Shown here piece after piece: positions 1 to 64,000 of a DNA stretch of 64,000 nt; position 1 is the first letter of the stretch; every line of letters begins with the position of its first letter. The stretch is taken from positions 62,001 through 126,000 of the forward strand of contig NZ_JADFBY010000010.1 of the NCBI RefSeq assembly GCF_015223065.1, written 5' to 3'. The stretch is from Mucilaginibacter sp. JRF (GTDB lineage Bacteria > Bacteroidota > Bacteroidia > Sphingobacteriales > Sphingobacteriaceae). A program made the position numbers and the translations under genes. The notes beneath the pieces are model-generated. The model worked only from the letters and a program-made list of their open reading frames with translations. It did not search any database and had not been told where the DNA came from.

Positions 1-1743
1 ACCCTGCTCAAAATACTTTCGGGACAATTGATCCCTACCGAGGGTAAGGCCGTACGTGCCCGTGATTTGCGGGTGGGTTACCTGGAGCAAGACCCTGACT
101 TTAAAAGTGCCGTTACCATTAGCGATTATATTTTTAGCGAGGATAACATCCAGCAGCAATTGATAAGGCGCTATGAAGAATTGTTAGAGAACGATCCTGA
201 GAACAATAAGGCTCTCGAAAAAATAATGGAGGAGCTAAGTGAGGTTGATGCCTGGGAGTATGAGTATCAAATAAAAACCATTCTTGGCCGATTGGATATT
301 CACCATCTCAATCAAAACATTGCATCCCTATCTGGCGGACAAAAGAAGCGTTTGGCGCTTGCCCGCTTGTTGATAGAAGATCCGGACTTATATATTTTAG
401 ATGAGCCTACCAACCACCTGGATATTGATACCATTGAGTGGCTGGAAAAACTACTGACTGAAGGCAACAAAACCATACTTATGGTAACGCACGACCGTTA
501 CTTTTTGGATAACGTTTGTAACGAGATAGTAGAGATTGATAAAGGCCGCATATTTACATATGCCGGCAACTACGGCTACTTCCTTGAAAAGAAGGCCGAG
601 CGTGAAGCCAATGATGAGGTGCAGTTTCAAAAGAACAGTAACCTGTTAAAGAAAGAGCTGGAGTGGATGCGCAGGCAACCACAAGCACGTGGAACGAAAT
701 CGCAGGCACGTATTAATGCTTTTTATGAGCTGGAGGATAAAACCAAGGGCGCAGGCCCAAAAGCCAAGGTTGAGCTAAGTGTTAAAACAGCAAGGCAAGG
801 CAACAAGATAATGGAGTTGGAGCAGGTTAATAAAAGCTTTAACGGCCGTACTTTTATTGAGAGCTTTGATTATGTATTTAAAAAAGGTGATCGTATTGGC
901 CTGGCAGGTAAAAACGGTAGCGGTAAGTCTACCCTATTGAACATGATCACCGGAAACTTATCACCTGATAATGGACAAGTGATCAAAGGTGAAACCACGG
1001 TGTTGGGTTACTTCCATCAGTCGGGTATTACTTTTAAGCCTGATGAAAGGGTAATTGATGTGGTGAAGAACGTTGCCGAGTATATTACCATGGCCGACGG
1101 TAAAACCATATCAGCATCGCAATTGCTTACGTTGTTCTTATTTCCACCTAAAAAGCAACATGGCTTTATCAGCAACTTGAGTGGTGGCGAAAAGAAAAGG
1201 TTACAGTTGATGAGCATTCTGATGAAGAACCCTAACTTCCTGATACTGGATGAGCCTACGAATGATCTGGATATTGACACACTGAATGTATTAGAGGAGT
1301 TTTTAACCGGATATAACGGCGTATTGATGCTTGTATCGCACGATAGGTATTTGCTGGATAAGCTTACCGAGCAGCTTTTTATTATGGAAGGCAATGGCGA
1401 TGTAAGGATATTTAATGGCAATTATTCGGAGTACCGTAACGAGTTAGAAGCTGAAAAAGCAGCCGAAAAACAAAAGCATGAAGTTAAGCCTACTCCTGCT
1501 CCGGTAGTTGCAGCACCTAAAAAAAACAAGCTTAGTTACAAGGAACAGCGCGAGTACGAAAGCCTTGAAGGCGACATAGCCAAGCTTGAAAACGATATAA
1601 AAACCAATAACGATAAGCTAAACACATCAGGTTTGGGTAGTGAGGAATTGAATAAAATACTGGCTCAAATAACTGATTTAAATAACCAGCTTGATGAAAA
1701 AAGCATGCGTTGGTTAGAACTTACTGAGTTAATTGAGGGCTAA
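1..1743 (+). CDS. uup: ABC-F family ATPase, Uup-like (5' end outside window)
   Basis: Soluble ATPase with two ABC cassettes and no membrane domain, of the ABC-F class that acts on ribosomes (Uup is also linked to DNA-repair intermediates). The reading frame is open from base 1, so the first Walker A lies upstream; what remains begins with the Leu-Leu-Lys that follows it. Visible: signature LSGGQKKRLALARLL (about 330-375), Walker B LYILDEPTNHLD (about 388-423), second Walker A GKNGSGKSTLL (about 907-939), second signature LSGGEKKRLQL and Walker B FLILDEPTNDLD (about 1236-1272), then a charged coiled-coil tail (about 1530-1740) typical of Uup. The stop codon touches the first parS-like palindrome. 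Assignment to Uup rather than another ABC-F subgroup rests on the C-terminal coiled coil. Confidence 0.9.
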   Translation, partial: TLLKILSGQLIPTEGKAVRARDLRVGYLEQDPDFKSAVTISDYIFSEDNIQQQLIRRYEELLENDPENNKALEKIMEELSEVDAWEYEYQIKTILGRLDIHHLNQNIASLSGGQKKRLALARLLIEDPDLYILDEPTNHLDIDTIEWLEKLLTEGNKTILMVTHDRYFLDNVCNEIVEIDKGRIFTYAGNYGYFLEKKAEREANDEVQFQKNSNLLKKELEWMRRQPQARGTKSQARINAFYELEDKTKGAGPKAKVELSVKTARQGNKIMELEQVNKSFNGRTFIESFDYVFKKGDRIGLAGKNGSGKSTLLNMITGNLSPDNGQVIKGETTVLGYFHQSGITFKPDERVIDVVKNVAEYITMADGKTISASQLLTLFLFPPKKQHGFISNLSGGEKKRLQLMSILMKNPNFLILDEPTNDLDIDTLNVLEEFLTGYNGVLMLVSHDRYLLDKLTEQLFIMEGNGDVRIFNGNYSEYRNELEAEKAAEKQKHEVKPTPAPVVAAPKKNKLSYKEQREYESLEGDIAKLENDIKTNNDKLNTSGLGSEELNKILAQITDLNNQLDEKSMRWLELTELIEG

Positions 1744-1759
1744 TGTTCCACGTGGAACA
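1744..1759. promoter_or_regulatory. parS-like centromere palindrome, site 1
   Basis: Perfect 16-bp palindrome TGTTCCACGTGGAACA, extended to 18 bp by a flanking A and T. It equals the known ParB-binding parS variant of pseudomonads and differs by one symmetrical pair from the Bacillus consensus. It starts directly after the uup stop codon. ParB binding here is inferred from sequence identity. Confidence 0.8.
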
Positions 1760-1786
1760 TTAGATTTTTGATATGAATTTATACAA

Positions 1787-1802
1787 TGTTCCACGTGGAA
1801 CA
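1787..1802. promoter_or_regulatory. parS-like centromere palindrome, site 2
   Basis: Second perfect copy of TGTTCCACGTGGAACA, 43 bp downstream of the first (about four helical turns), again with flanking A and T. It lies 10 bp before the mnmG start codon. An in-frame ATG within its left flank would add nine residues to MnmG, but these are encoded by the palindrome itself and are unlikely to be real. Confidence 0.8.
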
Positions 1803-1812
1803 TGGAGGTAAT

Positions 1813-3675
1813 ATGTTTAAGAAATATGATGTAATAGTAGTAGGTGCAGGACATGCAGGCTGTGAAGCTGCTGCTGCCGCAGCCAATATGGGTTCGTCCG
1901 TATTGCTGATTACTATGAACATGAATACTATTGCCCAAATGAGCTGCAACCCTGCAATGGGTGGTGTAGCTAAGGGGCAAATAGTGCGTGAGATTGATGC
2001 GATGGGTGGATATTCGGGTATTATAACCGATAAAACATCCATCCAATTCAGGATGCTTAACCTGAGCAAAGGCCCTGCTATGTGGAGCCCACGCGCCCAA
2101 AGCGACCGCATGCGCTTTGCCGAAGAATGGCGTTTAGCGTTAGAGAATACCCCTAATGTTGACTTTTGGCAGGATATGGTAAGCTCTCTATTAGTTAAAG
2201 GGAATACGGTGTATGGCGTGCGTACATCAATAGGTGTAGAGATAGAGGGTAAAGCAGTAGTGCTAACTAATGGCACTTTTCTAAACGGTATCATCCACAT
2301 AGGTGAAAAACGCTTTGGTGGCGGCCGTACAGGTGAAAAATCGGCCACAGGTTTAACAGAACAATTAACCGAATTAGGCTTTGAAGCAGGCCGAATGAAA
2401 ACCGGTACCCCACCCCGTGTAGATGGCCGTAGTCTGAATTACTCCTTAATGGAAGAACAATGGGGCGATGAAGAAAGAGGTCGCTTTTCATACACCGAAG
2501 TAGAGCAAATACAGGAACAGCGCTGCTGCTGGATCACCTATACCAATGCCGATGTACACGAAACCTTGAGGGAAGGTTTTGAAAAATCACCAATGTTTAC
2601 AGGCCGTATCAAAGGTTTGGGTCCTCGTTATTGCCCCTCAATAGAAGATAAGATTAACCGTTTTGCTGAGCGAGAACGCCATCAAATATTTGTTGAACCC
2701 GAAGGATTGAATACGGTAGAGATCTATGTAAATGGTTTCTCAACCTCGTTACCCGAGGATGTACAATACAAAGCATTGACCAAAATACCGGGTTTTGAGA
2801 ACGCTAAAATGTTCCGTCCGGGTTATGCCATTGAGTACGACTACTTCCCTCCTACACAGTTGGGCTTAACGTTGGAAACTAAATTGATCAGCAACCTGTT
2901 CTTCGCCGGGCAGATAAATGGTACTACCGGTTACGAAGAAGCGGCATCGCAAGGTTTTATAGCAGGCATAAACGCGCATCAAAAAGTATATGATAAACAT
3001 GAACTGATCATGAAAAGATCAGAATCATACATCGGTGTTTTAATTGATGACTTGGTAACCAAAGGCACCGAGGAGCCTTATCGCATGTTTACTTCAAGAG
3101 CAGAACATCGTTTATTACTACGCCAGGACAATGCCGACATCAGGCTATCCCCTATTGGGCATGAGCTGGGCTTGATAAGTGATGAGCGTATACAAAAGGT
3201 TAATGATAAGATCAGGAACTCTGATAATATTGTTGCTTATACCAAAAACAAATCAATAGAGCCATCAAAAGTGAATAGCCTATTGGATGAATTGGGTACA
3301 GCGCCTATATCACAAAACGTAAAAATATTTAATTTGATCAGCAGGCCACAGGTATCTATTAATGATCTGAAAAGTACCGATGATGCATTCAACGAATTAT
3401 TATCAGCTTATGACAAAGAAACTATTGAGCAGGCTGAAATAAAAATTAAATATGAGAGTTATTTTGAAAAGGAATTGGACATTGTTGCCCGCATGAAAAA
3501 AATGGAAGACAAAGAGATCAATCCTGATTTTAATTATCATCAACTGGTATCGGTATCAAAAGAAGCGCGCGAAAAATTAATGAAGATAAAACCCCGCACT
3601 TTGGGTCAGGCATCCCGTATTTCGGGTGTTTCACCGTCGGATATCTCAGTTTTGATGGTACACATAACAAAATAA
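1813..3675 (+). CDS. mnmG: tRNA uridine-5-carboxymethylaminomethyl(34) synthesis enzyme MnmG
   Basis: FAD- and NADH-dependent subunit of the MnmE-MnmG complex that modifies the wobble uridine of several tRNAs; cytosolic. The 620-residue product has the usual length. Seen: N-terminal FAD motif [12 protein letters not shown], the CNPAMGG segment, [13 protein letters not shown], the MKTGTPPR segment and a C-terminal domain with the conserved DISVLMVH ending. I chose the ATG at 1813 because GGAGG lies just upstream and the protein then begins [11 protein letters not shown]; an ATG at 1786 lies in the parS-like palindrome. mnmG (gidA) classically sits near parAB and the origin in many bacteria, which fits the two parS-like sites, although no parAB is seen here. 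Confidence 0.95.
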
Positions 3676-3710
3676 CACGTAAAATACTGATAATTAAGTA
3701 TTTATAAAAT

Positions 3711-3780
3711 ATCGCTTATAAGGCATTATTTTCTAATTTTAATATCAGCGTTCATGAAAAACAAAAAATCGCTTATAAGC
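3711..3780. repeat. Pair of direct repeats ATCGCTTATAAG
   Basis: The 12-mer ATCGCTTATAAG occurs at 3711-3722 and again at 3768-3779 in the AT-rich gap between mnmG and the lipoprotein gene. It could be a regulator site or chance. The second copy also falls in a 15-codon ATG-initiated reading frame (3754-3801) that overlaps the lipoprotein start; I do not call that a gene. Confidence 0.35.
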
Positions 3781-3787
3781 CTTAAAA

Positions 3788-5431
3788 ATGCTGTCAAATA
3801 AAAAAGTAGCTGTTTTTACTAAAAATCTGCCTGTAGTTATAGCCATTTTAATGTTTTGGGGTTGCGCCAACATGAAAAGACCGGAAGGTGGCCCGCGAGA
3901 TCTGACCCCACCAAAACTGGTGAGGGCTATACCCGAAAACATGACACGCAATTTTAAGGCAAAACAAATAACACTTGAATTTGACGAGTTTTTTAAACTC
4001 ACCAATCAATACCAGGAAATAAGCATGAGCCCGGTGCAGGAGAAATTGCCCGAGTACAACATTCGTGGCCAAAGCCTGGTGATAGATTTTAAGGACACGC
4101 TGCAAAAAAATACAACGTACGTTATCAACTTTGGTAAAGCCATTGCCGATGTTAATGAATCGAACGCGTTGAAGAATTTTACCTACGTATTTTCAACCGG
4201 CCCGCATATCGACTCATTAAGCATAAGCGGTAGTGTAACCAATACCCAAACGCAGGAGAAAGAGAAAGACATTGCCGTCCTACTCTACCCTTTGAGTAAA
4301 GACACCGCATTTTACAAAAAGAAAAAGCCGGCCATATTCGCACTCACCGATTCATCAGGTAATTTTAGCTTGAATAACCTGAAGGAAGATAAGTACCGTA
4401 TTTACGCCCTAAAGGAATCAGCGCCTAATAAGATATACGATAACGAGTCGGAATTAGTAGGTTTTATAAAAGATACTATCAATCTTACCAAGGATACAGC
4501 CAACATTCAATTACGCTTATTTCAGCAGGAACCTACCAACTTCCGCTTTGTTGACCGTAGGTTTGATGCGGATGGAAAGATACTGTTAGCCTTTAACAAG
4601 CAATTACAGCGGCCTACGGTAAAAATAATTAGTCCGGCTAACCTGGATAACCAAAAGATATTGGAATTCAGCAGCAAGCGCGATACAGCCCTGATGTATA
4701 TGCGTACTATGGATTTTGATTCGGTAAGCATACAGGTAGCTGACAACAACAAGCCAATTGATACTGTAACGCTACGAAAAAGCCGCAAGGAAAGCTTTAA
4801 GAAAGGCGTTACACTGAGTTTTAATACTGGTAGTGATAACAAGCTTAAACCAGGTACTGATATGCTGATAACATCCAACTTGCCTATTGAAACCGTAAAC
4901 AGTACATTGATGACCTTAAAAGAAGATTCGGCTACTGTAACAGGATTTACTATAACTAAGGACAGTACATCGCGCCGCTTATCGATGAAATACCGTTGGA
5001 AACAGGGAGTAACCTATCAGTTAGCTATTGCTGATGACGCGTTAACTGATCTGTATGGTAATAAGAACAAAGCCGCCGTTAAGAAATTCGATATAGATAA
5101 ACCGGAGAATTATAGCCAGCTCACGCTAAAAATAACTGTACCCGAGCCGAATAAGAATTATGTGATACAGCTATATCGTGATGAAAAGAATATACTACGA
5201 ACTGATGTCATCAATAAAAACTCATCAGTAGTATATAATAACTACATTAATGGCAAGTACCACGTAAAGGTTATTTACGATGCCAACAAGAATGGCAAAT
5301 GGGATAGCGGTAACGTAAAGGAAAGTCGTCAGCCTGAGAATATATGGCTGTATGATAAAGAAATAACCCTACGCCCTAACTGGGATGCGGAGGAGGCTAT
5401 AACTATACCTAAAGAGCCGGTTACACCTTAA
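3788..5431 (+). CDS. Ig-like domain lipoprotein
   Basis: Predicted lipoprotein of 547 residues. A hydrophobic N-terminus ends in a lipobox-like LMFWGC with the acceptor Cys at residue 26. The next segment, RPEGGPRDLTPPK, and a following all-beta region of about 100 residues are typical of the Bacteroidota SbsA-type Ig-like domain family. A carboxypeptidase-regulatory-like stretch (about residues 140-215) and further beta-rich segments follow. No catalytic motif was seen. It is probably anchored in the outer membrane facing the periplasm or surface; its role is unknown. Its last 11 bases overlap the end of the convergent carbonic-anhydrase-like gene. Confidence 0.8.
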   Translation: MLSNKKVAVFTKNLPVVIAILMFWGCANMKRPEGGPRDLTPPKLVRAIPENMTRNFKAKQITLEFDEFFKLTNQYQEISMSPVQEKLPEYNIRGQSLVIDFKDTLQKNTTYVINFGKAIADVNESNALKNFTYVFSTGPHIDSLSISGSVTNTQTQEKEKDIAVLLYPLSKDTAFYKKKKPAIFALTDSSGNFSLNNLKEDKYRIYALKESAPNKIYDNESELVGFIKDTINLTKDTANIQLRLFQQEPTNFRFVDRRFDADGKILLAFNKQLQRPTVKIISPANLDNQKILEFSSKRDTALMYMRTMDFDSVSIQVADNNKPIDTVTLRKSRKESFKKGVTLSFNTGSDNKLKPGTDMLITSNLPIETVNSTLMTLKEDSATVTGFTITKDSTSRRLSMKYRWKQGVTYQLAIADDALTDLYGNKNKAAVKKFDIDKPENYSQLTLKITVPEPNKNYVIQLYRDEKNILRTDVINKNSSVVYNNYINGKYHVKVIYDANKNGKWDSGNVKESRQPENIWLYDKEITLRPNWDAEEAITIPKEPVTP

Positions 5432-5933
5432 ACCAGCTTGAATACATGATATAATTATTGGGCAAACGGGTAAGCAATTCCCGTTGCTCATCAGTTAATG
5501 GCTTTATTTTTTTGGCGGGTGTGCCTGCGTATAAGTAACCACTTTCGCATATAGTATTCTCCAACACTACCGAGCCTGCACCTATTATAACAAAGGGTTC
5601 AACAATGGCATTATCCATTATTATGGCGCCCATGCCCACCAAAACATTATCATGCAGCGTACAACCGTGCACAATGGCATTGTGCCCTATTGATGTATTG
5701 TTACCAATATTGGTAGTTGATTTTTGATAGGTGGCATGTATAACCGCACCATCCTGTATATTACTGTTATTGCCTATGGTAATGGTATTTACATCGCCTC
5801 GAATTACGGCGTTGAACCATACCGAACAATTATGGCCCATAGTTACATCACCAACAATGGTACAGTTTTCGGCAATAAAACAATCATCGCCCCAAACCGG
5901 CGATTTATCTTTTACGGGCAGTATAACAGTCAT
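5421..5933 (-). CDS. Gamma carbonic anhydrase-like hexapeptide-repeat protein
   Basis: Left-handed beta-helix protein of 170 residues in the gamma-CA/YrdA/PaaY group. Seen: N-terminal segment SPVWGDDCFIAENCTIVGDV, the WFNAVIRGD motif with the conserved Arg-Gly-Asp, many hexapeptide repeats, and metal-ligand-type His residues in IQDGAVIHAT and in the SIGHNAIVHG segment. The three His of gamma carbonic anhydrases are thus present, but many such proteins lack measurable activity and some act on CoA thioesters, so I give no symbol. The 3' end overlaps the upstream lipoprotein gene on the other strand. Confidence 0.88.
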   Translation of the reverse strand: MTVILPVKDKSPVWGDDCFIAENCTIVGDVTMGHNCSVWFNAVIRGDVNTITIGNNSNIQDGAVIHATYQKSTTNIGNNTSIGHNAIVHGCTLHDNVLVGMGAIIMDNAIVEPFVIIGAGSVVLENTICESGYLYAGTPAKKIKPLTDEQRELLTRLPNNYIMYSSWFKV

Positions 5934-5965
5934 ATTTAATTAGAGAGTTTTGATTTAATGAATTA

Positions 5966-5994
5966 TTGTTTGACTGATTTATTTTATATGTTTG
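5966..5994 (+). promoter_or_regulatory. Bacteroidota-type promoter of tRNA-Gly
   Basis: TTG at 5966-5968, an 18-bp spacer, then TATGTTTG at 5987-5994, matching the Bacteroidota -33 TTG and -7 TAnnTTTG pattern. It ends 10 bp before the mature tRNA 5' end. Confidence 0.7.
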
Positions 5995-6004
5995 ATACAA
6001 GCAA

Positions 6005-6077
6005 GCGAAAATAGCTCAGTTGGTAGAGCATCAGTTTCCCAAACTGAAGGCCGCGGGTTCGAATCCCGTTTTTCGCT
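6005..6077 (+). tRNA. tRNA-Gly (anticodon CCC)
   Basis: Full cloverleaf: acceptor stem GCGAAAA (6005-6011) with TTTTCGC (6070-6076), D stem GCTC/GAGC, anticodon stem TCAGT/ACTGA with loop TTCCCAA and anticodon CCC at 6038-6040, variable loop AGGCC, T arm GCGGG-TTCGAAT-CCCGT. The discriminator base is U73, as expected for bacterial tRNA-Gly. CCA is not encoded. The discriminator base overlaps the stop codon of the gene on the opposite strand. Confidence 0.95.
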
Positions 6078-7132
6078 CAATTAATATTTTTAGATTTATT
6101 AAATATATTAAGGAAATCATTTGCTGTTTTTACACCACTCATTTTCTGATTTCCATATTCAAAATATTCTTCTAAATAATTTGTAGAATTTTTCAAACAT
6201 GCTAAATAGTGTTGAAAATAAAATAACGGCAAACCAAAACTCAATTTATCTTCTCTAATTTCAGAAGTAAATTGATCAACGAATGTTAAATAATGAACTC
6301 GATGTTTATTCAAAAGTTCACTAATTTCTCCAATATACTTAATATCGAAAAATTGAAATCTCTCCAGTTCCCCTATAAAATCATTCTTTTCATAAAAAAT
6401 ACATCCTGTATTTTTTTGAATGATATTTAAAGCTTCCTTAAAAATTTTATTTGTTTTGATAAAAGAAATAATTGATACCTGATCAATTTTTACACTCTTT
6501 GGATTCTTTTTAATATCTTCTTTAACATCATCTTTAAAAGCAAATAAATCAGTTTTTAATCTGTCAAACTCTATATCAGCAGTTTCTAATAGTGCCGATA
6601 ATCTATTGAAATTTCTTTTAAATTTATCAGGAATAGCAATTTCCCCCTTATAACCCAAATCGTGTTCAATTTCAGCCCAAGCATGTTGAAGAATTGATCT
6701 AACTTGTATTTCTAATTTCAATTCTTGATACCTCTTGTATTCTGATAATTTGAGCCTTTCGTTAGTTAATGATATTACGTAATGGAGCGATTTGTATCCA
6801 AATTGATCTGCTTTCAATTTTCTCTTGTCGACTGAATTTGCATAATCAACCTCAAATTCCTTTTCAATTATCTGTGCTACCTTATTAACATCACTGTCCA
6901 AATATGTTATTATACGAATACCACATATGTCAGTAATTTCAGATATATCTTTATATTTATTTCCTTTTGCCTCAATCTTCCTTTCTAAACTCTGTGATTT
7001 TTTTATTCGAAAAGTTATGTGATGAACATTTATTCCAACATCATTTAATAAATCAACTATAAGAGTTTTGCACTTCTCAGTGAAAGAAGAATAAATACTG
7101 GAATTTTTAGACAATTGCTCTATGATGTTCAT
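6077..7132 (-). CDS. RelA/SpoT-domain protein (putative small alarmone synthetase), AT-rich
   Basis: 351 residues. The N-terminal ~220 residues carry the (p)ppGpp-synthetase fold: ATP-site pattern RIKKSQSLERKIEAKG (about 42-57), SEITDICGIRIITYL (about 64-78), FGYKSLHYVISL and the closing EIQVRSILQHAWAEIEHDL. These match the residues usually needed for pyrophosphate transfer, so activity is likely. No HD hydrolase or TGS domain is present. The C-terminal ~120 residues are unrecognised. Base use differs from the neighbours: 16 of 60 bases are G or C at 6361-6420, against 27 of 60 at 7201-7260 in nadB. The gene follows nadB by 16 bp on the same strand, and its TGA overlaps the last base of tRNA-Gly. 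This suggests acquisition at the tRNA; a toxic synthetase (toxSAS-like) role is possible but no separate antitoxin gene is seen. Confidence 0.85.
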   Translation of the reverse strand: MNIIEQLSKNSSIYSSFTEKCKTLIVDLLNDVGINVHHITFRIKKSQSLERKIEAKGNKYKDISEITDICGIRIITYLDSDVNKVAQIIEKEFEVDYANSVDKRKLKADQFGYKSLHYVISLTNERLKLSEYKRYQELKLEIQVRSILQHAWAEIEHDLGYKGEIAIPDKFKRNFNRLSALLETADIEFDRLKTDLFAFKDDVKEDIKKNPKSVKIDQVSIISFIKTNKIFKEALNIIQKNTGCIFYEKNDFIGELERFQFFDIKYIGEISELLNKHRVHYLTFVDQFTSEIREDKLSFGLPLFYFQHYLACLKNSTNYLEEYFEYGNQKMSGVKTANDFLNIFNKSKNIN

Positions 7133-7148
7133 TTTTTATAATTGCAAA

Positions 7149-8741
7149 TTATATTATAGTATCGTACAATTCCGTAGCGTGTTCGGGGTAATCGGTAGTA
7201 TAATGTAAGCCCCTGCTCTCCTTACGTAACATGGCCGATTTAATTACCAGGTACGATACCTGTATTAAATTACGCAACTCACAAAGTTTTACCGAAAGTT
7301 TGGTTCGCTTATAAAATTCCTCGGTTTCCTCGTGCAATAAACCTAAGCGGCGCATGGCCCTTTCCAACCTGAAATCAGAACGGACTATACCTACATAATC
7401 ATTCATCACCTTCTGCATTTCGCGAACGTTGTGTGTTACCAATATATCCTCGTTTGATAATTGAACACCCTTTTCGTCCCAATCAGGTATATTATCAGGT
7501 ACTGCCGCGCTTTCAAAGGTTTTAACAGCATCCTCATATATACGGTGAGCGAATACCAATGCCTCTAATAATGAGTTAGATGCCAATCTGTTAGCCCCAT
7601 GCAAACCGGTTGATGAACATTCACCACAGGCATATAATTGTAATATTGATGAACGGCCAACATGATCAACCGAAATACCGCCACACATATAATGGCAAGC
7701 CGGCGCTACAGGGATCATGTCCCTGGTCATATCCAAACCAATATCTAAACACTTGGCATATATATTAGGGAAGTGCTGAATGATATCAGATTTACTACGA
7801 TGGCGGATATCCAGGTAAACATAATCTTCACCCGATTTCTTTATTTCAGAATCGATAGCCCGGGCAACCACATCACGCGGAGCTAATGATTTGCGTTCAT
7901 CATACTCCTGCATAAATTCTTCGCCATTGGTACGTTTTAATATACCACCAAAACCGCGCACAGCTTCGGATATTAAAAATGATGGATATTCACCAGGATT
8001 ATATAATGCTGTTGGATGGAATTGTATGAATTCCATATTACGTACTTTACCTTTAGCACGATACACCATCGCCACACCATCACCAGTAGCAATGGTAGGG
8101 TTTGTAGTTACCGAGTAGATATGCCCCGCACCACCCGAAGCCATTACAGTAACCTTTGATAATATCTTTTCAACCTCGTTAGTTTCGGTATTAAAGGCAT
8201 ATATACCATAACAGGTAATATCGGTTGATGATTTATCAACAAACTTACCCAGATGGTGCTGCGTGATCAGATCGACAGCAAAATAATGCGTAAGTATTTC
8301 AATATTAGGGTTTTGATGTATTTGCTCTAATAAGGCACGTTCAATTTCAAAACCGGTGATATCCTTATAATGTAGTACACGAAATTCGGAGTGGCCGCCC
8401 TCTTTTGCAAGGTCATAAATACCATCGTGGGTCTTGTCGAAATTGGTTCCGTAATCAATAATTTCATTAATTCTTTCCGGACCTTCCTTAACAACAATTT
8501 CCACAACTTCCGGATCACACAGCCCATCACCGGCAATAAGGGTGTCTTTTATATGCTTTTCAAACGAATCTTCTTTTTTATCCACAACCACCGCGACACC
8601 TCCCTGGGCATACTTAGTGTTTGATTCATCTTCATTTGCCTTTGTAACTATCAGTACCTTACCATGCTTTGCAGCCTTAAGTGCAAAACTCAGTCCGGCA
8701 ATGCCTGAACCAATTACCAGGAAATCCACATTTCGGGTCAT
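7149..8741 (-). CDS. nadB: L-aspartate oxidase
   Basis: FAD enzyme that oxidises L-aspartate to iminoaspartate, the first step of de novo NAD synthesis. 530 residues, normal length. Seen: N-terminal FAD motif VIGSGIAGLSFALKAA, the TKYAQGGVAVV segment, FIQFHPTALYNPG around the active site, PVAPACHYMCGGI and the flavin-capping GECSSTGLHGANRLASNSL. It is divergent from nadA, which uses its product, across a 409-bp AT-rich gap. The AT-rich RelA/SpoT-domain gene directly follows it and could be co-transcribed. Confidence 0.95.
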   Translation of the reverse strand: MTRNVDFLVIGSGIAGLSFALKAAKHGKVLIVTKANEDESNTKYAQGGVAVVVDKKEDSFEKHIKDTLIAGDGLCDPEVVEIVVKEGPERINEIIDYGTNFDKTHDGIYDLAKEGGHSEFRVLHYKDITGFEIERALLEQIHQNPNIEILTHYFAVDLITQHHLGKFVDKSSTDITCYGIYAFNTETNEVEKILSKVTVMASGGAGHIYSVTTNPTIATGDGVAMVYRAKGKVRNMEFIQFHPTALYNPGEYPSFLISEAVRGFGGILKRTNGEEFMQEYDERKSLAPRDVVARAIDSEIKKSGEDYVYLDIRHRSKSDIIQHFPNIYAKCLDIGLDMTRDMIPVAPACHYMCGGISVDHVGRSSILQLYACGECSSTGLHGANRLASNSLLEALVFAHRIYEDAVKTFESAAVPDNIPDWDEKGVQLSNEDILVTHNVREMQKVMNDYVGIVRSDFRLERAMRRLGLLHEETEEFYKRTKLSVKLCELRNLIQVSYLVIKSAMLRKESRGLHYTTDYPEHATELYDTII

Positions 8742-9150
8742 ATATATACGTATAGATGTGTAAAAGTAATACTTGTGTTAATAAGCAGGGTAAAACGTGT
8801 TAATTTTATGTAAGTAAAAAAATAATAAATCATAAACACGTGGATAACCCGTAGTTTTGTACTGTTGAGGCAGAATTTGTGAGCCATTTATTAGCATTAT
8901 AAACATCGAAGTCAACATTTTTAACACAGCGAAAATATTAACATAAAAGTTTTTTAAATAAATCTTGTTTATCATACCAATCTAATTTTCAGTTCTCTGA
9001 AAAAAATAATATTAGAATAAATTGTTAATAACTATGTGAAAACATCTTTTCGCTCATTTTGTAACATTAGTTCTTAACAAAACTAACAGCTTAATAAACT
9101 ATAGTTTCTTTACTTATATTAAAAAGTGTTGTTTTTATTGATTTGTTGAA
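8742..9150. other. AT-rich divergent nadB/nadA intergenic region
   Basis: 409 bp without a convincing gene (a 65-codon leftward frame at 8778-8975 looks fortuitous). It must hold the start signals for both nad genes. I see a 12-bp palindrome AAACTATAGTTT at 9096-9107 and a DnaA-box-like TTATCCACG on the minus strand (8839-8847), but no good TAnnTTTG element ahead of nadA and no recognised regulator site or riboswitch. Confidence 0.6.
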
Positions 9151-10143
9151 ATGGATATCTTCGAAGAAATAAATGTGAAAGGTTTTGTGGAGGAGGACAT
9201 CGATCCTACTCTTGACCTTTTCGTTGAAATTGAAAAATTAAAAAAGCAGAAAAATGCGGTCATACTTGCCCATTACTATCAGGACGGCGATATACAGGAT
9301 ATTGCCGACTATATTGGCGATAGCCTCGGCCTATCGCAACAGGCAGCAAAAACTGATGCCGATATTATCGTATTCGCCGGGGTACACTTCATGGCCGAAA
9401 CAGCCAAGATATTATCGCCAGGAAAAAAAGTATTACTGCCCGATGTAAAGGCTGGATGCTCGCTGGCTGATAGCTGCCCGCCGCATTTGTTTAGAAAATT
9501 TAAGGAGCAATACCCTGATCATCTGGTAATTACCTATGTGAACTGTACTGCCGAATTGAAAGCTTTAAGCGATATTGTTTGTACATCAAGCAACGCGGTG
9601 CAAATAGTTGAAAGCTTGCCGAAGGATCAGAAGATCATTTTCGGCCCGGATAAAAATTTAGGTGCCTGGGTAGCTAAAAAAACAGGTCGCGACCTGGTGT
9701 TATGGAACGGTGCCTGTATGGTGCACGAAATTTTTTCGAGAGAAAAGATAACCCGTTTAAAGGAACGCCATCCGGGTGTAAAGCTGTTAGCGCATCCTGA
9801 ATGCGAGGAAGTTATACTTGAAATGTCCGACTATATTGGATCAACAACCGGTATATTAAAGTACGCTACCAATTCGCCCGATAAGGAGTTTATTGTAGCT
9901 ACAGAATCGGGCATATTACACCAGATGCAAAAGGATAATCCGGATAAAACATTTATTCCGGCGCCACCTAATAACAATTGCGCTTGTAATGATTGCCCGC
10001 ACATGAAACGTAACACGCTTGAAAAGCTGTACCTGTGCCTTAAAAATGAATTGCCGGAAGTAACTGTATCCGAGCATATTATTAAAGATGCGGTAAAACC
10101 AATAGAGCGTATGCTGGAAATATCAGCCAATTTGGGATTATAA
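9151..10143 (+). CDS. nadA: Quinolinate synthase A
   Basis: Iron-sulfur enzyme condensing iminoaspartate with dihydroxyacetone phosphate to quinolinate; it acts with NadB. 330 residues. Seen: [20 protein letters not shown] near the N-terminus, the first cluster Cys in [27 protein letters not shown] with [43 protein letters not shown] and the last cluster Cys region [20 protein letters not shown]. The spacing of the three ligand regions fits NadA. A strong terminator follows. nadC is not in the window. Confidence 0.95.
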
Positions 10144-10163
10144 GTAAAAACTACTTAAATAAT

Positions 10164-10195
10164 AAACCCCGGTATTTTTAAGTACCGGGGTTTTG
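10164..10195 (+). terminator. Intrinsic terminator after nadA
   Basis: Perfect 11-bp stem AAACCCCGGTA (10164-10174) with TACCGGGGTTT (10183-10193), 8-base loop, followed by a T-rich run. The A-rich left flank may let it also stop leftward transcription from the opposing lipoprotein gene. Confidence 0.85.
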
Positions 10196-10220
10196 TTTTA
10201 TAGGTAAATGAAAATATTAC

Positions 10221-11828
10221 TTAGATAGCTTTAGCCAGCCATAAAGAGGCATTCATGTGTAATGCCGGGTGTGAGGTAAAGCCCGATGGTGCATCGCCCG
10301 ACCAACCGTTGAAAAGATTATCGTTAGGGTCACCGGTACCATCATCAGATGGGGAGCTGTCGCCCACAAATACTACCCTGCCCGAGCCGTAGGTTGAAAG
10401 TAAGGCCATAACACCGTTGTTGCCATTATTGGTGCTGCTGCTTCTCCAAAACAGGCCTTGTACGGTTGAGTTTTGCGCAGGATATAAAGTGGCTGTTGTA
10501 CCTGCGTAAAATGCCAGTTTAGTAGCTGTACCGGTAGCACCGTTCAGTACTTTTTGGGCATTGGCGTTAGTACCTATATAAACGTTGCTGGTTGGTTGTT
10601 CGTCAATATCAACATAGTCAACATTAAAGCCGAATGGTTTATTGTTGTTAATGCCATTGTTGCTCATTAAATCATTCCAAACACGCGGCGAATCATAACC
10701 ATCACCATCCCTATCCGACGGATTGTAGCCGTTAGCATCGGTACCGCCAGTAGTAGCCGCGGTATGATCGGCAACCATAAATAAGCCACCGCCCGCGTTA
10801 ACAAAGTTCATGATAGCTGTTTTTTCGGCAGCGGTGAATAAACGGTTAGGCTCTATTACAACATAAACATCATAATTGCTAAGATCCTGCGGATTTGATG
10901 AGTTGCCATAAGTAATGGCTGCGCCTACAGGTAAGCTTTCAACCAGCTCGCCTTTTTTAACCAGCTCAACCGCCCAGGCAGACATGCCGCCTCTCCAATA
11001 AGTTTCGGGAGTTGAAGCGGTAATACCTGTGTATGATGGTGTTGGTATACGCTGAGCTTTAATTTCGACAGTTGTACCGCCTGTGTAAGTAGGTACGCTT
11101 TCGGTACCATCAGCATCTATCAGCCAGTCAGCGTTGCCGGCATTTTCATATTTGGTAGCATCAAACAGGAATTTTTTACCGGTAACTATCGGTCCGCCGG
11201 GATTGGTACCACCGCCATTATCATTAATTACAATATCATCAAAGTTTATACGGTTGCTGCCGCCTGTTAATTTACGCAGCTCGAAACGTACGTTACCTGT
11301 AAGTGATAAGGTAAATGTTTGAGTTTGCAAGGTAGTGGTTGAAGTAATGTTAGATCCGGTTTGTGTCCAGGTACTGCCCGAGTTGGTTGAGTAGAATAAA
11401 CCCCAGGTACAAGAGCCATCGGTACCGTAAAGCGCGTGTTTAACACTTACGCTACTTACACCGCCCGCAACATTAAAAAGCATAGTTACCTTACCGGTAT
11501 TGCGTACCCGTGCCGACCATGAGCCTGCTTTTTTATCAGCACTTAAGTTACCTATCAAGGCATCATACAAATTCCAGGCTTTGCCTGCAATAGTAACATT
11601 ATCGCCGCTGCTTGATCCGGTTGGCGATACATCATAAGCGGTTTTAGGGCTGGTTGATCCAACCTCGAAACCCTCGTTAAGTGTTACGGCCTGGGTTTTA
11701 AGTTTGGCAGAGGTGCTGATCTGATCCGCTTGCGAAACAGCTTCGGTTGATTTTTGGCAGCTGCTTAGCATAACACCGCCCACAATTACCGCTAATAGCG
11801 GTTTCTTAATAAAATTTAAGTGTAGCAT
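10221..11828 (-). CDS. Secreted lipoprotein with beta-sandwich module and GATase1/DUF4350-like domain
   Basis: 535 residues. The N-terminus has a signal peptide ending in MLSSC, so lipidation at Cys 24 is likely. Residues about 50-205 form a Ser/Thr/Gly-rich beta-sandwich (NEGFEVG, AWNLYDALIGN, FELRKLTGGSNRINFDDIVI) like modules attached to secreted Bacteroidota nucleases and hydrolases. Residues about 220-535 resemble a class I glutamine-amidotransferase-like fold without clear enzyme activity: VYVVIEPNRLFTAAEKTAI, NFVNAGGGLFMVADHTA, GSGRVVFVGDSSP and a final HPALHMNASLWL. A DRDGDGYD stretch is a possible calcium-binding loop. I cannot assign a substrate. Its stop is close to the nadA terminator. 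Confidence 0.7.
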   Translation of the reverse strand: MLHLNFIKKPLLAVIVGGVMLSSCQKSTEAVSQADQISTSAKLKTQAVTLNEGFEVGSTSPKTAYDVSPTGSSSGDNVTIAGKAWNLYDALIGNLSADKKAGSWSARVRNTGKVTMLFNVAGGVSSVSVKHALYGTDGSCTWGLFYSTNSGSTWTQTGSNITSTTTLQTQTFTLSLTGNVRFELRKLTGGSNRINFDDIVINDNGGGTNPGGPIVTGKKFLFDATKYENAGNADWLIDADGTESVPTYTGGTTVEIKAQRIPTPSYTGITASTPETYWRGGMSAWAVELVKKGELVESLPVGAAITYGNSSNPQDLSNYDVYVVIEPNRLFTAAEKTAIMNFVNAGGGLFMVADHTAATTGGTDANGYNPSDRDGDGYDSPRVWNDLMSNNGINNNKPFGFNVDYVDIDEQPTSNVYIGTNANAQKVLNGATGTATKLAFYAGTTATLYPAQNSTVQGLFWRSSSTNNGNNGVMALLSTYGSGRVVFVGDSSPSDDGTGDPNDNLFNGWSGDAPSGFTSHPALHMNASLWLAKAI

Positions 11829-11960
11829 AAAAAAGTGATGATTGTTTAAATAAGAGATGTATGATTAAAATAGATATTATAAGGCCTTAAGTTTTTAATC
11901 AGGGTGATTGATTATTAGTACGAATGATATGATAGTTAGGTTGTTATGAGTAAGGAAAGC

Positions 11961-11995
11961 TTTGGTGAAATTTGCGTTAAGCTTTCGTAAATTTG
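11961..11995 (+). promoter_or_regulatory. Bacteroidota-type promoter of thiL
   Basis: TTTG at 11961-11964, a 23-bp spacer and TAAATTTG at 11988-11995, matching TTG and TAnnTTTG. The ATG of thiL begins 18 bp after the -7 element, so the leader is very short. Confidence 0.65.
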
Positions 11996-12013
11996 TGTCC
12001 AGATAAAAAAATT

Positions 12014-13054
12014 ATGTTTGATAATATAGATCGTACCAACATACAGGAGTTAGGCGAATTCGGGCTGATAAAGCACCTTACTCAAAATATAAAGCTTAAA
12101 CAGCCATCAAGTTTAAAGGGTGTGGGAGATGATGCCGCGGTGCTTGATCCGGCAGGGAAAAAGGTATTGGTATCAACCGATATGCTTTTAGAAGGTATAC
12201 ATTTTGATTTAGCTTATACCCCCTTAAAACATTTAGGCTACAAAGCCATACAGGTAAACCTGAGCGATATTTACGCCATGAATGGTATTGCCACACAGGT
12301 AACCGTATCATTAGGGTTATCAAGCAAATTCCCGTTGGAGGCTATTGAGGAACTATACGAGGGTATGTACATAGCCTGCGAAAAGTATAATATCGATATA
12401 ATCGGCGGCGATACTACCTCATCAAAACAAGGCTTGGTGATCAGTGTAACCTCTATTGGTTATGCTGATGAAAAGGATATTGTTTACCGCAATACTGCTG
12501 AGGAAGGTGACCTGATCTGCGTATCGGGCGATCTGGGTGGCGCTTACATGGGTTTACAATTACTGGAGCGTGAAAAACTGGTTTACCTGGAAAACCCGAA
12601 TATTCAGCCTGATCTGGAGGGTAAGGATTATATTGTTGAAAGGCAGTTAAAGCCCGAAGCACGTCGCGATATTGTAGAGTTATTGAAAGAGATAGGTGTA
12701 ACGCCAACTTCAATGATCGATGTGTCTGACGGATTAGCATCCGAAGTATTACACATTTGTAAGCAGAGCGATAAAGGCTGTAATATTTATGAGGAAAAGA
12801 TACCGCTTGACCCGATGACATACGAAACAGCCCGCGACTTTAACCTCGACCCTACCGTGTGCGCCCTGAGTGGCGGCGAAGACTATGAGCTGCTGTTTAC
12901 CGTTAAACAAGCCGACTACGACAAAATAAAGTTCAAGATGGACTTCACCATCATTGGCCATATTACCGAAGCCTCAGCAGGCTGTAATTTGGTTAGCAAA
13001 ACCGGCAACGTACATGCGCTTACCGCGCAGGGATGGAATGCCTTTAAGAGTTAA
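12014..13054 (+). CDS. thiL: Thiamine-phosphate kinase
   Basis: ATP-dependent kinase that turns thiamine phosphate into thiamine diphosphate. 346 residues from the ATG at 12014; the open frame extends to a TTG at 11993, but this overlaps the -7 promoter element. Seen: ELGEFGLIKHLTQ start, KGVGDDAAVLDP with the metal-binding Asp pair, STDMLLEGIHFD, NLSDIYAMNG, IIGGDTTSS, VSGDLGGAYMGL, MIDVSDGLASE and the SGGEDYELLFT signature of AIR-synthase-like kinases. No TPP riboswitch is apparent upstream. The remnant gene starts 17 bp later on the same strand. Confidence 0.95.
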   Translation: MFDNIDRTNIQELGEFGLIKHLTQNIKLKQPSSLKGVGDDAAVLDPAGKKVLVSTDMLLEGIHFDLAYTPLKHLGYKAIQVNLSDIYAMNGIATQVTVSLGLSSKFPLEAIEELYEGMYIACEKYNIDIIGGDTTSSKQGLVISVTSIGYADEKDIVYRNTAEEGDLICVSGDLGGAYMGLQLLEREKLVYLENPNIQPDLEGKDYIVERQLKPEARRDIVELLKEIGVTPTSMIDVSDGLASEVLHICKQSDKGCNIYEEKIPLDPMTYETARDFNLDPTVCALSGGEDYELLFTVKQADYDKIKFKMDFTIIGHITEASAGCNLVSKTGNVHALTAQGWNAFKS

Positions 13055-13071
13055 ATAATTAAAACACATAA

Positions 13072-13502
13072 ATGAAAACAACCTTATTAACCTTATCACT
13101 GCTTGTTTCAGTGCTGTTTGCCAATGCGCAAAAATCTGTAACACTAAAATTAAAGTATTTACCTGGTCGTAATTATCTGTCGAGCGTGCAGATGAAAATG
13201 GACATGCAAATGGATTTTGAAGGAGATTCTGCATCGCTGGATAAAATAAAGTCATCGGGTACTAAGCTTATTGTGATCTGCTTTCAGAAATATCAGCTGA
13301 TATGGATATTAAACAATCAGTTATGAAAATGAAAGGTGGTGGCAGTGGGAAAATGCAATACTCTATAAAAGATAATTTTATGACGGTAATGAACCAAGAT
13401 TTCAAATACTCGTACACCATGGATATGAATCAGGTTACGATGAAAGGCCAGGCTAATATGTCGAGCAATTACACTATGAAAATTTCAAACAGCGTTAATT
13501 GA
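13072..13502 (+). pseudogene. Broken gene for a small secreted protein
   Basis: Starts with a good signal peptide (MKTTLLTLSLLVSVLFANAQ) and a mature part that reads KSVTLKLKYLPGRNYLSSVQ. Around 13264-13281 the coding sense appears to move to the third frame, which then reads LSEISADMDIKQSV and continues Met/Lys/Gly-rich to a stop at 13502; the first frame ends at 13326. Read together, both halves have the same Met-rich style and alternating polar pattern, so one gene has probably suffered a frameshift and perhaps an internal deletion. It resembles lipid- or ligand-binding secreted beta-proteins of Bacteroidota, but I cannot name the family. A sequencing error is an alternative explanation. 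Confidence 0.6.
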
Positions 13503-13520
13503 TACATCAGGCATTAAATA

Positions 13521-13553
13521 AAAAAACCTTTGCAGATTTTGCAAAGGTTTTTT
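13521..13553. terminator. Bidirectional terminator between the broken gene and ffh
   Basis: Stem AAAAAACCTTTGCA (13521-13534) with TGCAAAGGTTTTTT (13540-13553), a perfect 14-bp match with a 5-base loop. A- and T-runs on the two sides make it usable for both convergent genes. Confidence 0.85.
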
Positions 13554-13570
13554 TATGATGTTTTGGTTTA

Positions 13571-14899
13571 TTACATTTTAGGCATCCTGCGCATCATGTT
13601 GGCCATGGCTGCCGGGTTGCTCATTTGTTTCATTACCTTACGCATATCTTCAAACTGTTTTATCAGCCTGTTTACCTCGCCAATATCAGTACCCGAGCCT
13701 TTGGCAATACGTGTACGGCGGCTTTGATTGATGCTGTCGGGGTTTTCCTTTTCAAACGGTGTCATTGATTGTATGATGGCTTCAACCGCTTTAAAGGCGT
13801 TATCATCTACCTCAACGTCCTTCATCATTTTACCTACACCCGGTATCATGCCCATCAGATCCTTCATGTTACCCATTTTTTTGATCTGCTGTATCTGGCT
13901 GTAAAAATCGTTAAAGTCGAATTTGTTCTTACGTATCTTTTTCTGAAGCTCGGCAGCCTGCTTTTCGTCAAACTGCTGCTGCGCACGCTCCACAAGGGAT
14001 ACCACGTCGCCCATGCCCAAAATACGCGATGCCATACGGTCAGGGTGGAAAATGTCCAACGCTTCCATCTTTTCACCTGTACCTATGAATTTGATAGGCT
14101 TGTTTACTACCGATTTAATTGACAGCGCCGCACCACCACGTGTATCACCATCTAACTTGGTTAATACAACACCAGTAAAGTCAAGCCTGTCGTTAAAGGT
14201 TTTGGCAGTGTTAACCGCATCCTGTCCGGTCATTGAATCCACCACGAACAATATCTCATGCGGGTTAGTAGCGGCTTTAACCTGCTCTATCTCCACCATC
14301 ATGGCCTCATCAATAGCTAAACGGCCGGCGGTATCAATAATAACCACGTTATTGCCTTGCTGTTTGGCCAGGGCTATACCCTCTTTGGCTATACCAATCG
14401 GATCTTTTGATTCAACATTGGCATAAACCGGTACACCTATCTGCTCACCTAAAACCTGTAGCTGATCAATAGCCGCGGGGCGGTAAACGTCGCCGGCAAC
14501 CAGTAAAGGCTTCTTGTTTTTTTGAGTTTTAAGGAAGTTGGCCAGTTTACCGGTAAAGGTAGTTTTACCCGCACCGTTCAAACCCGCTATCAGTATAATG
14601 GTTGGCGTAGCCGGAAAGTTAAGCTCGGTAGCTGTACCACCCATTAAGGCGGTAAGCTCATCGTTCATGATCTTGGTAAGCAACTGCCCCGGCGAAATGG
14701 TGGTCAACACGTTTTCGCCCAGTGCTTTTTGCCTAACATCATCAGTAAAGGCTTTGGCGGTTTTATAGTTTACGTCGGCATCCAGAAGGGCTTTACGAAT
14801 TTCCTTCATGGTTTCGGCCACGTTTATCTCGGTTATCGATCCCTGTCCCTTCAGGACTTTGAACGCCCTGTCTAATTTATCCGAAAGATTTTCAAACAT
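13571..14899 (-). CDS. ffh: Signal recognition particle protein Ffh
   Basis: SRP54-type GTPase that, with 4.5S RNA and FtsY, delivers nascent membrane proteins to the translocon. 442 residues, usual length. Seen: N-domain helices, G1 GLNGAGKTTFTGKLA, DVYRPAAIDQL, DTAGRLAIDE, the TKLDGDTRGGAAL motif, GTGEKMEALDIFHPDRMASRILGMGD and the Met-rich M domain (about residues 330-442) ending MANMMRRMPKM. No 4.5S RNA gene was seen nearby. Its own promoter (14926-14933) separates it from the DUF3078 gene upstream. Confidence 0.97.
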   Translation of the reverse strand: MFENLSDKLDRAFKVLKGQGSITEINVAETMKEIRKALLDADVNYKTAKAFTDDVRQKALGENVLTTISPGQLLTKIMNDELTALMGGTATELNFPATPTIILIAGLNGAGKTTFTGKLANFLKTQKNKKPLLVAGDVYRPAAIDQLQVLGEQIGVPVYANVESKDPIGIAKEGIALAKQQGNNVVIIDTAGRLAIDEAMMVEIEQVKAATNPHEILFVVDSMTGQDAVNTAKTFNDRLDFTGVVLTKLDGDTRGGAALSIKSVVNKPIKFIGTGEKMEALDIFHPDRMASRILGMGDVVSLVERAQQQFDEKQAAELQKKIRKNKFDFNDFYSQIQQIKKMGNMKDLMGMIPGVGKMMKDVEVDDNAFKAVEAIIQSMTPFEKENPDSINQSRRTRIAKGSGTDIGEVNRLIKQFEDMRKVMKQMSNPAAMANMMRRMPKM

Positions 14900-14925
14900 T
14901 GTGTATACCTCTGTTTTTGAGGTTG

Positions 14926-14933
14926 CAAAGTTA
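14926..14933 (-). promoter_or_regulatory. -7 element of ffh
   Basis: On the minus strand TAACTTTG matches TAnnTTTG, 26 bp before the ffh ATG. I see no good TTG at the expected upstream distance, so this is a partial match. Confidence 0.5.
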
Positions 14934-14975
14934 ACAATTAGTTATGAGTATATATGCCCTATGTTGAGCCTGCAT

Positions 14976-16019
14976 TTATGGGAATTTGTATAAAATACCC
15001 AGCGCGAGGCCTTCAGTTGCCTGAATATCGTTTGACATATCTTTATTATAAAGCACCGTGCCGTTTATGGTAACGTTTATCAGTTTGTTTACACGGGCCA
15101 GCAAGGTAGCATCTAAACGGTGGTTGGTATAGGCTAATGGCCTGCCATACGGAATGAACAGGGCATAGCGCCAGTTTAGGTGCAGGTTTTGCATAATATC
15201 CTTATCAAACACGGCAATGGCCTGAAAGGCGAGCTCGTTGCGTATGGTTTGACCAATCGGCACACCATAGTTACCCGGCTGGGTGCGATAAATGGTAGTA
15301 TCTAACACCAAGGTTTGCCTTGCCGTACCGGTACCTATACGTAGATCAAAGAATTTTGAAGGTTTGTACTCCAAACCGAACGACTCGGTAACGTAACCCG
15401 GTGACAGGAATTTGGAGATAAGTATTGGTGGATTTGGATCAGGATATTGAAAACCATTATCAACCTGAGATTCAAAGCTTAACGACCCGAACAGATACCA
15501 GTTTTGCGATAATTTGGTTGATAGCTTGTTATCAATAAAAAGACGGTCATTAGTTTTACGTGCGCCTTGGCCTTTGTTTTTTGATCGACCGTATAAAAAG
15601 TTGATCTCGGATGTGTAAATGAACGGCGATTTATTATACTCCGTTTTAAATATAATATTGGTACCTACTGCTACAGCACTCACACCACCCGATGCCCAGT
15701 TGCTACTAAATGCCGACTGGTTAAAATTAATTGCCACGGTAAGAAATTTACGCCAGCGCCTTATTTCATAATCGGGCATTTTAACGGGAATATACTCGGC
15801 CTGTAACTGCATTGGCCTGATGCGTAATGGCAGGGCATTTTTGCGCGGCTCAATACGGTATTTGTTCAGCAAAACGGTATCAACCTTAAAAGTATCAACC
15901 TTAGCGCTATCAGGTTTAACCTTAACACTGTCGGTTTTAACGCTATCAGTTTGTGCAAAAGCACCTGTTGCAAGGCATAGTAAGCCGATGATAATTAATG
16001 CGGGTACTTTTTTTATCAT
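14976..16019 (-). CDS. DUF3078 family outer-membrane-type protein
   Basis: 347 residues from the ATG at 16019, which gives the clean signal peptide MIKKVPALIIIGLLCLATGA. A VKTDSVKVKPDS-type Lys/Asp/Ser/Val tandem repeat (about residues 25-55) follows. The rest is beta-rich with alternating aromatic residues and ends in LALGILYKFP, a terminal aromatic strand as in outer-membrane beta-barrels. The segment FNQSAFSSNWASGGVSAVAV is typical of the Bacteroidota DUF3078 family. Function unknown. It lies downstream of the HExxH mini-protein gene on the same strand. Confidence 0.8.
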   Translation of the reverse strand: MIKKVPALIIIGLLCLATGAFAQTDSVKTDSVKVKPDSAKVDTFKVDTVLLNKYRIEPRKNALPLRIRPMQLQAEYIPVKMPDYEIRRWRKFLTVAINFNQSAFSSNWASGGVSAVAVGTNIIFKTEYNKSPFIYTSEINFLYGRSKNKGQGARKTNDRLFIDNKLSTKLSQNWYLFGSLSFESQVDNGFQYPDPNPPILISKFLSPGYVTESFGLEYKPSKFFDLRIGTGTARQTLVLDTTIYRTQPGNYGVPIGQTIRNELAFQAIAVFDKDIMQNLHLNWRYALFIPYGRPLAYTNHRLDATLLARVNKLINVTINGTVLYNKDMSNDIQATEGLALGILYKFP

Positions 16020-16076
16020 AGATAACCGTTTAAATAGCACCGCAATATGCGGCTTGGGTCAAATTTAGTTATTTGT

Positions 16077-16400
16077 TTATAAATAGAAACGCCAACACCA
16101 AAATCCGCGGTTTTTTAGGTAAACGGAGTTTTGCTCATTTTTATATGCCTCGCGCTCAAAAACTATATTTAAATAAGCTTGATGATGATTACGATACTTA
16201 ATTAAGTTTATAAAATAATTGAGCAGGTAAGCAATATAAAAAAAGATAACAAGCATTTCCTGCTGTTGTTTAATATGAATAAGCTCATGGTTAATTAAAG
16301 CCTTATCGTTAACAGCATTTTTTCGGTTCACTAAAATAAAGGGATATAGCGCGATGCCCGCTACCCGCATACGCTTAACCACTATTATCGGGTAACTCAT
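16077..16400 (-). CDS. Small HExxH-motif membrane protein
   Basis: 107 residues. An N-terminal beta-like segment is followed by NHELIHIKQQQEM, a zinc-metallopeptidase HExxH motif, then a hydrophobic helix (LVIFFYIAYLLNYFINLI) and FEREAYKNE, whose Glu could be a third zinc ligand. It is far shorter than standard M48 or M56 peptidases but keeps the core order of motifs; proteolysis has not been shown. Its ATG overlaps the stop of the preceding gene by 4 bases (ATGA), so the two are probably translationally coupled. Confidence 0.7.
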   Translation of the reverse strand: MSYPIIVVKRMRVAGIALYPFILVNRKNAVNDKALINHELIHIKQQQEMLVIFFYIAYLLNYFINLIKYRNHHQAYLNIVFEREAYKNEQNSVYLKNRGFWCWRFYL

Positions 16401-17137
16401 TTAGCCGGCTCGAGCGGTGTGATGGTAAAATTGCTGGGATTGCGCATGTAGCGCTTAAAGCTGGTGCGCACGTATTTTATAAACTCATAATCGCTGGCGG
16501 TAGTTACCAGGTAATAGCCGGGGCGATACTTCTGCATAAAATCAGTAAGCTGTTCATCCTTTAAACCGGTTATGTTTGATACATAGGTGCGGTTAAACCT
16601 GTAGTCGATAACGTTTTGGCGGTAATCGCGCTCTATTACTTCCTTTAATTTCTCGGCATTGCGGCCGCTGCGGCTTAAGGCATTGTATAGGGCATCGATA
16701 CCTATACCAGCCCCACCATAAGGTGATACAGTTAACAGATCGGGATTAGATGATGGGCCATACAAACGGGTATAATCCTTTTTGGTATTGGCCATCCATT
16801 TTTCAGGATTAATGAGTTTATCGTTAATACGAACTTCCTGTAGCTGTATACCGGTTGTTTTTAAGTTTATGGCTAATGATTTAATATCTGTTATCTTAAC
16901 CGTATCATTAAAATATCCCTCTTTTGAAAATACCAGCCGATCGCCAATAGCGGCATCAATACTGAATTCGCCTTTTAAATTATTGTACGTAGCCTGCCCA
17001 TTGTTAAGGTTACGAATGTTCACCTTGGCAATACGGTCATTAATATCCTTATTATACACAATCCCTTCTACCTTTTTATCCTGCGCGCAAACATTCAGGG
17101 CTACAAATAAAGGCAGCATTAACAGCCATAATTTCAT
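16397..17137 (-). CDS. Secreted carboxypeptidase-regulatory-like domain protein
   Basis: About 246 residues from the ATG at 17137, which gives signal peptide MKLWLLMLPLFVALNVCAQ; in-frame ATGs at 17158 and 17179 are alternatives. The mature start KKVEGIVYNKDINDRIAKV begins a carboxypeptidase-regulatory-like (CarboxypepD_reg) beta-sandwich of about 80 residues (GQATYNNLKGEFSID, GDRLVFSKEGY). The C-terminal half is mixed helical with GIDALYNALSRSGR and RRNVID-like basic stretches; no catalytic motif was found. It overlaps the HExxH mini-protein gene, so the two products may act together at the envelope. Confidence 0.75.
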   Translation of the reverse strand: MKLWLLMLPLFVALNVCAQDKKVEGIVYNKDINDRIAKVNIRNLNNGQATYNNLKGEFSIDAAIGDRLVFSKEGYFNDTVKITDIKSLAINLKTTGIQLQEVRINDKLINPEKWMANTKKDYTRLYGPSSNPDLLTVSPYGGAGIGIDALYNALSRSGRNAEKLKEVIERDYRQNVIDYRFNRTYVSNITGLKDEQLTDFMQKYRPGYYLVTTASDYEFIKYVRTSFKRYMRNPSNFTITPLEPAK

Positions 17138-17202
17138 TATAGCTTTAAAACTAACCATTTGTAATAATTGGCAACGCATTTTTAACAGATATTAACAGAA
17201 AG

Positions 17203-18036
17203 TTACGGAATAACAATTAGTTTCTGGCCAATTTTTATGCCATCATCCGCAATATTGTTCATGGCCTTTAACTGGTCAACCGTTAGCGAGAAGCGTTTGG
17301 AGATATTGAAAAGCGTATCGCCCTGCTTAACAATGTAGGTTTTATCAACCGGGGTATCTTTTACTACGGTGTCGGGTGTGGTTTCATTAATGTTGTTATT
17401 AATGTCGGCCAGTACCCTATCCTCGCGTTTAATTTTTTGCAGCTCAGTTTCAGGGCGATCGAACTGTTCGAGGTTGTAACGTTTAATTACACTGATGAGC
17501 AGCTGCGGATAACGTGGATTGGTAGCATAACCTGCCGATTTTAAGCCGTAAGCCCATCCCTCGTAATCATTCTTTTCCAGCTCGAATAGTTTGGCATAAC
17601 GTTTCTTCTTCAAAAACTCGGAGTGATCGCGAAATGAGTCTTCGGGATTATTGTATACCCTGAAACAATCGTTGGCGTTATCGTCATCCTTATAATAACC
17701 TTTGCCACCCCAGTCGCCGGTGCATTTAATGCCAAAATGGTTGTTGGCTACCTTGGCCAGTTCGCCGTTACCATTGCCCGACTCAAACATACCTTGCGCA
17801 AGCGTGATACTTGCCGGTATGCCATACAGGTTCATTTCGGTAATGGCTATGCCTTTAAAACGTTCAATATATTGTTGGGGAGTGTAGTTGCCGTAACCTG
17901 CTATAGCATCTTTATTAGCCCTTTGTATGCTTTTATTGTTTTTACGTGCCTGCCTGTTGCTCACGCCCTTTTTTCGGGATGAACATGATGATAGCGCTAC
18001 AGCGGCAACTATAAATAAAAGAAGGAATTTACGCAT
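17203..18036 (-). CDS. Glucosaminidase-domain lipoprotein with C-terminal LysM
   Basis: Predicted peptidoglycan hydrolase of 277 residues. Signal peptide with lipobox ALSSC (Cys at about residue 18), then a basic linker, a glucosaminidase (GH73-like) domain about residues 52-195 with ITLAQGMFESGNGNGELA, HFGIKCTGDWGGKGYY, GWAYGLKSAGYATNPRYP and LISVIKRYNLEQ, and a LysM module (YIVKQGDTLFNISKRF ... IKIGQKLIVIP) at the C-terminus for glycan binding. The ESG Glu is the likely catalytic acid. It is paralogous to the next upstream gene, suggesting tandem duplication followed by loss or gain of LysM. Confidence 0.9.
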   Translation of the reverse strand: MRKFLLLFIVAAVALSSCSSRKKGVSNRQARKNNKSIQRANKDAIAGYGNYTPQQYIERFKGIAITEMNLYGIPASITLAQGMFESGNGNGELAKVANNHFGIKCTGDWGGKGYYKDDDNANDCFRVYNNPEDSFRDHSEFLKKKRYAKLFELEKNDYEGWAYGLKSAGYATNPRYPQLLISVIKRYNLEQFDRPETELQKIKREDRVLADINNNINETTPDTVVKDTPVDKTYIVKQGDTLFNISKRFSLTVDQLKAMNNIADDGIKIGQKLIVIP

Positions 18037-18069
18037 ACGGGTACTTTAGTAATGGCTAAACGAAAGAGC

Positions 18070-18077
18070 CAAAATTA
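18070..18077 (-). promoter_or_regulatory. -7 element ahead of the LysM glucosaminidase gene
   Basis: Minus-strand TAATTTTG fits TAnnTTTG and lies in the 50-bp gap between the two glucosaminidase genes, 33 bp before the start. No matching TTG was found. Confidence 0.4.
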
Positions 18078-18086
18078 AAGTATTTT

Positions 18087-18620
18087 TTATTTTTCGGTGT
18101 TTTGGGCCATTTGTTTTGGCTCGGGTACGCTGTCAAGCTCGTGCAGGCCGTATCTTTTAATGATGCCTATAACCTGTGCCGACCATTTTTTGCTGCTGCA
18201 ATAGCCGCTGCGTTGTATGCCTTTGGCCCAGCCTTTATATTCGTATTGAGTGAATTTATCGCCCAGGTGGCTGAATTGTTTGCGCTCGGTAAGTACACGG
18301 GCAAAATCCTCGAACGATTCAAGTACCGAACCATATTTTTTGTAGCTGGTGCGTACCTTACGTTTCTTTTTGTAGTAAACAACACGGGTATTGCCCTTTA
18401 TACCAAACTGATTGTTCAGTTTTTTGGCTATAGTTGAGTTACCGTTACCCGATTCGTGCATGGCAACCGCCATAATTATACTGGCAGGTATGCCTGTTTC
18501 GTGCATAATGCTTATGGCATTATCTTTGAACTGTTCTATGTACGATTGTGAAGTTTGTTGCGCGAATGTTGCCGCAACTGAAAATATTGAGAACAGTATA
18601 ACCAATAAGAGTTTCTTCAT
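18087..18620 (-). CDS. Secreted glucosaminidase-domain protein
   Basis: 177 residues: cleavable signal peptide (MKKLLLVILFSIFSVAATFA) and a single glucosaminidase domain with IIMAVAMHESGNGNSTIA, NQFGIKG, EDFARVLTERKQF, YKGWAKGIQRSGYC and VIGIIKRYGLHEL. The catalytic-type Glu of HESG is kept. No LysM is present. It starts 2 bp after the end of the O-methyltransferase gene, so the two are likely one transcript. Role inferred: cutting the glycan strands of peptidoglycan. Confidence 0.88.
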   Translation of the reverse strand: MKKLLLVILFSIFSVAATFAQQTSQSYIEQFKDNAISIMHETGIPASIIMAVAMHESGNGNSTIAKKLNNQFGIKGNTRVVYYKKKRKVRTSYKKYGSVLESFEDFARVLTERKQFSHLGDKFTQYEYKGWAKGIQRSGYCSSKKWSAQVIGIIKRYGLHELDSVPEPKQMAQNTEK

Positions 18621-18622
18621 AA

Positions 18623-19264
18623 TTACTTTTTTCTGATGAGCAAGATGCCATCACGTACGGGCAGAATTAATTTTTCAACCCTCGTGTCAACAGCTATCAG
18701 CTCATTTAGTTTGCGGAAGCTCTCGGTGTCGGCATCATTTTGATGCTCATCATACACCTTTCCTTTCCACAAAACATTATCAATAATTAGCAATCCTCCG
18801 GATCTGACTTTATCAATTAAAAGTTCAAAGTAAGCGAAATTATTTTTTTTATCCGCATCAATAAACACAATATCAATGTTTTGCCAGTTGTTTTGTGCTA
18901 TTATAAGTTCAGCAGCGCCAAAATGGACGTTGATTTTTTTCTCCACATCTGTTAGTTTCAAATGTGAATTTATCATTTCCTCCATCTCGCTGTTCACCTC
19001 AATGGTATGCAAAGCGCCTCCCTCAACCAAACCCTCGGCCAGGCAAATAGCCGAGTAGCCAGTGTAAGTACCCAGCTCAACAATCAGCTTTGGCTGCATC
19101 ATTTTACTCAGCATACTCAGCAACCTGCCCTGGTAATGTCCGCTCAGCATATTGGGCTTTAACACCTTTAAATGTGTATCGCGGTTTATTTTTTTTAACG
19201 CTTTCGGCTCAGGGTCGGTGTGGGTGTCGAGGTATGATTGGAGTGAGGGGTCGAGTATTTCCAT
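18623..19264 (-). CDS. Class I SAM-dependent O-methyltransferase
   Basis: 213 residues of the catechol/caffeoyl-CoA O-methyltransferase family (Methyltransf_3). Seen: VELGTYTGYSAICLAEGL (SAM motif I), HTIEVNSEMEE, NIDIVFIDADKKNNFAYFEL (motif with metal-binding Asp) and IIDNVLWKGKVYD. The natural substrate cannot be told from sequence. It is the first gene of a leftward run with the two glucosaminidase genes. Confidence 0.92.
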   Translation of the reverse strand: MEILDPSLQSYLDTHTDPEPKALKKINRDTHLKVLKPNMLSGHYQGRLLSMLSKMMQPKLIVELGTYTGYSAICLAEGLVEGGALHTIEVNSEMEEMINSHLKLTDVEKKINVHFGAAELIIAQNNWQNIDIVFIDADKKNNFAYFELLIDKVRSGGLLIIDNVLWKGKVYDEHQNDADTESFRKLNELIAVDTRVEKLILPVRDGILLIRKK

Positions 19265-19323
19265 TTTATCTTAAACCTTGATTTGTGGGATTAATTGATT
19301 TTAGGATTTCTTTGATTAGATTA
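19265..19323 (-). repeat. Left inverted AACC/GATT repeat flanking the GxxExxY gene
   Basis: Reading rightward from the outside: ATCTTAAACCTTGATTTG, then GATT units at 4-5 base intervals up to the gene stop codon (19321-19323), which lies in the last unit. The mirror-image block lies at 19719-19778, so the gene sits inside an inverted pair. Confidence 0.65.
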
Positions 19324-19698
19324 CCTTTTGATTTTATTATTATGCACCCTGTTAAATTGTAGGCTACGGGAGCCGAAATTAATTAGTAGTCCTATTTCCA
19401 TTTTGTAAGCTTCGAGGTAATTCATGGCCTGGGCTAAGTGTGCATCTTCTAATTTTATTATTGCTTTTAGTTCAACCATTATCAGGTCTTCCACAAAAAA
19501 GTCCACACGCCTTGTACCAATATCAATCTCATCATAAAATATAGGCATTTCCATTTCGCGTACATAATGTAAACCCTGTTTACCCATCTCAATAGCCAAA
19601 GCCCGCTGATATATCACTTCCTGAAAACCATTACCTAATGTACCATGCACTTTCATAGCACACCCAATAATCTTCTCAGTAAGCTCCTTATAAATCAT
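19321..19698 (-). CDS. GxxExxY protein (PD-(D/E)XK-nuclease-like)
   Basis: 125-residue protein of the GxxExxY family, related to the PD-(D/E)XK nuclease fold. The naming motif is seen as GNGFQEVIY, and the fold's Asp...Glu-x-Lys is seen as RRVDFFVEDLIMVELKA. ALIINFGS-like (GLLINFGSRSLQFNRV) ends the fold. No function has been proved for the family. The gene is enclosed by inverted repeats, and its stop codon is formed by one of them, which suggests a mobile or repeat-associated cassette between the O-methyltransferase gene and ruvX. Confidence 0.9.
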   Translation of the reverse strand: MIYKELTEKIIGCAMKVHGTLGNGFQEVIYQRALAIEMGKQGLHYVREMEMPIFYDEIDIGTRRVDFFVEDLIMVELKAIIKLEDAHLAQAMNYLEAYKMEIGLLINFGSRSLQFNRVHNNKIKR

Positions 19699-19718
19699 AA
19701 AAAGTAATCTATAATAAT

Positions 19719-19778
19719 CTAATCATGTAATCCTCAAATCAAGCAAATCATGGTTAAGACAATCAAGCAAATCATGGT
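19719..19778 (+). repeat. Right AACC/GATT repeat with a 24-bp tandem unit
   Basis: AATCAAGCAAATCATGGT occurs at 19737-19754 and 19761-19778 (period 24; each unit ends in GAC after variable bases). Read inward on the minus strand it gives GTCTTAACCATGATTTG and then GATT every 8-9 bases, the same pattern as the left copy but inverted. The outer unit overlaps the 3' end of ruvX and supplies its last codons and stop. Confidence 0.75.
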
Positions 19779-20179
19779 CTCGACATATACGATTGCAACA
19801 ATATCACCGCCGACACCGTATCCACCAACTCCTTACTCTGCCTTGCCTTTTTACCCATGCCACTTTGGGCTATGGCTGCCGAGGCCATTTTTGAGGTAAA
19901 GCGTTCGTCGAGCATTTCGATGGGGATTTCAGGGAAGGTTTTTTTCAGCAGATTAACAAAACCCTTAACGTGTATGGCGGATTGCGATGGCGTGTTGTCC
20001 ATTTGTTTGGGTTCGCCTACAATAAAGCGTTCCACCTGTTCGGTTTGCAGGTATTTTTTCAGGTAGTCGATAATGTGCATGGGGTGCACGGTATCAAGCC
20101 CGGTAGCTATAATTTGCAGCGGATCGGTAACTGCTATGCCTATGCGTTTGGTGCCGTAATCAAATGCCATTAACCTCAT
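19772..20179 (-). CDS. ruvX: Holliday junction resolvase-like nuclease RuvX/YqgF
   Basis: 135 residues, RNase H-like fold. Seen: MRLMAFDYGTKRIGIAVTDPL with the first catalytic Asp, RFIVGEPKQMDNTPSQSA, IEMLDERFTSKMA with the second acidic motif, and KELVDTVSAVILLQSYM with the last Asp. Implicated in pre-16S rRNA 5' end processing and possibly recombination. The last codons (Arg-Pro-stop) are encoded by the adjoining repeat, so the element has abutted or replaced the original 3' end. Confidence 0.93.
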   Translation of the reverse strand: MRLMAFDYGTKRIGIAVTDPLQIIATGLDTVHPMHIIDYLKKYLQTEQVERFIVGEPKQMDNTPSQSAIHVKGFVNLLKKTFPEIPIEMLDERFTSKMASAAIAQSGMGKKARQSKELVDTVSAVILLQSYMSRP

Positions 20180-20201
20180 GTTGTTGCTTTATAAGTTGGG
20201 G

Positions 20202-20230
20202 CAAAGGTAAGGCATATAAGTGCGCGGCAA
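20202..20230 (-). promoter_or_regulatory. Promoter of ruvX
   Basis: On the minus strand TTG (20230-20228), an 18-bp spacer and TACCTTTG (20209-20202). This fits the TTG/TAnnTTTG consensus and ends 22 bp before the ruvX ATG. Confidence 0.65.
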
Positions 20231-20275
20231 AAATCGTATATGTTAATACTCATATCAATTCACTATCTTGCACCA

Positions 20276-21424
20276 ATGCGGTTTAGTGAAATTGTAGGAC
20301 AGCATGCCGTAAAGCAGCGTTTAATTAACTCGGTGAATGAGAACCGGGTAAGCCACGCGCAATTGTTTTTAGGTCCGGAAGGATCGGGCAGTTTGGCGCT
20401 TGCTGTTGCCTATGCGCAATATTTATCGTGCGAGGATAAGCAGGCCGACGACTCATGCGGGGTATGCGCATCGTGCCGAAAGTATCAAAAGCTGATGCAC
20501 CCCGATCTGCATTTCTCCTACCCTTTTTTCGCTAAACATAAAGATGATACCGCTATTACCTTTATTGAGCAATGGCGCGAGGCCATGGAGGCCAATATTT
20601 ATATAAGTCTGGATGCATGGCGTGGTTACCTCGATGCTGAGAACAAGCAGGCCAACATAAACATTGCCGAGTGCCACCAGATCATTAAAAAACTCAGCTT
20701 AAAGCCATTCGAGTCCGAGTATAAGATATTGATATTGTGGTTGCCCGAGTATTTGGACAAGGAGGGTAATGCCCTGCTCAAAATAATTGAGGAGCCTCAG
20801 CCTAATACCTTGTTTTTGCTGGTGGCCCAAAATCAGGATCAGATACTGAACACCATACTATCGCGCACGCAACTGGTAAAGATACCGCCGCTGGAGTATA
20901 ATGATGTAAAGAATCATTTACTGTATGAGCGCGGTCAGCCCGAAGCCACCGCTGCCGAAATTGCTTACCTGAGCAGCGGCAACATGGCCGAAGCTTTAAC
21001 CATGATACAGCAGGATGGTAATAACTATCACCAGCAGTTTGTACAATGGCTGCGCATGTGCTACAGCAATAAGGGTATTGAGGTGGTTGCCTTTGCAGAG
21101 AAGCTGGCAAAGCTGGGCCGCGAAAATCAAAAGAACTTTTTACGCTACGGCATAAACTTTATACGCGAGTGCTGCCTGCTGCTGGCCGGTGCCCCAAACC
21201 TGGTGCATTTACCCGCGAGCGAGCTGGACACGGCGCAAAAAATGATAAAAGTAATGAGCATTGAGGCTACCGAAGCCATAAGCAGTGAGTTGGAAACAGC
21301 GCACTACCATGTGGAGAGGAACGCCAACCCTAAAATTTTATTTTTAGATGTATCTTTGCAGATTATAACAATAGTACATTATAAAACGATTCGCCAGGGG
21401 CGAACACAACATATACCGAAATAA
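20276..21424 (+). CDS. holB: DNA polymerase III subunit delta-prime
   Basis: Clamp-loader subunit of 382 residues. I chose ATG 20276, giving MRFSEIVGQHAVKQRLI, the usual opening; the frame extends 12 codons further without conservation. Seen: a degenerate P-loop GPEGSGSLALAVAYAQ in which the Lys is replaced, as expected for the non-hydrolysing delta-prime, zinc-module cysteines CGVCASC with an earlier Cys, YKILILWLPEYLDKEGNALLKIIEEPQ and the SRTQLVKIPPL region that carries the sensor Arg motif. It begins the operon holB-ricT-gldH; ricT starts 2 bases after its stop. Confidence 0.92.
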   Translation: MRFSEIVGQHAVKQRLINSVNENRVSHAQLFLGPEGSGSLALAVAYAQYLSCEDKQADDSCGVCASCRKYQKLMHPDLHFSYPFFAKHKDDTAITFIEQWREAMEANIYISLDAWRGYLDAENKQANINIAECHQIIKKLSLKPFESEYKILILWLPEYLDKEGNALLKIIEEPQPNTLFLLVAQNQDQILNTILSRTQLVKIPPLEYNDVKNHLLYERGQPEATAAEIAYLSSGNMAEALTMIQQDGNNYHQQFVQWLRMCYSNKGIEVVAFAEKLAKLGRENQKNFLRYGINFIRECCLLLAGAPNLVHLPASELDTAQKMIKVMSIEATEAISSELETAHYHVERNANPKILFLDVSLQIITIVHYKTIRQGRTQHIPK

Positions 21425-21425
21425 T

Positions 21426-22844
21426 ATGGGATGCGGAAGTTGCTCATCAGGTGGTTGTACACCTGCGGGCTGCAAAAGTAATGGCTCATGCCTTACCAAT
21501 GGATGCAGCAAATTAGATGTTTACGACTGGCTGTCGCATATGGACATGCCGGCAAATTATAAACCTTTCTCAATCATCGAAGTAAAATTTAAAGGTTCAA
21601 GAAAGGAGTTCTACAAAAATGTTGACAACATTTACCTTGAGGCAGGCGAACTGGTAGCGGTTGAAACTACTACCGGTGGCTATGATATAGGGCACGTATC
21701 GTTAACAGGCGAACTGGTGCGCATGCAAATGGTTAAGCGCCATGTTAAGGAGGCTGATGTGGTAAAAAAGATATACCGCCGCGCCTCTGCCGCTGATGTA
21801 GATAAGTGGAAAGCCGCCAAGGATCTGGAATGGGAAACCATGCACCGCTCGCGCAAACTGGCGCTTGATCTGAACCTGAGCATGAAGATAAGTGATGTGG
21901 ATTACCAGGGTGATAAAACCAAGGCTACCTTTTATTATACTGCCGAAGGCCGTGTTGATTTCAGGGAACTGATCAAAAAAATGGCCGAGGCTTTCAGGAT
22001 ACGTATCGAGATGCGCCAGATTGGTATGCGTCAGGAAGCGAGTCGCCTGGGTGGTATCGGCTCCTGCGGTCGCGAATTGTGCTGCTCAACCTGGTTAACT
22101 GATTTTAAAACGGTATCAACCGCAGCGGCGCGCTATCAAAATCTATCATTAAATACCCTCAAACTGGCCGGCCAGTGTGGTAAGCTTAAATGCTGCCTTA
22201 ACTATGAGCTGGATACTTATATGGATGCCCTTAAAGGCATACCTGATGATGTATACATCCTGAAAACCAAGATAGGCGATGCCCGCTTGCAAAAAACGGA
22301 CATATTTAAAAAACTGATGTGGTTTAGCTACCCCAATGCCGAATCGTGGATTCCGTTGGAGATAAGCAAGGTAAAGGAAATTCAGAAGCTGAACAAAGAG
22401 GGCATCTTCCCCGAAGATATATTGCCTGAAGTTGAGGAGGAAACCAAGCCTAACAAAGCGCTTGATTACGAGAATGTGGTTGGCCAGGATAGCCTTACCC
22501 GTTTGGATGAGCGCGCTAAAAAGAAAAAGAACAACAACAATAATAAAAACCGCAATAAAGGCAACAAGCCATCAGGCGGTGGAAATAATAATGCCGCGCA
22601 GGCTCAGCCTAATAACCAGCAACAGGCAAGGCCTCAGCAACAACAGCAGCAAGGCCAGCAAAGGCCGCAACAAAATAAGCCACAAAACAACAGGCCTCAG
22701 CAACAGCCCAACAATCAGCAGCAGGGTAATAACCCGGCTGTAAAAGCGGAAGGCGGCCGTAGCGGAAACAACAATAACAGGCGACACAGAAACCGCCCTA
22801 ACAACGGTAATCAAAACAATCAGCAACCGGGACGAGAGCAGTGA
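21426..22844 (+). CDS. ricT: RicT/PSP1-domain protein with a long Asn/Gln-rich tail
   Basis: 472 residues. The N-terminus is Cys-rich (MGCGSCSSGGCTPAGC). The PSP1 domain spans about 45-320 with SIIEVKFKGSRKEFY, LGGIGSCGRELCCSTWLTDF and LAGQCGKLKCCLNYELD; these Cys motifs match RicT/YaaT, which in Bacillus forms an Fe-S-containing complex that helps mRNA maturation. Whether that role holds here is unknown, since RicA and RicF are not seen. The last ~115 residues (from about 360) are low-complexity Asn, Gln, Pro, Lys and Gly, probably disordered and RNA-binding or condensate-forming. The stop overlaps the GTG start of gldH. Confidence 0.9.
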   Translation: MGCGSCSSGGCTPAGCKSNGSCLTNGCSKLDVYDWLSHMDMPANYKPFSIIEVKFKGSRKEFYKNVDNIYLEAGELVAVETTTGGYDIGHVSLTGELVRMQMVKRHVKEADVVKKIYRRASAADVDKWKAAKDLEWETMHRSRKLALDLNLSMKISDVDYQGDKTKATFYYTAEGRVDFRELIKKMAEAFRIRIEMRQIGMRQEASRLGGIGSCGRELCCSTWLTDFKTVSTAAARYQNLSLNTLKLAGQCGKLKCCLNYELDTYMDALKGIPDDVYILKTKIGDARLQKTDIFKKLMWFSYPNAESWIPLEISKVKEIQKLNKEGIFPEDILPEVEEETKPNKALDYENVVGQDSLTRLDERAKKKKNNNNNKNRNKGNKPSGGGNNNAAQAQPNNQQQARPQQQQQQGQQRPQQNKPQNNRPQQQPNNQQQGNNPAVKAEGGRSGNNNNRRHRNRPNNGNQNNQQPGREQ

Positions 22845-23314
22845 AAAATCTGAAAGTATTTATAATTTTTACGGTTATAGCAGCGGTATTTTCGGCATGT
22901 GCCGACCCAAATACCCTGCTTGATGAAAACAAGGCCATACCCAACCACAACTGGGCATATACCGACCCATTAAAGTATAATGTGAAAATTGATGATGCCA
23001 CTCCGCTGTACAACATCTACCTTAACTTACGTGTAACCGGCGATTACAAGTACTCCAATATATTTGTGATTTTCCGCCGGGCGGGCCATGGCAAAAAAGC
23101 ACAAGCAACCCGCTACGAGTTCAAGCTGGCCAAGCCCGATGGCGAGTGGCTGGGTGCCGGATCGGGCAATTTGTACAGCTACCGCTTTGTATTGCTCAAA
23201 GGCTATAAATTCCCCGAAAAGGGCATATACCATATTGAGATAGAGCAAAACATGCGCGATAACCCCCTCCGCGAAGTAAGCGATGCGGGGCTTTGCGTTG
23301 AGAAAGCGAAATAA
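22841..23314 (+). CDS. gldH: Gliding motility lipoprotein GldH
   Basis: 157 residues. The GTG start at 22841 overlaps the ricT stop by 4 bases (GTGA), so translation is probably coupled. Lipoprotein signal with AVFSAC (Cys about residue 20), then a beta-sandwich-like domain with NHNWAYTDPLKYNV, NIYLNLRVTGDYKYSNIFV and KGIYHIEIEQNMRDNPLREV, as in GldH. GldH is needed for gliding in Flavobacterium and is widely kept beside ricT in Bacteroidota, also in non-gliding species. The core gldKLMN genes are not in the window. Confidence 0.92.
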   Translation: MKNLKVFIIFTVIAAVFSACADPNTLLDENKAIPNHNWAYTDPLKYNVKIDDATPLYNIYLNLRVTGDYKYSNIFVIFRRAGHGKKAQATRYEFKLAKPDGEWLGAGSGNLYSYRFVLLKGYKFPEKGIYHIEIEQNMRDNPLREVSDAGLCVEKAK

Positions 23315-23354
23315 AACACACACATCTTAAATCGCAACTTCACTTAAAAGAAGA

Positions 23355-23437
23355 TGTCATTTCGAGCGATAGCGAGAAATCTGTCGCTGTGCTATGAACG
23401 CAGATAGATTTCTCCTCGTACCTCGTTCGAAATGACA
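23355..23437. repeat. 83-bp imperfect palindromic element
   Basis: Ends are the perfect inverted 11-mer TGTCATTTCGA / TCGAAATGACA. Inside, GAAATCT and AGATTTC are also inverted, and the arms carry related GCGA/ACGAGG blocks. The whole could fold as a long stem. It lies between gldH and a terminator, outside genes. I recall similar TGTCATTTCGA units as dispersed intergenic repeats in Bacteroidota, but cannot count copies here. Confidence 0.8.
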
Positions 23438-23503
23438 AAAGGTTTTTATTCTATACCGAATTAAAGAAGCAACAACGCTTATTAACTCTTAAATAAGATA
23501 GCC

Positions 23504-23539
23504 AACAAAAAGAGCCTGTGTTTACAGGCTCTTTTTGTT
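23504..23539. terminator. Bidirectional terminator between gldH and trhO
   Basis: Perfect 16-bp stem AACAAAAAGAGCCTGT (23504-23519) with ACAGGCTCTTTTTGTT (23524-23539) and a 4-base loop. A/T-rich flanks suit both convergent transcripts. It overlaps the trhO stop codon. Confidence 0.9.
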
Positions 23540-24497
23540 ATTCGTCTATCGGTTGCAGTTTGCCTTGTTTAACATTTACCGGTTGAGGTACTTTTACATA
23601 GTAGCCAGTACCATCGTACACGCGTTTGCGGGGGTGGCTCATGCAGGCATCGCTGCAACAGCCTTCCAGCTTTGTTCCGCAGGTATCGCATTGGGTAAAA
23701 TGCTCGTTGCACTCGGGGTTGGCGCAGTTTATCATTTTATCGGTAACGGTACCGCAGTTGTAGCATTTTGAAATTACCTCGGGGTTCACGCTGTTCACAT
23801 CAACCGAAAGGCGGTTATCAAACACATAGCATTTACCTTCAAAATCTTTACCACCGGCTTCTTTACCATATTTAATGATACCGCCGTGTAGCTGGTAAAC
23901 ATCAGTAAAACCTTCGTGCAGTAGCAGGGCCGATGCTTTTTCGCATTTAATGCCGCCAGTGCAATAGGTCAGTATCTTTTTATCCTTGTATTGAGCAAGC
24001 TCGTTGATCATGGCCGGGAAATCGCGAAAGTTGTCGATATCCAGCGTAACGGCATTTTTGAACTTACCTAACGAGTGCTCGTAGTTTGAGCGAACATCCA
24101 GTATCACCACATCATCCCTGTCCTTCATCTCCATAAATTCAACAGGCTCCAGGTGTTTACCGGTTTGCTGCTGTGGGTTGATGATATGCGGATCGCGCAG
24201 GCCGGAGTGTACTATCTCTGACTTATAACGAACGTGCATTTTTACGAACGAAGGCTCGTCAACCTCATCTATCTTAAACTCAAGCGAGCCAAAACGGCCA
24301 TCGGCCTTAATGGCATCCATGTAAGCCTGGCAAGCTTCTGCCGTGCCGGATACGGTACCGTTAAGCCCTTCGTCGGCCACAATAATGCGCCCGGTTAAGC
24401 CAAGTTGTTTACAAAATTTAAGGTGATCTGCGGCATACTGCTCCGCATCAGCTATTGTTGTGTAACAATAGTACAGTAGTGTGTTATACTTTGCCAT
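23538..24497 (-). CDS. trhO: tRNA uridine(34) hydroxylase TrhO (rhodanese-domain, UPF0176)
   Basis: 319 residues. TrhO hydroxylates the wobble uridine of certain tRNAs with molecular oxygen (known in E. coli as YceA). Seen: N-terminal acylphosphatase-like part with RIIVADEGLNGTVSG, a rhodanese domain with DVRSNYEHSLGKFKNAVTL and the active-site loop ILTYCTGGIKCEKASALL, and a C-terminal zinc-type Cys cluster (CYNCGTV, CANPEC, CDTCGTKL). I chose ATG 24497 (MAKYNTLLYYCYT); the 20 upstream codons run through a promoter-like TATCTTTG. Confidence 0.93.
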   Translation of the reverse strand: MAKYNTLLYYCYTTIADAEQYAADHLKFCKQLGLTGRIIVADEGLNGTVSGTAEACQAYMDAIKADGRFGSLEFKIDEVDEPSFVKMHVRYKSEIVHSGLRDPHIINPQQQTGKHLEPVEFMEMKDRDDVVILDVRSNYEHSLGKFKNAVTLDIDNFRDFPAMINELAQYKDKKILTYCTGGIKCEKASALLLHEGFTDVYQLHGGIIKYGKEAGGKDFEGKCYVFDNRLSVDVNSVNPEVISKCYNCGTVTDKMINCANPECNEHFTQCDTCGTKLEGCCSDACMSHPRKRVYDGTGYYVKVPQPVNVKQGKLQPIDE

Positions 24498-24537
24498 AAA
24501 TACATTGATACCGCTGCAAACGGTGTTAAATGAGGTG

Positions 24538-24545
24538 CAAAGATA
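24538..24545 (-). promoter_or_regulatory. -7 element of trhO
   Basis: Minus-strand TATCTTTG fits TAnnTTTG, 40 bp before the chosen ATG. It lies inside the longer open frame and so supports the shorter protein. No clear TTG upstream. Confidence 0.5.
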
Positions 24546-24586
24546 CTCAAAAATCAAATAACTGTAAATACCCGATGTAGCCAGGC

Positions 24587-24943
24587 TTACGGTTGTTTTA
24601 TATCTTCGGCTTTTTTACTTTCCTGCTGCTTGGCCAACGCCTTAATGGCCTTATCAAATAGCTTAATATCGTGCTCTTCGGTAAGTTTGGTTAAACTTTC
24701 ACCATCAACCTCATAGCTCATCAGGCTATTGTTTAATGTTGATACAGCTATTTTATCCCCATCTATCTCGTACGAGAAAAAGCTGTTGGGGTCCATGTGT
24801 ACAATTTTAGATTTTGCACTATCCAACACAATATTACCGGAGGTACTTAATGTTTCGGTATGCGTTTCGCTACCACCTTTAAACTGGCACGATGCAAAAC
24901 CCAGGCTTATGCCCAATGCTAAAACAGGTATTAATTTTTTCAT
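24587..24943 (-). CDS. Small predicted lipoprotein, unknown function
   Basis: 118 residues from ATG 24943: signal peptide MKKLIPVLALGISLGFASC with lipobox Cys at 19, then a polar, Ser/Thr/Asp-rich part (KGGSETHTETLSTSGNIVLD) and a charged helical C-terminus (KALAKQQESKKAEDIKQP). No family recognised. The longer frame that reaches into the neighbouring gene is not needed. It sits 46 bp after the DUF5686 gene on the same strand. Confidence 0.7.
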   Translation of the reverse strand: MKKLIPVLALGISLGFASCQFKGGSETHTETLSTSGNIVLDSAKSKIVHMDPNSFFSYEIDGDKIAVSTLNNSLMSYEVDGESLTKLTEEHDIKLFDKAIKALAKQQESKKAEDIKQP

Positions 24944-24989
24944 GCTGATGAGTTTAGTTTTGAATAAGACGCACAGCACATATCCATTG

Positions 24990-27479
24990 TTACCTGATAC
25001 CGTAATAAAACCTGAAGCCTTGCACATATTTTTGATTGCCGGCGAACGAGATACCATAATCAAGCCTGAAAAACAGCTTTTTGATACCCACATACAACTC
25101 GTAATAATTGCGGCGGTTATTGGTATTGAGGTAATTGGCACCCACTACCTCCTCCAGTTTCAGGTTACGTAAAAGACCGATCTTGTTGAACAGCACGCCC
25201 GAAAAGTTATGGAAGTAATGTGCCTCCAGGAATGACCTGTCGGTACTGAACTCATAAAACGGCAGGAAATGGAAACTACCCACATAAGTAGGATCGAACG
25301 TGGTACCCACGTTACCCAAAAAGTGGTTATAATCCATAAAATAAACGGTGTTGCGGTTAAAGAATGTACCGGCTGTTAATTTGAACGATGACCGGCCATA
25401 CAGCCCCATGCTGATCTCATCCTGCGATAGATCAACAGATGCAAAATCGTAGTCAACATCCGAACCTAACAGGCTATGTATACCCTTACGGTAGTTAACC
25501 ATCAGCGTAGGGAACTTTGATTTTACATAGTATTTGCCATCGGGCCTGTTTAAATAACGCGGACTAAAAGTAACCTCAACCGATGTTTTAAAGGTTAGCG
25601 CATTATGGTCAGGAAACAGGAAGGAACGATCATCCGCTGGTGCATCAGCCGGGGCAAACGGGTTGTTTGATGTATACTCCTTATCCTTTGAATCAAATAT
25701 ATGGTTGAACGAGGTATTGTACAGCTGCTGGCGGTTGGAGTAACCCAGACTGGCATTCCATAGTATACCGGTAGCCAGTTCGCGCTGGTAACCGAACTCT
25801 CCAAATTTTGAGCGGTAGTATTTCACATAGTTGTTCTCGTATATCAGCGAGCTTACGGTATTAAAGAATAGTGAACGGGTGCCCACATTATTCAGATCGA
25901 GCACATCGGTACCAAAGCTGGTGTAAAATTTGGCGTTGTTAAACTGATCGTACAGGTAGCTGGCCTTTATGTTGGCGCTGAGCATTTTGCTTGAAAAGCC
26001 GTAGTGCAGCGTAGGCTGTATGGTAATATTGCGCAGATCACTGAACTGCCTTGTCAGCGTCGGCCTGAGATCAATACCCCAGCCCTCAACCGTGTTGTAA
26101 AATATAGTTTTATGGAAGGGTTCAACACGCACCGAACGCCTGGTTCGCCAATCGGTTGCTATGTACGGGAATATGGTCCACGATAAAGGATTGAATTTGT
26201 TATGCGCCTTTTGTGCCGAGTCGAGGTATTCGGGCGTATGCACAAGCTCAAATATACTATCCTTACGTATGTAGTCCCGCTTCTCTTGCGCGGTGAGTGG
26301 TATGGGGCGGGTTTCCTCCCAATATTGCTGATCTTTTTTGTTGGCGGCGGTATCAACATGTAATATCTCGCCGTTAAAAAAGCCCGGTTCAAATGTTGGG
26401 TCGAGTTTATAGTTATTATAAACGGCCACATAATACCCTGAAAATTGGAAACCGAACACATTGCCTCCAAAATCAAAATGCGCCGATACCGGCATCCACT
26501 TATCATCCTTAACCGGTACAAATTGTTGGCTGATCTGCAAGGTATCTATCAGGCTGATCATGTTGTTTTTGCTGGTCAGCATCAGGTCGGCACTGTAAAT
26601 GCGCCAGTCGCCATGTACTATATATATATTACCCTGAAAAGCCTGGCTGTATTTACGTTTCGGTATTATCTGTATCTTATCAATAGTTTCGCCGTTACTG
26701 GTTGAGGTGCCTACCAGTTTGAAGCGATAAAATTCGAACGCGTCTTCGGCCACCGGCGTAACAAAGCCACGTGTGCTGAGGCCGTTTATGGTAAATATGT
26801 TTTCGTAAAGGTTTACCTGCAAATCAGACGCCTTGTTATAACTGAACGCGGTATTTTGCCCGGCTACTTTTGATGATATGGTGATTTCGCGAACGTTATT
26901 TGGCCGCTCAAAATTAAATTGGGATAATGATTCGGACTGATAAAGTATACCACGGCCATTCGAGTCCAGATCGAGCGCGCGGGTAACCTCCTTACTCATC
27001 AGGTTTTTTGGCGATTTTAGTAATTTTTGCACCCCCTTGATGTATACCGCGCACGAGTATCCTTTAACCTCGTTTAAATAATACTGACGCTTTTTCACCA
27101 CCTCGCGCATTATCTCCATGCCGGGGTCATCATCGGGCGAGCGTTTGCCGGTAATATTTACCTCGCTGAGCAGAAATATCTCATCCTGCAACTGTACGTT
27201 GTTAACAACATCCTTATCGCCAATGGTTATTTTAACTGTTTTTTCTTTGTAGCCAACAAAGCGGTATATCACATTATACTCGCCGGGACTAAGCTTGAGT
27301 TCATACCGACCATACTCGTTGGCGGTGGTGCCGTAGGTAGAATTGCGTATATAAACGGAGGTAAACGGGATTGCTTTGTTATCAGCATCCGTAATTTTAC
27401 CCGACAAAGAATATTGTTGCTGTGCAACAGCTGATATGGTGCTTAAAACACTTAAAATCAACAGTAAATATGTTCTCAT
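24990..27479 (-). CDS. DUF5686 outer-membrane protein with N-terminal carboxypeptidase-regulatory domain
   Basis: 829 residues from ATG 27479 (27491 is an alternative). Signal peptide ends STISAVAQ; residues about 22-105 form a CarboxypepD_reg domain (YSLSGKITDADNKAIPFTSV, TTANEYGRYELKLSPGEYNV). The rest matches the Bacteroidota DUF5686 family: EIMREVVKKRQYYLNEVKGY, IIPKRKYSQAFQGNIYIVHG, then a long beta-rich C-terminal region (about 430-829) with aromatic strand ends, finishing VQGFRFYYGIR, consistent with a beta-barrel. Role unknown; the class is TonB-receptor-like in style but lacks plug and TonB-box motifs that I could see. Confidence 0.85.
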   Translation of the reverse strand: MRTYLLLILSVLSTISAVAQQQYSLSGKITDADNKAIPFTSVYIRNSTYGTTANEYGRYELKLSPGEYNVIYRFVGYKEKTVKITIGDKDVVNNVQLQDEIFLLSEVNITGKRSPDDDPGMEIMREVVKKRQYYLNEVKGYSCAVYIKGVQKLLKSPKNLMSKEVTRALDLDSNGRGILYQSESLSQFNFERPNNVREITISSKVAGQNTAFSYNKASDLQVNLYENIFTINGLSTRGFVTPVAEDAFEFYRFKLVGTSTSNGETIDKIQIIPKRKYSQAFQGNIYIVHGDWRIYSADLMLTSKNNMISLIDTLQISQQFVPVKDDKWMPVSAHFDFGGNVFGFQFSGYYVAVYNNYKLDPTFEPGFFNGEILHVDTAANKKDQQYWEETRPIPLTAQEKRDYIRKDSIFELVHTPEYLDSAQKAHNKFNPLSWTIFPYIATDWRTRRSVRVEPFHKTIFYNTVEGWGIDLRPTLTRQFSDLRNITIQPTLHYGFSSKMLSANIKASYLYDQFNNAKFYTSFGTDVLDLNNVGTRSLFFNTVSSLIYENNYVKYYRSKFGEFGYQRELATGILWNASLGYSNRQQLYNTSFNHIFDSKDKEYTSNNPFAPADAPADDRSFLFPDHNALTFKTSVEVTFSPRYLNRPDGKYYVKSKFPTLMVNYRKGIHSLLGSDVDYDFASVDLSQDEISMGLYGRSSFKLTAGTFFNRNTVYFMDYNHFLGNVGTTFDPTYVGSFHFLPFYEFSTDRSFLEAHYFHNFSGVLFNKIGLLRNLKLEEVVGANYLNTNNRRNYYELYVGIKKLFFRLDYGISFAGNQKYVQGFRFYYGIR

Positions 27480-27580
27480 AGTATTACTCACATAATACCT
27501 GCATGGGTGAAAATGTTTTATCAGTTGTATATATATTTCAAACGTTTGATTTTGGTAAGCGCTAATAAATTTTCAATGCG

Positions 27581-27588
27581 TAATTTTG
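27581..27588 (+). promoter_or_regulatory. -7 element of kbl
   Basis: TAATTTTG fits TAnnTTTG, 22 bp before the kbl ATG. TTTG motifs further upstream (27545-27554) are farther than the usual spacing. Confidence 0.5.
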
Positions 27589-27610
27589 CCGGATAAATTA
27601 AACTGACTTT

Positions 27611-28801
27611 ATGTACAATACACTGCAACCTGTATTACAGCAGGAACTTACCGAAATAGAGAACGCCGGATTATACAAGAAAGAGCGTATCATAACATCG
27701 CCGCAAGGTGCCGATATTACGGTACAGGGCGGGCAGGAAGTGATCAACTTTTGCGCTAACAACTACCTGGGCCTGTCATCACACTCAAAGGTTATTGAGG
27801 CGGCAAAAGCAACTATGGATGCGCATGGTTACGGCCTTTCATCGGTACGCTTTATTTGCGGTACGCAGGATATACATAAGCAGCTTGAACAAAAAATATC
27901 AGAATTTTTAGGCACCGAGGATACCATTTTATATGCCGCGGCATTTGATGCCAACGGTGGTGTGTTCGAGCCATTGTTTAATGATAAGGATGCCATCATA
28001 TCCGACGAGCTGAACCATGCCTCTATTATTGATGGTGTACGCCTTTGTAAAGCGCAGCGCCACCGCTACAAACACGATGACATGGCCGACCTGGAAGAAA
28101 AGCTGAAAGCCACCCAGGATCTTCGTCACCGCATTATAGTTACCGATGGCGCTTTCAGTATGGATGGCACCATTGCCCAGCTTGACAAGGTTTGCGAACT
28201 GGCCGAAAAATACAATGCCCTGGTAATGATAGATGAAAGCCATTGCTCGGGCTTTATGGGTAAAACCGGCCGTGGTACGCATGAGCACCATAATGTTATG
28301 GGTAAGATAGATATCATTACCGGTACATTAGGCAAGGCACTTGGTGGCGCGTCGGGTGGTTTTACCTCTGGCCGTAAAGAAATTATTGATATGCTGCGCC
28401 AGCGCTCGCGCCCGTACCTGTTCAGTAATACCTTGGCTCCGGCAATTACTGGTGCATCAATAGCTGTGCTGGATATGCTAAGTGAAACCACCGATCTGCG
28501 CGATAAGCTGGAAAGCAATACCCAATACTTCCGCGAGAAAATGACCGCCGCCGGGTTTGACATTAAACCGGGAGTACACCCTATTGTACCCGTAATGTTA
28601 TACGATGCCAAACTTGCACAAGAGTTTGCTGCCAAAATGCTGGAAGAAGGCATCTACGTTATTGGCTTCTACTACCCGGTAGTACCGCAAGGCAAATCCC
28701 GTATACGTGTACAATTATCGGCCGCGCACGAGCAGGAGCATCTGGACAAAGCCATTGCCGCATTTACTAAAGTGGGCAAAGAGCTGGGCGTGATCAAATA
28801 A
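27611..28801 (+). CDS. kbl: Glycine C-acetyltransferase (2-amino-3-ketobutyrate CoA ligase)
   Basis: PLP enzyme interconverting 2-amino-3-oxobutyrate plus CoA with glycine plus acetyl-CoA; part of threonine breakdown. 396 residues, standard. Seen: [88 protein letters not shown] and the PLP-lysine region [18 protein letters not shown]. The partner threonine dehydrogenase (tdh) is not next to it. Its stop codon begins the operator repeat of the downstream toxin-antitoxin pair. Confidence 0.95.
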
Positions 28802-28839
28802 ATTATACGTATAGTTTAGTTATATTTGTACGTATAATT
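28801..28839. promoter_or_regulatory. Operator/promoter of the toxin-antitoxin operon
   Basis: Perfect 11-bp inverted repeat AATTATACGTA (28801-28811) and TACGTATAATT (28829-28839), 17 bp apart. A -7 element TATATTTG (28821-28828) fits exactly against the right arm. Each arm has a TACGTA core. The layout is what is expected when an RHH antitoxin represses its own promoter. Confidence 0.75.
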
Positions 28840-28845
28840 ATTGTT

Positions 28846-29124
28846 ATGGCAAAGCTAACGTTAAGTATTGAGCCTGATGTAATAGAGAATGCCAAAAGGT
28901 ATGCCCGTGGTAAACACAAAAGCTTATCGGCACTGGTGCAGGATTATCTGAAAAAGATAAGCGACGATAACGGTAAGGAAGATGAGTTGCTTAAGCGCCT
29001 TAACTCAATGACCATACCGGATGATCTGCAATCGCTCACTGGCATATTGAAGGGTAAATATCCTGATGATGTGAATTATAAGGATATAAAAGGCGATTAC
29101 CTGAAGGAGAAATATGGTTTATAG
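28846..29124 (+). CDS. Ribbon-helix-helix antitoxin (DUF6364-like)
   Basis: 92 residues. The N-terminal segment AKLTLSIEPDVIENAKRYA followed by SLSALVQDYLKKI is a ribbon-helix-helix DNA-binding pattern; the C-terminal ~50 residues (DDLQSLTGILKG) would bind and block the toxin. This layout matches DUF6364 antitoxins that pair with PIN toxins. It overlaps the toxin gene by 11 bases. Autoregulation is inferred from the inverted repeat just upstream. Confidence 0.85.
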   Translation: MAKLTLSIEPDVIENAKRYARGKHKSLSALVQDYLKKISDDNGKEDELLKRLNSMTIPDDLQSLTGILKGKYPDDVNYKDIKGDYLKEKYGL

Positions 29125-29530
29125 TCATATTTTTTTGGATAGCGATATTATATTAGATATGTTCTTTGAGCGGTACCCGTTTTCAGAATATACCAAGTTG
29201 CTATTGATCGAGTGTAAAAACCGGGACATAAAGGTTAGCACCTCGGCAATAGTTATTGCTAACTTGAATTATATACTCTCGAAAAAATTAGGTAAAACCG
29301 AAACGAGGGAAAAAATAAAGGAGCTGATTAAATGGCTAAACATACTTTCGGTTGAAAGTATGGCGATAGAGAAAGGATTGAACAGCAATTTTTCGGATCT
29401 GGAAGATGCTTTTCAACACTTTACCGCCGAGCGCTTTGAGTGCCAGGCCATCATCACCCGTAACATAAAAGATTATAAGCATGCCACGCTGCCGGTGTTA
29501 AGTGCCGAGCAGTTTTTAAGATCGATATAA
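29114..29530 (+). CDS. PIN-domain toxin (VapC-like)
   Basis: 138 residues, PIN fold. Seen: N-terminal HIFLDSDIILDMFFER with the first acidic residues, STSAIVIANLNYIL (the usual catalytic Glu region has Asn in this PIN subgroup), a LEDAFQHFTAE acidic motif and the closing CQAIITRNIKDYKHATLPVL. Members cut RNA, often tRNA, when free of antitoxin; the target here is unknown. The pair forms a two-gene operon placed between kbl and pheS. Confidence 0.88.
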   Translation: MVYSHIFLDSDIILDMFFERYPFSEYTKLLLIECKNRDIKVSTSAIVIANLNYILSKKLGKTETREKIKELIKWLNILSVESMAIEKGLNSNFSDLEDAFQHFTAERFECQAIITRNIKDYKHATLPVLSAEQFLRSI

Positions 29531-29536
29531 AAGATA

Positions 29537-30571
29537 ATGCAACAACAAATAGATAAGTATACCCAGGAGATAAACAACTTTGTAAAAGCTACGGCTGATG
29601 AGCTGGAAACTTTCCGTATAAAGTTTTTGGGTACTAAAGGTATTGTAAAAGACCTGTTTGAGCAATTCAAAACCGTAGGCGCCGAAGAAAAACGCACCTT
29701 TGGTAAAGTGCTTAACCAGTTTAAACAACTGGCCGAGGCCAAATACAACGAGCTGAAAGAAAGCGCCGGTACCGATGCCGAAAGCGGCAAAACCGAAGCC
29801 GACCTTACCCTGCCGGGCGATGGTTTTGCGTTAGGCTCGCGCCACCCGCTATCGCTGGTGCGTAACGAGATCATTGATATTTTTAAGCGCCTGGGGTTCG
29901 TTGTGGCTGAAGGACCAGAAATTGAGGACGACTGGCATAACTTTTCGGCGCTGAACTTCCCGGAGGAGCACCCGGCCCGCGATATGCAGGATACTTTCTT
30001 TATTAAAAAGAATAACGGTCAGGACGATATCGCCCTGCGTACACATACCTCATCGGTACAGGTGCGTATGATGGAGAATGGTAAACCGCCATTCCGCGCT
30101 ATTATGCCGGGTCGTGTTTACCGTAACGAAGCTATCTCGGCACGTGCGCACTGTTTCTTCCACCAGGTAGAGGGTTTGTATGTTGACGAAAACGTATCAT
30201 TTGCCGATCTGAAGCAAACCCTGTTTCACTTTGTGCAGGAGCTTTACGGCGAGGGTACCAAGGTACGTTTCCGCCCGTCATACTTCCCGTTCACTGAGCC
30301 ATCGGCTGAGATGGATATTTCATGTACCATTTGTAAAGGCGACGGCTGTAACATGTGTAAGCACACCGGCTGGGTAGAGATTTTAGGCTGCGGCATGGTT
30401 GACCCTAACGTGTTGGAGAATTGCGGTATCGACAGTAAGAAATATACCGGTTTCGCATTCGGTATGGGTATTGAGCGTATCACCAACCTTAAGTACGTTA
30501 TCCGCGATCTGCGCCTGTTCTCAGAGAATGATGTGCGCTTTTTGAAACAATTTAAAACCGAGATCATCTAA
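29537..30571 (+). CDS. pheS: Phenylalanyl-tRNA synthetase alpha subunit
   Basis: 344 residues. Seen: N-terminal coiled coil with [28 protein letters not shown]-like [16 protein letters not shown], motif 2 [20 protein letters not shown] with [13 protein letters not shown], the EPSAEMDI segment and motif 3 [14 protein letters not shown] Cys-rich insertion [17 protein letters not shown] sits before EILGCGMV and looks metal-binding. pheT is not adjacent. The next gene begins directly after the stop codon. Confidence 0.96.
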
Positions 30572-30979
30572 ATGAGGGTATTGCTGGGCGTATTATTGGG
30601 TATATTACTGGTTAGCTGCGGCAAGCAGAATGATGTTGTACCCTACGTGCCGGTAAATATCACTATACAACGTACCGATCCGAGATATAATAACATAAGC
30701 AGTGCCGGCAGTGTAATTACGCTGAGTGGTGGCGTTGCCGGCATTGTAGTTTATAACACCGGAGCCGGCATTGTAGCGTTTGACCGTTGCAGCAGCTACC
30801 AGCCCGAAAAAGCCTGCGCTGTAAATATTGACGAAGGATTATTTACCGTGACCGACCCATGCAGCGGCTCAAAATTCTCGTTGTTAGATGGGTCGCCGGT
30901 AAAGGCTCCGGCTACACGTTCGCTACGATCGTACACAGTAATTATAACCCAATTTGAGATCAGAATTGTAAACAATTAA
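30572..30979 (+). CDS. Rieske-fold-like lipoprotein lacking the His ligands
   Basis: 135 residues. Lipoprotein signal ending LLVSC (Cys about residue 16). The mature part follows the Rieske beta fold, but the two Cys-x-His ligand boxes read DRCSSYQPEKAC and DPCSGSKFSL, so Cys remains while both His are replaced. The final PVKAPATRSLRSYTV matches the usual Rieske ending. It therefore cannot hold a classical 2Fe-2S Rieske centre; disulfide stabilisation is possible. Similar proteins occur in Sphingobacteriaceae. It starts at the base after the pheS stop and overlaps the TetR gene by one base. Confidence 0.75.
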   Translation: MRVLLGVLLGILLVSCGKQNDVVPYVPVNITIQRTDPRYNNISSAGSVITLSGGVAGIVVYNTGAGIVAFDRCSSYQPEKACAVNIDEGLFTVTDPCSGSKFSLLDGSPVKAPATRSLRSYTVIITQFEIRIVNN

Positions 30980-31560
30980 TGGAAGCCGATAAAATAAAAG
31001 ACAGTATAAAGCGGGCAGCGCAGGATCTGTTCCGCAAGTTTGGCTACCATAAAACCAGTGTTAATGAGATAGCTAAAAAGGCAAAAATTGCCAAAGCAAC
31101 CATATATAAGTATTTTGAAAGCAAGGAAGCCATACTGCACTCCCTGCTGATGGATTACATACGTGTTAGTGTTGACGACCTGATACACATCAACACTCCC
31201 GAAAAAAGCGAGGAGGAGCATCTTACCAATCTCATCATGAAAACCTGCCGTCTATCGTATACGGTATGTAACGAGTTTATCGGTTGGGAGTTTATTCGCG
31301 AATCAGCCAACTCGCAGGAGTTTTTAAAGAACCTGTCGAATGAGTTGGAGGATCTGCTGGTGTTATCATTCACCCAGCTAACAGGCATGCGCAAGCACGA
31401 TACCTTTCAGCAACGTTTACGTTTCCTGATCAAGAGTAGCAAGAGCATTGTGTTCAGCTTCGCGTTCACCTCGGTAAGTGATGCCGACGTGCGCAAGAAT
31501 TTTGTATCCTTTCAAAAAGAGATACTGCCTTATTTGGTTAAGGCAGCACTCATTGTTTAA
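30979..31560 (+). CDS. TetR/AcrR family transcriptional regulator
   Basis: 193 residues. N-terminal helix-turn-helix: DLFRKFGYHKTSVNEIAKKA followed by KIAKATIYKYFESKEAIL, a standard TetR DNA-binding domain. The C-terminal ligand and dimer domain is all-helical and not assignable. The start codon shares a base with the preceding stop (TAATG), so it is likely translated together with the Rieske-like gene. Its target may be local; no palindromic operator is obvious. Confidence 0.9.
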   Translation: MEADKIKDSIKRAAQDLFRKFGYHKTSVNEIAKKAKIAKATIYKYFESKEAILHSLLMDYIRVSVDDLIHINTPEKSEEEHLTNLIMKTCRLSYTVCNEFIGWEFIRESANSQEFLKNLSNELEDLLVLSFTQLTGMRKHDTFQQRLRFLIKSSKSIVFSFAFTSVSDADVRKNFVSFQKEILPYLVKAALIV

Positions 31561-31577
31561 AAGCGAATATTTATCGA

Positions 31578-33365
31578 TTACAAGAACACCGGCCTGTCCA
31601 GCTTTATAGCTATGCGATAGGCCGCGTTCATTAAGCCCACATGGCTGTACGCCTGCGGAAAGTTACCCCACATACTGCCTGTTTCCTCATCCACATCCTC
31701 GCTGAACAGCAACAGGTGGTTACAGTACTTCATCAGGTTCTCGAACTCACGCATGGCATCGTCCAACCGGCCTACACAGGCTAAGGCCTCTACATACCAG
31801 AACGCGCATATTAAAAACGTGGTTTTAGGCTTGCCAAAATCATCGGCATGCAGGTAGCGGTAAAACAGGCCGTTAGCTGTTTTCAGTTCTTTCTCCAAAG
31901 CGGCTAAATGATCCTTCGCCCGTTGCGATGTTGGGTCAAGGTAGTTCATCATGATGAGCTGCAAGGTACTTGCATCCAGGTGCGGACTATTGGCTGCATT
32001 GGTATACACCTTACGCACCGGATCGTAACAGCTTTCAATATGCGCTGCGGCACGTTCTTTAAGGGCATTGGCCTTGTCTTCCAAAGCCTTGTTGCCTATG
32101 GTATTGGCCATTTTAGCCGCCGCGTTACACCCCGCCCACTGGAACAGGTTACTATAGCAATGTATATTGGCCATATTACGGAACTCCCATATACCGGCAT
32201 CCTTTTCATCAATGGTGCGCTCAATTTTGCCGAGCACTGATTCTATCCAGCGTACCGAATCCTTACGCTCGCTGAAAATAAAGCGATGATCAGTATACAG
32301 CGGTAACAGCGATATCAGCACCTGCCCGTAAATATCATTCTGAATATGCTCATAAGCCTGATTGCCTACACGCACGGGTTTATCGCCCATGTAGCCATCC
32401 AGATGGTCCATGATCTCCTCAACCAGTTTCTTTTTACCGGTGATGCCATACAGCGGCTGGTAACGGAACTCGTCGCCCTCGGATGTCGATATGTCAGACA
32501 CGTAGGCAAAATAGCGCTCCATCTCCTCAAAATGGCCGATGTGGTTTAGCGAGGTAAGCACATAATAGGTATCGCGCAGCCAGCAATAACGGTAATCCCA
32601 GTTGCGGGTACTGCCGGGATGTTCGGGCAAACTGGTGGTGCTTGCAGCAATGATAGCCCCGGTATCTTCATACTGGTGTATCTTTAAAACCAACGCCGAG
32701 CGGATAACATACGGTTGAAAGTACCCGGCTATTGACGAGTGCTTTATCCACAAACGCCAGTACTCAATGGTATTGCGCAAAAATATCTCACATGTACTTA
32801 CCAGCGGCGCCTCCAGCGGATCACCGTATGACATTAGCAGGTATTTGGTTTCATTCAGCTGAAAATATTGCTGATCGATAATATAGCTCAACGGTATATT
32901 GGTAGTAAGGCGCATGGTTTCGTCGCACCCGGCATAGTCAATATGATTACTGCCGCGGCGGGCCTTTTGCTTGCGCCTGCCGTAATCGCACACCGGCTCA
33001 CATTTTACCCGTATCTTAGGCAAACCCTCGATCGGCTCTATCTTACGGATGAACATCAGCGGCTTAAAAAAGCGCTCGTACTGGTGAAAACGCGGGGCAA
33101 AATCAGTAATACGATACCGGCCCTCGTCGCAAGTAACCACGGTGCAAAGCACATTGGTGTTTTCCAGATAGTATTGTTCCGTTTCAAAATCACCCTCGGG
33201 CAGTATAGAAAATTCGCCGCCCTTTTCCTTATCCAGCAAACTGCCGAAAACAAAGGTGCTATCAAACCGTGGCCAGCATAGCCAGGTAACATTGGTGTTT
33301 TTGTTGATGTGAGCCAGGTACGCGCAATTACCTACCAAGCCTGCATTATACATGTGTTTCTCCAT
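31578..33365 (-). CDS. Glycoside hydrolase family 15 protein
   Basis: 595 residues from ATG 33365 (33386 and 33353 are alternatives). Similar to bacterial GH15 glucoamylase/trehalase-like proteins. Seen: N-terminal YNAGLVGNCAYLAHINK and WLCWPRFDSTFVFG of the beta-sandwich domain, then the (alpha/alpha)6 barrel with TRNWDYRYCWLRDTYYVL, the acidic WEFRNMANIHCYSN region (catalytic base area), and the ending LFSEDVDEETGSMWGNFPQA. No signal peptide, so it is probably cytosolic. Substrate (trehalose, maltodextrin, glucan) cannot be decided. Convergent with the TetR gene. Confidence 0.9.
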   Translation of the reverse strand: MEKHMYNAGLVGNCAYLAHINKNTNVTWLCWPRFDSTFVFGSLLDKEKGGEFSILPEGDFETEQYYLENTNVLCTVVTCDEGRYRITDFAPRFHQYERFFKPLMFIRKIEPIEGLPKIRVKCEPVCDYGRRKQKARRGSNHIDYAGCDETMRLTTNIPLSYIIDQQYFQLNETKYLLMSYGDPLEAPLVSTCEIFLRNTIEYWRLWIKHSSIAGYFQPYVIRSALVLKIHQYEDTGAIIAASTTSLPEHPGSTRNWDYRYCWLRDTYYVLTSLNHIGHFEEMERYFAYVSDISTSEGDEFRYQPLYGITGKKKLVEEIMDHLDGYMGDKPVRVGNQAYEHIQNDIYGQVLISLLPLYTDHRFIFSERKDSVRWIESVLGKIERTIDEKDAGIWEFRNMANIHCYSNLFQWAGCNAAAKMANTIGNKALEDKANALKERAAAHIESCYDPVRKVYTNAANSPHLDASTLQLIMMNYLDPTSQRAKDHLAALEKELKTANGLFYRYLHADDFGKPKTTFLICAFWYVEALACVGRLDDAMREFENLMKYCNHLLLFSEDVDEETGSMWGNFPQAYSHVGLMNAAYRIAIKLDRPVFL

Positions 33366-33579
33366 ATTATTTAAGTAACGGAACAAATGGGTTAATGATG
33401 CTTATGAGTAAATTAAATCAAATAAGGCGATGGTTTTGTTTGCGTGTTTTGGCCATTAAGACAATAAACATGGCATCGGGCAAAATATTTTTAGGTGCAG
33501 GGTGCAACCTATCGGCAGGTGGTGGCGTCTAATAATCATATAAGCTTAAACACAATTAGTATAAACAATCAATAACATC

Positions 33580-34317
33580 ATGAAAGCCATCAACACAATA
33601 ATGCTTGCCGCTGTACTTTTAGCAGGCAACGCCACAGCTACATTTGCATCGAACACCAACCACAAGGCAATTATACGCCCGGTACAAACAACTGAAGATC
33701 GCTATCTGTCGGGCTTTAAAGCGGTTTCGGTATCAGGCTCGTGGGATATTTATATTACCCAGGGTTCAACAGAATCAGTTAAGGTTGAAGCACCATCAGA
33801 CGTTATCAGCAAGATAATTACCGAAGTAGATGGTGGCACCTTAAAAATTTACAGCAAGAACGATAATTGGGGCTGGAACTCAGGCAATAAAAAAATAGTG
33901 GTTTATATAACCGCTAAAAGCCTGAACAGCATCGGCATGTCGGGCTCGGGCGATATTTATTTTAAGAATGGCATCAAGGGCGATAAGCTGGCCCTGCGTG
34001 TAAGCGGCTCGGGCGATATATCGGGCAAGGTTACCGTAAACGAACTGGAAAGCAGCATCTCAGGCTCAGGCGATATCAAGGTAAGCGGTACTGCCGGAAC
34101 ATCAACCGTTAAGGTAGTAGGCAGCGGTGATTTTACAGGCGGCGACCTGGTTACCCAAAACACATCAGTTAAGGTTGCCGGCAGTGGCGATGCGCGCGTA
34201 AATGCCAAACAAAAGGTTGAAGCGGCAGTAGCAGGCAGCGGCGATATATACTACACCGGCGGCGCCACCAACGTATCATCATCAACTTCCGGCAGCGGAG
34301 ATGTACATAAGTTTTAA
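33580..34317 (+). CDS. Head-GIN (DUF2807) domain secreted protein
   Basis: 245 residues with signal peptide (MKAINTIMLAAVLLAGNATATFA). The mature part is a right-handed-helix-like GIN domain: the motif SGSGDI or close variants recurs seven times or so (SGSWDIYI, SGSGDIYF, SGSGDISG, SGSGDIKV, VGSGDFTG, AGSGDARV, AGSGDIYY, SGSGDVHK). Such proteins are common in Bacteroidota envelopes and have no proven function. A strong terminator follows. Confidence 0.88.
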   Translation: MKAINTIMLAAVLLAGNATATFASNTNHKAIIRPVQTTEDRYLSGFKAVSVSGSWDIYITQGSTESVKVEAPSDVISKIITEVDGGTLKIYSKNDNWGWNSGNKKIVVYITAKSLNSIGMSGSGDIYFKNGIKGDKLALRVSGSGDISGKVTVNELESSISGSGDIKVSGTAGTSTVKVVGSGDFTGGDLVTQNTSVKVAGSGDARVNAKQKVEAAVAGSGDIYYTGGATNVSSSTSGSGDVHKF

Positions 34318-34338
34318 GTAGATACCGCTAATCATAAT

Positions 34339-34380
34339 AAAGCAGGAGCCTTTCAGAGAATTTTGAGAGGCTCCTGCTTT
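34339..34380 (+). terminator. Terminator after the GIN-domain gene
   Basis: Stem AAAGCAGGAGCCTTTCA (34339-34355) with TGAGAGGCTCCTGCTTT (34364-34380), one mismatch in 17 bp, followed by a short AT-rich tail. It can also serve the convergent glycosylase-like gene. Confidence 0.8.
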
Positions 34381-34390
34381 ATCAAAACAT

Positions 34391-35185
34391 CTATATTGCT
34401 AAGGTCTTTTCAATCATGTAAGCAACTTTGTTGATTGATGAGCAGTTCTTTTCAACATTAGGATAGTGTGTCGAGAATAGCTTTTTCCAAGTGCCATTCG
34501 CTGTTCGTGATGGATGAGGAAACATCAATCGTTTTGCGCTTATTTGAAGTTCCATACTATCAATTGCATTTGCTGCTTTCTTACCATACACCACTAATAG
34601 ATCAGGTTGCAACAAATTAATCTCTGCTTGTAGGGTTTGTTTAAATCCTTCTGCCAAATCACCTGGTATATTTTCTTTAGTTCCCGTAGTGGCTTTTAGC
34701 CAAATTTTATTAATGTCTGTTATATAAACATTAAACCCGTTATTTAATAACTCGTGATGAAAATCCCAATATTCTTTTAGTGCTCGTCTCATTGATTCTA
34801 AATGAGTAGCAAAGGGGGTGCCTAATAAAGCATATTCTTTACTCGCTGAAATCAAAGGATCTGCGGGGTTACGCAAAGGATCTTCTGCAACTACAACAAC
34901 GTTTTTAATATTTCCTGGTTTACTAATATAAATTGGCAAGTCAATCCCGAGATAGTAATTAGTATCGTTGTATTTGGTAATGAATAAACTATCATTAGTG
35001 ATAGGTTGAATCTGAGATCTGTTTAAATGAGGCATTACATAACTCAAATGAGCATCTGTATTTTCAAAACAGTCACAAAAAAAACTGTAAGAGGCAACGA
35101 AAGCTGATCGGTCAATTGAGAATGTTTTTTCAAACGCAGTGACAATCCCATTAATTGTAGTCGTAGAAAAATTGCAGAATTCCAT
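34391..35185 (-). CDS. Uracil-DNA-glycosylase-like fold protein, function unknown
   Basis: 264 residues. Features suggest the UDG superfamily: NVVVVAEDPLRNPADPL (early motif with Pro-rich loop), LLQPDLLVVYGKKAANAI (central strand followed by a helix), and LMFPHPSRTANGTWKKLF, whose HPS resembles the second motif of UDGs. The N-terminal ~85 residues are not recognised. No 4Fe-4S Cys pattern is seen. Base composition is slightly lower in G+C than its neighbours (23 of 60 at 34801-34860). It could act in base repair or in modified-DNA defence, but that is inference. It stands alone, convergent with the GIN-domain gene. Confidence 0.65.
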   Translation of the reverse strand: MEFCNFSTTTINGIVTAFEKTFSIDRSAFVASYSFFCDCFENTDAHLSYVMPHLNRSQIQPITNDSLFITKYNDTNYYLGIDLPIYISKPGNIKNVVVVAEDPLRNPADPLISASKEYALLGTPFATHLESMRRALKEYWDFHHELLNNGFNVYITDINKIWLKATTGTKENIPGDLAEGFKQTLQAEINLLQPDLLVVYGKKAANAIDSMELQISAKRLMFPHPSRTANGTWKKLFSTHYPNVEKNCSSINKVAYMIEKTLAI

Positions 35186-35264
35186 GATATAAGTTTAAGT
35201 TAATAAAGTACATGCTAAATCTACTAAAAGATTTACAGGGTTATGTAACGAGGTTTATACTTAA

Positions 35265-35981
35265 TTATAACCTCGTATACAACGCCAACTGCACCACATT
35301 ATTAACAGTACCGCTGCTTACAGCTTTGGTGTATTGGTTTAGATAGCCTGCCTCAATATCAAACTTTTTGCTGAAACGGTAGCCAAAGGCTACGTAAGCG
35401 CGGTTTTGATCAAAAAAGTGGGTGTTCACCTTATCCTTGTTCTGCACGTTCAAAAATAACTCGTTTTGCAGGGCGATGAATGTGCCGCGGCTAAAGTTGG
35501 TATCGCGCCTGGTGGGGATAACAGCACGTATAAAATAGCGGAAACGCTGGGCGAAATAGCTATCATCCCGGTCATCAGCCGAATCACCAAGATAGCGCTG
35601 CTCCAAACGGAAACGGTGCGATACCTGGGTGCTTGCCCCTATTTTATTCACCTGCGTAAACTGTTGCCAGGTACGGCTTTCGGGTCTGAAGGTTTTATCG
35701 CCATCAACAGTTCGGCCGTAAGTGGTTACGTACGCATAACCCACATTTGCAAACTGGTTCTTATTAAAATAATAAGCTACAGATGGCCGAAGGAGGATAT
35801 TACGCAGGTAGTCGACCTTATCGGCTGAGCGCAATTGCCCGTCGAACGCGTAACCCCAGTGCTCCGATAGTTTTTGGGTATGGAACCAGGCACCCCATGT
35901 GGTAAATTGTGAGTTTTGCGCAAACAGCCTGCTGCTGCCAAGGCACATCAGCATTAACAGTATAAGGTGTTTGCTTCTCAT
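35265..35981 (-). CDS. DUF2490 family protein
   Basis: 238 residues, signal peptide MRSKHLILLMLMCLGSSRLFA, then an all-beta barrel-like domain with FTTWGAWFHTQKLSEHWGYA, FDGQLRSADKVDYL, HRFRLEQRYLG and a closing NVVQLALYTRL aromatic/hydrophobic strand. This matches DUF2490, a predicted outer-membrane barrel in Bacteroidota. Same strand as the two upstream envelope genes. Confidence 0.85.
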   Translation of the reverse strand: MRSKHLILLMLMCLGSSRLFAQNSQFTTWGAWFHTQKLSEHWGYAFDGQLRSADKVDYLRNILLRPSVAYYFNKNQFANVGYAYVTTYGRTVDGDKTFRPESRTWQQFTQVNKIGASTQVSHRFRLEQRYLGDSADDRDDSYFAQRFRYFIRAVIPTRRDTNFSRGTFIALQNELFLNVQNKDKVNTHFFDQNRAYVAFGYRFSKKFDIEAGYLNQYTKAVSSGTVNNVVQLALYTRL

Positions 35982-36003
35982 AATTCAGGATCGGTATTGG
36001 TTA

Positions 36004-37026
36004 TTAATTGAAGTTGACCAGCTTTTTGCGACCCAGATCAACCACTATGCGGAAAGCCTGTTGGTTATCATTAAGGTGCGCGGGCGACTGATGAAAACTG
36101 AACACAAACTGCCCCTTAATGTTTTTGAACAGGAACGGCGTGTAAATAACATCTAAACGGTTATACAGTTTTTTAAGGTAGTATGAGTCGCCGTAGATGA
36201 CGTGCTGACCCTGCCCTGCATAAAATTCATCGAACAAAGCAATACGCTTGTAGCTAAAGTAGGCGCTGGCTACAAAGCCCGCATGGTTTTGAAAACCGAT
36301 ATCGCGGTTCATGCGCTCCAGCGACATCATGCCACCGGCTTCAACACTTAATGAATCAAGCCCGGTTAGTCTGGTAAGATTAAGGCCGAGCTTTATTTGT
36401 GCCGCGCCGTTATCACCCAGCGGATGGTTAGGGTCGGCAATTTCGGCACCGGCATCATGCAGCATCATAAAATAATGCGACAGGTAGAACAGTCCGTTAA
36501 CCGATGGTTTGTACTTACCCGAAAAGCCGAACAAAAACTGCTCACGGTCGGTAGCGGTTTGGCGGCTCACCCAGTCCAGCCAAACGGTTTCGGTAAAATG
36601 CTCGTTGGTATAGCGTGTTGCCAAACCCTCAACGTTGGGGCGGTAGTAACGCAGGGTATCATTTAATATAGAACGGGGGTAATCGGCAAGCAAATTTTCG
36701 CGAGGGAACATACCGGCGTTAAACAACCAGTTTTTGCTATGATACTCGTAATAAGCAACCGGGTTAACCTTTAAAAAGTAGGGCTTTGCGCCAAACTCGT
36801 GTATGCCGTTCATACCCACCACAAAGCGGTTAACGCTATCCACATTCCAACCCAGATCGAGGGCCAAACGGGTGCCTGAATAAGTACGTGAACGGGGAAT
36901 GAATGCCTTGTACTCGCGGTTATCTAAAAAACCGAGGGCATTGAAATGTATATCAATGTTCTGTTGCGCCCAGGCCGCAGAATTAATCGTGATAAATAAT
37001 AAAAATAGGTAAAGCTTTTTTAACAT
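36004..37026 (-). CDS. Predicted outer-membrane beta-barrel protein
   Basis: 340 residues from ATG 37026, giving signal peptide MLKKLYLFLLFITINSAAWA. The mature protein is rich in Tyr, Phe and alternating beta strands (AYYEYHSKNWLFNAGMF, YLSHYFMMLHDAG, ASAYFSYKRIALFDEF) and ends IVVDLGRKKLVNFN. I cannot name a family. It starts 7 bp past the end of the GT39 gene and precedes the DUF2490 gene, suggesting one envelope operon. Confidence 0.7.
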   Translation of the reverse strand: MLKKLYLFLLFITINSAAWAQQNIDIHFNALGFLDNREYKAFIPRSRTYSGTRLALDLGWNVDSVNRFVVGMNGIHEFGAKPYFLKVNPVAYYEYHSKNWLFNAGMFPRENLLADYPRSILNDTLRYYRPNVEGLATRYTNEHFTETVWLDWVSRQTATDREQFLFGFSGKYKPSVNGLFYLSHYFMMLHDAGAEIADPNHPLGDNGAAQIKLGLNLTRLTGLDSLSVEAGGMMSLERMNRDIGFQNHAGFVASAYFSYKRIALFDEFYAGQGQHVIYGDSYYLKKLYNRLDVIYTPFLFKNIKGQFVFSFHQSPAHLNDNQQAFRIVVDLGRKKLVNFN

Positions 37027-37038
37027 GCGCAAATGTAC

Positions 37039-38754
37039 CTATTCCACTGTAAAAGTTATAAAGCCGCTATTACGGTTGCCGTTGAAAGGTGCTGTGTGTA
37101 AGGAGAAAAGCATATCATACCTGCCTTTTTTTGACGGTGCTTTTACCGTAAAGCTGTATTGCGCGTTGCGCCCCGGCTCAATTTGTAGTTGATTAAAGGT
37201 GCTATCAGCTCCCTGAACCTCCACTTCCTGCTTACCATCAAAAAAGCAGGCTTGCAGATCAACCTTGTGTTTTACACCCGTGTTGCTAAAGTTTATGGGG
37301 TACTGATACGGGTTGGTTATGATTAAGTTAAAGGTATGCGATTGTCCCGGTGCAAGTGTCAGTTTCTTTTCATCGGTAGTGATGCTTACCCGCTGATAGG
37401 TACGCAAACTATCTATCCAGCCGGTATACCATTTGCCTGTCGGGGTGGTAAGGGTATCGGTAGTGGCCTCGTCGGGGTCGCGGGCAACGTAGAATACACG
37501 TTTATTTTGTACACTATCTTCCAGCGGCCAGATCTCGAACTGGGTAAGGCGATAATACCGCGAATCGTACGAAAAGCATTTGAGCGTATTATTATAATAA
37601 CAATACTTTGCTGGTAGCTGAAAGCCATCATTCATTACCACCCAGCTATCGCCGGCCTTTTGTTTGATGGTGTGCGCCCAATCCTTATATCCAAAGAATT
37701 TTTTAATTGCCTGTACCTGTTGTACAGGCGCCGGTTGAGCTACGACGAGCAAGCGTATAATGGCAATAATTACAATGTTAGCCACGGCCAGTTTTTGCAG
37801 CCAGGCAGGCGGCGCGGCATGGCTTAACTGCGCGCTCAGCCAGATCAGCAGGACGGCAAAAGCGATGATGGTCCACTGCGGTTGTACCTCGCCACGCAGC
37901 GAGGTGAATAAAAAGAAAAGGATGATACCTATAAAGTTCACCTTTAACACGCGGATAAAACTATTGGTGGCCGACAGCGCGAAGCCTTTATAAAACAACA
38001 GCCAGCCGGTTAACACACCCGCCATCAGCATTTGCGACAGGATGTAGAAGAAGGTATAATCAAACCTGTAACTTTTCTCCGACCGGTCAGCCAAATGATA
38101 AGCTACCGATGGATAGTTGTGATTTACCTGCCATACTATATGCGGCACATACAAAGCCAGGGCAACGGCGGCTATCAGCCAAAAGGTGCCGCGTTTTAAT
38201 ATTTTAACATCGGCCAGTATGGTAAAACCTACCAATAATATACCGTGATATTTACTGTATAGCAATCCGGCTAAAATTATACCCAGCAGCAATGCCTGCA
38301 ACCAGCTATCCTTTAGCAAATAGCGTTGGTATACGTAAAAAAACAGGGCGGTAAAAAACAGCAACGGTCCATCGGGCGTAGTTATAAAACCATAAATATG
38401 GAGCGTGAACATACCACTGGCCACAAGTATGAACCACTTGGCCGAGGCTCCTAATTGTTCAGCGGTTTTCCAGAGCAGGTATAATGACGCGGTGCTTGAT
38501 AGGATGTTCACCAGCCGCAAACCGAACTCGTTATGCAAAAACACATCTCCGGCACGGATGAACAGGGCCACCATAGGCGGGTGATCAAAATAGCCCCAAT
38601 CTAAAAAACGGGAGTATAGCCAGTAGTAGGCCTCATCGCTATGCAGCTCAAGGGTGCAGGCCTGAATAATGTTGAACAACGTCCACACGGCCAGGAACCA
38701 GCCGATATATTTAGCGTCGTTTTTGTTGTTATGTGTTTGTTGTGTATAAAGCAT
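37039..38754 (-). CDS. ArnT/GT39-like membrane glycosyltransferase
   Basis: 571 residues. About ten transmembrane helices in the first ~360 residues, with the GT39 catalytic loop LELHSDEAYYWLYSR and DWGYFDHPPMVALFI near the N-terminus and FITTPDGPLLFF further on. These transfer sugars from polyprenyl-phosphate donors to lipids or proteins outside the inner membrane. The C-terminal ~150 residues form a periplasmic beta-sandwich-like domain (LAPGQSHTFNLIITNPYQYP). Acceptor unknown. Confidence 0.85.
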   Translation of the reverse strand: MLYTQQTHNNKNDAKYIGWFLAVWTLFNIIQACTLELHSDEAYYWLYSRFLDWGYFDHPPMVALFIRAGDVFLHNEFGLRLVNILSSTASLYLLWKTAEQLGASAKWFILVASGMFTLHIYGFITTPDGPLLFFTALFFYVYQRYLLKDSWLQALLLGIILAGLLYSKYHGILLVGFTILADVKILKRGTFWLIAAVALALYVPHIVWQVNHNYPSVAYHLADRSEKSYRFDYTFFYILSQMLMAGVLTGWLLFYKGFALSATNSFIRVLKVNFIGIILFFLFTSLRGEVQPQWTIIAFAVLLIWLSAQLSHAAPPAWLQKLAVANIVIIAIIRLLVVAQPAPVQQVQAIKKFFGYKDWAHTIKQKAGDSWVVMNDGFQLPAKYCYYNNTLKCFSYDSRYYRLTQFEIWPLEDSVQNKRVFYVARDPDEATTDTLTTPTGKWYTGWIDSLRTYQRVSITTDEKKLTLAPGQSHTFNLIITNPYQYPINFSNTGVKHKVDLQACFFDGKQEVEVQGADSTFNQLQIEPGRNAQYSFTVKAPSKKGRYDMLFSLHTAPFNGNRNSGFITFTVE

Positions 38755-38873
38755 TAACCGTTTGTAAAGGTAAACTTAATAAGGTTAAGTTTATTTTATG
38801 ACAGGATAAAGAGATTTTGGTTGGGTATAAGTTTATAAATTAGGGCCTTTAACCACCAGCTTCCCTGATAGCT

Positions 38874-39344
38874 ATGATGAAAGCCATTGAGATATTACTA
38901 AAACCTCGGTTGCAGCTTTTGCAACTGATAGATTCGCTCGACCTGCATTTACTTAATAATGTACCCGCCGGGTTCAGCAACAACATAGCCTGGAATTTAG
39001 GGCACATAATAGCCGCCCAACAAGGTGTTTGCTATCTGCGCGCGGGTTTGCAAACCCACATTAGTACCGAAATGTACGAGCTTTACAAACCCGGCACCAA
39101 GCCCGAAAAGTTTATAAGCCAGCCCGAAGTGGATGATTTTAAGGCTCTTTTTAAATCAACCCTTGATCAGCTGGAGCAGGATTATAAGGATGGCATTTTC
39201 AGCAACTATACGCCGTGGACAACCCGTTACGGTGTAGCTATTAATAATATTGATGATGCCATTAGCTTTTTGCCTTTTCATGATGGCTTGCACCACGGCT
39301 ATATTTTGGCGCAGCGCCGTGCATTATTAGGTAAACAGCTTTAA
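38874..39344 (+). CDS. DinB-family four-helix protein
   Basis: 156 residues (ATG 38874; ATG 38877 also possible). Four-helix DinB/YfiT-like fold with the metal-binding His set: AWNLGHIIAAQ and FHDGLHHGYIL. The family includes mycothiol- and bacillithiol-dependent transferases and damage-inducible proteins; no activity can be fixed here. It precedes the two photolyase genes on the same strand with gaps of about 100 and 75 bp. Confidence 0.85.
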   Translation: MMKAIEILLKPRLQLLQLIDSLDLHLLNNVPAGFSNNIAWNLGHIIAAQQGVCYLRAGLQTHISTEMYELYKPGTKPEKFISQPEVDDFKALFKSTLDQLEQDYKDGIFSNYTPWTTRYGVAINNIDDAISFLPFHDGLHHGYILAQRRALLGKQL

Positions 39345-39441
39345 TGTTGATGGGGTGTCAAATATTACCGGTGTAATAAAAACTAAGGTAAATATTTTGC
39401 ATTTTTGTAAAACTGCGGTAAGTTATTACTCCTGAATAACT

Positions 39442-40746
39442 ATGAGTGAACGGATTATACTTGTTTGGTTTAGAAATGATTTGCGTGTGCACGACAACGA
39501 AATATTGTTAGAGGCAACACGCAAAGCCGATAAGATATTACCCGTTTATTGTTTCGATCCACAATATTTTAAGAATGCCGAAACCGGCAGATCAACCACC
39601 GGCAATTTCAGGGCGAGGTTTTTACTGCAATCCATTGCCAATCTGCGCGAAAACCTGCGTAAGCTGGGCGGCGAGCTTATTATACGCACCGGTAACCCGG
39701 CCGAAATTATCCCGCAGCTTACTGCCGAATACCAGGTAAATGAGGTTTATCATCACCGCGAGGTAGCATCGCAGGAAACAGCCATGTCTGAAGAAGTAGA
39801 GGCTGCCTTGTGGAAACAGAAAATCAACCTCAAGCATTTCATCGGCCATACCTTATATCATAAGGAGGATCTTCCCTTCCCGATAAAGGATATTCCGGAT
39901 AGCTTTTCAGTATTTAAAAAGAAGGTGGAGCGTGATAGCAGCGTTCGCCCCGAAACTGATACGCCCGAAAAAATATTCACCCCGGAGATAACCGATGCGG
40001 GCGAAATGCCTGCATTAACCGATCTGGGGCTGGATGAACCGGTTGATGACTCACGCGCAACTATCACCTTTGCAGGTGGCGAATGTGCAGGTATAGCCGC
40101 CCTCGAAGAATATTTTAATACTAACACACCTGTTAAGGCCAAAGCCGCGCGTAACCCGCAGGCCGCTGCCGATAATACATCAAAATTATCGCCGTGGCTG
40201 GCATTTGGTTGCCTGTCGCCACGCAGGGTATATTTTGAAGTAACCAGGCACGAGGGCAATAGCAACAATAATCCGCTGATATTGGAACTACTTTGGCGCG
40301 ATTATTTCCGCTTCATGTTTAAAAAGCATGGCAAAAAGTTCTTCAATGCCGAAGGCTTTAAGAGCGAAGCCCCTGAAACAGTTGCCGATCAGGATACATT
40401 GTTTGAGCAGTGGGCTACCGGCCAAACCGGCGTACCTTATGTTGATGCCGCCATGCATCAGCTTAACGCTACAGGCTATATTAATAATTATGCAAGGCAA
40501 ATAGTTGCCGGTTATCTGGTGCGCGATCTAAAAGTCGACTGGACTCGCGGCGCCCTATATTTTGAGGAAAAACTGATTGACTACTCGCCTGCAAGCAACT
40601 GGGGTAACTGGGCTTTTGTTGCCGGCGTAGGTAATGATCCGCGCGAGAACAAGAATTTCATTAATCGTCAGGTTGCACAACTTGAAACCAAGAGCCCCTT
40701 TATTGATACCTGGCTATCGGCACATGAGGCCGAGCACGTGGTTTGA
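39442..40746 (+). CDS. DASH-family cryptochrome / photolyase
   Basis: 434 residues. N-terminal photolyase alpha/beta domain (ILVWFRNDLRVHDNEIL, ILPVYCFDPQYF, TGNFRARFLLQSI), then the FAD-binding helical domain with KLSPWLAFGCLSPRRVYFEV, LLWRDYFRFMFKKHGKKFF, VPYVDAAMHQLNATGYINNY and ASNWGNWAFVAGVGNDPREN. The last motif is typical of the DASH group, which repairs cyclobutane pyrimidine dimers mainly in single-stranded DNA and may also signal. Length is slightly short but complete. Confidence 0.93.
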   Translation: MSERIILVWFRNDLRVHDNEILLEATRKADKILPVYCFDPQYFKNAETGRSTTGNFRARFLLQSIANLRENLRKLGGELIIRTGNPAEIIPQLTAEYQVNEVYHHREVASQETAMSEEVEAALWKQKINLKHFIGHTLYHKEDLPFPIKDIPDSFSVFKKKVERDSSVRPETDTPEKIFTPEITDAGEMPALTDLGLDEPVDDSRATITFAGGECAGIAALEEYFNTNTPVKAKAARNPQAAADNTSKLSPWLAFGCLSPRRVYFEVTRHEGNSNNNPLILELLWRDYFRFMFKKHGKKFFNAEGFKSEAPETVADQDTLFEQWATGQTGVPYVDAAMHQLNATGYINNYARQIVAGYLVRDLKVDWTRGALYFEEKLIDYSPASNWGNWAFVAGVGNDPRENKNFINRQVAQLETKSPFIDTWLSAHEAEHVV

Positions 40747-40819
40747 TGCGCTGTTGTTTAAAACAAATCTTCATTAAATTTTCTTAAAACCCACACCTGT
40801 TATGCCCTGTTAAGGTTGC

Positions 40820-42352
40820 ATGGGCAAAACGCTGCGTTTAATTCTTGGCGATCAGTTAAAAAGCAACCACAGCTGGCTTAAAAAGCCCGACAATAAAGTG
40901 GTGTATGTAATGATGGAAGTAATGCAGGAGCAGGAGTATGTTATGCACCACGTGCAAAAAATACTCGCCTTTTTTGCCGCCATGCGCAACTTTGCCCATC
41001 AGCTTACCAAAAAAGGGCACCACGTAATATATCTTAAGCTTGATGACAAGCAGAATGCCCAAACCATTGAGGGCAACATTAAACATATTATTAAGGATGA
41101 GGATATCGGGCGCTTTGAATATCAGCTACCCGATGAGTATCGCCTGGATGAACAGCTAAAGCAGATCTGCGAAAAGCTTAAGATAGAAACAGGCACGGCA
41201 GACACCGAACATTTTTTCACCACCCGTTACGAGGTAAAGGAGTTTTTTGGCGACAAAAATTTTTTGATGGAGAATTTTTACCGCCACATGCGCGCAAAGC
41301 ATCAGGTACTGATGCAGGGCAGTAAGCCGCTCGGCAACAAATGGAACTTTGATCACGATAACCGCAAAAAGTATGATGGCAAATCGCCATTGGTGCCGCC
41401 CATTGAATTTAATCACGATGTATCGGAACTAAAAAAAATGATCGACCATAAAAAAGTGAAATACTTTGGAGAGGTTGATGAAAAGCATTTGGCGTGGCCG
41501 CTTAGCAGAAACGAGGCCCTGAAACTGCTCAACTATTTTTGCGAGCATTTGCTGCCGCACTTTGGTACTTATGAGGATGCCATGCTGCAACAACATATCA
41601 GCTTGTTCCATTCGCGCATATCGTTCGCGCAAAATTCAAAGATGATAGCCCCGCATGAGATCATTGGCAAGGTGCTCTCGCATTACGATAAACACAAACA
41701 CGAAATTACCCTGGCGCAGGTGGAGGGCTATACCCGGCAAATATTAGGCTGGCGCGAATTTATGCGCGGCGTTTACTGGGCCAAGATGCCTGAGTTTTCC
41801 AAACTCAACTTTTTTGATCATCGCGAAAAACTGCCCGAATGGTTTTGGACGGGTAAAACCAAAATGAATTGCCTCAGCAAATGCATCGGCCAATCATTAA
41901 ACTATGCCTGGGCGCACCATATACAAAGGCTGATGGTTATCGGCAATTTCGCGCTGCTGGCCGGTTTGCACCCTGATGAGGTGGATGCCTGGTATCTGGG
42001 TGTATATATTGATGCCATTGAATGGGTGGAGATCACTAACACCCGTGGCATGAGTCAGTTTGCCGATGGCGGTATCATCGCCTCTAAGCCTTATGTATCA
42101 TCGGCGGCATACATTAATAAGATGAGTGATTACTGCGGCGATTGCCATTACGACCATAAGAAGAAAACCGGCGACAAGGCCTGCCCTTACAATAGCCTGT
42201 ACTGGAATTTTTTTTACCGCAATGCCGATAAGCTTGAAGGCAACCACCGCATAGGTATGATGTATAACATTATGAATAAAATGAGCCGGGATGAAATGGA
42301 CGAAATAAATAAACTAGCCGGTATATACATCGGCACAATTAATGAGTTATAG
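40820..42352 (+). CDS. FeS-BCP group photolyase (PhrB-like)
   Basis: 510 residues of the iron-sulfur bacterial cryptochrome/photolyase group, which repairs (6-4) lesions in Agrobacterium. Seen: LRLILGDQLKSNHSWL at the start, KPLGNKWNFDHDNRKKYDG, QILGWREFMRGVYWAKMP, and the four Cys expected for the 4Fe-4S cluster: one in MNCLSKCIGQS and three in YCGDCHYDHKKKTGDKAC. AWAHHIQRLMVIGNFALLAG lies in the FAD pocket. Together with the DASH gene it forms a light-dependent DNA-repair pair; product specificity is inferred from the group. Confidence 0.93.
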   Translation: MGKTLRLILGDQLKSNHSWLKKPDNKVVYVMMEVMQEQEYVMHHVQKILAFFAAMRNFAHQLTKKGHHVIYLKLDDKQNAQTIEGNIKHIIKDEDIGRFEYQLPDEYRLDEQLKQICEKLKIETGTADTEHFFTTRYEVKEFFGDKNFLMENFYRHMRAKHQVLMQGSKPLGNKWNFDHDNRKKYDGKSPLVPPIEFNHDVSELKKMIDHKKVKYFGEVDEKHLAWPLSRNEALKLLNYFCEHLLPHFGTYEDAMLQQHISLFHSRISFAQNSKMIAPHEIIGKVLSHYDKHKHEITLAQVEGYTRQILGWREFMRGVYWAKMPEFSKLNFFDHREKLPEWFWTGKTKMNCLSKCIGQSLNYAWAHHIQRLMVIGNFALLAGLHPDEVDAWYLGVYIDAIEWVEITNTRGMSQFADGGIIASKPYVSSAAYINKMSDYCGDCHYDHKKKTGDKACPYNSLYWNFFYRNADKLEGNHRIGMMYNIMNKMSRDEMDEINKLAGIYIGTINEL

Positions 42353-42457
42353 TTATAAACATTGCTTGTTAGTAACTACCGGATCATATTTTTAAAATAA
42401 CGTTTTGTTGAGCGTATGATTTACAAATAAAATTCAAGGTTTCTAATGCGTTATGTT

Positions 42458-42465
42458 TACTTTTG
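42458..42465 (+). promoter_or_regulatory. -7 element of sucA
   Basis: TACTTTTG fits TAnnTTTG, 24 bp before the sucA ATG. No TTG at the expected upstream spacing. Confidence 0.5.
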
Positions 42466-42489
42466 CACTGATTTTAGATATAATTCACC

Positions 42490-45294
42490 ATGAGTGACCA
42501 TGATTATATAAACAGCGGGAACGCTGCTTACATCGACTCTTTATACGAAAGTTATAAACAGGACCCCGAATCGGTCGATTTCGGATGGCAAAAATTCTTT
42601 GAAGGTTTTGATTTTGGAAAGGACTCACCGGCTGAACAAGCGGTAGCGGCGGACACGCCCGAGCACTTTTTAAAAGAGATAAACGTATTGAACATGATCA
42701 ACGGGTATCGTACCCGCGGCCACCTGTTCTCAAAAACTAACCCGGTGCGCGAGCGCCGCAAATACTTCCCCGGCAAGGAGCTTGACACCTTTGGGCTGAG
42801 CGAGGCTGATCTGGACACCGTATTTAATGCCGGTGTTGAATTGGGCCTTGGCGCTGCCAAACTGCGCGACATTCACCAGCTGCTGGAAGATACTTATTGC
42901 GGCCCTATTGGTGCCGAGTATCGTTACATACGTAACCCGATAAAGATAAAGTGGTTTGAGCAGCGTATGGAAAAGCAACGCAACAAGCCTGCTTTCTCTG
43001 TCGACGATAAAAAACACATTCTTAACAAGCTTACCGAGGCCGTAATATTCGAGAACTTTTTGGGCACCAAATTCCTGGGGCAAAAGCGTTTCTCGCTTGA
43101 GGGTGCCGAGGCTTTAATACCCGCCCTGGATTCAGTGATCCAAAAAGGCGCGCAAATTGGTATCGAGGAGTTCATCATTGGTATGGCTCACCGTGGCCGT
43201 TTGAACGTGCTGGCCAACATTATGGAGAAAACCTACAAGGAAATTTTCTCGGAGTTTGAAGGCAAGAATTACGATTCGGAATCACCATTTGGTGGCGACG
43301 TTAAATATCACCTGGGTTTCTCAACAGATGTTGAGGCGGCCAACGGCAAAAAGGTTCACCTGAGCCTGTGCCCTAACCCATCGCACCTTGAGGCGGTTGA
43401 CCCGGTTGTTGAAGGTTTGACCCGCTCAAAGATCGACTTTAAATACAATGGCGACTTTACCAAGATAGCCCCGATACTAATACATGGCGATGCCTCAATA
43501 GCCGGCCAGGGTATTGTTTACGAGGTATTGCAAATGGAAAAGCTGGAAGGTTACCGCACCGGTGGTACCATTCACCTGGTTATTAACAACCAGATAGGCT
43601 TTACCACCAACTTTAAGGATGCCCGCTCAAGTACTTACTGTACCGACGTTGCTAAAACCGTGCTTTCGCCGGTGTTCCACGTAAATGGTGATGATGTGGA
43701 GGCTTTGGCTTATGTAATTAACATGGCTATGGAGTACCGTCAGGTTTTCCATGACGACGTGTTTATTGATATATTGTGCTACCGTCGTTACGGCCACAAC
43801 GAGAGCGATGAGCCTAAGTTCACCCAGCCGGTATTATACAAGGCTATCGACGCGCACCCTAACCCGCGCGAAGTATATTTGAAAAAACTGATTGCCGAAG
43901 GCAGCGTTACCGAGCAATTTGTAAAAGATGCCGAAAAAACCTTCAGGGCTGAATTACAAAAAGCGCTTGACGAGGTTAAGGCACAGGATAGGTTTACCGA
44001 CCAGTTGCCGATGTTTGCCGGTGCATGGCAAGGCCTTAAACTACCAACCGAGAAAGAGTTGATGATGCCGGTAGATACATCGGTACCTGAAGCTGAACTG
44101 TTGGAGATCGGTCGCCAGATAACGGAGTTGCCTAAAGACAAGCAATTCTTTAAAAAGATAGAAAAGCTTTTTGAGGATCGTAATAAAATGGTTAACGAAA
44201 CCCGTGTGTTCGATTGGGCCATGGGTGAGTTGTTAGCATACGCATCATTATTAAAAGAAGGCCACCCGGTAAGGCTGAGCGGTGAGGACGTTAAACGCGG
44301 CACCTTCTCGCACAGGCACGCGGTACTTACCCTTGCCGAAAGCGAGAACGAGTATACCCCGCTGGAAACCGTTGCCGGTAATACACCTTTATATATCTAC
44401 AACTCTTTACTGTCAGAATACGGCGTATTGGGTTTTGAATACGGTTATGCCCTGGCTAACCCTAAAGCGTTAACCATTTGGGAAGCCCAATTCGGTGACT
44501 TTTTTAACGGTGCGCAGATCATTGTTGACCAGTACATTGCCAGTGCCGAAACTAAATGGCAACGTGGCAATGGTTTAGTAATGTTGCTGCCTCACGGTTA
44601 CGAAGGTCAGGGCCCTGAGCACTCATCAGCACGTGTTGAGCGCTTTTTAGAGCTTTGTGCCGATAACAATATCCAGGTAGCTAACTGTACCACCCCGGCC
44701 AACTTCTTCCACATACTGCGCCGCCAGATGAAACGTGGTTTCCGTAAGCCGCTGGTTATATTTACACCTAAGAGCTTGCTGCGTAACCCTAAATGTTCGT
44801 CGCCGCTTGAGGAGTTCACCAAAGGTCGTTTCCACGAATTGTATGAGGATGATTGGGCTGACCCGAAAAAAGTAAAACGTGTACTGCTTTGTACCGGTAA
44901 AATATACTACGACCTGCTTGAAAAACAACAGGCCGATAACCGTAAGGATGTTGCCATTGTTCGTATCGAGCAATTGTACCCTACCCCGGTTCACCATATC
45001 CTTAAGATAAAACAAAAGTATGCCAAGGCTACTGATTTTATCTGGGTGCAGGAAGAACCTGAGAACATGGGTGGCTGGCCATACATCTGCCGTAAGTTTC
45101 ATAACGATACTGTTTTCAAACTGCACGTTATATCACGCATTGAGGGCAGTAGTACTGCTACCGGTTACGCTAAACAGCACGCCGCGCAGCAGTTGTACAT
45201 CATCAACAAAGCGTTTGAAACCCCGGGCGATACAGAGGTTAAGAAAAGCATCGACAAAAAGACCAAGAAAATGGCCGAAACGGGAGCGGATTGA
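42490..45294 (+). CDS. sucA: 2-oxoglutarate dehydrogenase E1 component
   Basis: Thiamine-diphosphate enzyme of the TCA cycle; decarboxylates 2-oxoglutarate and passes the succinyl group to SucB. 934 residues, full length. Seen: DYINSGNAAYIDSLYESYKQ start, GMAHRGRLNVLANIM, HLSLCPNPSHLEAVDPVVEG, LIHGDASIAGQGIVYE, the ThDP-type VDILCYRRYGHNESDEP, GTFSHRHAVL, YEGQGPEHSSARVERFL and VQEEPENMGGWPYI. sucB follows on the same strand after a 160-bp repeat-rich gap. Confidence 0.97.
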   Translation: MSDHDYINSGNAAYIDSLYESYKQDPESVDFGWQKFFEGFDFGKDSPAEQAVAADTPEHFLKEINVLNMINGYRTRGHLFSKTNPVRERRKYFPGKELDTFGLSEADLDTVFNAGVELGLGAAKLRDIHQLLEDTYCGPIGAEYRYIRNPIKIKWFEQRMEKQRNKPAFSVDDKKHILNKLTEAVIFENFLGTKFLGQKRFSLEGAEALIPALDSVIQKGAQIGIEEFIIGMAHRGRLNVLANIMEKTYKEIFSEFEGKNYDSESPFGGDVKYHLGFSTDVEAANGKKVHLSLCPNPSHLEAVDPVVEGLTRSKIDFKYNGDFTKIAPILIHGDASIAGQGIVYEVLQMEKLEGYRTGGTIHLVINNQIGFTTNFKDARSSTYCTDVAKTVLSPVFHVNGDDVEALAYVINMAMEYRQVFHDDVFIDILCYRRYGHNESDEPKFTQPVLYKAIDAHPNPREVYLKKLIAEGSVTEQFVKDAEKTFRAELQKALDEVKAQDRFTDQLPMFAGAWQGLKLPTEKELMMPVDTSVPEAELLEIGRQITELPKDKQFFKKIEKLFEDRNKMVNETRVFDWAMGELLAYASLLKEGHPVRLSGEDVKRGTFSHRHAVLTLAESENEYTPLETVAGNTPLYIYNSLLSEYGVLGFEYGYALANPKALTIWEAQFGDFFNGAQIIVDQYIASAETKWQRGNGLVMLLPHGYEGQGPEHSSARVERFLELCADNNIQVANCTTPANFFHILRRQMKRGFRKPLVIFTPKSLLRNPKCSSPLEEFTKGRFHELYEDDWADPKKVKRVLLCTGKIYYDLLEKQQADNRKDVAIVRIEQLYPTPVHHILKIKQKYAKATDFIWVQEEPENMGGWPYICRKFHNDTVFKLHVISRIEGSSTATGYAKQHAAQQLYIINKAFETPGDTEVKKSIDKKTKKMAETGAD

Positions 45295-45306
45295 TATTTA
45301 TAGTTG

Positions 45307-45363
45307 ATAGTCCATGGACCATGGTCAATAGTGTAAGGCTATCGTCAATGGTCCATGGACTAT
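45307..45363. repeat. Inverted CCATGG repeat between sucA and sucB
   Basis: Perfect 16-bp arms ATAGTCCATGGACCAT (45307-45322) and ATGGTCCATGGACTAT (45348-45363); each contains the palindrome GTCCATGGAC. A TCAATAG / CTAT-TGAC decoration also repeats nearby. It could fold as a long hairpin inside the sucA-sucB transcript. Confidence 0.8.
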
Positions 45364-45394
45364 TGACCAAATACACTAAATAAAAAGCATACAA

Positions 45395-45421
45395 AATTCA
45401 CCATGGGCAATTCACCATGGG
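45395..45421. repeat. Tandem AATTCACCATGGG repeat
   Basis: AATTCACCATGGG occurs at 45395-45407 and 45409-45421 (period 14). It lies 32 bp downstream of the CCATGG hairpin and just before sucB. Confidence 0.75.
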
Positions 45422-45454
45422 GTACGGACAAATAAAATAAGTATAACTACCATT

Positions 45455-47014
45455 ATGAGTTTAGAAATAAAAGTTCCGCCGGTAGGCGAATCAATTACCG
45501 AAGTAACCCTGTCGAGCTGGATAAAAAAAGACGGCGACCAGGTAGCCATGGATGAAGTGATCGCCGAGTTAGAATCAGATAAAGCAACATTTGAGCTGAC
45601 CGCCGAGAAAGCCGGAACTTTAAAAACCATTGCTGCCGAAGGTGATACCTTAGCCATAGGCGCAGTAGTAGCCAGCATTGAGGATGGTGGAGCCGCTGCC
45701 GCCCCGGCTGATACCGATAAAGCGGATGAATCTGCACCATCAGCGCCTGCACAGGAGGCCGCTGCACCGGCACCAGCCGCTGCCGAGCCTGCAAGCGCGC
45801 TGGAAATCAAAGTTCCACCGGTGGGTGAATCAATTACTGAGGTTACCCTTTCGCGCTGGTTAAAAAAGGATGGCGAAGCCGTTGAAATGGACGAAGCCAT
45901 TGCCGAACTGGAGTCAGATAAAGCAACATTTGAACTTACTGCCGAGAAAGCAGGTACATTAAAAACCCTGGCTGCCGAAGGCGATACTTTACCAATAGGT
46001 ACAGTAGTAGCCAGCATAACAGGCGGTGGCGCTGCACCGGCAGCTGCTCCAAAGGCTGATGCTGCTCCGGCTGCGACCCCGGCTCCGGCCGCTTCTGCAT
46101 CATCAGAAAAAACTTACGCATCAGGCACTCCATCGCCTGCCGCGGCAAAAATATTGAACGAGAAAGGTGTTGATCCGCAATCGGTAAATGGTACCGGTGT
46201 TGCTGGTCGTATCACTAAAGAGGATGCGGTGAACGCTCAAAAAGCTGCCCCTGCCCCTGCTAAAACTGAAAGCAAACCTGCTGCTCCGGCTGCCGCGCCT
46301 GTTGTTGCCGGTGAACGTGGCGAGCGTCGCGAAAAAATGTCGTCGTTGCGTAAAACGGTTGCTAAGCGCTTGGTTGCCGTTAAAAATGAAACCGCGATGC
46401 TGACCACCTTTAACGAGGTTGATATGTCGCCTATTATGGAGATACGCAGCAAGTACAAAGATAAATTTAAAGAGAAGCATGGCGTTGGCTTAGGCTTTAT
46501 GTCGTTCTTCACCAAAGCGGTTACCGAGGCGTTGAAGGATTGGCCTTCAGTTGGTGCCCGTATTGATGGCGAGGAGATAGTTTACAGCAATTATGCTGAT
46601 GTATCAATCGCGGTATCGGCTCCTAAAGGTTTGGTTGTTCCGGTTATCCGCAACGCTGATAAACTGAGCCTGGCCGAGATAGAGAAAGAAGTAATTCGCC
46701 TGGCAGGTAAAGCCCGTGAGAACAAGCTGGGTATTGACGAAATGACCGGCGGTACATTCACCATTACCAATGGTGGTGTGTTCGGTTCAATGATGTCGAC
46801 CCCGATCATCAACTCACCGCAATCGGCCATTTTGGGTATGCACAACATTGTTGAGCGCCCGGTAGCAGTAAATGGTCAGGTGGTTATACGCCCGATGATG
46901 TACCTTGCCCTGTCATACGATCACCGTATTATTGACGGCCGCGAGTCGGTAAGCTTCCTGGTAAGGGTTAAGCAATTGCTTGAAGACCCTGCAAGGTTGC
47001 TGTTAGGTGTTTAA
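45455..47014 (+). CDS. sucB: Dihydrolipoyllysine-residue succinyltransferase (E2) with two lipoyl domains
   Basis: E2 core of the 2-oxoglutarate dehydrogenase complex, 519 residues. Two lipoyl domains lie in tandem: residues about 1-76 and 113-190, both with [13 protein letters not shown] and [11 protein letters not shown], whose Lys is lipoylated. Ala/Pro-rich linkers join them to a peripheral subunit-binding domain (about 224-258, [14 protein letters not shown] ... GRITKEDA) and a catalytic domain (about 288-519) with [34 protein letters not shown] and the catalytic [10 protein letters not shown]. Most SucB proteins have a single lipoyl domain; the two copies are very alike, so the duplication looks recent. 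A terminator follows. Confidence 0.95.
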
Positions 47015-47034
47015 TTAAACCTATATTAAATATG

Positions 47035-47060
47035 AAAGCCCGGTTATGCCGGGCTTTTTT
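47035..47060 (+). terminator. Terminator after sucB
   Basis: Stem AAAGCCCGG (47035-47043) with CCGGGCTTT (47049-47057), 5-base loop, followed by a T run. Confidence 0.85.
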
Positions 47061-47118
47061 GTTGAATATATCTTTTGCTGAACAGGATGATATAAACGAT
47101 AGCTTTAACTTAAGATAT

Positions 47119-47478
47119 TTAGGAATGTCGAAGCAATACTTTGACGTATTCATTAAATAATTGTCCGAATAATTCTACAGAATGCTTATCACCGGCTGAA
47201 TAGAAACGAATTAACCTCGGCCAGTCATAATCGGATTTAGATGTGAAATCTTCGGCAAAGTGCTTGTTAACAAATGCTCTAAAGTTCTCGTGAAAGTCAT
47301 TAAGAGAGTCAGATTGACAGCCGGTTAAATACCCAAATATTACTAAATATATATCTTCCACCTTTGAAACCTGGTACATCGCGGGCCTTTCGGTAATAGA
47401 TAGTATAAGTTTAAATAGCTTATCCAATAATTCCTGTTTCATATTATTACTATATCTCTTTTTTACAAATTGTTCCAT
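47119..47478 (-). CDS. Small cytosolic protein of unknown function
   Basis: 119 residues (ATG 47478; ATG 47442, starting MKQELLDKLFKL, is as likely). No signal peptide or membrane segment. It reads SITERPAMYQVSKVEDIYLVI ... DWPRLIRFYSAGDKHSVELF, an arrangement (RPxMY, then W, then an acidic LFxxLFxEY) that reminds me of small immunity-type proteins, but no toxin gene is near. Lone, A+T-rich gene between sucB and the TetR/ABC1 pair. Confidence 0.6.
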   Translation of the reverse strand: MEQFVKKRYSNNMKQELLDKLFKLILSITERPAMYQVSKVEDIYLVIFGYLTGCQSDSLNDFHENFRAFVNKHFAEDFTSKSDYDWPRLIRFYSAGDKHSVELFGQLFNEYVKVLLRHS

Positions 47479-47621
47479 AAGACGATTTCCCGGAAGATAA
47501 TTTACTGAAATGTTATCAGTCGATAACTACTTCATCCTTCAGTCCCGTTTGTCATCCGGCCTTAATTATACATATTTCTAACAATAACTTGCTGTTTACT
47601 ACGTATCTTTATATAAAACCA

Positions 47622-48281
47622 ATGGCCATGGCAACAATCGAAAGCATACAAAGCGCCTATATAGATCATGTATTAACAGAGGGTTCGCAGCCCAAATCGG
47701 TTTACATATTCGCTAAGCAGAATGATACTACCGAGGAGGAGTTTTACCGATACTTCGGCTCGTTCGAGGGTGTGGAGCAAAGCATCTGGGCTGATTTCGC
47801 TAAGAAAACCCTTACCGAAATTGAGGCGCAGGAAGTTTGGGCGCAATACAGCTCGCGCGAAAAGGCGCTATCATTTTTCTATGCCTTTTTTGAGTTGCTG
47901 AAAGGCAGCCGAAGCTTCGCGGTATACAGTCTTAACACGCATGCCCGTGCATTGAGCGCGCCGGTAGTGCTCGATAAATTAAAGGTAGAATTTGAAAACT
48001 TTGCCGATGCCATATTAAAGCAAGGGCTGGAAAGCGGCGAACTATCCGACCGTAAGTTCTTCGCCAAGCGTTATAAGGATGGCTTGTGGATGCAATTCGG
48101 CTTTGTGCTTAACTTTTGGGTTAAGGATAATTCAGCAGGGTTTGAAAAAACCGACGAGGCTATCGAGAAAGGTATTAACGTAACGTTCGATTTGTTTGAG
48201 CGTACGCCGATAGATAACCTGATTGAGTACGGCAAATTCCTTTACAATAACAGTGGCTTTAAAGAAAAGGTTGGTTTTTAA
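47622..48281 (+). CDS. TetR-like regulator with divergent N-terminal helix-turn-helix
   Basis: 219 residues from ATG 47622. The N-terminal ~55 residues follow TetR spacing: a helix then PKSVYIFAKQNDTTEEEFYR with YFGSFEGVEQSIW, but the turn lacks the usual Gly-Val-Ser. The rest is all-helical and resembles TetR C-terminal domains in Bacteroidota. It precedes an ABC1-kinase gene by 44 bp on the same strand; a functional link with that kinase is likely. Confidence 0.75.
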   Translation: MAMATIESIQSAYIDHVLTEGSQPKSVYIFAKQNDTTEEEFYRYFGSFEGVEQSIWADFAKKTLTEIEAQEVWAQYSSREKALSFFYAFFELLKGSRSFAVYSLNTHARALSAPVVLDKLKVEFENFADAILKQGLESGELSDRKFFAKRYKDGLWMQFGFVLNFWVKDNSAGFEKTDEAIEKGINVTFDLFERTPIDNLIEYGKFLYNNSGFKEKVGF

Positions 48282-48325
48282 ACCAACTGTGTGAATGTAA
48301 CCCGAAAAAGGGTTTAAAAAACAAT

Positions 48326-49648
48326 ATGAGCGAAACGCCAAAAGAACAAAACAGCATACCTACCAGCAAAGTACAACGCTCGGCCAAGTTTGTTAAAACC
48401 GGCATCAAGATAGGGAGTAATTATGTTAAGCATTACTCCAAAAAGCTGTTCAATCCGGATATGGATAAAACGGAGCTTGACCTGGATAACGCTACCGACA
48501 TTTACCAGTCATTAAGCGAACTGAAAGGCAGCGCCCTAAAGGTAGCGCAAATGCTTAGTATGGATAAAAACCTGCTGCCGCAGGCGTATGTAGATAAGTT
48601 CTCGCAATCGCAATACAACGCGCCGCCATTGTCGGGGCCGCTTATTGTGCAAACCTTCCGCAAATATTTTGGAAAAACGCCCGATCAGATATACGATAGA
48701 TTTAATCCCCGTTCATCTAACGCGGCATCTATAGGCCAGGTACACCAGGCCGAACTGAATGGCAAAACACTGGCCGTTAAAATTCAATACCCCGGTGTGG
48801 GCGATAGCATATCGTCGGATCTGAAACTGGTTAAGCCTTTCGCTTTCCGATTGTTGGGCATGAACGAGCGTGAGCTGGATGTATACATGCGCGAGGTTGA
48901 GGAGCGTTTGTTGGAAGAAACGGATTACGAACTGGAAGTACGCCGCTCTATCGAATTTTCCAATGCCTGTTCTATCCTCAATAATGTGGTGTTCCCGGTG
49001 TATTACCCGGAGCTATCAAGCAAGCGTATCATCACTATGGATTGGCTGGAGGGTAAACACCTGCGCGAGTTTTTGGCTACCAACCCATCGCAGGAGTTGC
49101 GTAACCAGATAGGTCAGGCCCTATGGGATTTTTATAATTTTCAGCAGCACGAATTACGCGCCGTACATGCCGACCCGCATCCGGGTAACTTCATGATCAC
49201 CCCTGAAGGTAAATTAGGCGTAATAGATTTTGGCTGCATTAAGGAAATGCCGGACGATTTTTATACCCCGTTTTTCTCGCTCACATCAACTGATCTGCTG
49301 GATAATAAGGAGGAAACCATCAAGGCTTTCCGCCTGTTGGATATGATCCACCCTAACGACAGCGCGGCACAAATAGAATTCTATTACAATGCCTATAAGG
49401 AGATGATCAGCCTGTTCGCTATGCCATATATCAACAGCACTTTTGATTTTGGGCAAACGGTATTTTTCGATAGCCTGTATCGCTTTGGCGAGAAAATATC
49501 AAAAATGCCGGAGTTCAAACAGCCGCGTGGGGTAAAGCATTTCATCTACGTAAACCGTACCAACTTTGGCCTGTACAACATACTGCACGAGTTAAAGGCC
49601 GAGGTGCGTACCGATACCTACAAGCCACATGTAGTACTTGAATATTAA
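48326..49648 (+). CDS. ABC1/UbiB/AarF-family atypical protein kinase
   Basis: 440 residues. The family is an atypical kinase-like fold whose members support quinone or lipid metabolism. Seen: KGSALKVAQMLSMD (KxGQ-like extension), SNAASIGQVHQAELNGKTLAVKIQYPG with the nucleotide-binding Ala-rich loop and Lys, VHADPHPGNFMI (catalytic loop) and LGVIDFGCIKEM (metal-binding DFG). Only a weak C-terminal hydrophobicity is seen. Substrate unknown; Bacteroidota use menaquinone, so a ubiquinone role is unlikely. Confidence 0.9.
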   Translation: MSETPKEQNSIPTSKVQRSAKFVKTGIKIGSNYVKHYSKKLFNPDMDKTELDLDNATDIYQSLSELKGSALKVAQMLSMDKNLLPQAYVDKFSQSQYNAPPLSGPLIVQTFRKYFGKTPDQIYDRFNPRSSNAASIGQVHQAELNGKTLAVKIQYPGVGDSISSDLKLVKPFAFRLLGMNERELDVYMREVEERLLEETDYELEVRRSIEFSNACSILNNVVFPVYYPELSSKRIITMDWLEGKHLREFLATNPSQELRNQIGQALWDFYNFQQHELRAVHADPHPGNFMITPEGKLGVIDFGCIKEMPDDFYTPFFSLTSTDLLDNKEETIKAFRLLDMIHPNDSAAQIEFYYNAYKEMISLFAMPYINSTFDFGQTVFFDSLYRFGEKISKMPEFKQPRGVKHFIYVNRTNFGLYNILHELKAEVRTDTYKPHVVLEY

Positions 49649-49986
49649 TGATAATGGGGCTTAACCAGGTTGTTTCGCGTTAACGTAAATATCCGCCAGG
49701 CAATAATACCCAGGGCAGGTATACCCAGCCAATGAGCCTGAAATGAGTTACTGATATTGCCCCTGAAAAGCCATGAAATAGAATGGCCCAGGCCGCAGCC
49801 CGGGCACCACGTTATGCCCGCCATTTTTAAGGGGCATAAACTAAAATGTGTTTCTATACTTGGGGCGGTTACGGCAAGCGCTATGATGGCCGCCACCCAA
49901 AAGGTTAATTCAAAATACTTAGCGAATAATGTTTTAATCAACTTTTTCGGAATTGGTTGCGTATAGTAAAGATACACCAAATGCAC
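49645..49986 (-). CDS. DUF2752 membrane protein
   Basis: 113 residues. About two to three transmembrane segments and the family motif CPLKMAGITWCPGCGLGHSI. The Cys pairs may bind metal or form disulfides; function unknown. Its start overlaps the DUF4199 gene by about 50 bp, so the pair is likely co-expressed, and its stop overlaps the convergent ABC1-kinase gene by 4 bases. Confidence 0.82.
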   Translation of the reverse strand: MHLVYLYYTQPIPKKLIKTLFAKYFELTFWVAAIIALAVTAPSIETHFSLCPLKMAGITWCPGCGLGHSISWLFRGNISNSFQAHWLGIPALGIIAWRIFTLTRNNLVKPHYH

Positions 49987-50341
49987 TTATTACACCAACC
50001 AGCAATGCGCCGAACATACGGCCCGAGAATTCTTCAAAATTATTTCCGCTTGATACGTAATTGATAAATACAATAGCTGCAAAAACAGCCAGTATACCGC
50101 CAAAAATCAATATTTTAAAGCTTTGTACCAGCGCTTCTAAAAAGCCCATTTTACCACCAAGGTAATTGTCGCGGTAATCCTTAATAGCTATAAGCAGGCC
50201 CACAATAGGTATTAATACCGATATGTACTCGTATGGCGATGCTTTTGAGTCTTCAAGGTTATAGCCGGCTTTGTACATTATAAGTAACCAAAGGCCGCTA
50301 AAAATGCCGATAACCAATCCGGATAGTAATGCGTTTTTCAT
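49934..50341 (-). CDS. DUF4199 membrane protein
   Basis: 135 residues from ATG 50341 (MKNALLSGLVIGIFSGLWLL). About four hydrophobic segments with the VLIPIVGLLIAIKDYRDNYLGG signature of DUF4199. The longer open frame upstream has no conserved sequence. Function unknown; DUF4199 genes commonly neighbour DUF2752 or glycosyltransferase genes in Bacteroidota. Confidence 0.82.
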   Translation of the reverse strand: MKNALLSGLVIGIFSGLWLLIMYKAGYNLEDSKASPYEYISVLIPIVGLLIAIKDYRDNYLGGKMGFLEALVQSFKILIFGGILAVFAAIVFINYVSSGNNFEEFSGRMFGALLVGVISAFGVSLLYATNSEKVD

Positions 50342-50481
50342 CTCTATAAGTATAAAAGTTAGGTTAAACTGTTTTACCGATGCCTGTTGCACCAGGTAAA
50401 TAGTAAAGCGCATTTAAGCTTGTTTTGTTTGAACTTTGTGTCACAATTTGGGTTATGCTAAATAAAAGAAGCAGTTTTAAG

Positions 50482-50489
50482 TATATTTG
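50482..50489 (+). promoter_or_regulatory. -7 element of mfd
   Basis: TATATTTG fits TAnnTTTG and ends only 8 bp before the TTG start codon, so transcription would begin at or next to the start codon. Confidence 0.55.
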
Positions 50490-50497
50490 CGGCAATT

Positions 50498-53400
50498 TTG
50501 GATATACGTGATATTTTAGAACGTTACAAGACTGACAAAAGGGTAACGGCATTAGCTTCAGCGCTTAATGCTAAAAAGAACCCCAGGGTGCAGTTACGTG
50601 GTTTGGTCGGCTCGGGTGATGCCGCCACTGCGGTAGCTTTGTACTTTTTGCAGCACCGGCACATGATATTTGTGCTGCCCGAACGTGAAGAAGCTGCCTA
50701 CTTTCAGGCCGACCTGGAAAGCCTTACCGGTAAAGAGGTATTGCTGTTCCCGTCATCATACCGCAAACCGTTTGAATTTACCCAGCCCGATAGCAGCAAT
50801 GTGCTTGCCCGTGCCGAGGTTTTGAATGAGCTTAACCATTCATCCGAATATGGCAGGCTGATTGTTACCTACCCCGAGGCCTTGGCCGAAAAGGTGATAG
50901 ACCGCTCATCACTCGAAAAAAATACACTCGAAATGAGTGTGGGCAGCAGCCTCAGCATTGATTTTATTACCGAGTTTTTGGTAGAGTATGATTTTGAGCG
51001 TGTCGACTTTGTGTACGAACCGGGCCAATTCTCGGTACGTGGCGGTATTGTCGATATCTTCTCGTTCTCGCACAACCTGCCTTACCGGGTGGAGTTCTTT
51101 GGCGATTACGTGGAATCTATCCGTACGTTCGAGATAGAGAGCCAGCTATCTGCCGAGCAGGTAAAAAGCATTACCATTGTGCCTAATGTGCAATCAAAAT
51201 TCCTTACAGAGAATAATATCTCGCTGCTGGAATACGTAGAGCCTGATTCGCAATTATGGATAAAGGATGTACAGTTTACCCTCGATATTATAAAAACCGG
51301 GCACAAAAAAGCGACAGAGCTTTGGAAGGCCTTATCATCCGAAGATAAACAGCAGAACCCAGACTGGATAGACCCCAAATTCAGCTTTACGGATGAAAAG
51401 ATGATAGCCGACCAGCTGCGCGATTTTGCCGTGGTTGAGTTTGGTAAGCAGTTTTTTTACGAGGATAGCGAGCAACTGCATTTTGAAATGCGCCCACAGC
51501 CATCTTTCAATAAGGATTTTAGCTTGCTTATCCATAACCTCAAAAACAACGAGGCCGATAAGATTGAGAACTTTATAGTTACCGATTCGCCCAAGCAGAT
51601 AGAGCGCCTTTACGCTATATTGGACGATCTGGACAAGACTATAAAGTTCACCCCGATAAACATTGCATTGCGCGAGGGTTTTGTTGACCACGGGCAGCAT
51701 ATAGCCTGCTATACTGATCATCAGATATTTGACCGCTATTATAAATACAAGCTTAAAAAGAGCTACCAGCGTTCGCAGGCCATCACCTTAAAGGATCTGC
51801 GGGAACTAAAATCAGGCGATTACGTTACGCACATTGACCACGGCATAGGCAAATATGCGGGATTGGAAAAGGTAGAGGTTAACGGCAAAACGCAGGAGAT
51901 GATCAGGCTGATCTACGCCGATAATGATTTACTGTATGTGAACATCAACTCCCTTAACCGCATATCAAAGTACAGTGGCAAAGAGGGGCATCAGCCTAAA
52001 ATGAATAAACTGGGTACCGATACTTGGGAACGACTAAAGAAAACCACAAAAAAAAAAGTTAAGGACATAGCCCGCGATCTGATCAAGCTTTATGCTGTAC
52101 GGAAAGCGCAAACGGGTAATGCCTTCTCGCCCGATAGTTACCTGCAAACCGAGTTGGAAGCCTCATTTTTGTATGAGGACACCCCCGATCAGGAAAAGGC
52201 CACGCTCGATTTCAAGAAAGATATGGAATCGCCACACCCAATGGATCGCCTGATTTGCGGCGACGTTGGTTTTGGTAAAACCGAGGTGGCCGTGCGCGCG
52301 GCATTCAAGGCCGTTGCCGATAGCAAGCAGGTAGCCATACTGGTGCCAACAACCATTTTGGCGGCACAACATTACAAAACCTTTAGCGACCGCTTAAAAG
52401 GCTTCCCTTGCAATATTGATTATGTTAACCGCTTTAAAAGCAGCAAGCAGATCAAGGACACGTTGGAGAAGTTGAAAGAAGGCAAAGTCGACATTATCAT
52501 TGGTACGCACCGTTTGGTGAGCAAGGATGTTAAATTCAAGGATCTGGGCCTGATGATCATTGATGAGGAGCAAAAGTTCGGTGTATCAACCAAAGAGAAA
52601 CTGAAACAAATGCGCGCTAATGTGGATACGCTTACGCTTACGGCTACGCCAATACCACGTACACTACACTTCTCGCTGATGGGCGCGCGTGACTTATCCA
52701 TTATATCAACCCCGCCACCAAATCGCCAGCCGGTAGTTACCGAGCTGCATGTGTTTAACGATAAGCTGATAAAGGAGTCGGTTGAGTTTGAGCTGGCACG
52801 TGGTGGCCAGGTATTCTTTATCCATAACCGGGTGAATGATCTGCCACAGCTTGGCGGATTGATACGCAAACTGGTGCCACAGGCACGGATAGGTATAGCC
52901 CACGGTCAGCTGGATGGCGATGCGCTTGAGGATGTGATGATGAAGTTTGTAAGCGCCGAGTACGATGTGCTGGTAGCAACCACCATTATTGAGGCCGGTT
53001 TGGATATACCTAACGCCAATACCATCATTATTAACCATGCCCACATGTTTGGCCTGAGCGATCTGCACCAGATGCGTGGCCGTGTAGGGCGTAGTAATAA
53101 AAAAGCTTATTGTTATTTGCTGAGTCCACCGTTATCAACCCTTACCACCGAAGCCCGAAAAAGACTTAGTGCTATTGAGGAATTCAGTGACCTGGGCAGT
53201 GGTTTTAACGTGGCCATGCGCGATCTGGATATTCGCGGTAGCGGTAACCTTTTGGGTGCCGAACAAAGCGGCTTTATTGCCGAAATAGGCTTTGAAATGT
53301 ATCATAAGATATTGGACGAGGCCATCCAGGAGCTAAAGGACGACGAGTTTAAGGAAGTTTTCCCGGAAGAAAAGCCGCGCACTTTTATATCATTCACACA

Positions 53401-53851
53401 AATTGATACCGACCAGGAGATATTGATACCGAATGAGTATGTAACTAACCTGTCCGAACGTTATAACCTGTACACCGAGCTCTCAAAACTGGAGAACGAA
53501 ACCGAGCTGATAGCCTTTAAGCAGCAACTGAACGACCGCTTTGGTCCGGTACCGCCGCAGGTTAATGATTTGCTGAATACCATGCGCTTGCAATGGCTGG
53601 GCAAGGCCATAGGTTTTGAAAAGATATCGCTTAAGAAGAACATCCTGCGCGGTTATTTCATCACCAACCAGCAATCGCCATACTTTGAAACTGATGCCTT
53701 TAGGCGGGTGCTTACCTTTGTACAGGGCAACCCTCGACGCACCAATCTTAAGGAAGTAAAGAATACCCTGCGCTTAAGTATTGATAGTGTGAGCACTATT
53801 GACGAAGCCGTGGAACTATTGAGTGAGTTGGCCGGAATGGTGGAGGTATAA
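50498..53851 (+). CDS. mfd: Transcription-repair coupling factor Mfd
   Basis: ATP-dependent translocase that removes stalled RNA polymerase and recruits UvrA. 1117 residues. The only reasonable in-frame start is TTG 50498, giving MDIRDILERYKTDKRV; an in-frame stop lies 13 codons upstream with no ATG between. Seen: UvrB-homology N-terminus, the RNA-polymerase-interacting domain DYVTHIDHGIGKYAGLEKV, Walker A GDVGFGKTEVAVRAA, GTHRLVSKDV, the DEEQKFGV box, TATPIPRTLHFSLMGARD and HQMRGRVGRSNKKAYCYLL. A C-terminal domain closes the protein. Expected length. Confidence 0.96.
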   Translation: MDIRDILERYKTDKRVTALASALNAKKNPRVQLRGLVGSGDAATAVALYFLQHRHMIFVLPEREEAAYFQADLESLTGKEVLLFPSSYRKPFEFTQPDSSNVLARAEVLNELNHSSEYGRLIVTYPEALAEKVIDRSSLEKNTLEMSVGSSLSIDFITEFLVEYDFERVDFVYEPGQFSVRGGIVDIFSFSHNLPYRVEFFGDYVESIRTFEIESQLSAEQVKSITIVPNVQSKFLTENNISLLEYVEPDSQLWIKDVQFTLDIIKTGHKKATELWKALSSEDKQQNPDWIDPKFSFTDEKMIADQLRDFAVVEFGKQFFYEDSEQLHFEMRPQPSFNKDFSLLIHNLKNNEADKIENFIVTDSPKQIERLYAILDDLDKTIKFTPINIALREGFVDHGQHIACYTDHQIFDRYYKYKLKKSYQRSQAITLKDLRELKSGDYVTHIDHGIGKYAGLEKVEVNGKTQEMIRLIYADNDLLYVNINSLNRISKYSGKEGHQPKMNKLGTDTWERLKKTTKKKVKDIARDLIKLYAVRKAQTGNAFSPDSYLQTELEASFLYEDTPDQEKATLDFKKDMESPHPMDRLICGDVGFGKTEVAVRAAFKAVADSKQVAILVPTTILAAQHYKTFSDRLKGFPCNIDYVNRFKSSKQIKDTLEKLKEGKVDIIIGTHRLVSKDVKFKDLGLMIIDEEQKFGVSTKEKLKQMRANVDTLTLTATPIPRTLHFSLMGARDLSIISTPPPNRQPVVTELHVFNDKLIKESVEFELARGGQVFFIHNRVNDLPQLGGLIRKLVPQARIGIAHGQLDGDALEDVMMKFVSAEYDVLVATTIIEAGLDIPNANTIIINHAHMFGLSDLHQMRGRVGRSNKKAYCYLLSPPLSTLTTEARKRLSAIEEFSDLGSGFNVAMRDLDIRGSGNLLGAEQSGFIAEIGFEMYHKILDEAIQELKDDEFKEVFPEEKPRTFISFTQIDTDQEILIPNEYVTNLSERYNLYTELSKLENETELIAFKQQLNDRFGPVPPQVNDLLNTMRLQWLGKAIGFEKISLKKNILRGYFITNQQSPYFETDAFRRVLTFVQGNPRRTNLKEVKNTLRLSIDSVSTIDEAVELLSELAGMVEV

Positions 53852-53868
53852 AAGCCCGTCGGCTTTCT
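53851..53868 (+). terminator. Weak terminator after mfd
   Basis: Short stem AAAGCC / GGCTTT with a 4-base loop, overlapping the last bases of mfd and followed by only a short T run. Low strength. Confidence 0.4.
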
Positions 53869-53888
53869 CGTGTATTAAATTATCGGCA

Positions 53889-53921
53889 TTGTGTTTGTTT
53901 GTGTTAAGCTGATTACATTTG
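53889..53921 (+). promoter_or_regulatory. Promoter of glmS
   Basis: TTG at 53889-53891, a 22-bp spacer and TACATTTG at 53914-53921. This matches the Bacteroidota consensus; the ATG is 34 bp downstream. No glmS ribozyme-like structure was noticed. Confidence 0.65.
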
Positions 53922-53955
53922 CAGCTATCAATCTATAAACAAAAACCTATAAACA

Positions 53956-55791
53956 ATGTGCGGAATAGTAGGATACATAGGCCATCGTGAGGCCTTTTCT
54001 ATCATAATAAAGGGCCTGCACCGGCTGGAATATCGCGGGTACGATAGCGCGGGCATATCAATACACAATAACGGACTTAAGGTATATAAAAAAGCAGGCA
54101 AGGTAAGCGCGCTCGAAGAATTCGCTAAGGATTTGCCTGTTGCAAGCACCATCGGCATGGGCCATACACGTTGGGCCACACACGGAGCGCCAAGCGACCG
54201 TAACTCACACCCGCATGCCTCAAACGATCGTAAGCTAACCATCATCCACAATGGTATTATTGAAAACTATGCCACCATTAAGGAAACCCTGTTGGCCAAG
54301 GGCCATGTATTTAAAAGCGATACGGATACCGAGGTGCTAATACATTTGGTTGAGGATATAGCAACATCAACAGGTATCGACCTGAAAGATGCCGTGCGCA
54401 TAGCCCTGACCAAGGTAATAGGCGCTTACGCCATCGTTATTATGAGCGAGGACGACCCTAACCTGCTGATAGCGGCACGCAAGGGCAGCCCGATGGTAAT
54501 TGGTGTGGGCGAGGGCGAATACTTTATCGCATCGGACGCTACGCCGATTGTAGAGTACACCAAGAATGTGATCTACCTTAATGATAATGAGATAGCTTAC
54601 ATAACACGTGAGGATCTGTTGATCAAGAATATTGACAATACGGTACAGACACCATACATCCAGGAGCTTGACCTGAAGCTGGAAATGCTTGAAAAAGGCG
54701 GGTATGACCACTTTATGCTTAAGGAGATATACGAGCAGCCACGATCAATTCGTGATTGTTTGCGCGGGCGTATCTACCCGCAACAGGGTAATGTGCAGTT
54801 GGGTGGCATAAAGGAGTATGCTGATAAACTCCGAAATCTCGACCGGATAATTATTGTGGCCTGTGGTACATCATGGCATGCCGGTTTGGTGGGCGAGTAT
54901 TTAATTGAGGAGTATGCCCGCATACCCGTTGAGGTTGAATACGCGTCGGAATTCAGGTATCGTAACCCCATCATTACCGAAAAGGATGTGGTGATAGCCA
55001 TCTCCCAATCCGGTGAAACGGCCGATACTATGGCAGCTTTGGAGCTGGCTAAAGAAAAAGGCGCTACCATATTTGGTGTTTGTAATGTGGTGGGTGCATC
55101 TATCCCCCGTATTACGCATGCCGGTGTATATACGCATGCCGGCCCTGAAATTGGCGTGGCATCAACCAAAGCCTTTACCTCGCAGGTTACGGTTTTAACG
55201 CTGATGGCTTTTTACATGGCGCAGCAGCGTGGTGCCATTACCCAAAGCAAACTGATAGAATACCTTACCGAGCTGGACGCCATACCAACCCTCATTGAAA
55301 AGGCCTTAAAAACCAACGACAAGATAAAGGAGATAGCCGCCAAGTTTAAGGATAGCAGCAATTGTTTGTTCCTTGGCAGAGGGAGCTCATTCCCGGTGGC
55401 TTTGGAGGGGGCATTAAAGCTGAAGGAAATATCGTACATACATGCCGAGGGTTATCCGGCGGCGGAGATGAAACACGGCCCTATCGCGCTTATTGATGCC
55501 GAAATGCCGGTGGTATTCATCGCTACCAAGCATTCATCGTACGAGAAAGTGATCAGCAATATACAGGAAGTTAAAGCACGCGGAGGCCGGGTGATAGCCA
55601 TAGTTAGCGAGGGCGATACCGAGGTTAAGGATATGGCCGACTATATAATTGAGATACCGCAAACCGGCGAGGCCTTTGTGCCGCTGGTAGCTACTATTCC
55701 GCTGCAATTACTGTCGTACCATATCGCTGTAATGCGGGGTTGTAATGTGGATCAACCGCGTAACCTGGCGAAGTCGGTAACGGTTGAATAA
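53956..55791 (+). CDS. glmS: Glutamine-fructose-6-phosphate aminotransferase (isomerising)
   Basis: Makes glucosamine-6-phosphate for peptidoglycan and lipopolysaccharide. 611 residues. Seen: MCGIVGYIGHREAF with the Cys nucleophile after Met, EYRGYDSAGIS, GHTRWATHGAPSDRNSHPH, HNGIIENYATIK in the Ntn-glutaminase half; two SIS domains with CGTSWHAGLVGEYLIEEYA, SQSGETADTMAAL, SSFPVALEGALKLKEI and the C-terminal NLAKSVTVE. Standard. A terminator separates it from oxyR. Confidence 0.97.
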   Translation: MCGIVGYIGHREAFSIIIKGLHRLEYRGYDSAGISIHNNGLKVYKKAGKVSALEEFAKDLPVASTIGMGHTRWATHGAPSDRNSHPHASNDRKLTIIHNGIIENYATIKETLLAKGHVFKSDTDTEVLIHLVEDIATSTGIDLKDAVRIALTKVIGAYAIVIMSEDDPNLLIAARKGSPMVIGVGEGEYFIASDATPIVEYTKNVIYLNDNEIAYITREDLLIKNIDNTVQTPYIQELDLKLEMLEKGGYDHFMLKEIYEQPRSIRDCLRGRIYPQQGNVQLGGIKEYADKLRNLDRIIIVACGTSWHAGLVGEYLIEEYARIPVEVEYASEFRYRNPIITEKDVVIAISQSGETADTMAALELAKEKGATIFGVCNVVGASIPRITHAGVYTHAGPEIGVASTKAFTSQVTVLTLMAFYMAQQRGAITQSKLIEYLTELDAIPTLIEKALKTNDKIKEIAAKFKDSSNCLFLGRGSSFPVALEGALKLKEISYIHAEGYPAAEMKHGPIALIDAEMPVVFIATKHSSYEKVISNIQEVKARGGRVIAIVSEGDTEVKDMADYIIEIPQTGEAFVPLVATIPLQLLSYHIAVMRGCNVDQPRNLAKSVTVE

Positions 55792-55812
55792 CACCATCTT
55801 AAAATGATTTTT

Positions 55813-55845
55813 AACGGCTCGTAGCGATGGTTACGAGCCGTTTTT
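55813..55845 (+). terminator. Terminator after glmS
   Basis: Stem AACGGCTCGTA (55813-55823) with TACGAGCCGTT (55832-55842), 8-base loop, followed by TTTT. Confidence 0.85.
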
Positions 55846-55897
55846 ATTTCCTGTAACAGCAAAAATAAATTCATATAGAATAAATCGATGATTATTT

Positions 55898-55905
55898 TAA
55901 ATTTG
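55898..55905 (+). promoter_or_regulatory. -7 element of oxyR
   Basis: TAAATTTG fits TAnnTTTG, 17 bp before the oxyR ATG. Confidence 0.5.
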
Positions 55906-55922
55906 CATCAATTAAATCTATA

Positions 55923-56858
55923 ATGACCATTACACAGCTGGAATACATTGTAGCCGTTGACACTTACCGCAGTTTTGTTACCGCCGCCGAAAAATGTTTT
56001 GTTACCCAACCTACCCTCAGTATGCAGGTACAAAAGCTGGAGGACAACTTAGGCGTTAAGCTTTTTGACCGCACCAAGCAGCCCGTTATACCTACAGAAA
56101 TAGGCATCGAAGTAATTAGCCAGGCCCGCGTGCTATTGGCTGAGAGTGAGAAGATCAAGGAGATAATCAGCGACAGGCAAAAGGAACTATCAGGCGAGTT
56201 GAAGGTGGGTATCATTCCAACCATATCGCCGTATGTGCTGCCTAAGATCATCACCAGCTTTATTGAAAAATATCCGCAGGTTAAACTGGTGGTGTGGGAG
56301 CAAACTACCGAGCAGATCATCCAGCAACTAAAAATGGGTATGCTTGATTGTGGTATACTTTCAACCCCATTGCATGAGGCGGCTTTGGTGGAGATTCCTG
56401 TTTTTTACGAGAACTTTGTGGCCTACGTATCGCGCGATAGCAACCTGTTCAAAAAGAAGGCCATACAGCCCGATGATATTGATGTGGAAGAAATATGGGT
56501 GCTTAACGAGGGCCACTGCATGCGCGAGCAGGTGCTGAACATTTGCCAGCGCCGTAAAAGCACACGCGGTTTTCAGCACTTTGAATACAATACGGGCAGC
56601 GTTGAAACGCTTAAACGCATGGTGGATCAAAACAACGGCGCCACCATTCTGCCCGAACTCGCCCTTGCGGACCTGACCGAAAAACAACTGGACAGGGTGC
56701 GCTACTTTAAATCTCCGGAACCGGCGCGCGAGGTAAGCATTGTAATGCCCCGCAACTTCCTTAAGCGCCGCATGATAGAAGCCCTCAAAAATGAGATACT
56801 CGAATTCATTCCCAAAAGGCTGAAAACGAAAAAGAAGAAAGAGATAATGGATATTTAG
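55923..56858 (+). CDS. oxyR: Peroxide sensor OxyR (LysR family)
   Basis: 311 residues. LysR helix-turn-helix at the N-terminus (SFVTAAEKCFVTQPTLSMQV, KLEDNLGVKLFDRTKQPV) and a substrate-like domain with the peroxide-sensing Cys pair in LNEGHCMREQVLNIC, nine positions apart as in E. coli OxyR. H2O2 forms a disulfide that changes DNA binding. No OxyR-type operator could be identified by eye. The tail is Lys-rich. Superoxide dismutase lies about 2.2 kb away but is not an obvious partner. Confidence 0.92.
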   Translation: MTITQLEYIVAVDTYRSFVTAAEKCFVTQPTLSMQVQKLEDNLGVKLFDRTKQPVIPTEIGIEVISQARVLLAESEKIKEIISDRQKELSGELKVGIIPTISPYVLPKIITSFIEKYPQVKLVVWEQTTEQIIQQLKMGMLDCGILSTPLHEAALVEIPVFYENFVAYVSRDSNLFKKKAIQPDDIDVEEIWVLNEGHCMREQVLNICQRRKSTRGFQHFEYNTGSVETLKRMVDQNNGATILPELALADLTEKQLDRVRYFKSPEPAREVSIVMPRNFLKRRMIEALKNEILEFIPKRLKTKKKKEIMDI

Positions 56859-56866
56859 TGATTGAT

Positions 56867-56952
56867 GGTTGGAGATTAGTGATCAGTAATTGGTAAAACA
56901 ATGAATCAGTGTTCTAAAAAACTAACCACTAATTACTAATCTCTAACCACTA
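56867..56952. repeat. Imperfect inverted repeat with GAGATTAGT cores
   Basis: Left arm GGTTGGAGATTAGTGATC... (56867-56894) and right arm ending ACTAATCTCTAACCAC (to 56950) are inverted; cores GAGATTAGT (56872-56880) and ACTAATCTC (56935-56943) match exactly. It lies in the gap after oxyR and overlaps the stop codon of the reductase gene. Related GAGATTAGT units are common between Bacteroidota genes. Confidence 0.65.
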
Positions 56953-57957
56953 CCCCTCTATCTCCACGTCCGTTAGCGGGTGGGCGGTGCAGGTGAGTAT
57001 CCAGCCTGCGGCTATGTCGTCGGGAGTGAGTACATCGTTGCGGGCCATTTCAACCTTGCCGCTTTTGCAGATTACCGCGCAGGCTGAGCACACGCCCGCA
57101 CGGCAACTGTATGATAGCTTGATGCCGTTTTGCAGCGCCGCCTGTAGTATAGATTGATTTTCGCCTGCTATAATATCGTAATGCTCGCCCTTATGGCTAA
57201 TGCCAACCTTGCGCGGCGCATAATTTAATGCCGGCGGCGTAACGGCTACGGTATCTATCACAAAATTTTCCTTGCGGATGCGTTGCGGTTCAATGCCCAT
57301 AAACAACAGCGTCATTTTAAGCATACGCATGTAGGCAAAAGGCCCGCACAGGTAAAAATCGGTATTTAGTAAACCGTTTGGCGTGTGCTGCCTAACCAAT
57401 TTCTCGGCCATAATGTTATTAAGGCGATTAGCATCGCTGCTTAATAAATATATCACTTTTAGCCTGTCGGGATGGCTTTTTGCAAGTGCATCAAGCGGTG
57501 TCTTAAAAATTATTGATAACTCATTAAGGCTACTATAGATAAGAGTTATATTGCTTTCACCCTCTCGGCCTAAAATATATTTAAGCTGTGAGAATACCGG
57601 CGTTATGCCACTCCCTGCCGCGAAGATGATGATGTCCTTCTTCTCCTCCGGGTGATGAATAACAAAACGCCCGGCAGGTTCAACAGCATTTAATACATCG
57701 CCCACCCCTATTTTGGTAAACATATATCGGGAGATCTCACCATTGGGAATACGCTTTATAGTGATGGCCAGCAGATCTTCATCGGGTGATGAACTGAGCG
57801 AATACGAGCGGCGTATCTCCTCATGGTGATGATTGAACACCAGCGTGATGAACTGCCCGGCCCGATAATTCACTTTCTCTCCTGATGTATTGCTCAGGTA
57901 ATAGGTGGATGTATCGGCGGTTTCGTGCGTTATTTTTTCAACCCTTAATTGCAGCAT
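56950..57957 (-). CDS. Flavin/2Fe-2S oxidoreductase (PaaE-like ferredoxin reductase)
   Basis: 335 residues. Order of domains: FAD-binding ferredoxin-reductase domain (YRAGQFITLVF, RRSYSLSSSPDED), NAD-binding domain (IIIFAAGSGITPVFSQLKYI, YLCGPFAYMRMLKM), and a C-terminal plant-type 2Fe-2S ferredoxin domain with SCRAGVCSACAVICKSG and a final Cys in WILTCTAHP. It would pass electrons from NAD(P)H to an unknown acceptor or oxygenase. The start codon shares its first base with the stop of the dehydrogenase gene, so the pair is an operon. Confidence 0.88.
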   Translation of the reverse strand: MLQLRVEKITHETADTSTYYLSNTSGEKVNYRAGQFITLVFNHHHEEIRRSYSLSSSPDEDLLAITIKRIPNGEISRYMFTKIGVGDVLNAVEPAGRFVIHHPEEKKDIIIFAAGSGITPVFSQLKYILGREGESNITLIYSSLNELSIIFKTPLDALAKSHPDRLKVIYLLSSDANRLNNIMAEKLVRQHTPNGLLNTDFYLCGPFAYMRMLKMTLLFMGIEPQRIRKENFVIDTVAVTPPALNYAPRKVGISHKGEHYDIIAGENQSILQAALQNGIKLSYSCRAGVCSACAVICKSGKVEMARNDVLTPDDIAAGWILTCTAHPLTDVEIEG

Positions 57958-58961
57958 CAGCCAATACTTAATACCAGCTTACCAAACTGACTTGAATCAT
58001 CCATCCTCCTGATGGCCTTTTCGGCATAGGCTAATGGGAGTACTTCATCAATAACCGGTTCAATTTTATGCTCACTGATAAATTGCAGCATCTGCTCAAA
58101 CTCGGCGGCGGTACCGAGGGTGGTGCCCAATATGCTGATATGGTTCCAGAATATCTTACGTCCGTTAAGTTCAGGAATGGTGCCCGCCGTGCCGCCAAAA
58201 AACACAATACGACCGCCGGGTTTGCAAATATCTACCAGCTTTTCAAAGCCATTGCCCAGCGCGCTGTCAATGATCACATCAAAGCCACCGCCTGATAATT
58301 GCAGCAATTGTTCGGCCCAATCCTGCGCCTTATAGTTAACCCCTGCCGAAGCGCCAAGATGCCGTGCCCTATCTATCTTCTCGGCCGAGCCGGAAGTAAC
58401 AAATACCTGGCAACCCGCGGCAACAGCGTATTGCAAGGCGAAAGCGCCGGTACCACCGCCCACGCCGGTTATCAAAACCTTATCGCCTTTTTGGGCCTGG
58501 CCTTTGGTAAATAGCGCTCTAAAGGTGGTTAACCCGGCAACGGGCAGCGTAGCGGTTTGCTCCCAGTTTAAATGCGTGGGTTTAACTTGCAGGTCAGCCA
58601 CCGGTACGCTAATATATTCGGCGAATGTGCCTTGGTTGGGTGGCAGGCCGATAATGTTAAAATCCTTTGATTGATGGGACGGGCTTTCGCCCCAGCCACG
58701 CGCGGGGTATATCACCACCTCTTTATTTAGCCACTGGCTTTCGGCATCGCTGCCCGCTGCAACAACAACGCCCGCCCCGTCAGACCCTATAACACATGGG
58801 TATGATATACCCGCGTACTTGCCCTGCGTTATCCACCAGTCGCGGCGGTTTAGTGATGCCGCCTTTAGTTGCACCAAAACCTCGCCCGGCTGAGGGGTGG
58901 GCTTTTCAATATCCTTTATAGCTAAGGGTTGGTTTAATCCTTCTAATACTATTGCCTTCAT
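57957..58961 (-). CDS. Quinone-oxidoreductase-like zinc-type dehydrogenase (MDR family)
   Basis: 334 residues, MDR superfamily. Seen: GEVLVQLKAASLNRRDWWIT, IGSDGAGVVVAAGSDAESQ, the nucleotide-binding GVGGGTGAFALQYAVAAG, and GGRIVFFGGTAG. The catalytic zinc ligands of alcohol dehydrogenases are absent, so it is of the quinone-oxidoreductase type, NADP(H) likely. It is translated in tandem with the PaaE-like reductase. Substrate unknown. Confidence 0.88.
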   Translation of the reverse strand: MKAIVLEGLNQPLAIKDIEKPTPQPGEVLVQLKAASLNRRDWWITQGKYAGISYPCVIGSDGAGVVVAAGSDAESQWLNKEVVIYPARGWGESPSHQSKDFNIIGLPPNQGTFAEYISVPVADLQVKPTHLNWEQTATLPVAGLTTFRALFTKGQAQKGDKVLITGVGGGTGAFALQYAVAAGCQVFVTSGSAEKIDRARHLGASAGVNYKAQDWAEQLLQLSGGGFDVIIDSALGNGFEKLVDICKPGGRIVFFGGTAGTIPELNGRKIFWNHISILGTTLGTAAEFEQMLQFISEHKIEPVIDEVLPLAYAEKAIRRMDDSSQFGKLVLSIG

Positions 58962-59001
58962 AAATATAAATACGCGTTAAAGCGCTAAATCTTATAACAA
59001 A

Positions 59002-59034
59002 AAAGCGGCAGAATGTTTAGCATCCTGCCGCTTT
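59002..59034 (-). terminator. Terminator after sodB
   Basis: Stem AAAGCGGCAG (59002-59011) with CTGCCGCTTT (59025-59034), further paired ATG/CAT in the upper stem. On the minus strand it is followed by a T run (TTTTTTGTTAT), so it stops sodB transcripts. Confidence 0.85.
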
Positions 59035-59057
59035 GGTATTAAAGCCGTTGGCGAAAA

Positions 59058-59669
59058 TTAAGCAGTTGCTTTAGTATAAAGCTCAGCTACTTTTTCCCAG
59101 TTAATAACGTTCCATATTGCCGCTAAGTAATCAGGGCGACGGTTTTGGTATTTCAGGTAGTAAGCATGCTCCCAAACGTCGATACCTAAAATGGGTGTAC
59201 CTTTTACTTCGGCAACATCCATTAATGGGTTATCCTGGTTAGGGGTTGAAGTTACAGCCAGTTTTTTATCGGCAGTAACAATTAACCATGCCCAGCCCGA
59301 ACCAAAACGGGTAGCACCGGCATCAGATAGTTTGGTTTTCAATTCATCAAACGAACCGAAAGTGCTGTTGATAGCCTCGGCCAAAGCACCTGTTGGCGCG
59401 CCACCGGCGTTAGGGCCTAACAAAGTCCAGAACAGCGAGTGGTTGTAATGGCCACCACCATTGTTGCGTACCGCGGCAGGGTATTTTGATATGTTGGTAA
59501 CAATATCCTCAATGCTGCTATCAGCCTCCGGTTTGCCCTCTAAAGCTTTGTTAAGGTTGGTAACATAAGCCTGGTGGTGCTTGCCGTGGTGAATTTCCAT
59601 GGTAGCTTTATCAATGTGCGGTTCTAATGCTTCGGGTGCGTATGGTAACGCAGGTAGTGTAAAAGCCAT
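59058..59669 (-). CDS. sodB: Fe/Mn superoxide dismutase
   Basis: 203 residues. Seen: [61 protein letters not shown] and the metal-ligand [19 protein letters not shown]. The four metal ligands are all present. Iron versus manganese cannot be told. A -7 element lies 41 bp before the start. Confidence 0.93.
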
Positions 59670-59709
59670 GATATTTGTGTTTTAAAGTTTACTACTATAG
59701 TTGTGTTAG

Positions 59710-59717
59710 CAAATATA
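59710..59717 (-). promoter_or_regulatory. -7 element of sodB
   Basis: Minus-strand TATATTTG fits TAnnTTTG. No good TTG at the expected distance. Confidence 0.5.
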
Positions 59718-59771
59718 AGTCCGCAATTGACATATTGTTCTAAAATAAATGTCATTTGTTGGTCGGAAACT

Positions 59772-59882
59772 TTCTGAACCGGAGTTCTTTTGTCTTGAAC
59801 CAGAATTTACAGAATTTGAGAATAGACAGAATGTTTTTTTTAATTCTGATAATTCATTAATTCCGAAAATTCTGGTTCAAGA
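59772..59882. repeat. Inverted AACC/GAATT repeat pair without a gene
   Basis: Perfect inverted 16-mers TCTTGAACCAGAATTT (59793-59808) and AAATTCTGGTTCAAGA (59867-59882). Both arms continue inward with GAATT (or GAAT) spaced by 3-5 bases. An extra outer partial unit TTCTGAACCGGAGTTC (59772-59787) precedes the left arm. The pattern matches the repeats around the GxxExxY gene at 19.3-19.8 kb. It fills most of the 220-bp gap between sodB and tadA; nothing else is seen there. Confidence 0.75.
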
Positions 59883-59889
59883 ATAATGT

Positions 59890-60363
59890 TCAAGATTTCC
59901 TTTTCCCCTTAAAAAAATTCCTTACCAGCTCGGCGCATTCGTTTTCGCGAATGCCGCCTACTATTTCGGTTTTGGGGTGGGTTATTTTTTGGTTGAGCCG
60001 GCCAAACCCCATGCGCTGATCGTAAGCACCGAATACTATGCGCGATAACTGGAACCAGTATGATGCCCCGGCGCACATTACGCAGGGCTCGAGCGTAACG
60101 TATAGCGTACATTCCTTTAAATATTTGCCGCCCATATAGTTCGCCGCGGCTGTTAAGGCCTGCATTTCGGCATGTGCCGATACATCATTAAGGCGCTCGG
60201 TAAGGTTATGGCCACGACCAATGATCTTGCCTTTACACACCACAATGGCACCAATGGGTATCTCGTCCTCAGCCAGTGCTTGTTTGGCCTCAATGAGGGC
60301 TTCGTTCATAAAAAAATCGTCGGGCGATATGTTGGGTTCGCCCTCAAAGCTGATGTATCGCAT
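59890..60363 (-). CDS. tadA: tRNA(adenine-34) deaminase TadA
   Basis: 157 residues. Deaminates the wobble adenosine of tRNA-Arg(ACG) to inosine. Seen: IGAIVVCKGKIIGRGHN, the zinc and proton-shuttle VSAHAEMQAL and the LEPCVMCAGAS ligand pair. The start codon overlaps the stop of the SdpI-like gene (TAATG), so translation may be coupled; a later in-frame Met (FFMNEAL) is another possible start. Confidence 0.93.
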   Translation of the reverse strand: MRYISFEGEPNISPDDFFMNEALIEAKQALAEDEIPIGAIVVCKGKIIGRGHNLTERLNDVSAHAEMQALTAAANYMGGKYLKECTLYVTLEPCVMCAGASYWFQLSRIVFGAYDQRMGFGRLNQKITHPKTEIVGGIRENECAELVRNFFKGKRKS

Positions 60364-60737
60364 TATATCTTATTATCAAATGTGCGCGACAAGTGTTTCT
60401 CTGTTGATACCACCAGCATAATGCACGACCCAATGGCCGATGGTATAAGCAGCATGGCGGTTATCATCATAAAGGTATCCTTATCAATATTTATAAAACC
60501 TAAAAAGGTGGTTGTAATAACACCCAGCATAGTTAATACAAAGCCCGAGCGCACCATGTAGCGGGCAGCGTATCGGTTGCCCTCGTCCCAGGTTTGCTGG
60601 TTCTTCATGGAGCTGGGCATGCGGTAGCCATAAAGCGGGTTTATTTTACGCGGAGGAAAACGCTGTTGAATATAGCCCACAATAATAAATATTACCCCTA
60701 TCAGTTGCGGGCCTATCATCCAATGCAGCAGTTCCAT
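60363..60737 (-). CDS. SdpI-family membrane protein
   Basis: 124 residues with three hydrophobic segments (IGVIFIIVGYI, VLTMLGVITTTFLGFI, ITAMLLIPSAIGSCIML). The conserved cytosolic loop NPLYGYRMPSSMKN followed by TWDEGNRYAAR is the SdpI-family signature. In Bacillus, SdpI gives immunity to a secreted toxin, but most homologues are uncharacterised. It starts 3 bases after the CsaA-like gene. Confidence 0.88.
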   Translation of the reverse strand: MELLHWMIGPQLIGVIFIIVGYIQQRFPPRKINPLYGYRMPSSMKNQQTWDEGNRYAARYMVRSGFVLTMLGVITTTFLGFINIDKDTFMMITAMLLIPSAIGSCIMLVVSTEKHLSRTFDNKI

Positions 60738-60739
60738 AG

Positions 60740-61075
60740 TTATATCAGTTTATGTCCGTTGGGTACAGGGCGTTCAAGGGCGGTTAACACAATGTCGCCA
60801 TTCTCGTCGGCAAAGCCGGTCACCAAAAATTCCGACATGAATTTGCCGATCTGCTTTTTCGGAAAATTGATAACCCCTACTATCTGCCTGCCCACCAGTT
60901 CATCCTTTGTGTAATGTTTGGTGATCTGCGCGCTCGACCATTTGATGCCGAATTCGCCAAAGTCAACCCTTACCTTATAGGCTGGCTTGCGTGCTTCGGG
61001 GTAATCAACAGCCTCCAATATGGTACCGGCGCGTAGCTCTACCTTTTCAAAATCATTCCAGGATATAGTTTCCAT
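60740..61075 (-). CDS. CsaA-like tRNA-binding (OB-fold) protein
   Basis: 111 residues from ATG 61075 (METISWNDFEKVELRAGTIL). It is a stand-alone tRNA-binding domain related to the chaperone CsaA: ARKPAYKVRVDFGEFGIKWS, SAQITKHYTKDELVGRQIVG, INFPKKQIGKFMSEFL and ALERPVPNGHKLI. The longer open frame crosses the promoter and is rejected. Role: suggested tRNA or export-chaperone function, unproved. Confidence 0.88.
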   Translation of the reverse strand: METISWNDFEKVELRAGTILEAVDYPEARKPAYKVRVDFGEFGIKWSSAQITKHYTKDELVGRQIVGVINFPKKQIGKFMSEFLVTGFADENGDIVLTALERPVPNGHKLI

Positions 61076-61080
61076 AAAGG

Positions 61081-61110
61081 CAAATGTAACAGTTGAACGG
61101 GGAGTAACAA
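61081..61110 (-). promoter_or_regulatory. Promoter of the CsaA-like gene
   Basis: On the minus strand TTG (61110-61108), a 19-bp spacer and TACATTTG (61088-61081), an excellent consensus match. It ends 5 bp before the ATG at 61075, so the mRNA may be leaderless. Confidence 0.75.
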
Positions 61111-61147
61111 AAAGAGCGACGGGTTTCATCAACCTATCGCTCTTTTT
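61109..61147 (-). terminator. Terminator after psd
   Basis: Stem AAAAAGAGCGA (61109-61119) with TCGCTCTTTTT (61137-61147), a 17-base loop. It ends the phospholipid operon and partly overlaps the next promoter. Confidence 0.75.
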
Positions 61148-61168
61148 ATATTTATACTGATGTATGTA

Positions 61169-61870
61169 TTAAGCTTCGTTAACAGCAGGGGCTTTCACGG
61201 GCTCGCCCACGGCAGGTAGTTCAGCCAAAATGGTGCGGCCGCCTTTAACCACATCGCCTATGTTTACGTTGATCTTTGAGCCTAAAGGCAGAAAAAGATC
61301 AACCCTTGAACCAAATTTGATAAAGCCGAATTGCTGGCCTTGCTCAACCACATCACCCTCCTTGACATACCATACAATACGGCGGGCAAGCGCGCCTGCT
61401 ATCTGGCGGAATAGTACCGGTACACCTACGTGATTTTCTATAACGATGGTGGTACGCTCATTCTCGGTTGATGATTTTGGATGCCAGGCCACCAGGTATT
61501 TACCCGGGTGGTATTTAAAGTATTTAACCACGCCCGCTATAGGGTTACGGTTAACGTGTACGTTTATTGGCGACATGAATACCGAAAGCTGTATCCTTTT
61601 GTCCTTCAAAAATTCGGTTTCCTCGGCTTCTTCAATTACTACCACCTTACCATCAGCAGGGCAAAGCACCTTGGTTTCATCAACCGCTATGCGGATGCCC
61701 GGGCTGCGGAAGAATTGCAGGATGATAATAAACAGCAGGAATGATAGTATGTAGATAACCCACTTTAATGCCTCGGCGTGCGGATAATAGAACTGTATAA
61801 CCGCGTTCAGTACAAAAATGAACAATATGCAAAGGGCGATGGAGGTGTAACCTTCTTTATGAATGGTCAT
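61169..61870 (-). CDS. psd: Phosphatidylserine decarboxylase family protein
   Basis: 233 residues of the short (archaeal/Bacteroidota-type) Psd family, which decarboxylates phosphatidylserine to phosphatidylethanolamine. Two N-terminal transmembrane segments (SIALCILFIFVLNAVIQFYY, VIYILSFLLFIIILQFF). Seen: VLCPADGKVVVIEEAE, LSVFMSPINVHVNRNPIAG, YVKEGDVVEQGQQFGFIKFG and the self-cleavage site FGSRVDLFLP, where Ser becomes the pyruvoyl group. Just downstream of cdsA, with its own -7 element. Confidence 0.92.
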   Translation of the reverse strand: MTIHKEGYTSIALCILFIFVLNAVIQFYYPHAEALKWVIYILSFLLFIIILQFFRSPGIRIAVDETKVLCPADGKVVVIEEAEETEFLKDKRIQLSVFMSPINVHVNRNPIAGVVKYFKYHPGKYLVAWHPKSSTENERTTIVIENHVGVPVLFRQIAGALARRIVWYVKEGDVVEQGQQFGFIKFGSRVDLFLPLGSKINVNIGDVVKGGRTILAELPAVGEPVKAPAVNEA

Positions 61871-61901
61871 GACGCTTTTTTATAATAGTTTATTAATGGC
61901 G

Positions 61902-61909
61902 CAAAGCTA
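61902..61909 (-). promoter_or_regulatory. -7 element of psd overlapping the cdsA stop
   Basis: Minus-strand TAGCTTTG fits TAnnTTTG and starts with the cdsA stop codon. It lies 31 bp before the psd ATG; psd may therefore also be transcribed apart from cdsA. Confidence 0.45.
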
Positions 61910-62710
61910 CGCATTTGTTATGAAGTACAGGTAAGCATAAACAATAGGCGCGGCTAACAAAAGTCCGTCAAACCTATCCAGCAAACCGCCGTGGCCGGGC
62001 AGTATGCCACCGCTATCCTTTACGTTGATGCTGCGCTTGAACATGGATTCTATCAGATCGCCCATGGTGCCGAACGTGCTGATGAGTATACCTACTGATA
62101 CCCATTGTTTCCAGCTATACTCACCATAATAATGGCTCAGGGCAACAGCTACGCCGGCGGTAATAATAATGCCGCCAATAAAGCCCTCCCAGGTTTTTTT
62201 AGGCGAGTGGCGGGGGAATAGTTTTACCCTGCCCAGCTGGCTGCCTACCAAATAAGCGCCGGTATCATTAGCCCAAAGCATCAGCAAAAAACCCAAAGGC
62301 AAATGGAAGTTGAAGCTGCCATCAATAAAAGCTATAGCATGAAAAAAGGTGAATGGCGTAATGGTGAACAGCAAACCCAAAAAGCAGTATGCTATGTTGT
62401 TAAACGGTGACTCTGACTTTTTATAAAGCTCCTGTATATAGATGGAACCCAGTATTACCGGTAGTAAGAACAACAGGAATTTTGACGGAAAATAGCACTG
62501 CGCAGCGAATGCTAAAAAAACAATTATACCGTTAAGCAATCCGCTGTAACGGTTAGGGTCGGCGGTGCCTTGTTTTACCAGGCCGTTAAACTCGTGCAGG
62601 CAAAAAACGCTTAGCGCTAAATAAAAAACGGTGAAAACTGAATTGCCAAGCAAAACCGAGCCCAGCATAACTATCACAAAAAAGAAGCCTGTAATGGCGC
62701 GTAATCTCAT
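61907..62710 (-). CDS. cdsA: Phosphatidate cytidylyltransferase
   Basis: 267 residues with about seven transmembrane helices. Makes CDP-diacylglycerol, the precursor of all phospholipids. Seen: MLWANDTGAYLVGSQLGRVK, RHSPKKTWEGFIGGII and the C-terminal signature VKDSGGILPGHGGLLDRFDGLL. The start overlaps the DUF2007 stop by 4 bases. Confidence 0.95.
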   Translation of the reverse strand: MRLRAITGFFFVIVMLGSVLLGNSVFTVFYLALSVFCLHEFNGLVKQGTADPNRYSGLLNGIIVFLAFAAQCYFPSKFLLFLLPVILGSIYIQELYKKSESPFNNIAYCFLGLLFTITPFTFFHAIAFIDGSFNFHLPLGFLLMLWANDTGAYLVGSQLGRVKLFPRHSPKKTWEGFIGGIIITAGVAVALSHYYGEYSWKQWVSVGILISTFGTMGDLIESMFKRSINVKDSGGILPGHGGLLDRFDGLLLAAPIVYAYLYFITNA

Positions 62711-62919
62711 ATATTAATTTGATTGAGGATCATGATCTCGATGGCATGACTAAAATCCTCCTGATGTACATAAACTTCAATGTTGCCAAAGGCGCGGTGC
62801 GATGAGTCTTGCCGGTTAAGCAATACCGCATCAATCTGGTGCTCGGTAAGCACCTGTTTAATGATCTCGGACTGATAAAAGTTAAATGAAGTAAAAATTT
62901 TTACCCAGTTCTTTTCCAT
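62707..62919 (-). CDS. DUF2007 domain small protein
   Basis: 70 residues: WVKIFTSFNFYQSEIIKQVL, EHQIDAVLLNRQDSS and GNIEVYVHQEDFSHAIEIM, the usual DUF2007 pattern (ferredoxin-like fold, GlnB-like). Thought to be regulatory; no ligand is known. It overlaps both neighbouring genes by 1-4 bases, so CPBP, DUF2007 and cdsA form one tightly coupled unit. Confidence 0.88.
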   Translation of the reverse strand: MEKNWVKIFTSFNFYQSEIIKQVLTEHQIDAVLLNRQDSSHRAFGNIEVYVHQEDFSHAIEIMILNQINI

Positions 62920-63851
62920 TAATACTCGGGAATGCTCCTTTTGCCCGATGCAACATTTTTAAAAAGCCACAACAAAAATAAAATAATTATAAAGCTGATT
63001 ATATACACAGGGTAATTAAAAATGTGGTTATTGTTCGGGTCAATGTCAATTTTTTTGTTTTGGTACAGGTATACCGATATTACCGCCAAACCATTGTTAA
63101 TAAAGTGGCCAATTACTCCCGGCCAAATACTTCCACTGTAGGCGGCCATGTAGCCAAATATCACACCCAGGGCAAGCCTCGGCAAAAAGCCGAAGAACTG
63201 CATGTGCATAGCACTAAACAGGATGGCGGTTATCCAAACGGCAGCATGTTTATTACCCGTCCATTGCCCTACTATGGTTTGCAGGCAGCCTCGAAACATA
63301 AATTCCTCGCCAATAGCGGGCAACAGGGCTACAATCAGCATTGATATGATCAGGTGCCCGGTGGTATCGGTTTGCACTACAGCTTCTATCATGCGGTTCG
63401 TGTCATCTTCTGATTCGCGCATCCATCGCTCAACACCTTTTAAAAACTCAGGCAGTACCAGTTTTTCATTAATGTTGATTAGCATCTCCATAACGGGTAA
63501 TGATGCCGCCATGATGCCTATCACGATCAATATCAACAGGTTGTTGTAATTGGTATTTGGCTTAATGTATTCATCAACATCATAAACAATATAGCGCGAA
63601 AAAAACCAGGCCGGCGCCAAAAACATACCCGTGGTAGTGCCTATTGCTAAGGCTATTTTAAGCGAATCAATAACCTCCTGCGGCGAGCCTAAGCCTACGC
63701 CTTGCAGTTGGCTGATAGTATCTTTACCATATATAAGGGCAATCAGCGCCAGCGATATCAAATTGGCAAGAACGGTAAACGCAGTAGTAACCAGTATTAG
63801 GTATAGTAATTGCCTTATGGGTTTTATATGATAATCAGGGTGTTCTGTCAT
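62919..63851 (-). CDS. CPBP-family intramembrane metalloprotease
   Basis: 310 residues, about eight transmembrane helices. Conserved CPBP (Abi) motifs: AIGEEFMFRGCLQTI (EExxxR), ILFSAMHMQFFGFLPRLALG (FxxxH) and GVIGHFINNGLAVIS (HxxxN). Members cleave CAAX-type or other membrane substrates. In Bacteroidota it is often the first gene of a phospholipid cluster, as here; the substrate is unknown. Confidence 0.9.
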   Translation of the reverse strand: MTEHPDYHIKPIRQLLYLILVTTAFTVLANLISLALIALIYGKDTISQLQGVGLGSPQEVIDSLKIALAIGTTTGMFLAPAWFFSRYIVYDVDEYIKPNTNYNNLLILIVIGIMAASLPVMEMLININEKLVLPEFLKGVERWMRESEDDTNRMIEAVVQTDTTGHLIISMLIVALLPAIGEEFMFRGCLQTIVGQWTGNKHAAVWITAILFSAMHMQFFGFLPRLALGVIFGYMAAYSGSIWPGVIGHFINNGLAVISVYLYQNKKIDIDPNNNHIFNYPVYIISFIIILFLLWLFKNVASGKRSIPEY

Positions 63852-63866
63852 GTTTATAAAAAATCG

Positions 63867-63874
63867 TATTTTTG
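63867..63874 (+). promoter_or_regulatory. -7 element of the dus gene
   Basis: TATTTTTG fits TAnnTTTG, 19 bp before the ATG at 63894. Confidence 0.5.
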
Positions 63875-63893
63875 CAGGGCTTAAAGATAAGGG

Positions 63894-64000
63894 ATGTCAG
63901 TACGAATAGGAAATATTGATCTGGGAGAGTTCCCGCTGTTGTTGGCGCCGATGGAAGACGTGAGCGATCCGCCGTTCCGTTACGTGTGCAAACAAAACGG
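63894..64000 (+). CDS. tRNA-dihydrouridine synthase (3' end outside window)
   Basis: First 35 codons of a rightward gene: MSVRIGNIDLGEFPLLLAPM, followed by EDVSDPPFRYVCKQNG. LLLAPM(E)DVSDPPFR is the conserved opening of the Dus flavoenzymes (DusB type), which reduce tRNA uridines to dihydrouridine. The window ends inside the gene, so length and active-site Cys cannot be checked. Confidence 0.85.
   Translation, partial: MSVRIGNIDLGEFPLLLAPMEDVSDPPFRYVCKQN

Follow-up and report, generated by a model that had tools for sequence, protein, structure and literature searches.

The window, the whole 64,000-nucleotide stretch of Mucilaginibacter sp. JRF DNA that was analysed, carries between tRNA-Gly(CCC) and nadB a single AT-rich gene encoding a small alarmone synthetase (SAS) with an additional C-terminal domain. 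With evenly balanced confidence, we read it as a standalone mobile (p)ppGpp synthetase in a cargo site, putatively gated by its C-terminal domain and possibly serving phage defence. The synthetase is the sole gene between nadB and the tRNA, and no integrase was found in the insert (Table 1). The initial annotation of this DNA described its borders correctly: the stop codon (6077-6079) overlaps the discriminator base of the tRNA (T at 6077) and the start codon follows nadB after 16 bp (7133-7148). Equally sound was its remark that the G+C content is far below that of the neighbours, at 26.5% (GC3 19%) against 41.0% for nadB, 40.9% for paaY and 43.9% for the window, the lowest value among the 40 window ORFs of at least 200 aa. 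Next in AT-richness among the long ORFs is the one at 34391-35185, with 34.8% G+C.

Table 1. Positions in the window of the synthetase gene, its domains and its bordering features
Feature	Position	Strand	Basis or remark
351-aa small alarmone synthetase ORF	6077..7132	-	PF04607 and PHROG 9640 matches; entire insert except ~16 bp
RelQ/RelP-like synthetase domain, N-terminal, residues 1-204	6521..7132	-	Pfam, alignment, predicted structure
C-terminal mostly helical domain, residues 205-351, putative regulator or sensor	6080..6520	-	Model, alignment
tRNA-Gly(CCC), left border of synthetase insert, convergent with nadB	6005..6078	+	
16-bp spacer, nadB stop to synthetase start	7133..7148	none	
nadB (L-aspartate oxidase), right border of insert	7149..8741	-	Stop codon 7149-7151
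Hexapeptide-repeat protein gene, presumably paaY, conserved neighbour beyond tRNA	5421..5933	-	

PF04607 (RelA_SpoT) matches residues 42-164 of the protein with an E-value of 3.3e-21 (76.1 bits against a cut-off of 27) and is its only Pfam match up to E 1, in agreement with the initial statement that there is no hydrolase domain. Scanning named genomes, we retained the 80 best of 300 relatives and aligned 63 of these with the window protein, leaving out 17 near-duplicates or unusually short or long sequences. The nine residues R42, K44, K52, D68, R73, Y113, E141, Q143 and R145 are identical in all 64 proteins, and G112-Y113 is listed among the invariant residues of the synthetase domain; the catalytic motifs are thus as intact as they had first appeared. 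The strong RelA_SpoT match and the 64-row alignment with its invariant catalytic residues rule out an ORF that arose by chance or misannotation, and an inactivated remnant is unsupported, the catalytic residues being intact. By motif, these residues would be the donor, Mg, G-loop and adenine-contact residues that the available text of PMC11782079 describes for FaRel2. The protein has the features of an SAS, namely a curated-level SYNTH domain, no HD domain and intact catalytic residues; it lies outside the RelQ equivalog NF053588, with 62.9 bits against a cut-off of 320. The PADLOC candidate model PDC-S33 matches only its N-terminal domain, as it does in all 64 aligned members. To judge from the sequence, the putative product is quite probably (p)ppGpp. 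The host genome (4.9 Mb, 33 contigs) contains one other RelA_SpoT match, within a 775-aa open frame on contig C2 that also holds its only HD_4 hydrolase match and so represents the long Rel.

Both sequence and structure comparisons place the catalytic domain closest to RelQ (YjbM) and RelP (YwaC, S. aureus SAS2). Profile matches to the RelQ/RelP class range from 1e-22 to 7e-17 (YjbM 8e-22, YwaC 1e-19, S. aureus RelP 5e-17), against 9e-6 for CapRel. In the full-length model (pLDDT 94.1, pTM 0.83), residues 1-199 superpose best on RelQ among RelQ/RelP structures (Z 18.9, 183 residues, 2.9 A), against Z 13.0 for CapRel (174 residues, 3.3 A) and Z 8.2 for FaRel2 (124 residues, 3.7 A). The matched RelQ/RelP chains comprise 209-255 residues; the window synthetase differs in its additional domain of 147 residues and in being distributed as a mobile gene. 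These comparisons bear on the alternative of a CapRel-type fused toxin-antitoxin, in which the N domain would be a toxSAS (acting by tRNA pyrophosphorylation or through (pp)pApp) and the C domain both antitoxin and phage sensor, the functions given for the C-terminal domain of CapRel in the available part of PMC9712102. The window protein shares with CapRel the layout of a single gene with a synthetase domain followed by a C-terminal domain, a similar length (351 against 373 residues) and the lack of a conserved partner gene, and both it and its homologue in genome G114 carry a YXXY motif near the C-terminus; 37 of the 64 aligned proteins have such a motif somewhere within their 60 C-terminal residues, a count for which no chance expectation was computed. 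However, YXXY stands at the aligned place of the window protein in only eight of the 64 and so at no fixed place, the catalytic domain is more distant from CapRel than from RelQ/RelP, and the C-terminal domain is predicted to be mostly helical, without the pseudo-zinc-finger beta sheet; we consider this alternative unlikely. The toxin idea raised in the initial annotation is, in its toxSAS form, less well supported, the catalytic domain being nearer RelQ/RelP than CapRel/FaRel2 and no conserved partner gene of at least 60 aa being present. Bicistronic toxSAS systems have an adjacent antitoxin gene, whereas the window insert has one gene only.

The C-terminal part, given initially as 120 residues, comprises about 147 (205-351). 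The structure prediction that the initial annotation had proposed for it, made for the domain alone, yielded a confident model (pLDDT 94.6, pTM 0.90), mostly helical with two strands of three residues each. No solved structure matched the domain alone (Foldseek gave a best E of 2.2 and VIA, among 121 chains, a best Z of 2.2), which does not prove the predicted fold to be new. The domain is fast-evolving, since its mean majority-residue frequency in the 64-protein alignment is 0.32, against 0.60 for the N part, and its identity to the G114 copy is 47%, against 61%. We lean towards a role as a putative regulator or sensor. Of the 80 named relatives, four, all among the 17 left out of the alignment, are read as proteins of 191-210 aa that lack this domain. 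Shuffling of the domain between protein families was considered and rejected, because a profile search of 296 phylum genomes (E 0.001) returned five loci, mostly synthetases: the window's own, two further synthetases (L316, L318), an SMI1/KNR4-like protein (L319) and a weak, probably chance match (L320). A search of 395 class genomes (E 0.0001) returned three loci, all synthetases, two of them already among those of the phylum search. The protein at L319 (genome G486), which we take to be SMI1/KNR4-like, has a C-terminal part resembling that of the synthetases (E 1.9e-7) and an in-frame stop; as a single case it is a lead only.

The family is widely but thinly distributed. The best 80 of 300 relatives come from Bacteroidota, Bacillota, Pseudomonadota, Actinomycetota, Acidobacteriota, Campylobacterota, Ignavibacteriota, Fidelibacterota, Saccharimonadota and a Methanoregula MAG, and at E 1e-15 or better 14 of 399 family genomes have a match, counting partial ones. 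Of the 58 loci compared for G+C, 55 have a gene richer in AT than the sequence around it (mean difference -9 points); the others of the 80 are redundant, from Exiguobacterium or short in their flanks. In the 77 of 80 loci analysed for neighbours, no conserved adjacent gene of at least 60 aa occurs outside Exiguobacterium (shorter genes would be missed), the largest other neighbour cluster comprising seven loci at varying offsets; a multi-gene defence operon or toxin-antitoxin pair was rejected on this ground. PADLOC matches among 147 neighbour proteins from 60 chromosomal loci include MADS, AriA and methyltransferase models, with no control for this count, and such defence-type neighbours are, at the level of sequence matches, suggestive only.

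A connection with phages appears in several collections. Residues 3-344 of the window protein align with positions 7-357 of the 365 in PHROG 9640 (E 7.1e-82), a nearly full-length match to a family for which PHROGs gives no function and to which the present analysis adds an assigned catalytic domain and a model of the second domain. Relatives are encoded by 62 predicted viral contigs, which may contain host DNA. Seven of the 38 contigs examined share a left-hand gene pair and seven share a right-hand gene; scanned representatives of these shared neighbours match baseplate and tail-completion families, and the synthetase gene therefore lies antisense between phage structural genes there, in contexts that we infer to be P2-like. 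This location differs from the cos-proximal P2 hotspot described in the available text of PMC9122126. A Bacteroides plasmid record rich in phage genes encodes a relative with 45% identity over 89% of the query, again antisense, between a small terminase-adjoining gene and an HNH gene, and matches that are more distant or confined to the N-terminal part were found in a filamentous phage of Vibrio and a Klebsiella plasmid of 3.5 kb. Coverage of 80% of the query is reached by one plasmid record in 72,556 and by no phage record in 50,697 (16 match in part), which leaves PHROG 9640 and the predicted viral contigs as the basis of the phage link; a viral structure library gave partial matches only.

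The protein might instead be a plain extra stress synthetase without a defence role, making (p)ppGpp constitutively or under nutrient regulation, with a C domain for oligomerization or small-molecule allostery. The closeness of its catalytic domain to RelQ/RelP, an Exiguobacterium relative in which conserved neighbours are kept and the co-orientation of the gene downstream of a metabolic gene agree with such a role, but the sporadic occurrence in the family (the 14 of 399 genomes given above), together with the predicted viral contigs and the AT-richness in most loci, points to an accessory mobile gene, and we hold this explanation to be fairly unlikely.

The preferred reading, a mobile synthetase in a cargo site, draws on the history of the nadB-tRNA junction throughout Mucilaginibacter. 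A search of the genus genomes found nadB in 143 of 149, and its 3' flank was examined in 140 loci including the window (G119, G120 and G138, with nadB at or near a contig end, were left out) over a length of 5 kb at most (26 loci with 1.5 kb, less at some contig ends). tRNA-Gly(CCC) faces nadB within 1.8 kb in 132 of the 140; among the remaining eight, one flank has only 104 bases, four are without a paaY match in the flank, and three have paaY but no detected tRNA. The gaps in the 132 loci measure 0-1799 bp, 41 being shorter than 25 bp, 29 of 25-199 bp and 62 of 241-1799 bp. The 62 large gaps have a mean G+C of 31.6%, and 57 of the 59 that allow comparison are poorer in G+C than the DNA to the left of the tRNA. 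Many gaps of 25-199 bp are self-complementary (no control was run), and noncoding gaps of 100-180 bp (for example in G031, G085 and G152) include extended self-complementary segments that share a core and look REP/MITE-like, likewise without a control. The initial annotation had noticed no direct repeat of the tRNA end at the far side of the insert, and there is indeed none at the nadB side, where the best local match scores 6, a value reached by 71% of shuffles. The same test on the 62 inserts gave two values below 0.05; with no repeat above chance, a tRNA-directed integrase element with att repeats was rejected, and neither a target-site duplication nor a tRNA-end repeat was found flanking inserted coding sequence. 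The site is a genus-wide cargo region that has repeatedly gained and lost genes.

Mechanical calling in the gaps of at least 150 bp gave 73 ORFs of at least 60 aa, spread over 59 loci and including that of the window. Sixty-nine of the 73 run in the direction of nadB (binomial 2e-16, relatedness ignored), and in eight loci the stop codon of the nearest one overlaps the tRNA end in the manner of the window. The ORFs form 25 similarity groups, of which representatives of 20, and separately the synthetase group, were scanned against Pfam. Thirteen of the 20 representatives had no match; the matches comprised DUF5071, GIY-YIG, PIN and NADAR and, below the cut-off, Phd/YefM, DUF4261 and DUF6928. 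The two largest groups, in 17 and 14 loci, both have representatives without a Pfam match: one consists of proteins of 163-169 aa (L121, L124, L133, L134, L138, L141, L145 and ten more loci), the other of membrane-like proteins of 174-190 aa, with one 97-aa piece (L007, L017, L019, L020, L026, L083, L084, L087, L103, L104, L133, L135, L144 and L154). The tRNA-Gly/nadB gap of L056 (G081) is occupied by a PIN-domain protein together with one that is Phd/YefM-like (below the cut-off), and GIY-YIG-type cargo is present at L094 (G118, scanned) and L120 (G088, grouped with L094). FaRel2 is specific for tRNA-Gly, according to the available part of its description; a connection between this specificity and the tRNA-Gly border was dismissed as coincidence, because other cargo uses the same border.

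Inserts are not confined to the 3' side of the tRNA. The paaY-tRNA gap has a median of 78 bp and reaches at least 240 bp, with AT-rich genes in most cases, in 21 of 127 loci, which rules out insertion on the 3' side only; in the same 127 loci the nadB side reaches at least 240 bp in 60, and both sides do so in 12. The entire paaY-tRNA-nadB interval thus receives cargo, with the 3' side of the tRNA occupied about three times as often as the 5' side, and promoters on the 5' side may account for the smaller number there. Five loci (L062, L084, L100, L113 and L121) have a similar 75-aa ORF between paaY and tRNA-Gly, accompanied at L100 by a 126-aa PIN-like ORF, and we take the two ORFs of L100 to resemble a toxin-antitoxin pair. 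Since inserts occur on the paaY side and cargo is also present in the tRNA-less G035 and G063, the tRNA 3' end is not the unique target. The next convergent junction, between paaY and its neighbour, is an 11-bp overlap in 99 of 120 loci and exceeds 240 bp in one of 120; as its genes overlap, it makes a weak control.

Outside Mucilaginibacter, 40 loci (L322-L361) representing 21 genera of the family were sampled. tRNA-Gly(CCC) lies at the nadB-paaY junction in six of them, from three genera, from which it follows that the tRNA itself has moved in or out. Twenty-nine of the other 34 loci have paaY adjoining nadB with gaps of 2-216 bp, and five are without a paaY match, one of them (g33) with a flank of 0.5 kb. 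Large gaps occur in 63 of 138 tRNA-bearing loci (tRNA-nadB) against 0 of 29 tRNA-less loci (nadB-paaY; Fisher 2.5e-7), or against 2 of 32 when the three tRNA-less Mucilaginibacter loci, of which G035 and G063 carry cargo, are added (1.2e-5), both figures being descriptive as the species are not independent. The presence of the tRNA goes with cargo and is not strictly necessary for it. Of 93 loci of the synthetase family, some of them redundant or short, three lie within 1 kb of a tRNA, which rules out tRNA adjacency as a habit of the family; the tRNA therefore belongs to the site.

A comparison of the nadB-tRNA junction in close relatives, proposed in the initial annotation, bears on the age of the insertion. 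The three genomes closest by nadB, G124 (97%), G098 (97%) and G071 (96%), have gaps of 18, 4 and 3 bp, respectively, and no synthetase, and the most parsimonious account of these sequences would be a single gain in the window lineage since its split from them. The initial annotation had held that retention of the low-G+C gene at this locus by relatives would speak against acquisition. One relative does carry such a gene there: G114 (locus L070) has a synthetase of 28% G+C that occupies this gap and shares the stop-codon overlap. The gene is nevertheless not a conserved resident, as it is missing from 130 of the 132 tRNA-bearing Mucilaginibacter loci and the two synthetases are only 55% identical (61% in the N part and 47% in the C part), against 89% for nadB. 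An ancestral resident under loss, surviving here only in the window species and G114, would explain why the two share gap and stop-codon overlap and group together, weakly (81/45), in a tree of 44 family members. This explanation appears improbable in view of the three empty nearest relatives, the 130 loci without the gene, the disparity between synthetase and nadB identities and an Ignavibacteriales protein nearly as close to the window synthetase (52% identity), which joins the window and G114 proteins at 100/98. Horizontal acquisition beside a tRNA 3' end, the central proposal of the initial annotation, is supported by the empty nearest relatives, the AT-rich insert, the phylum-patchy family and the predicted viral contigs, and fairly recent acquisition of the AT-rich gene is likewise supported by the sequence comparisons.

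The favoured mechanism is as follows. A gene of the synthetase family that matches PHROG 9640 would have been inserted singly between tRNA-Gly(CCC) and nadB after the split from the nearest relatives. Its transcription would depend on read-through from nadB, because the 16-bp spacer presumably leaves no room for a promoter of its own and 69 of 73 cargo ORFs share the nadB direction. The N-terminal domain would move pyrophosphate from ATP to GTP/GDP, giving (p)ppGpp, and the C-terminal domain would restrain it or sense a trigger, most likely a phage product. On infection, alarmone would be made and growth or phage development slowed, while the bifunctional Rel of the host would clear basal (p)ppGpp leakage. 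A putative anti-phage or inter-phage competition role is proposed tentatively, at somewhat less than even confidence. In the available text of PMC12814882, the loss of (p)ppGpp in P. putida changed phage infection in both directions, which weakens a simple defence story.

Hotspots between conserved genes and SAS proteins are both of already known kinds. Those of P2-like phages and P4 satellites (PMC9122126) and the core defence hotspots of P. aeruginosa (PMC10250203) likewise combine conserved flanks with accessory turnover; as given in the available parts of these reports, the former measure about 1-5 kb and lie in mobile elements, and the latter have medians of 6 and 26 kb and are chromosomal. 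The nadB-tRNA gap, in contrast, measures 0-1.8 kb, often holds one gene and adjoins a tRNA, and its cargo is putative as to anti-phage function. The literature search, in the text available to it, returned no published account of the family combining synthetase and C-terminal domain, of the nadB-tRNA site or of PDC-S33.

A bolder proposal, which we put forward as a speculation with the chances well against it, would be that the family forms a second, independent one-gene class of sensor-fused immune synthetases, with a putative new sensor fold and a chemistry based on (p)ppGpp in place of tRNA or (pp)pApp, and also that tRNA-Gly(CCC), on arriving between nadB and paaY, created a docking region for single genes that needs no integrase and is used mostly on the tRNA 3' side, through which the genus swaps such genes. 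The family, an alarmone synthetase with a fast-evolving and structurally unmatched domain, bears on whether (p)ppGpp, and not only toxSAS chemistry, may serve as an immune effector that responds to a trigger. The site amounts to a natural experiment on a small scale: 132 species share both borders, empty as well as occupied sites are known and the inserts are often single genes. It is well suited to finding accessory genes, since 13 of 20 cargo representatives match no Pfam family, and to asking how bare coding sequences enter a chromosome without an integrase.
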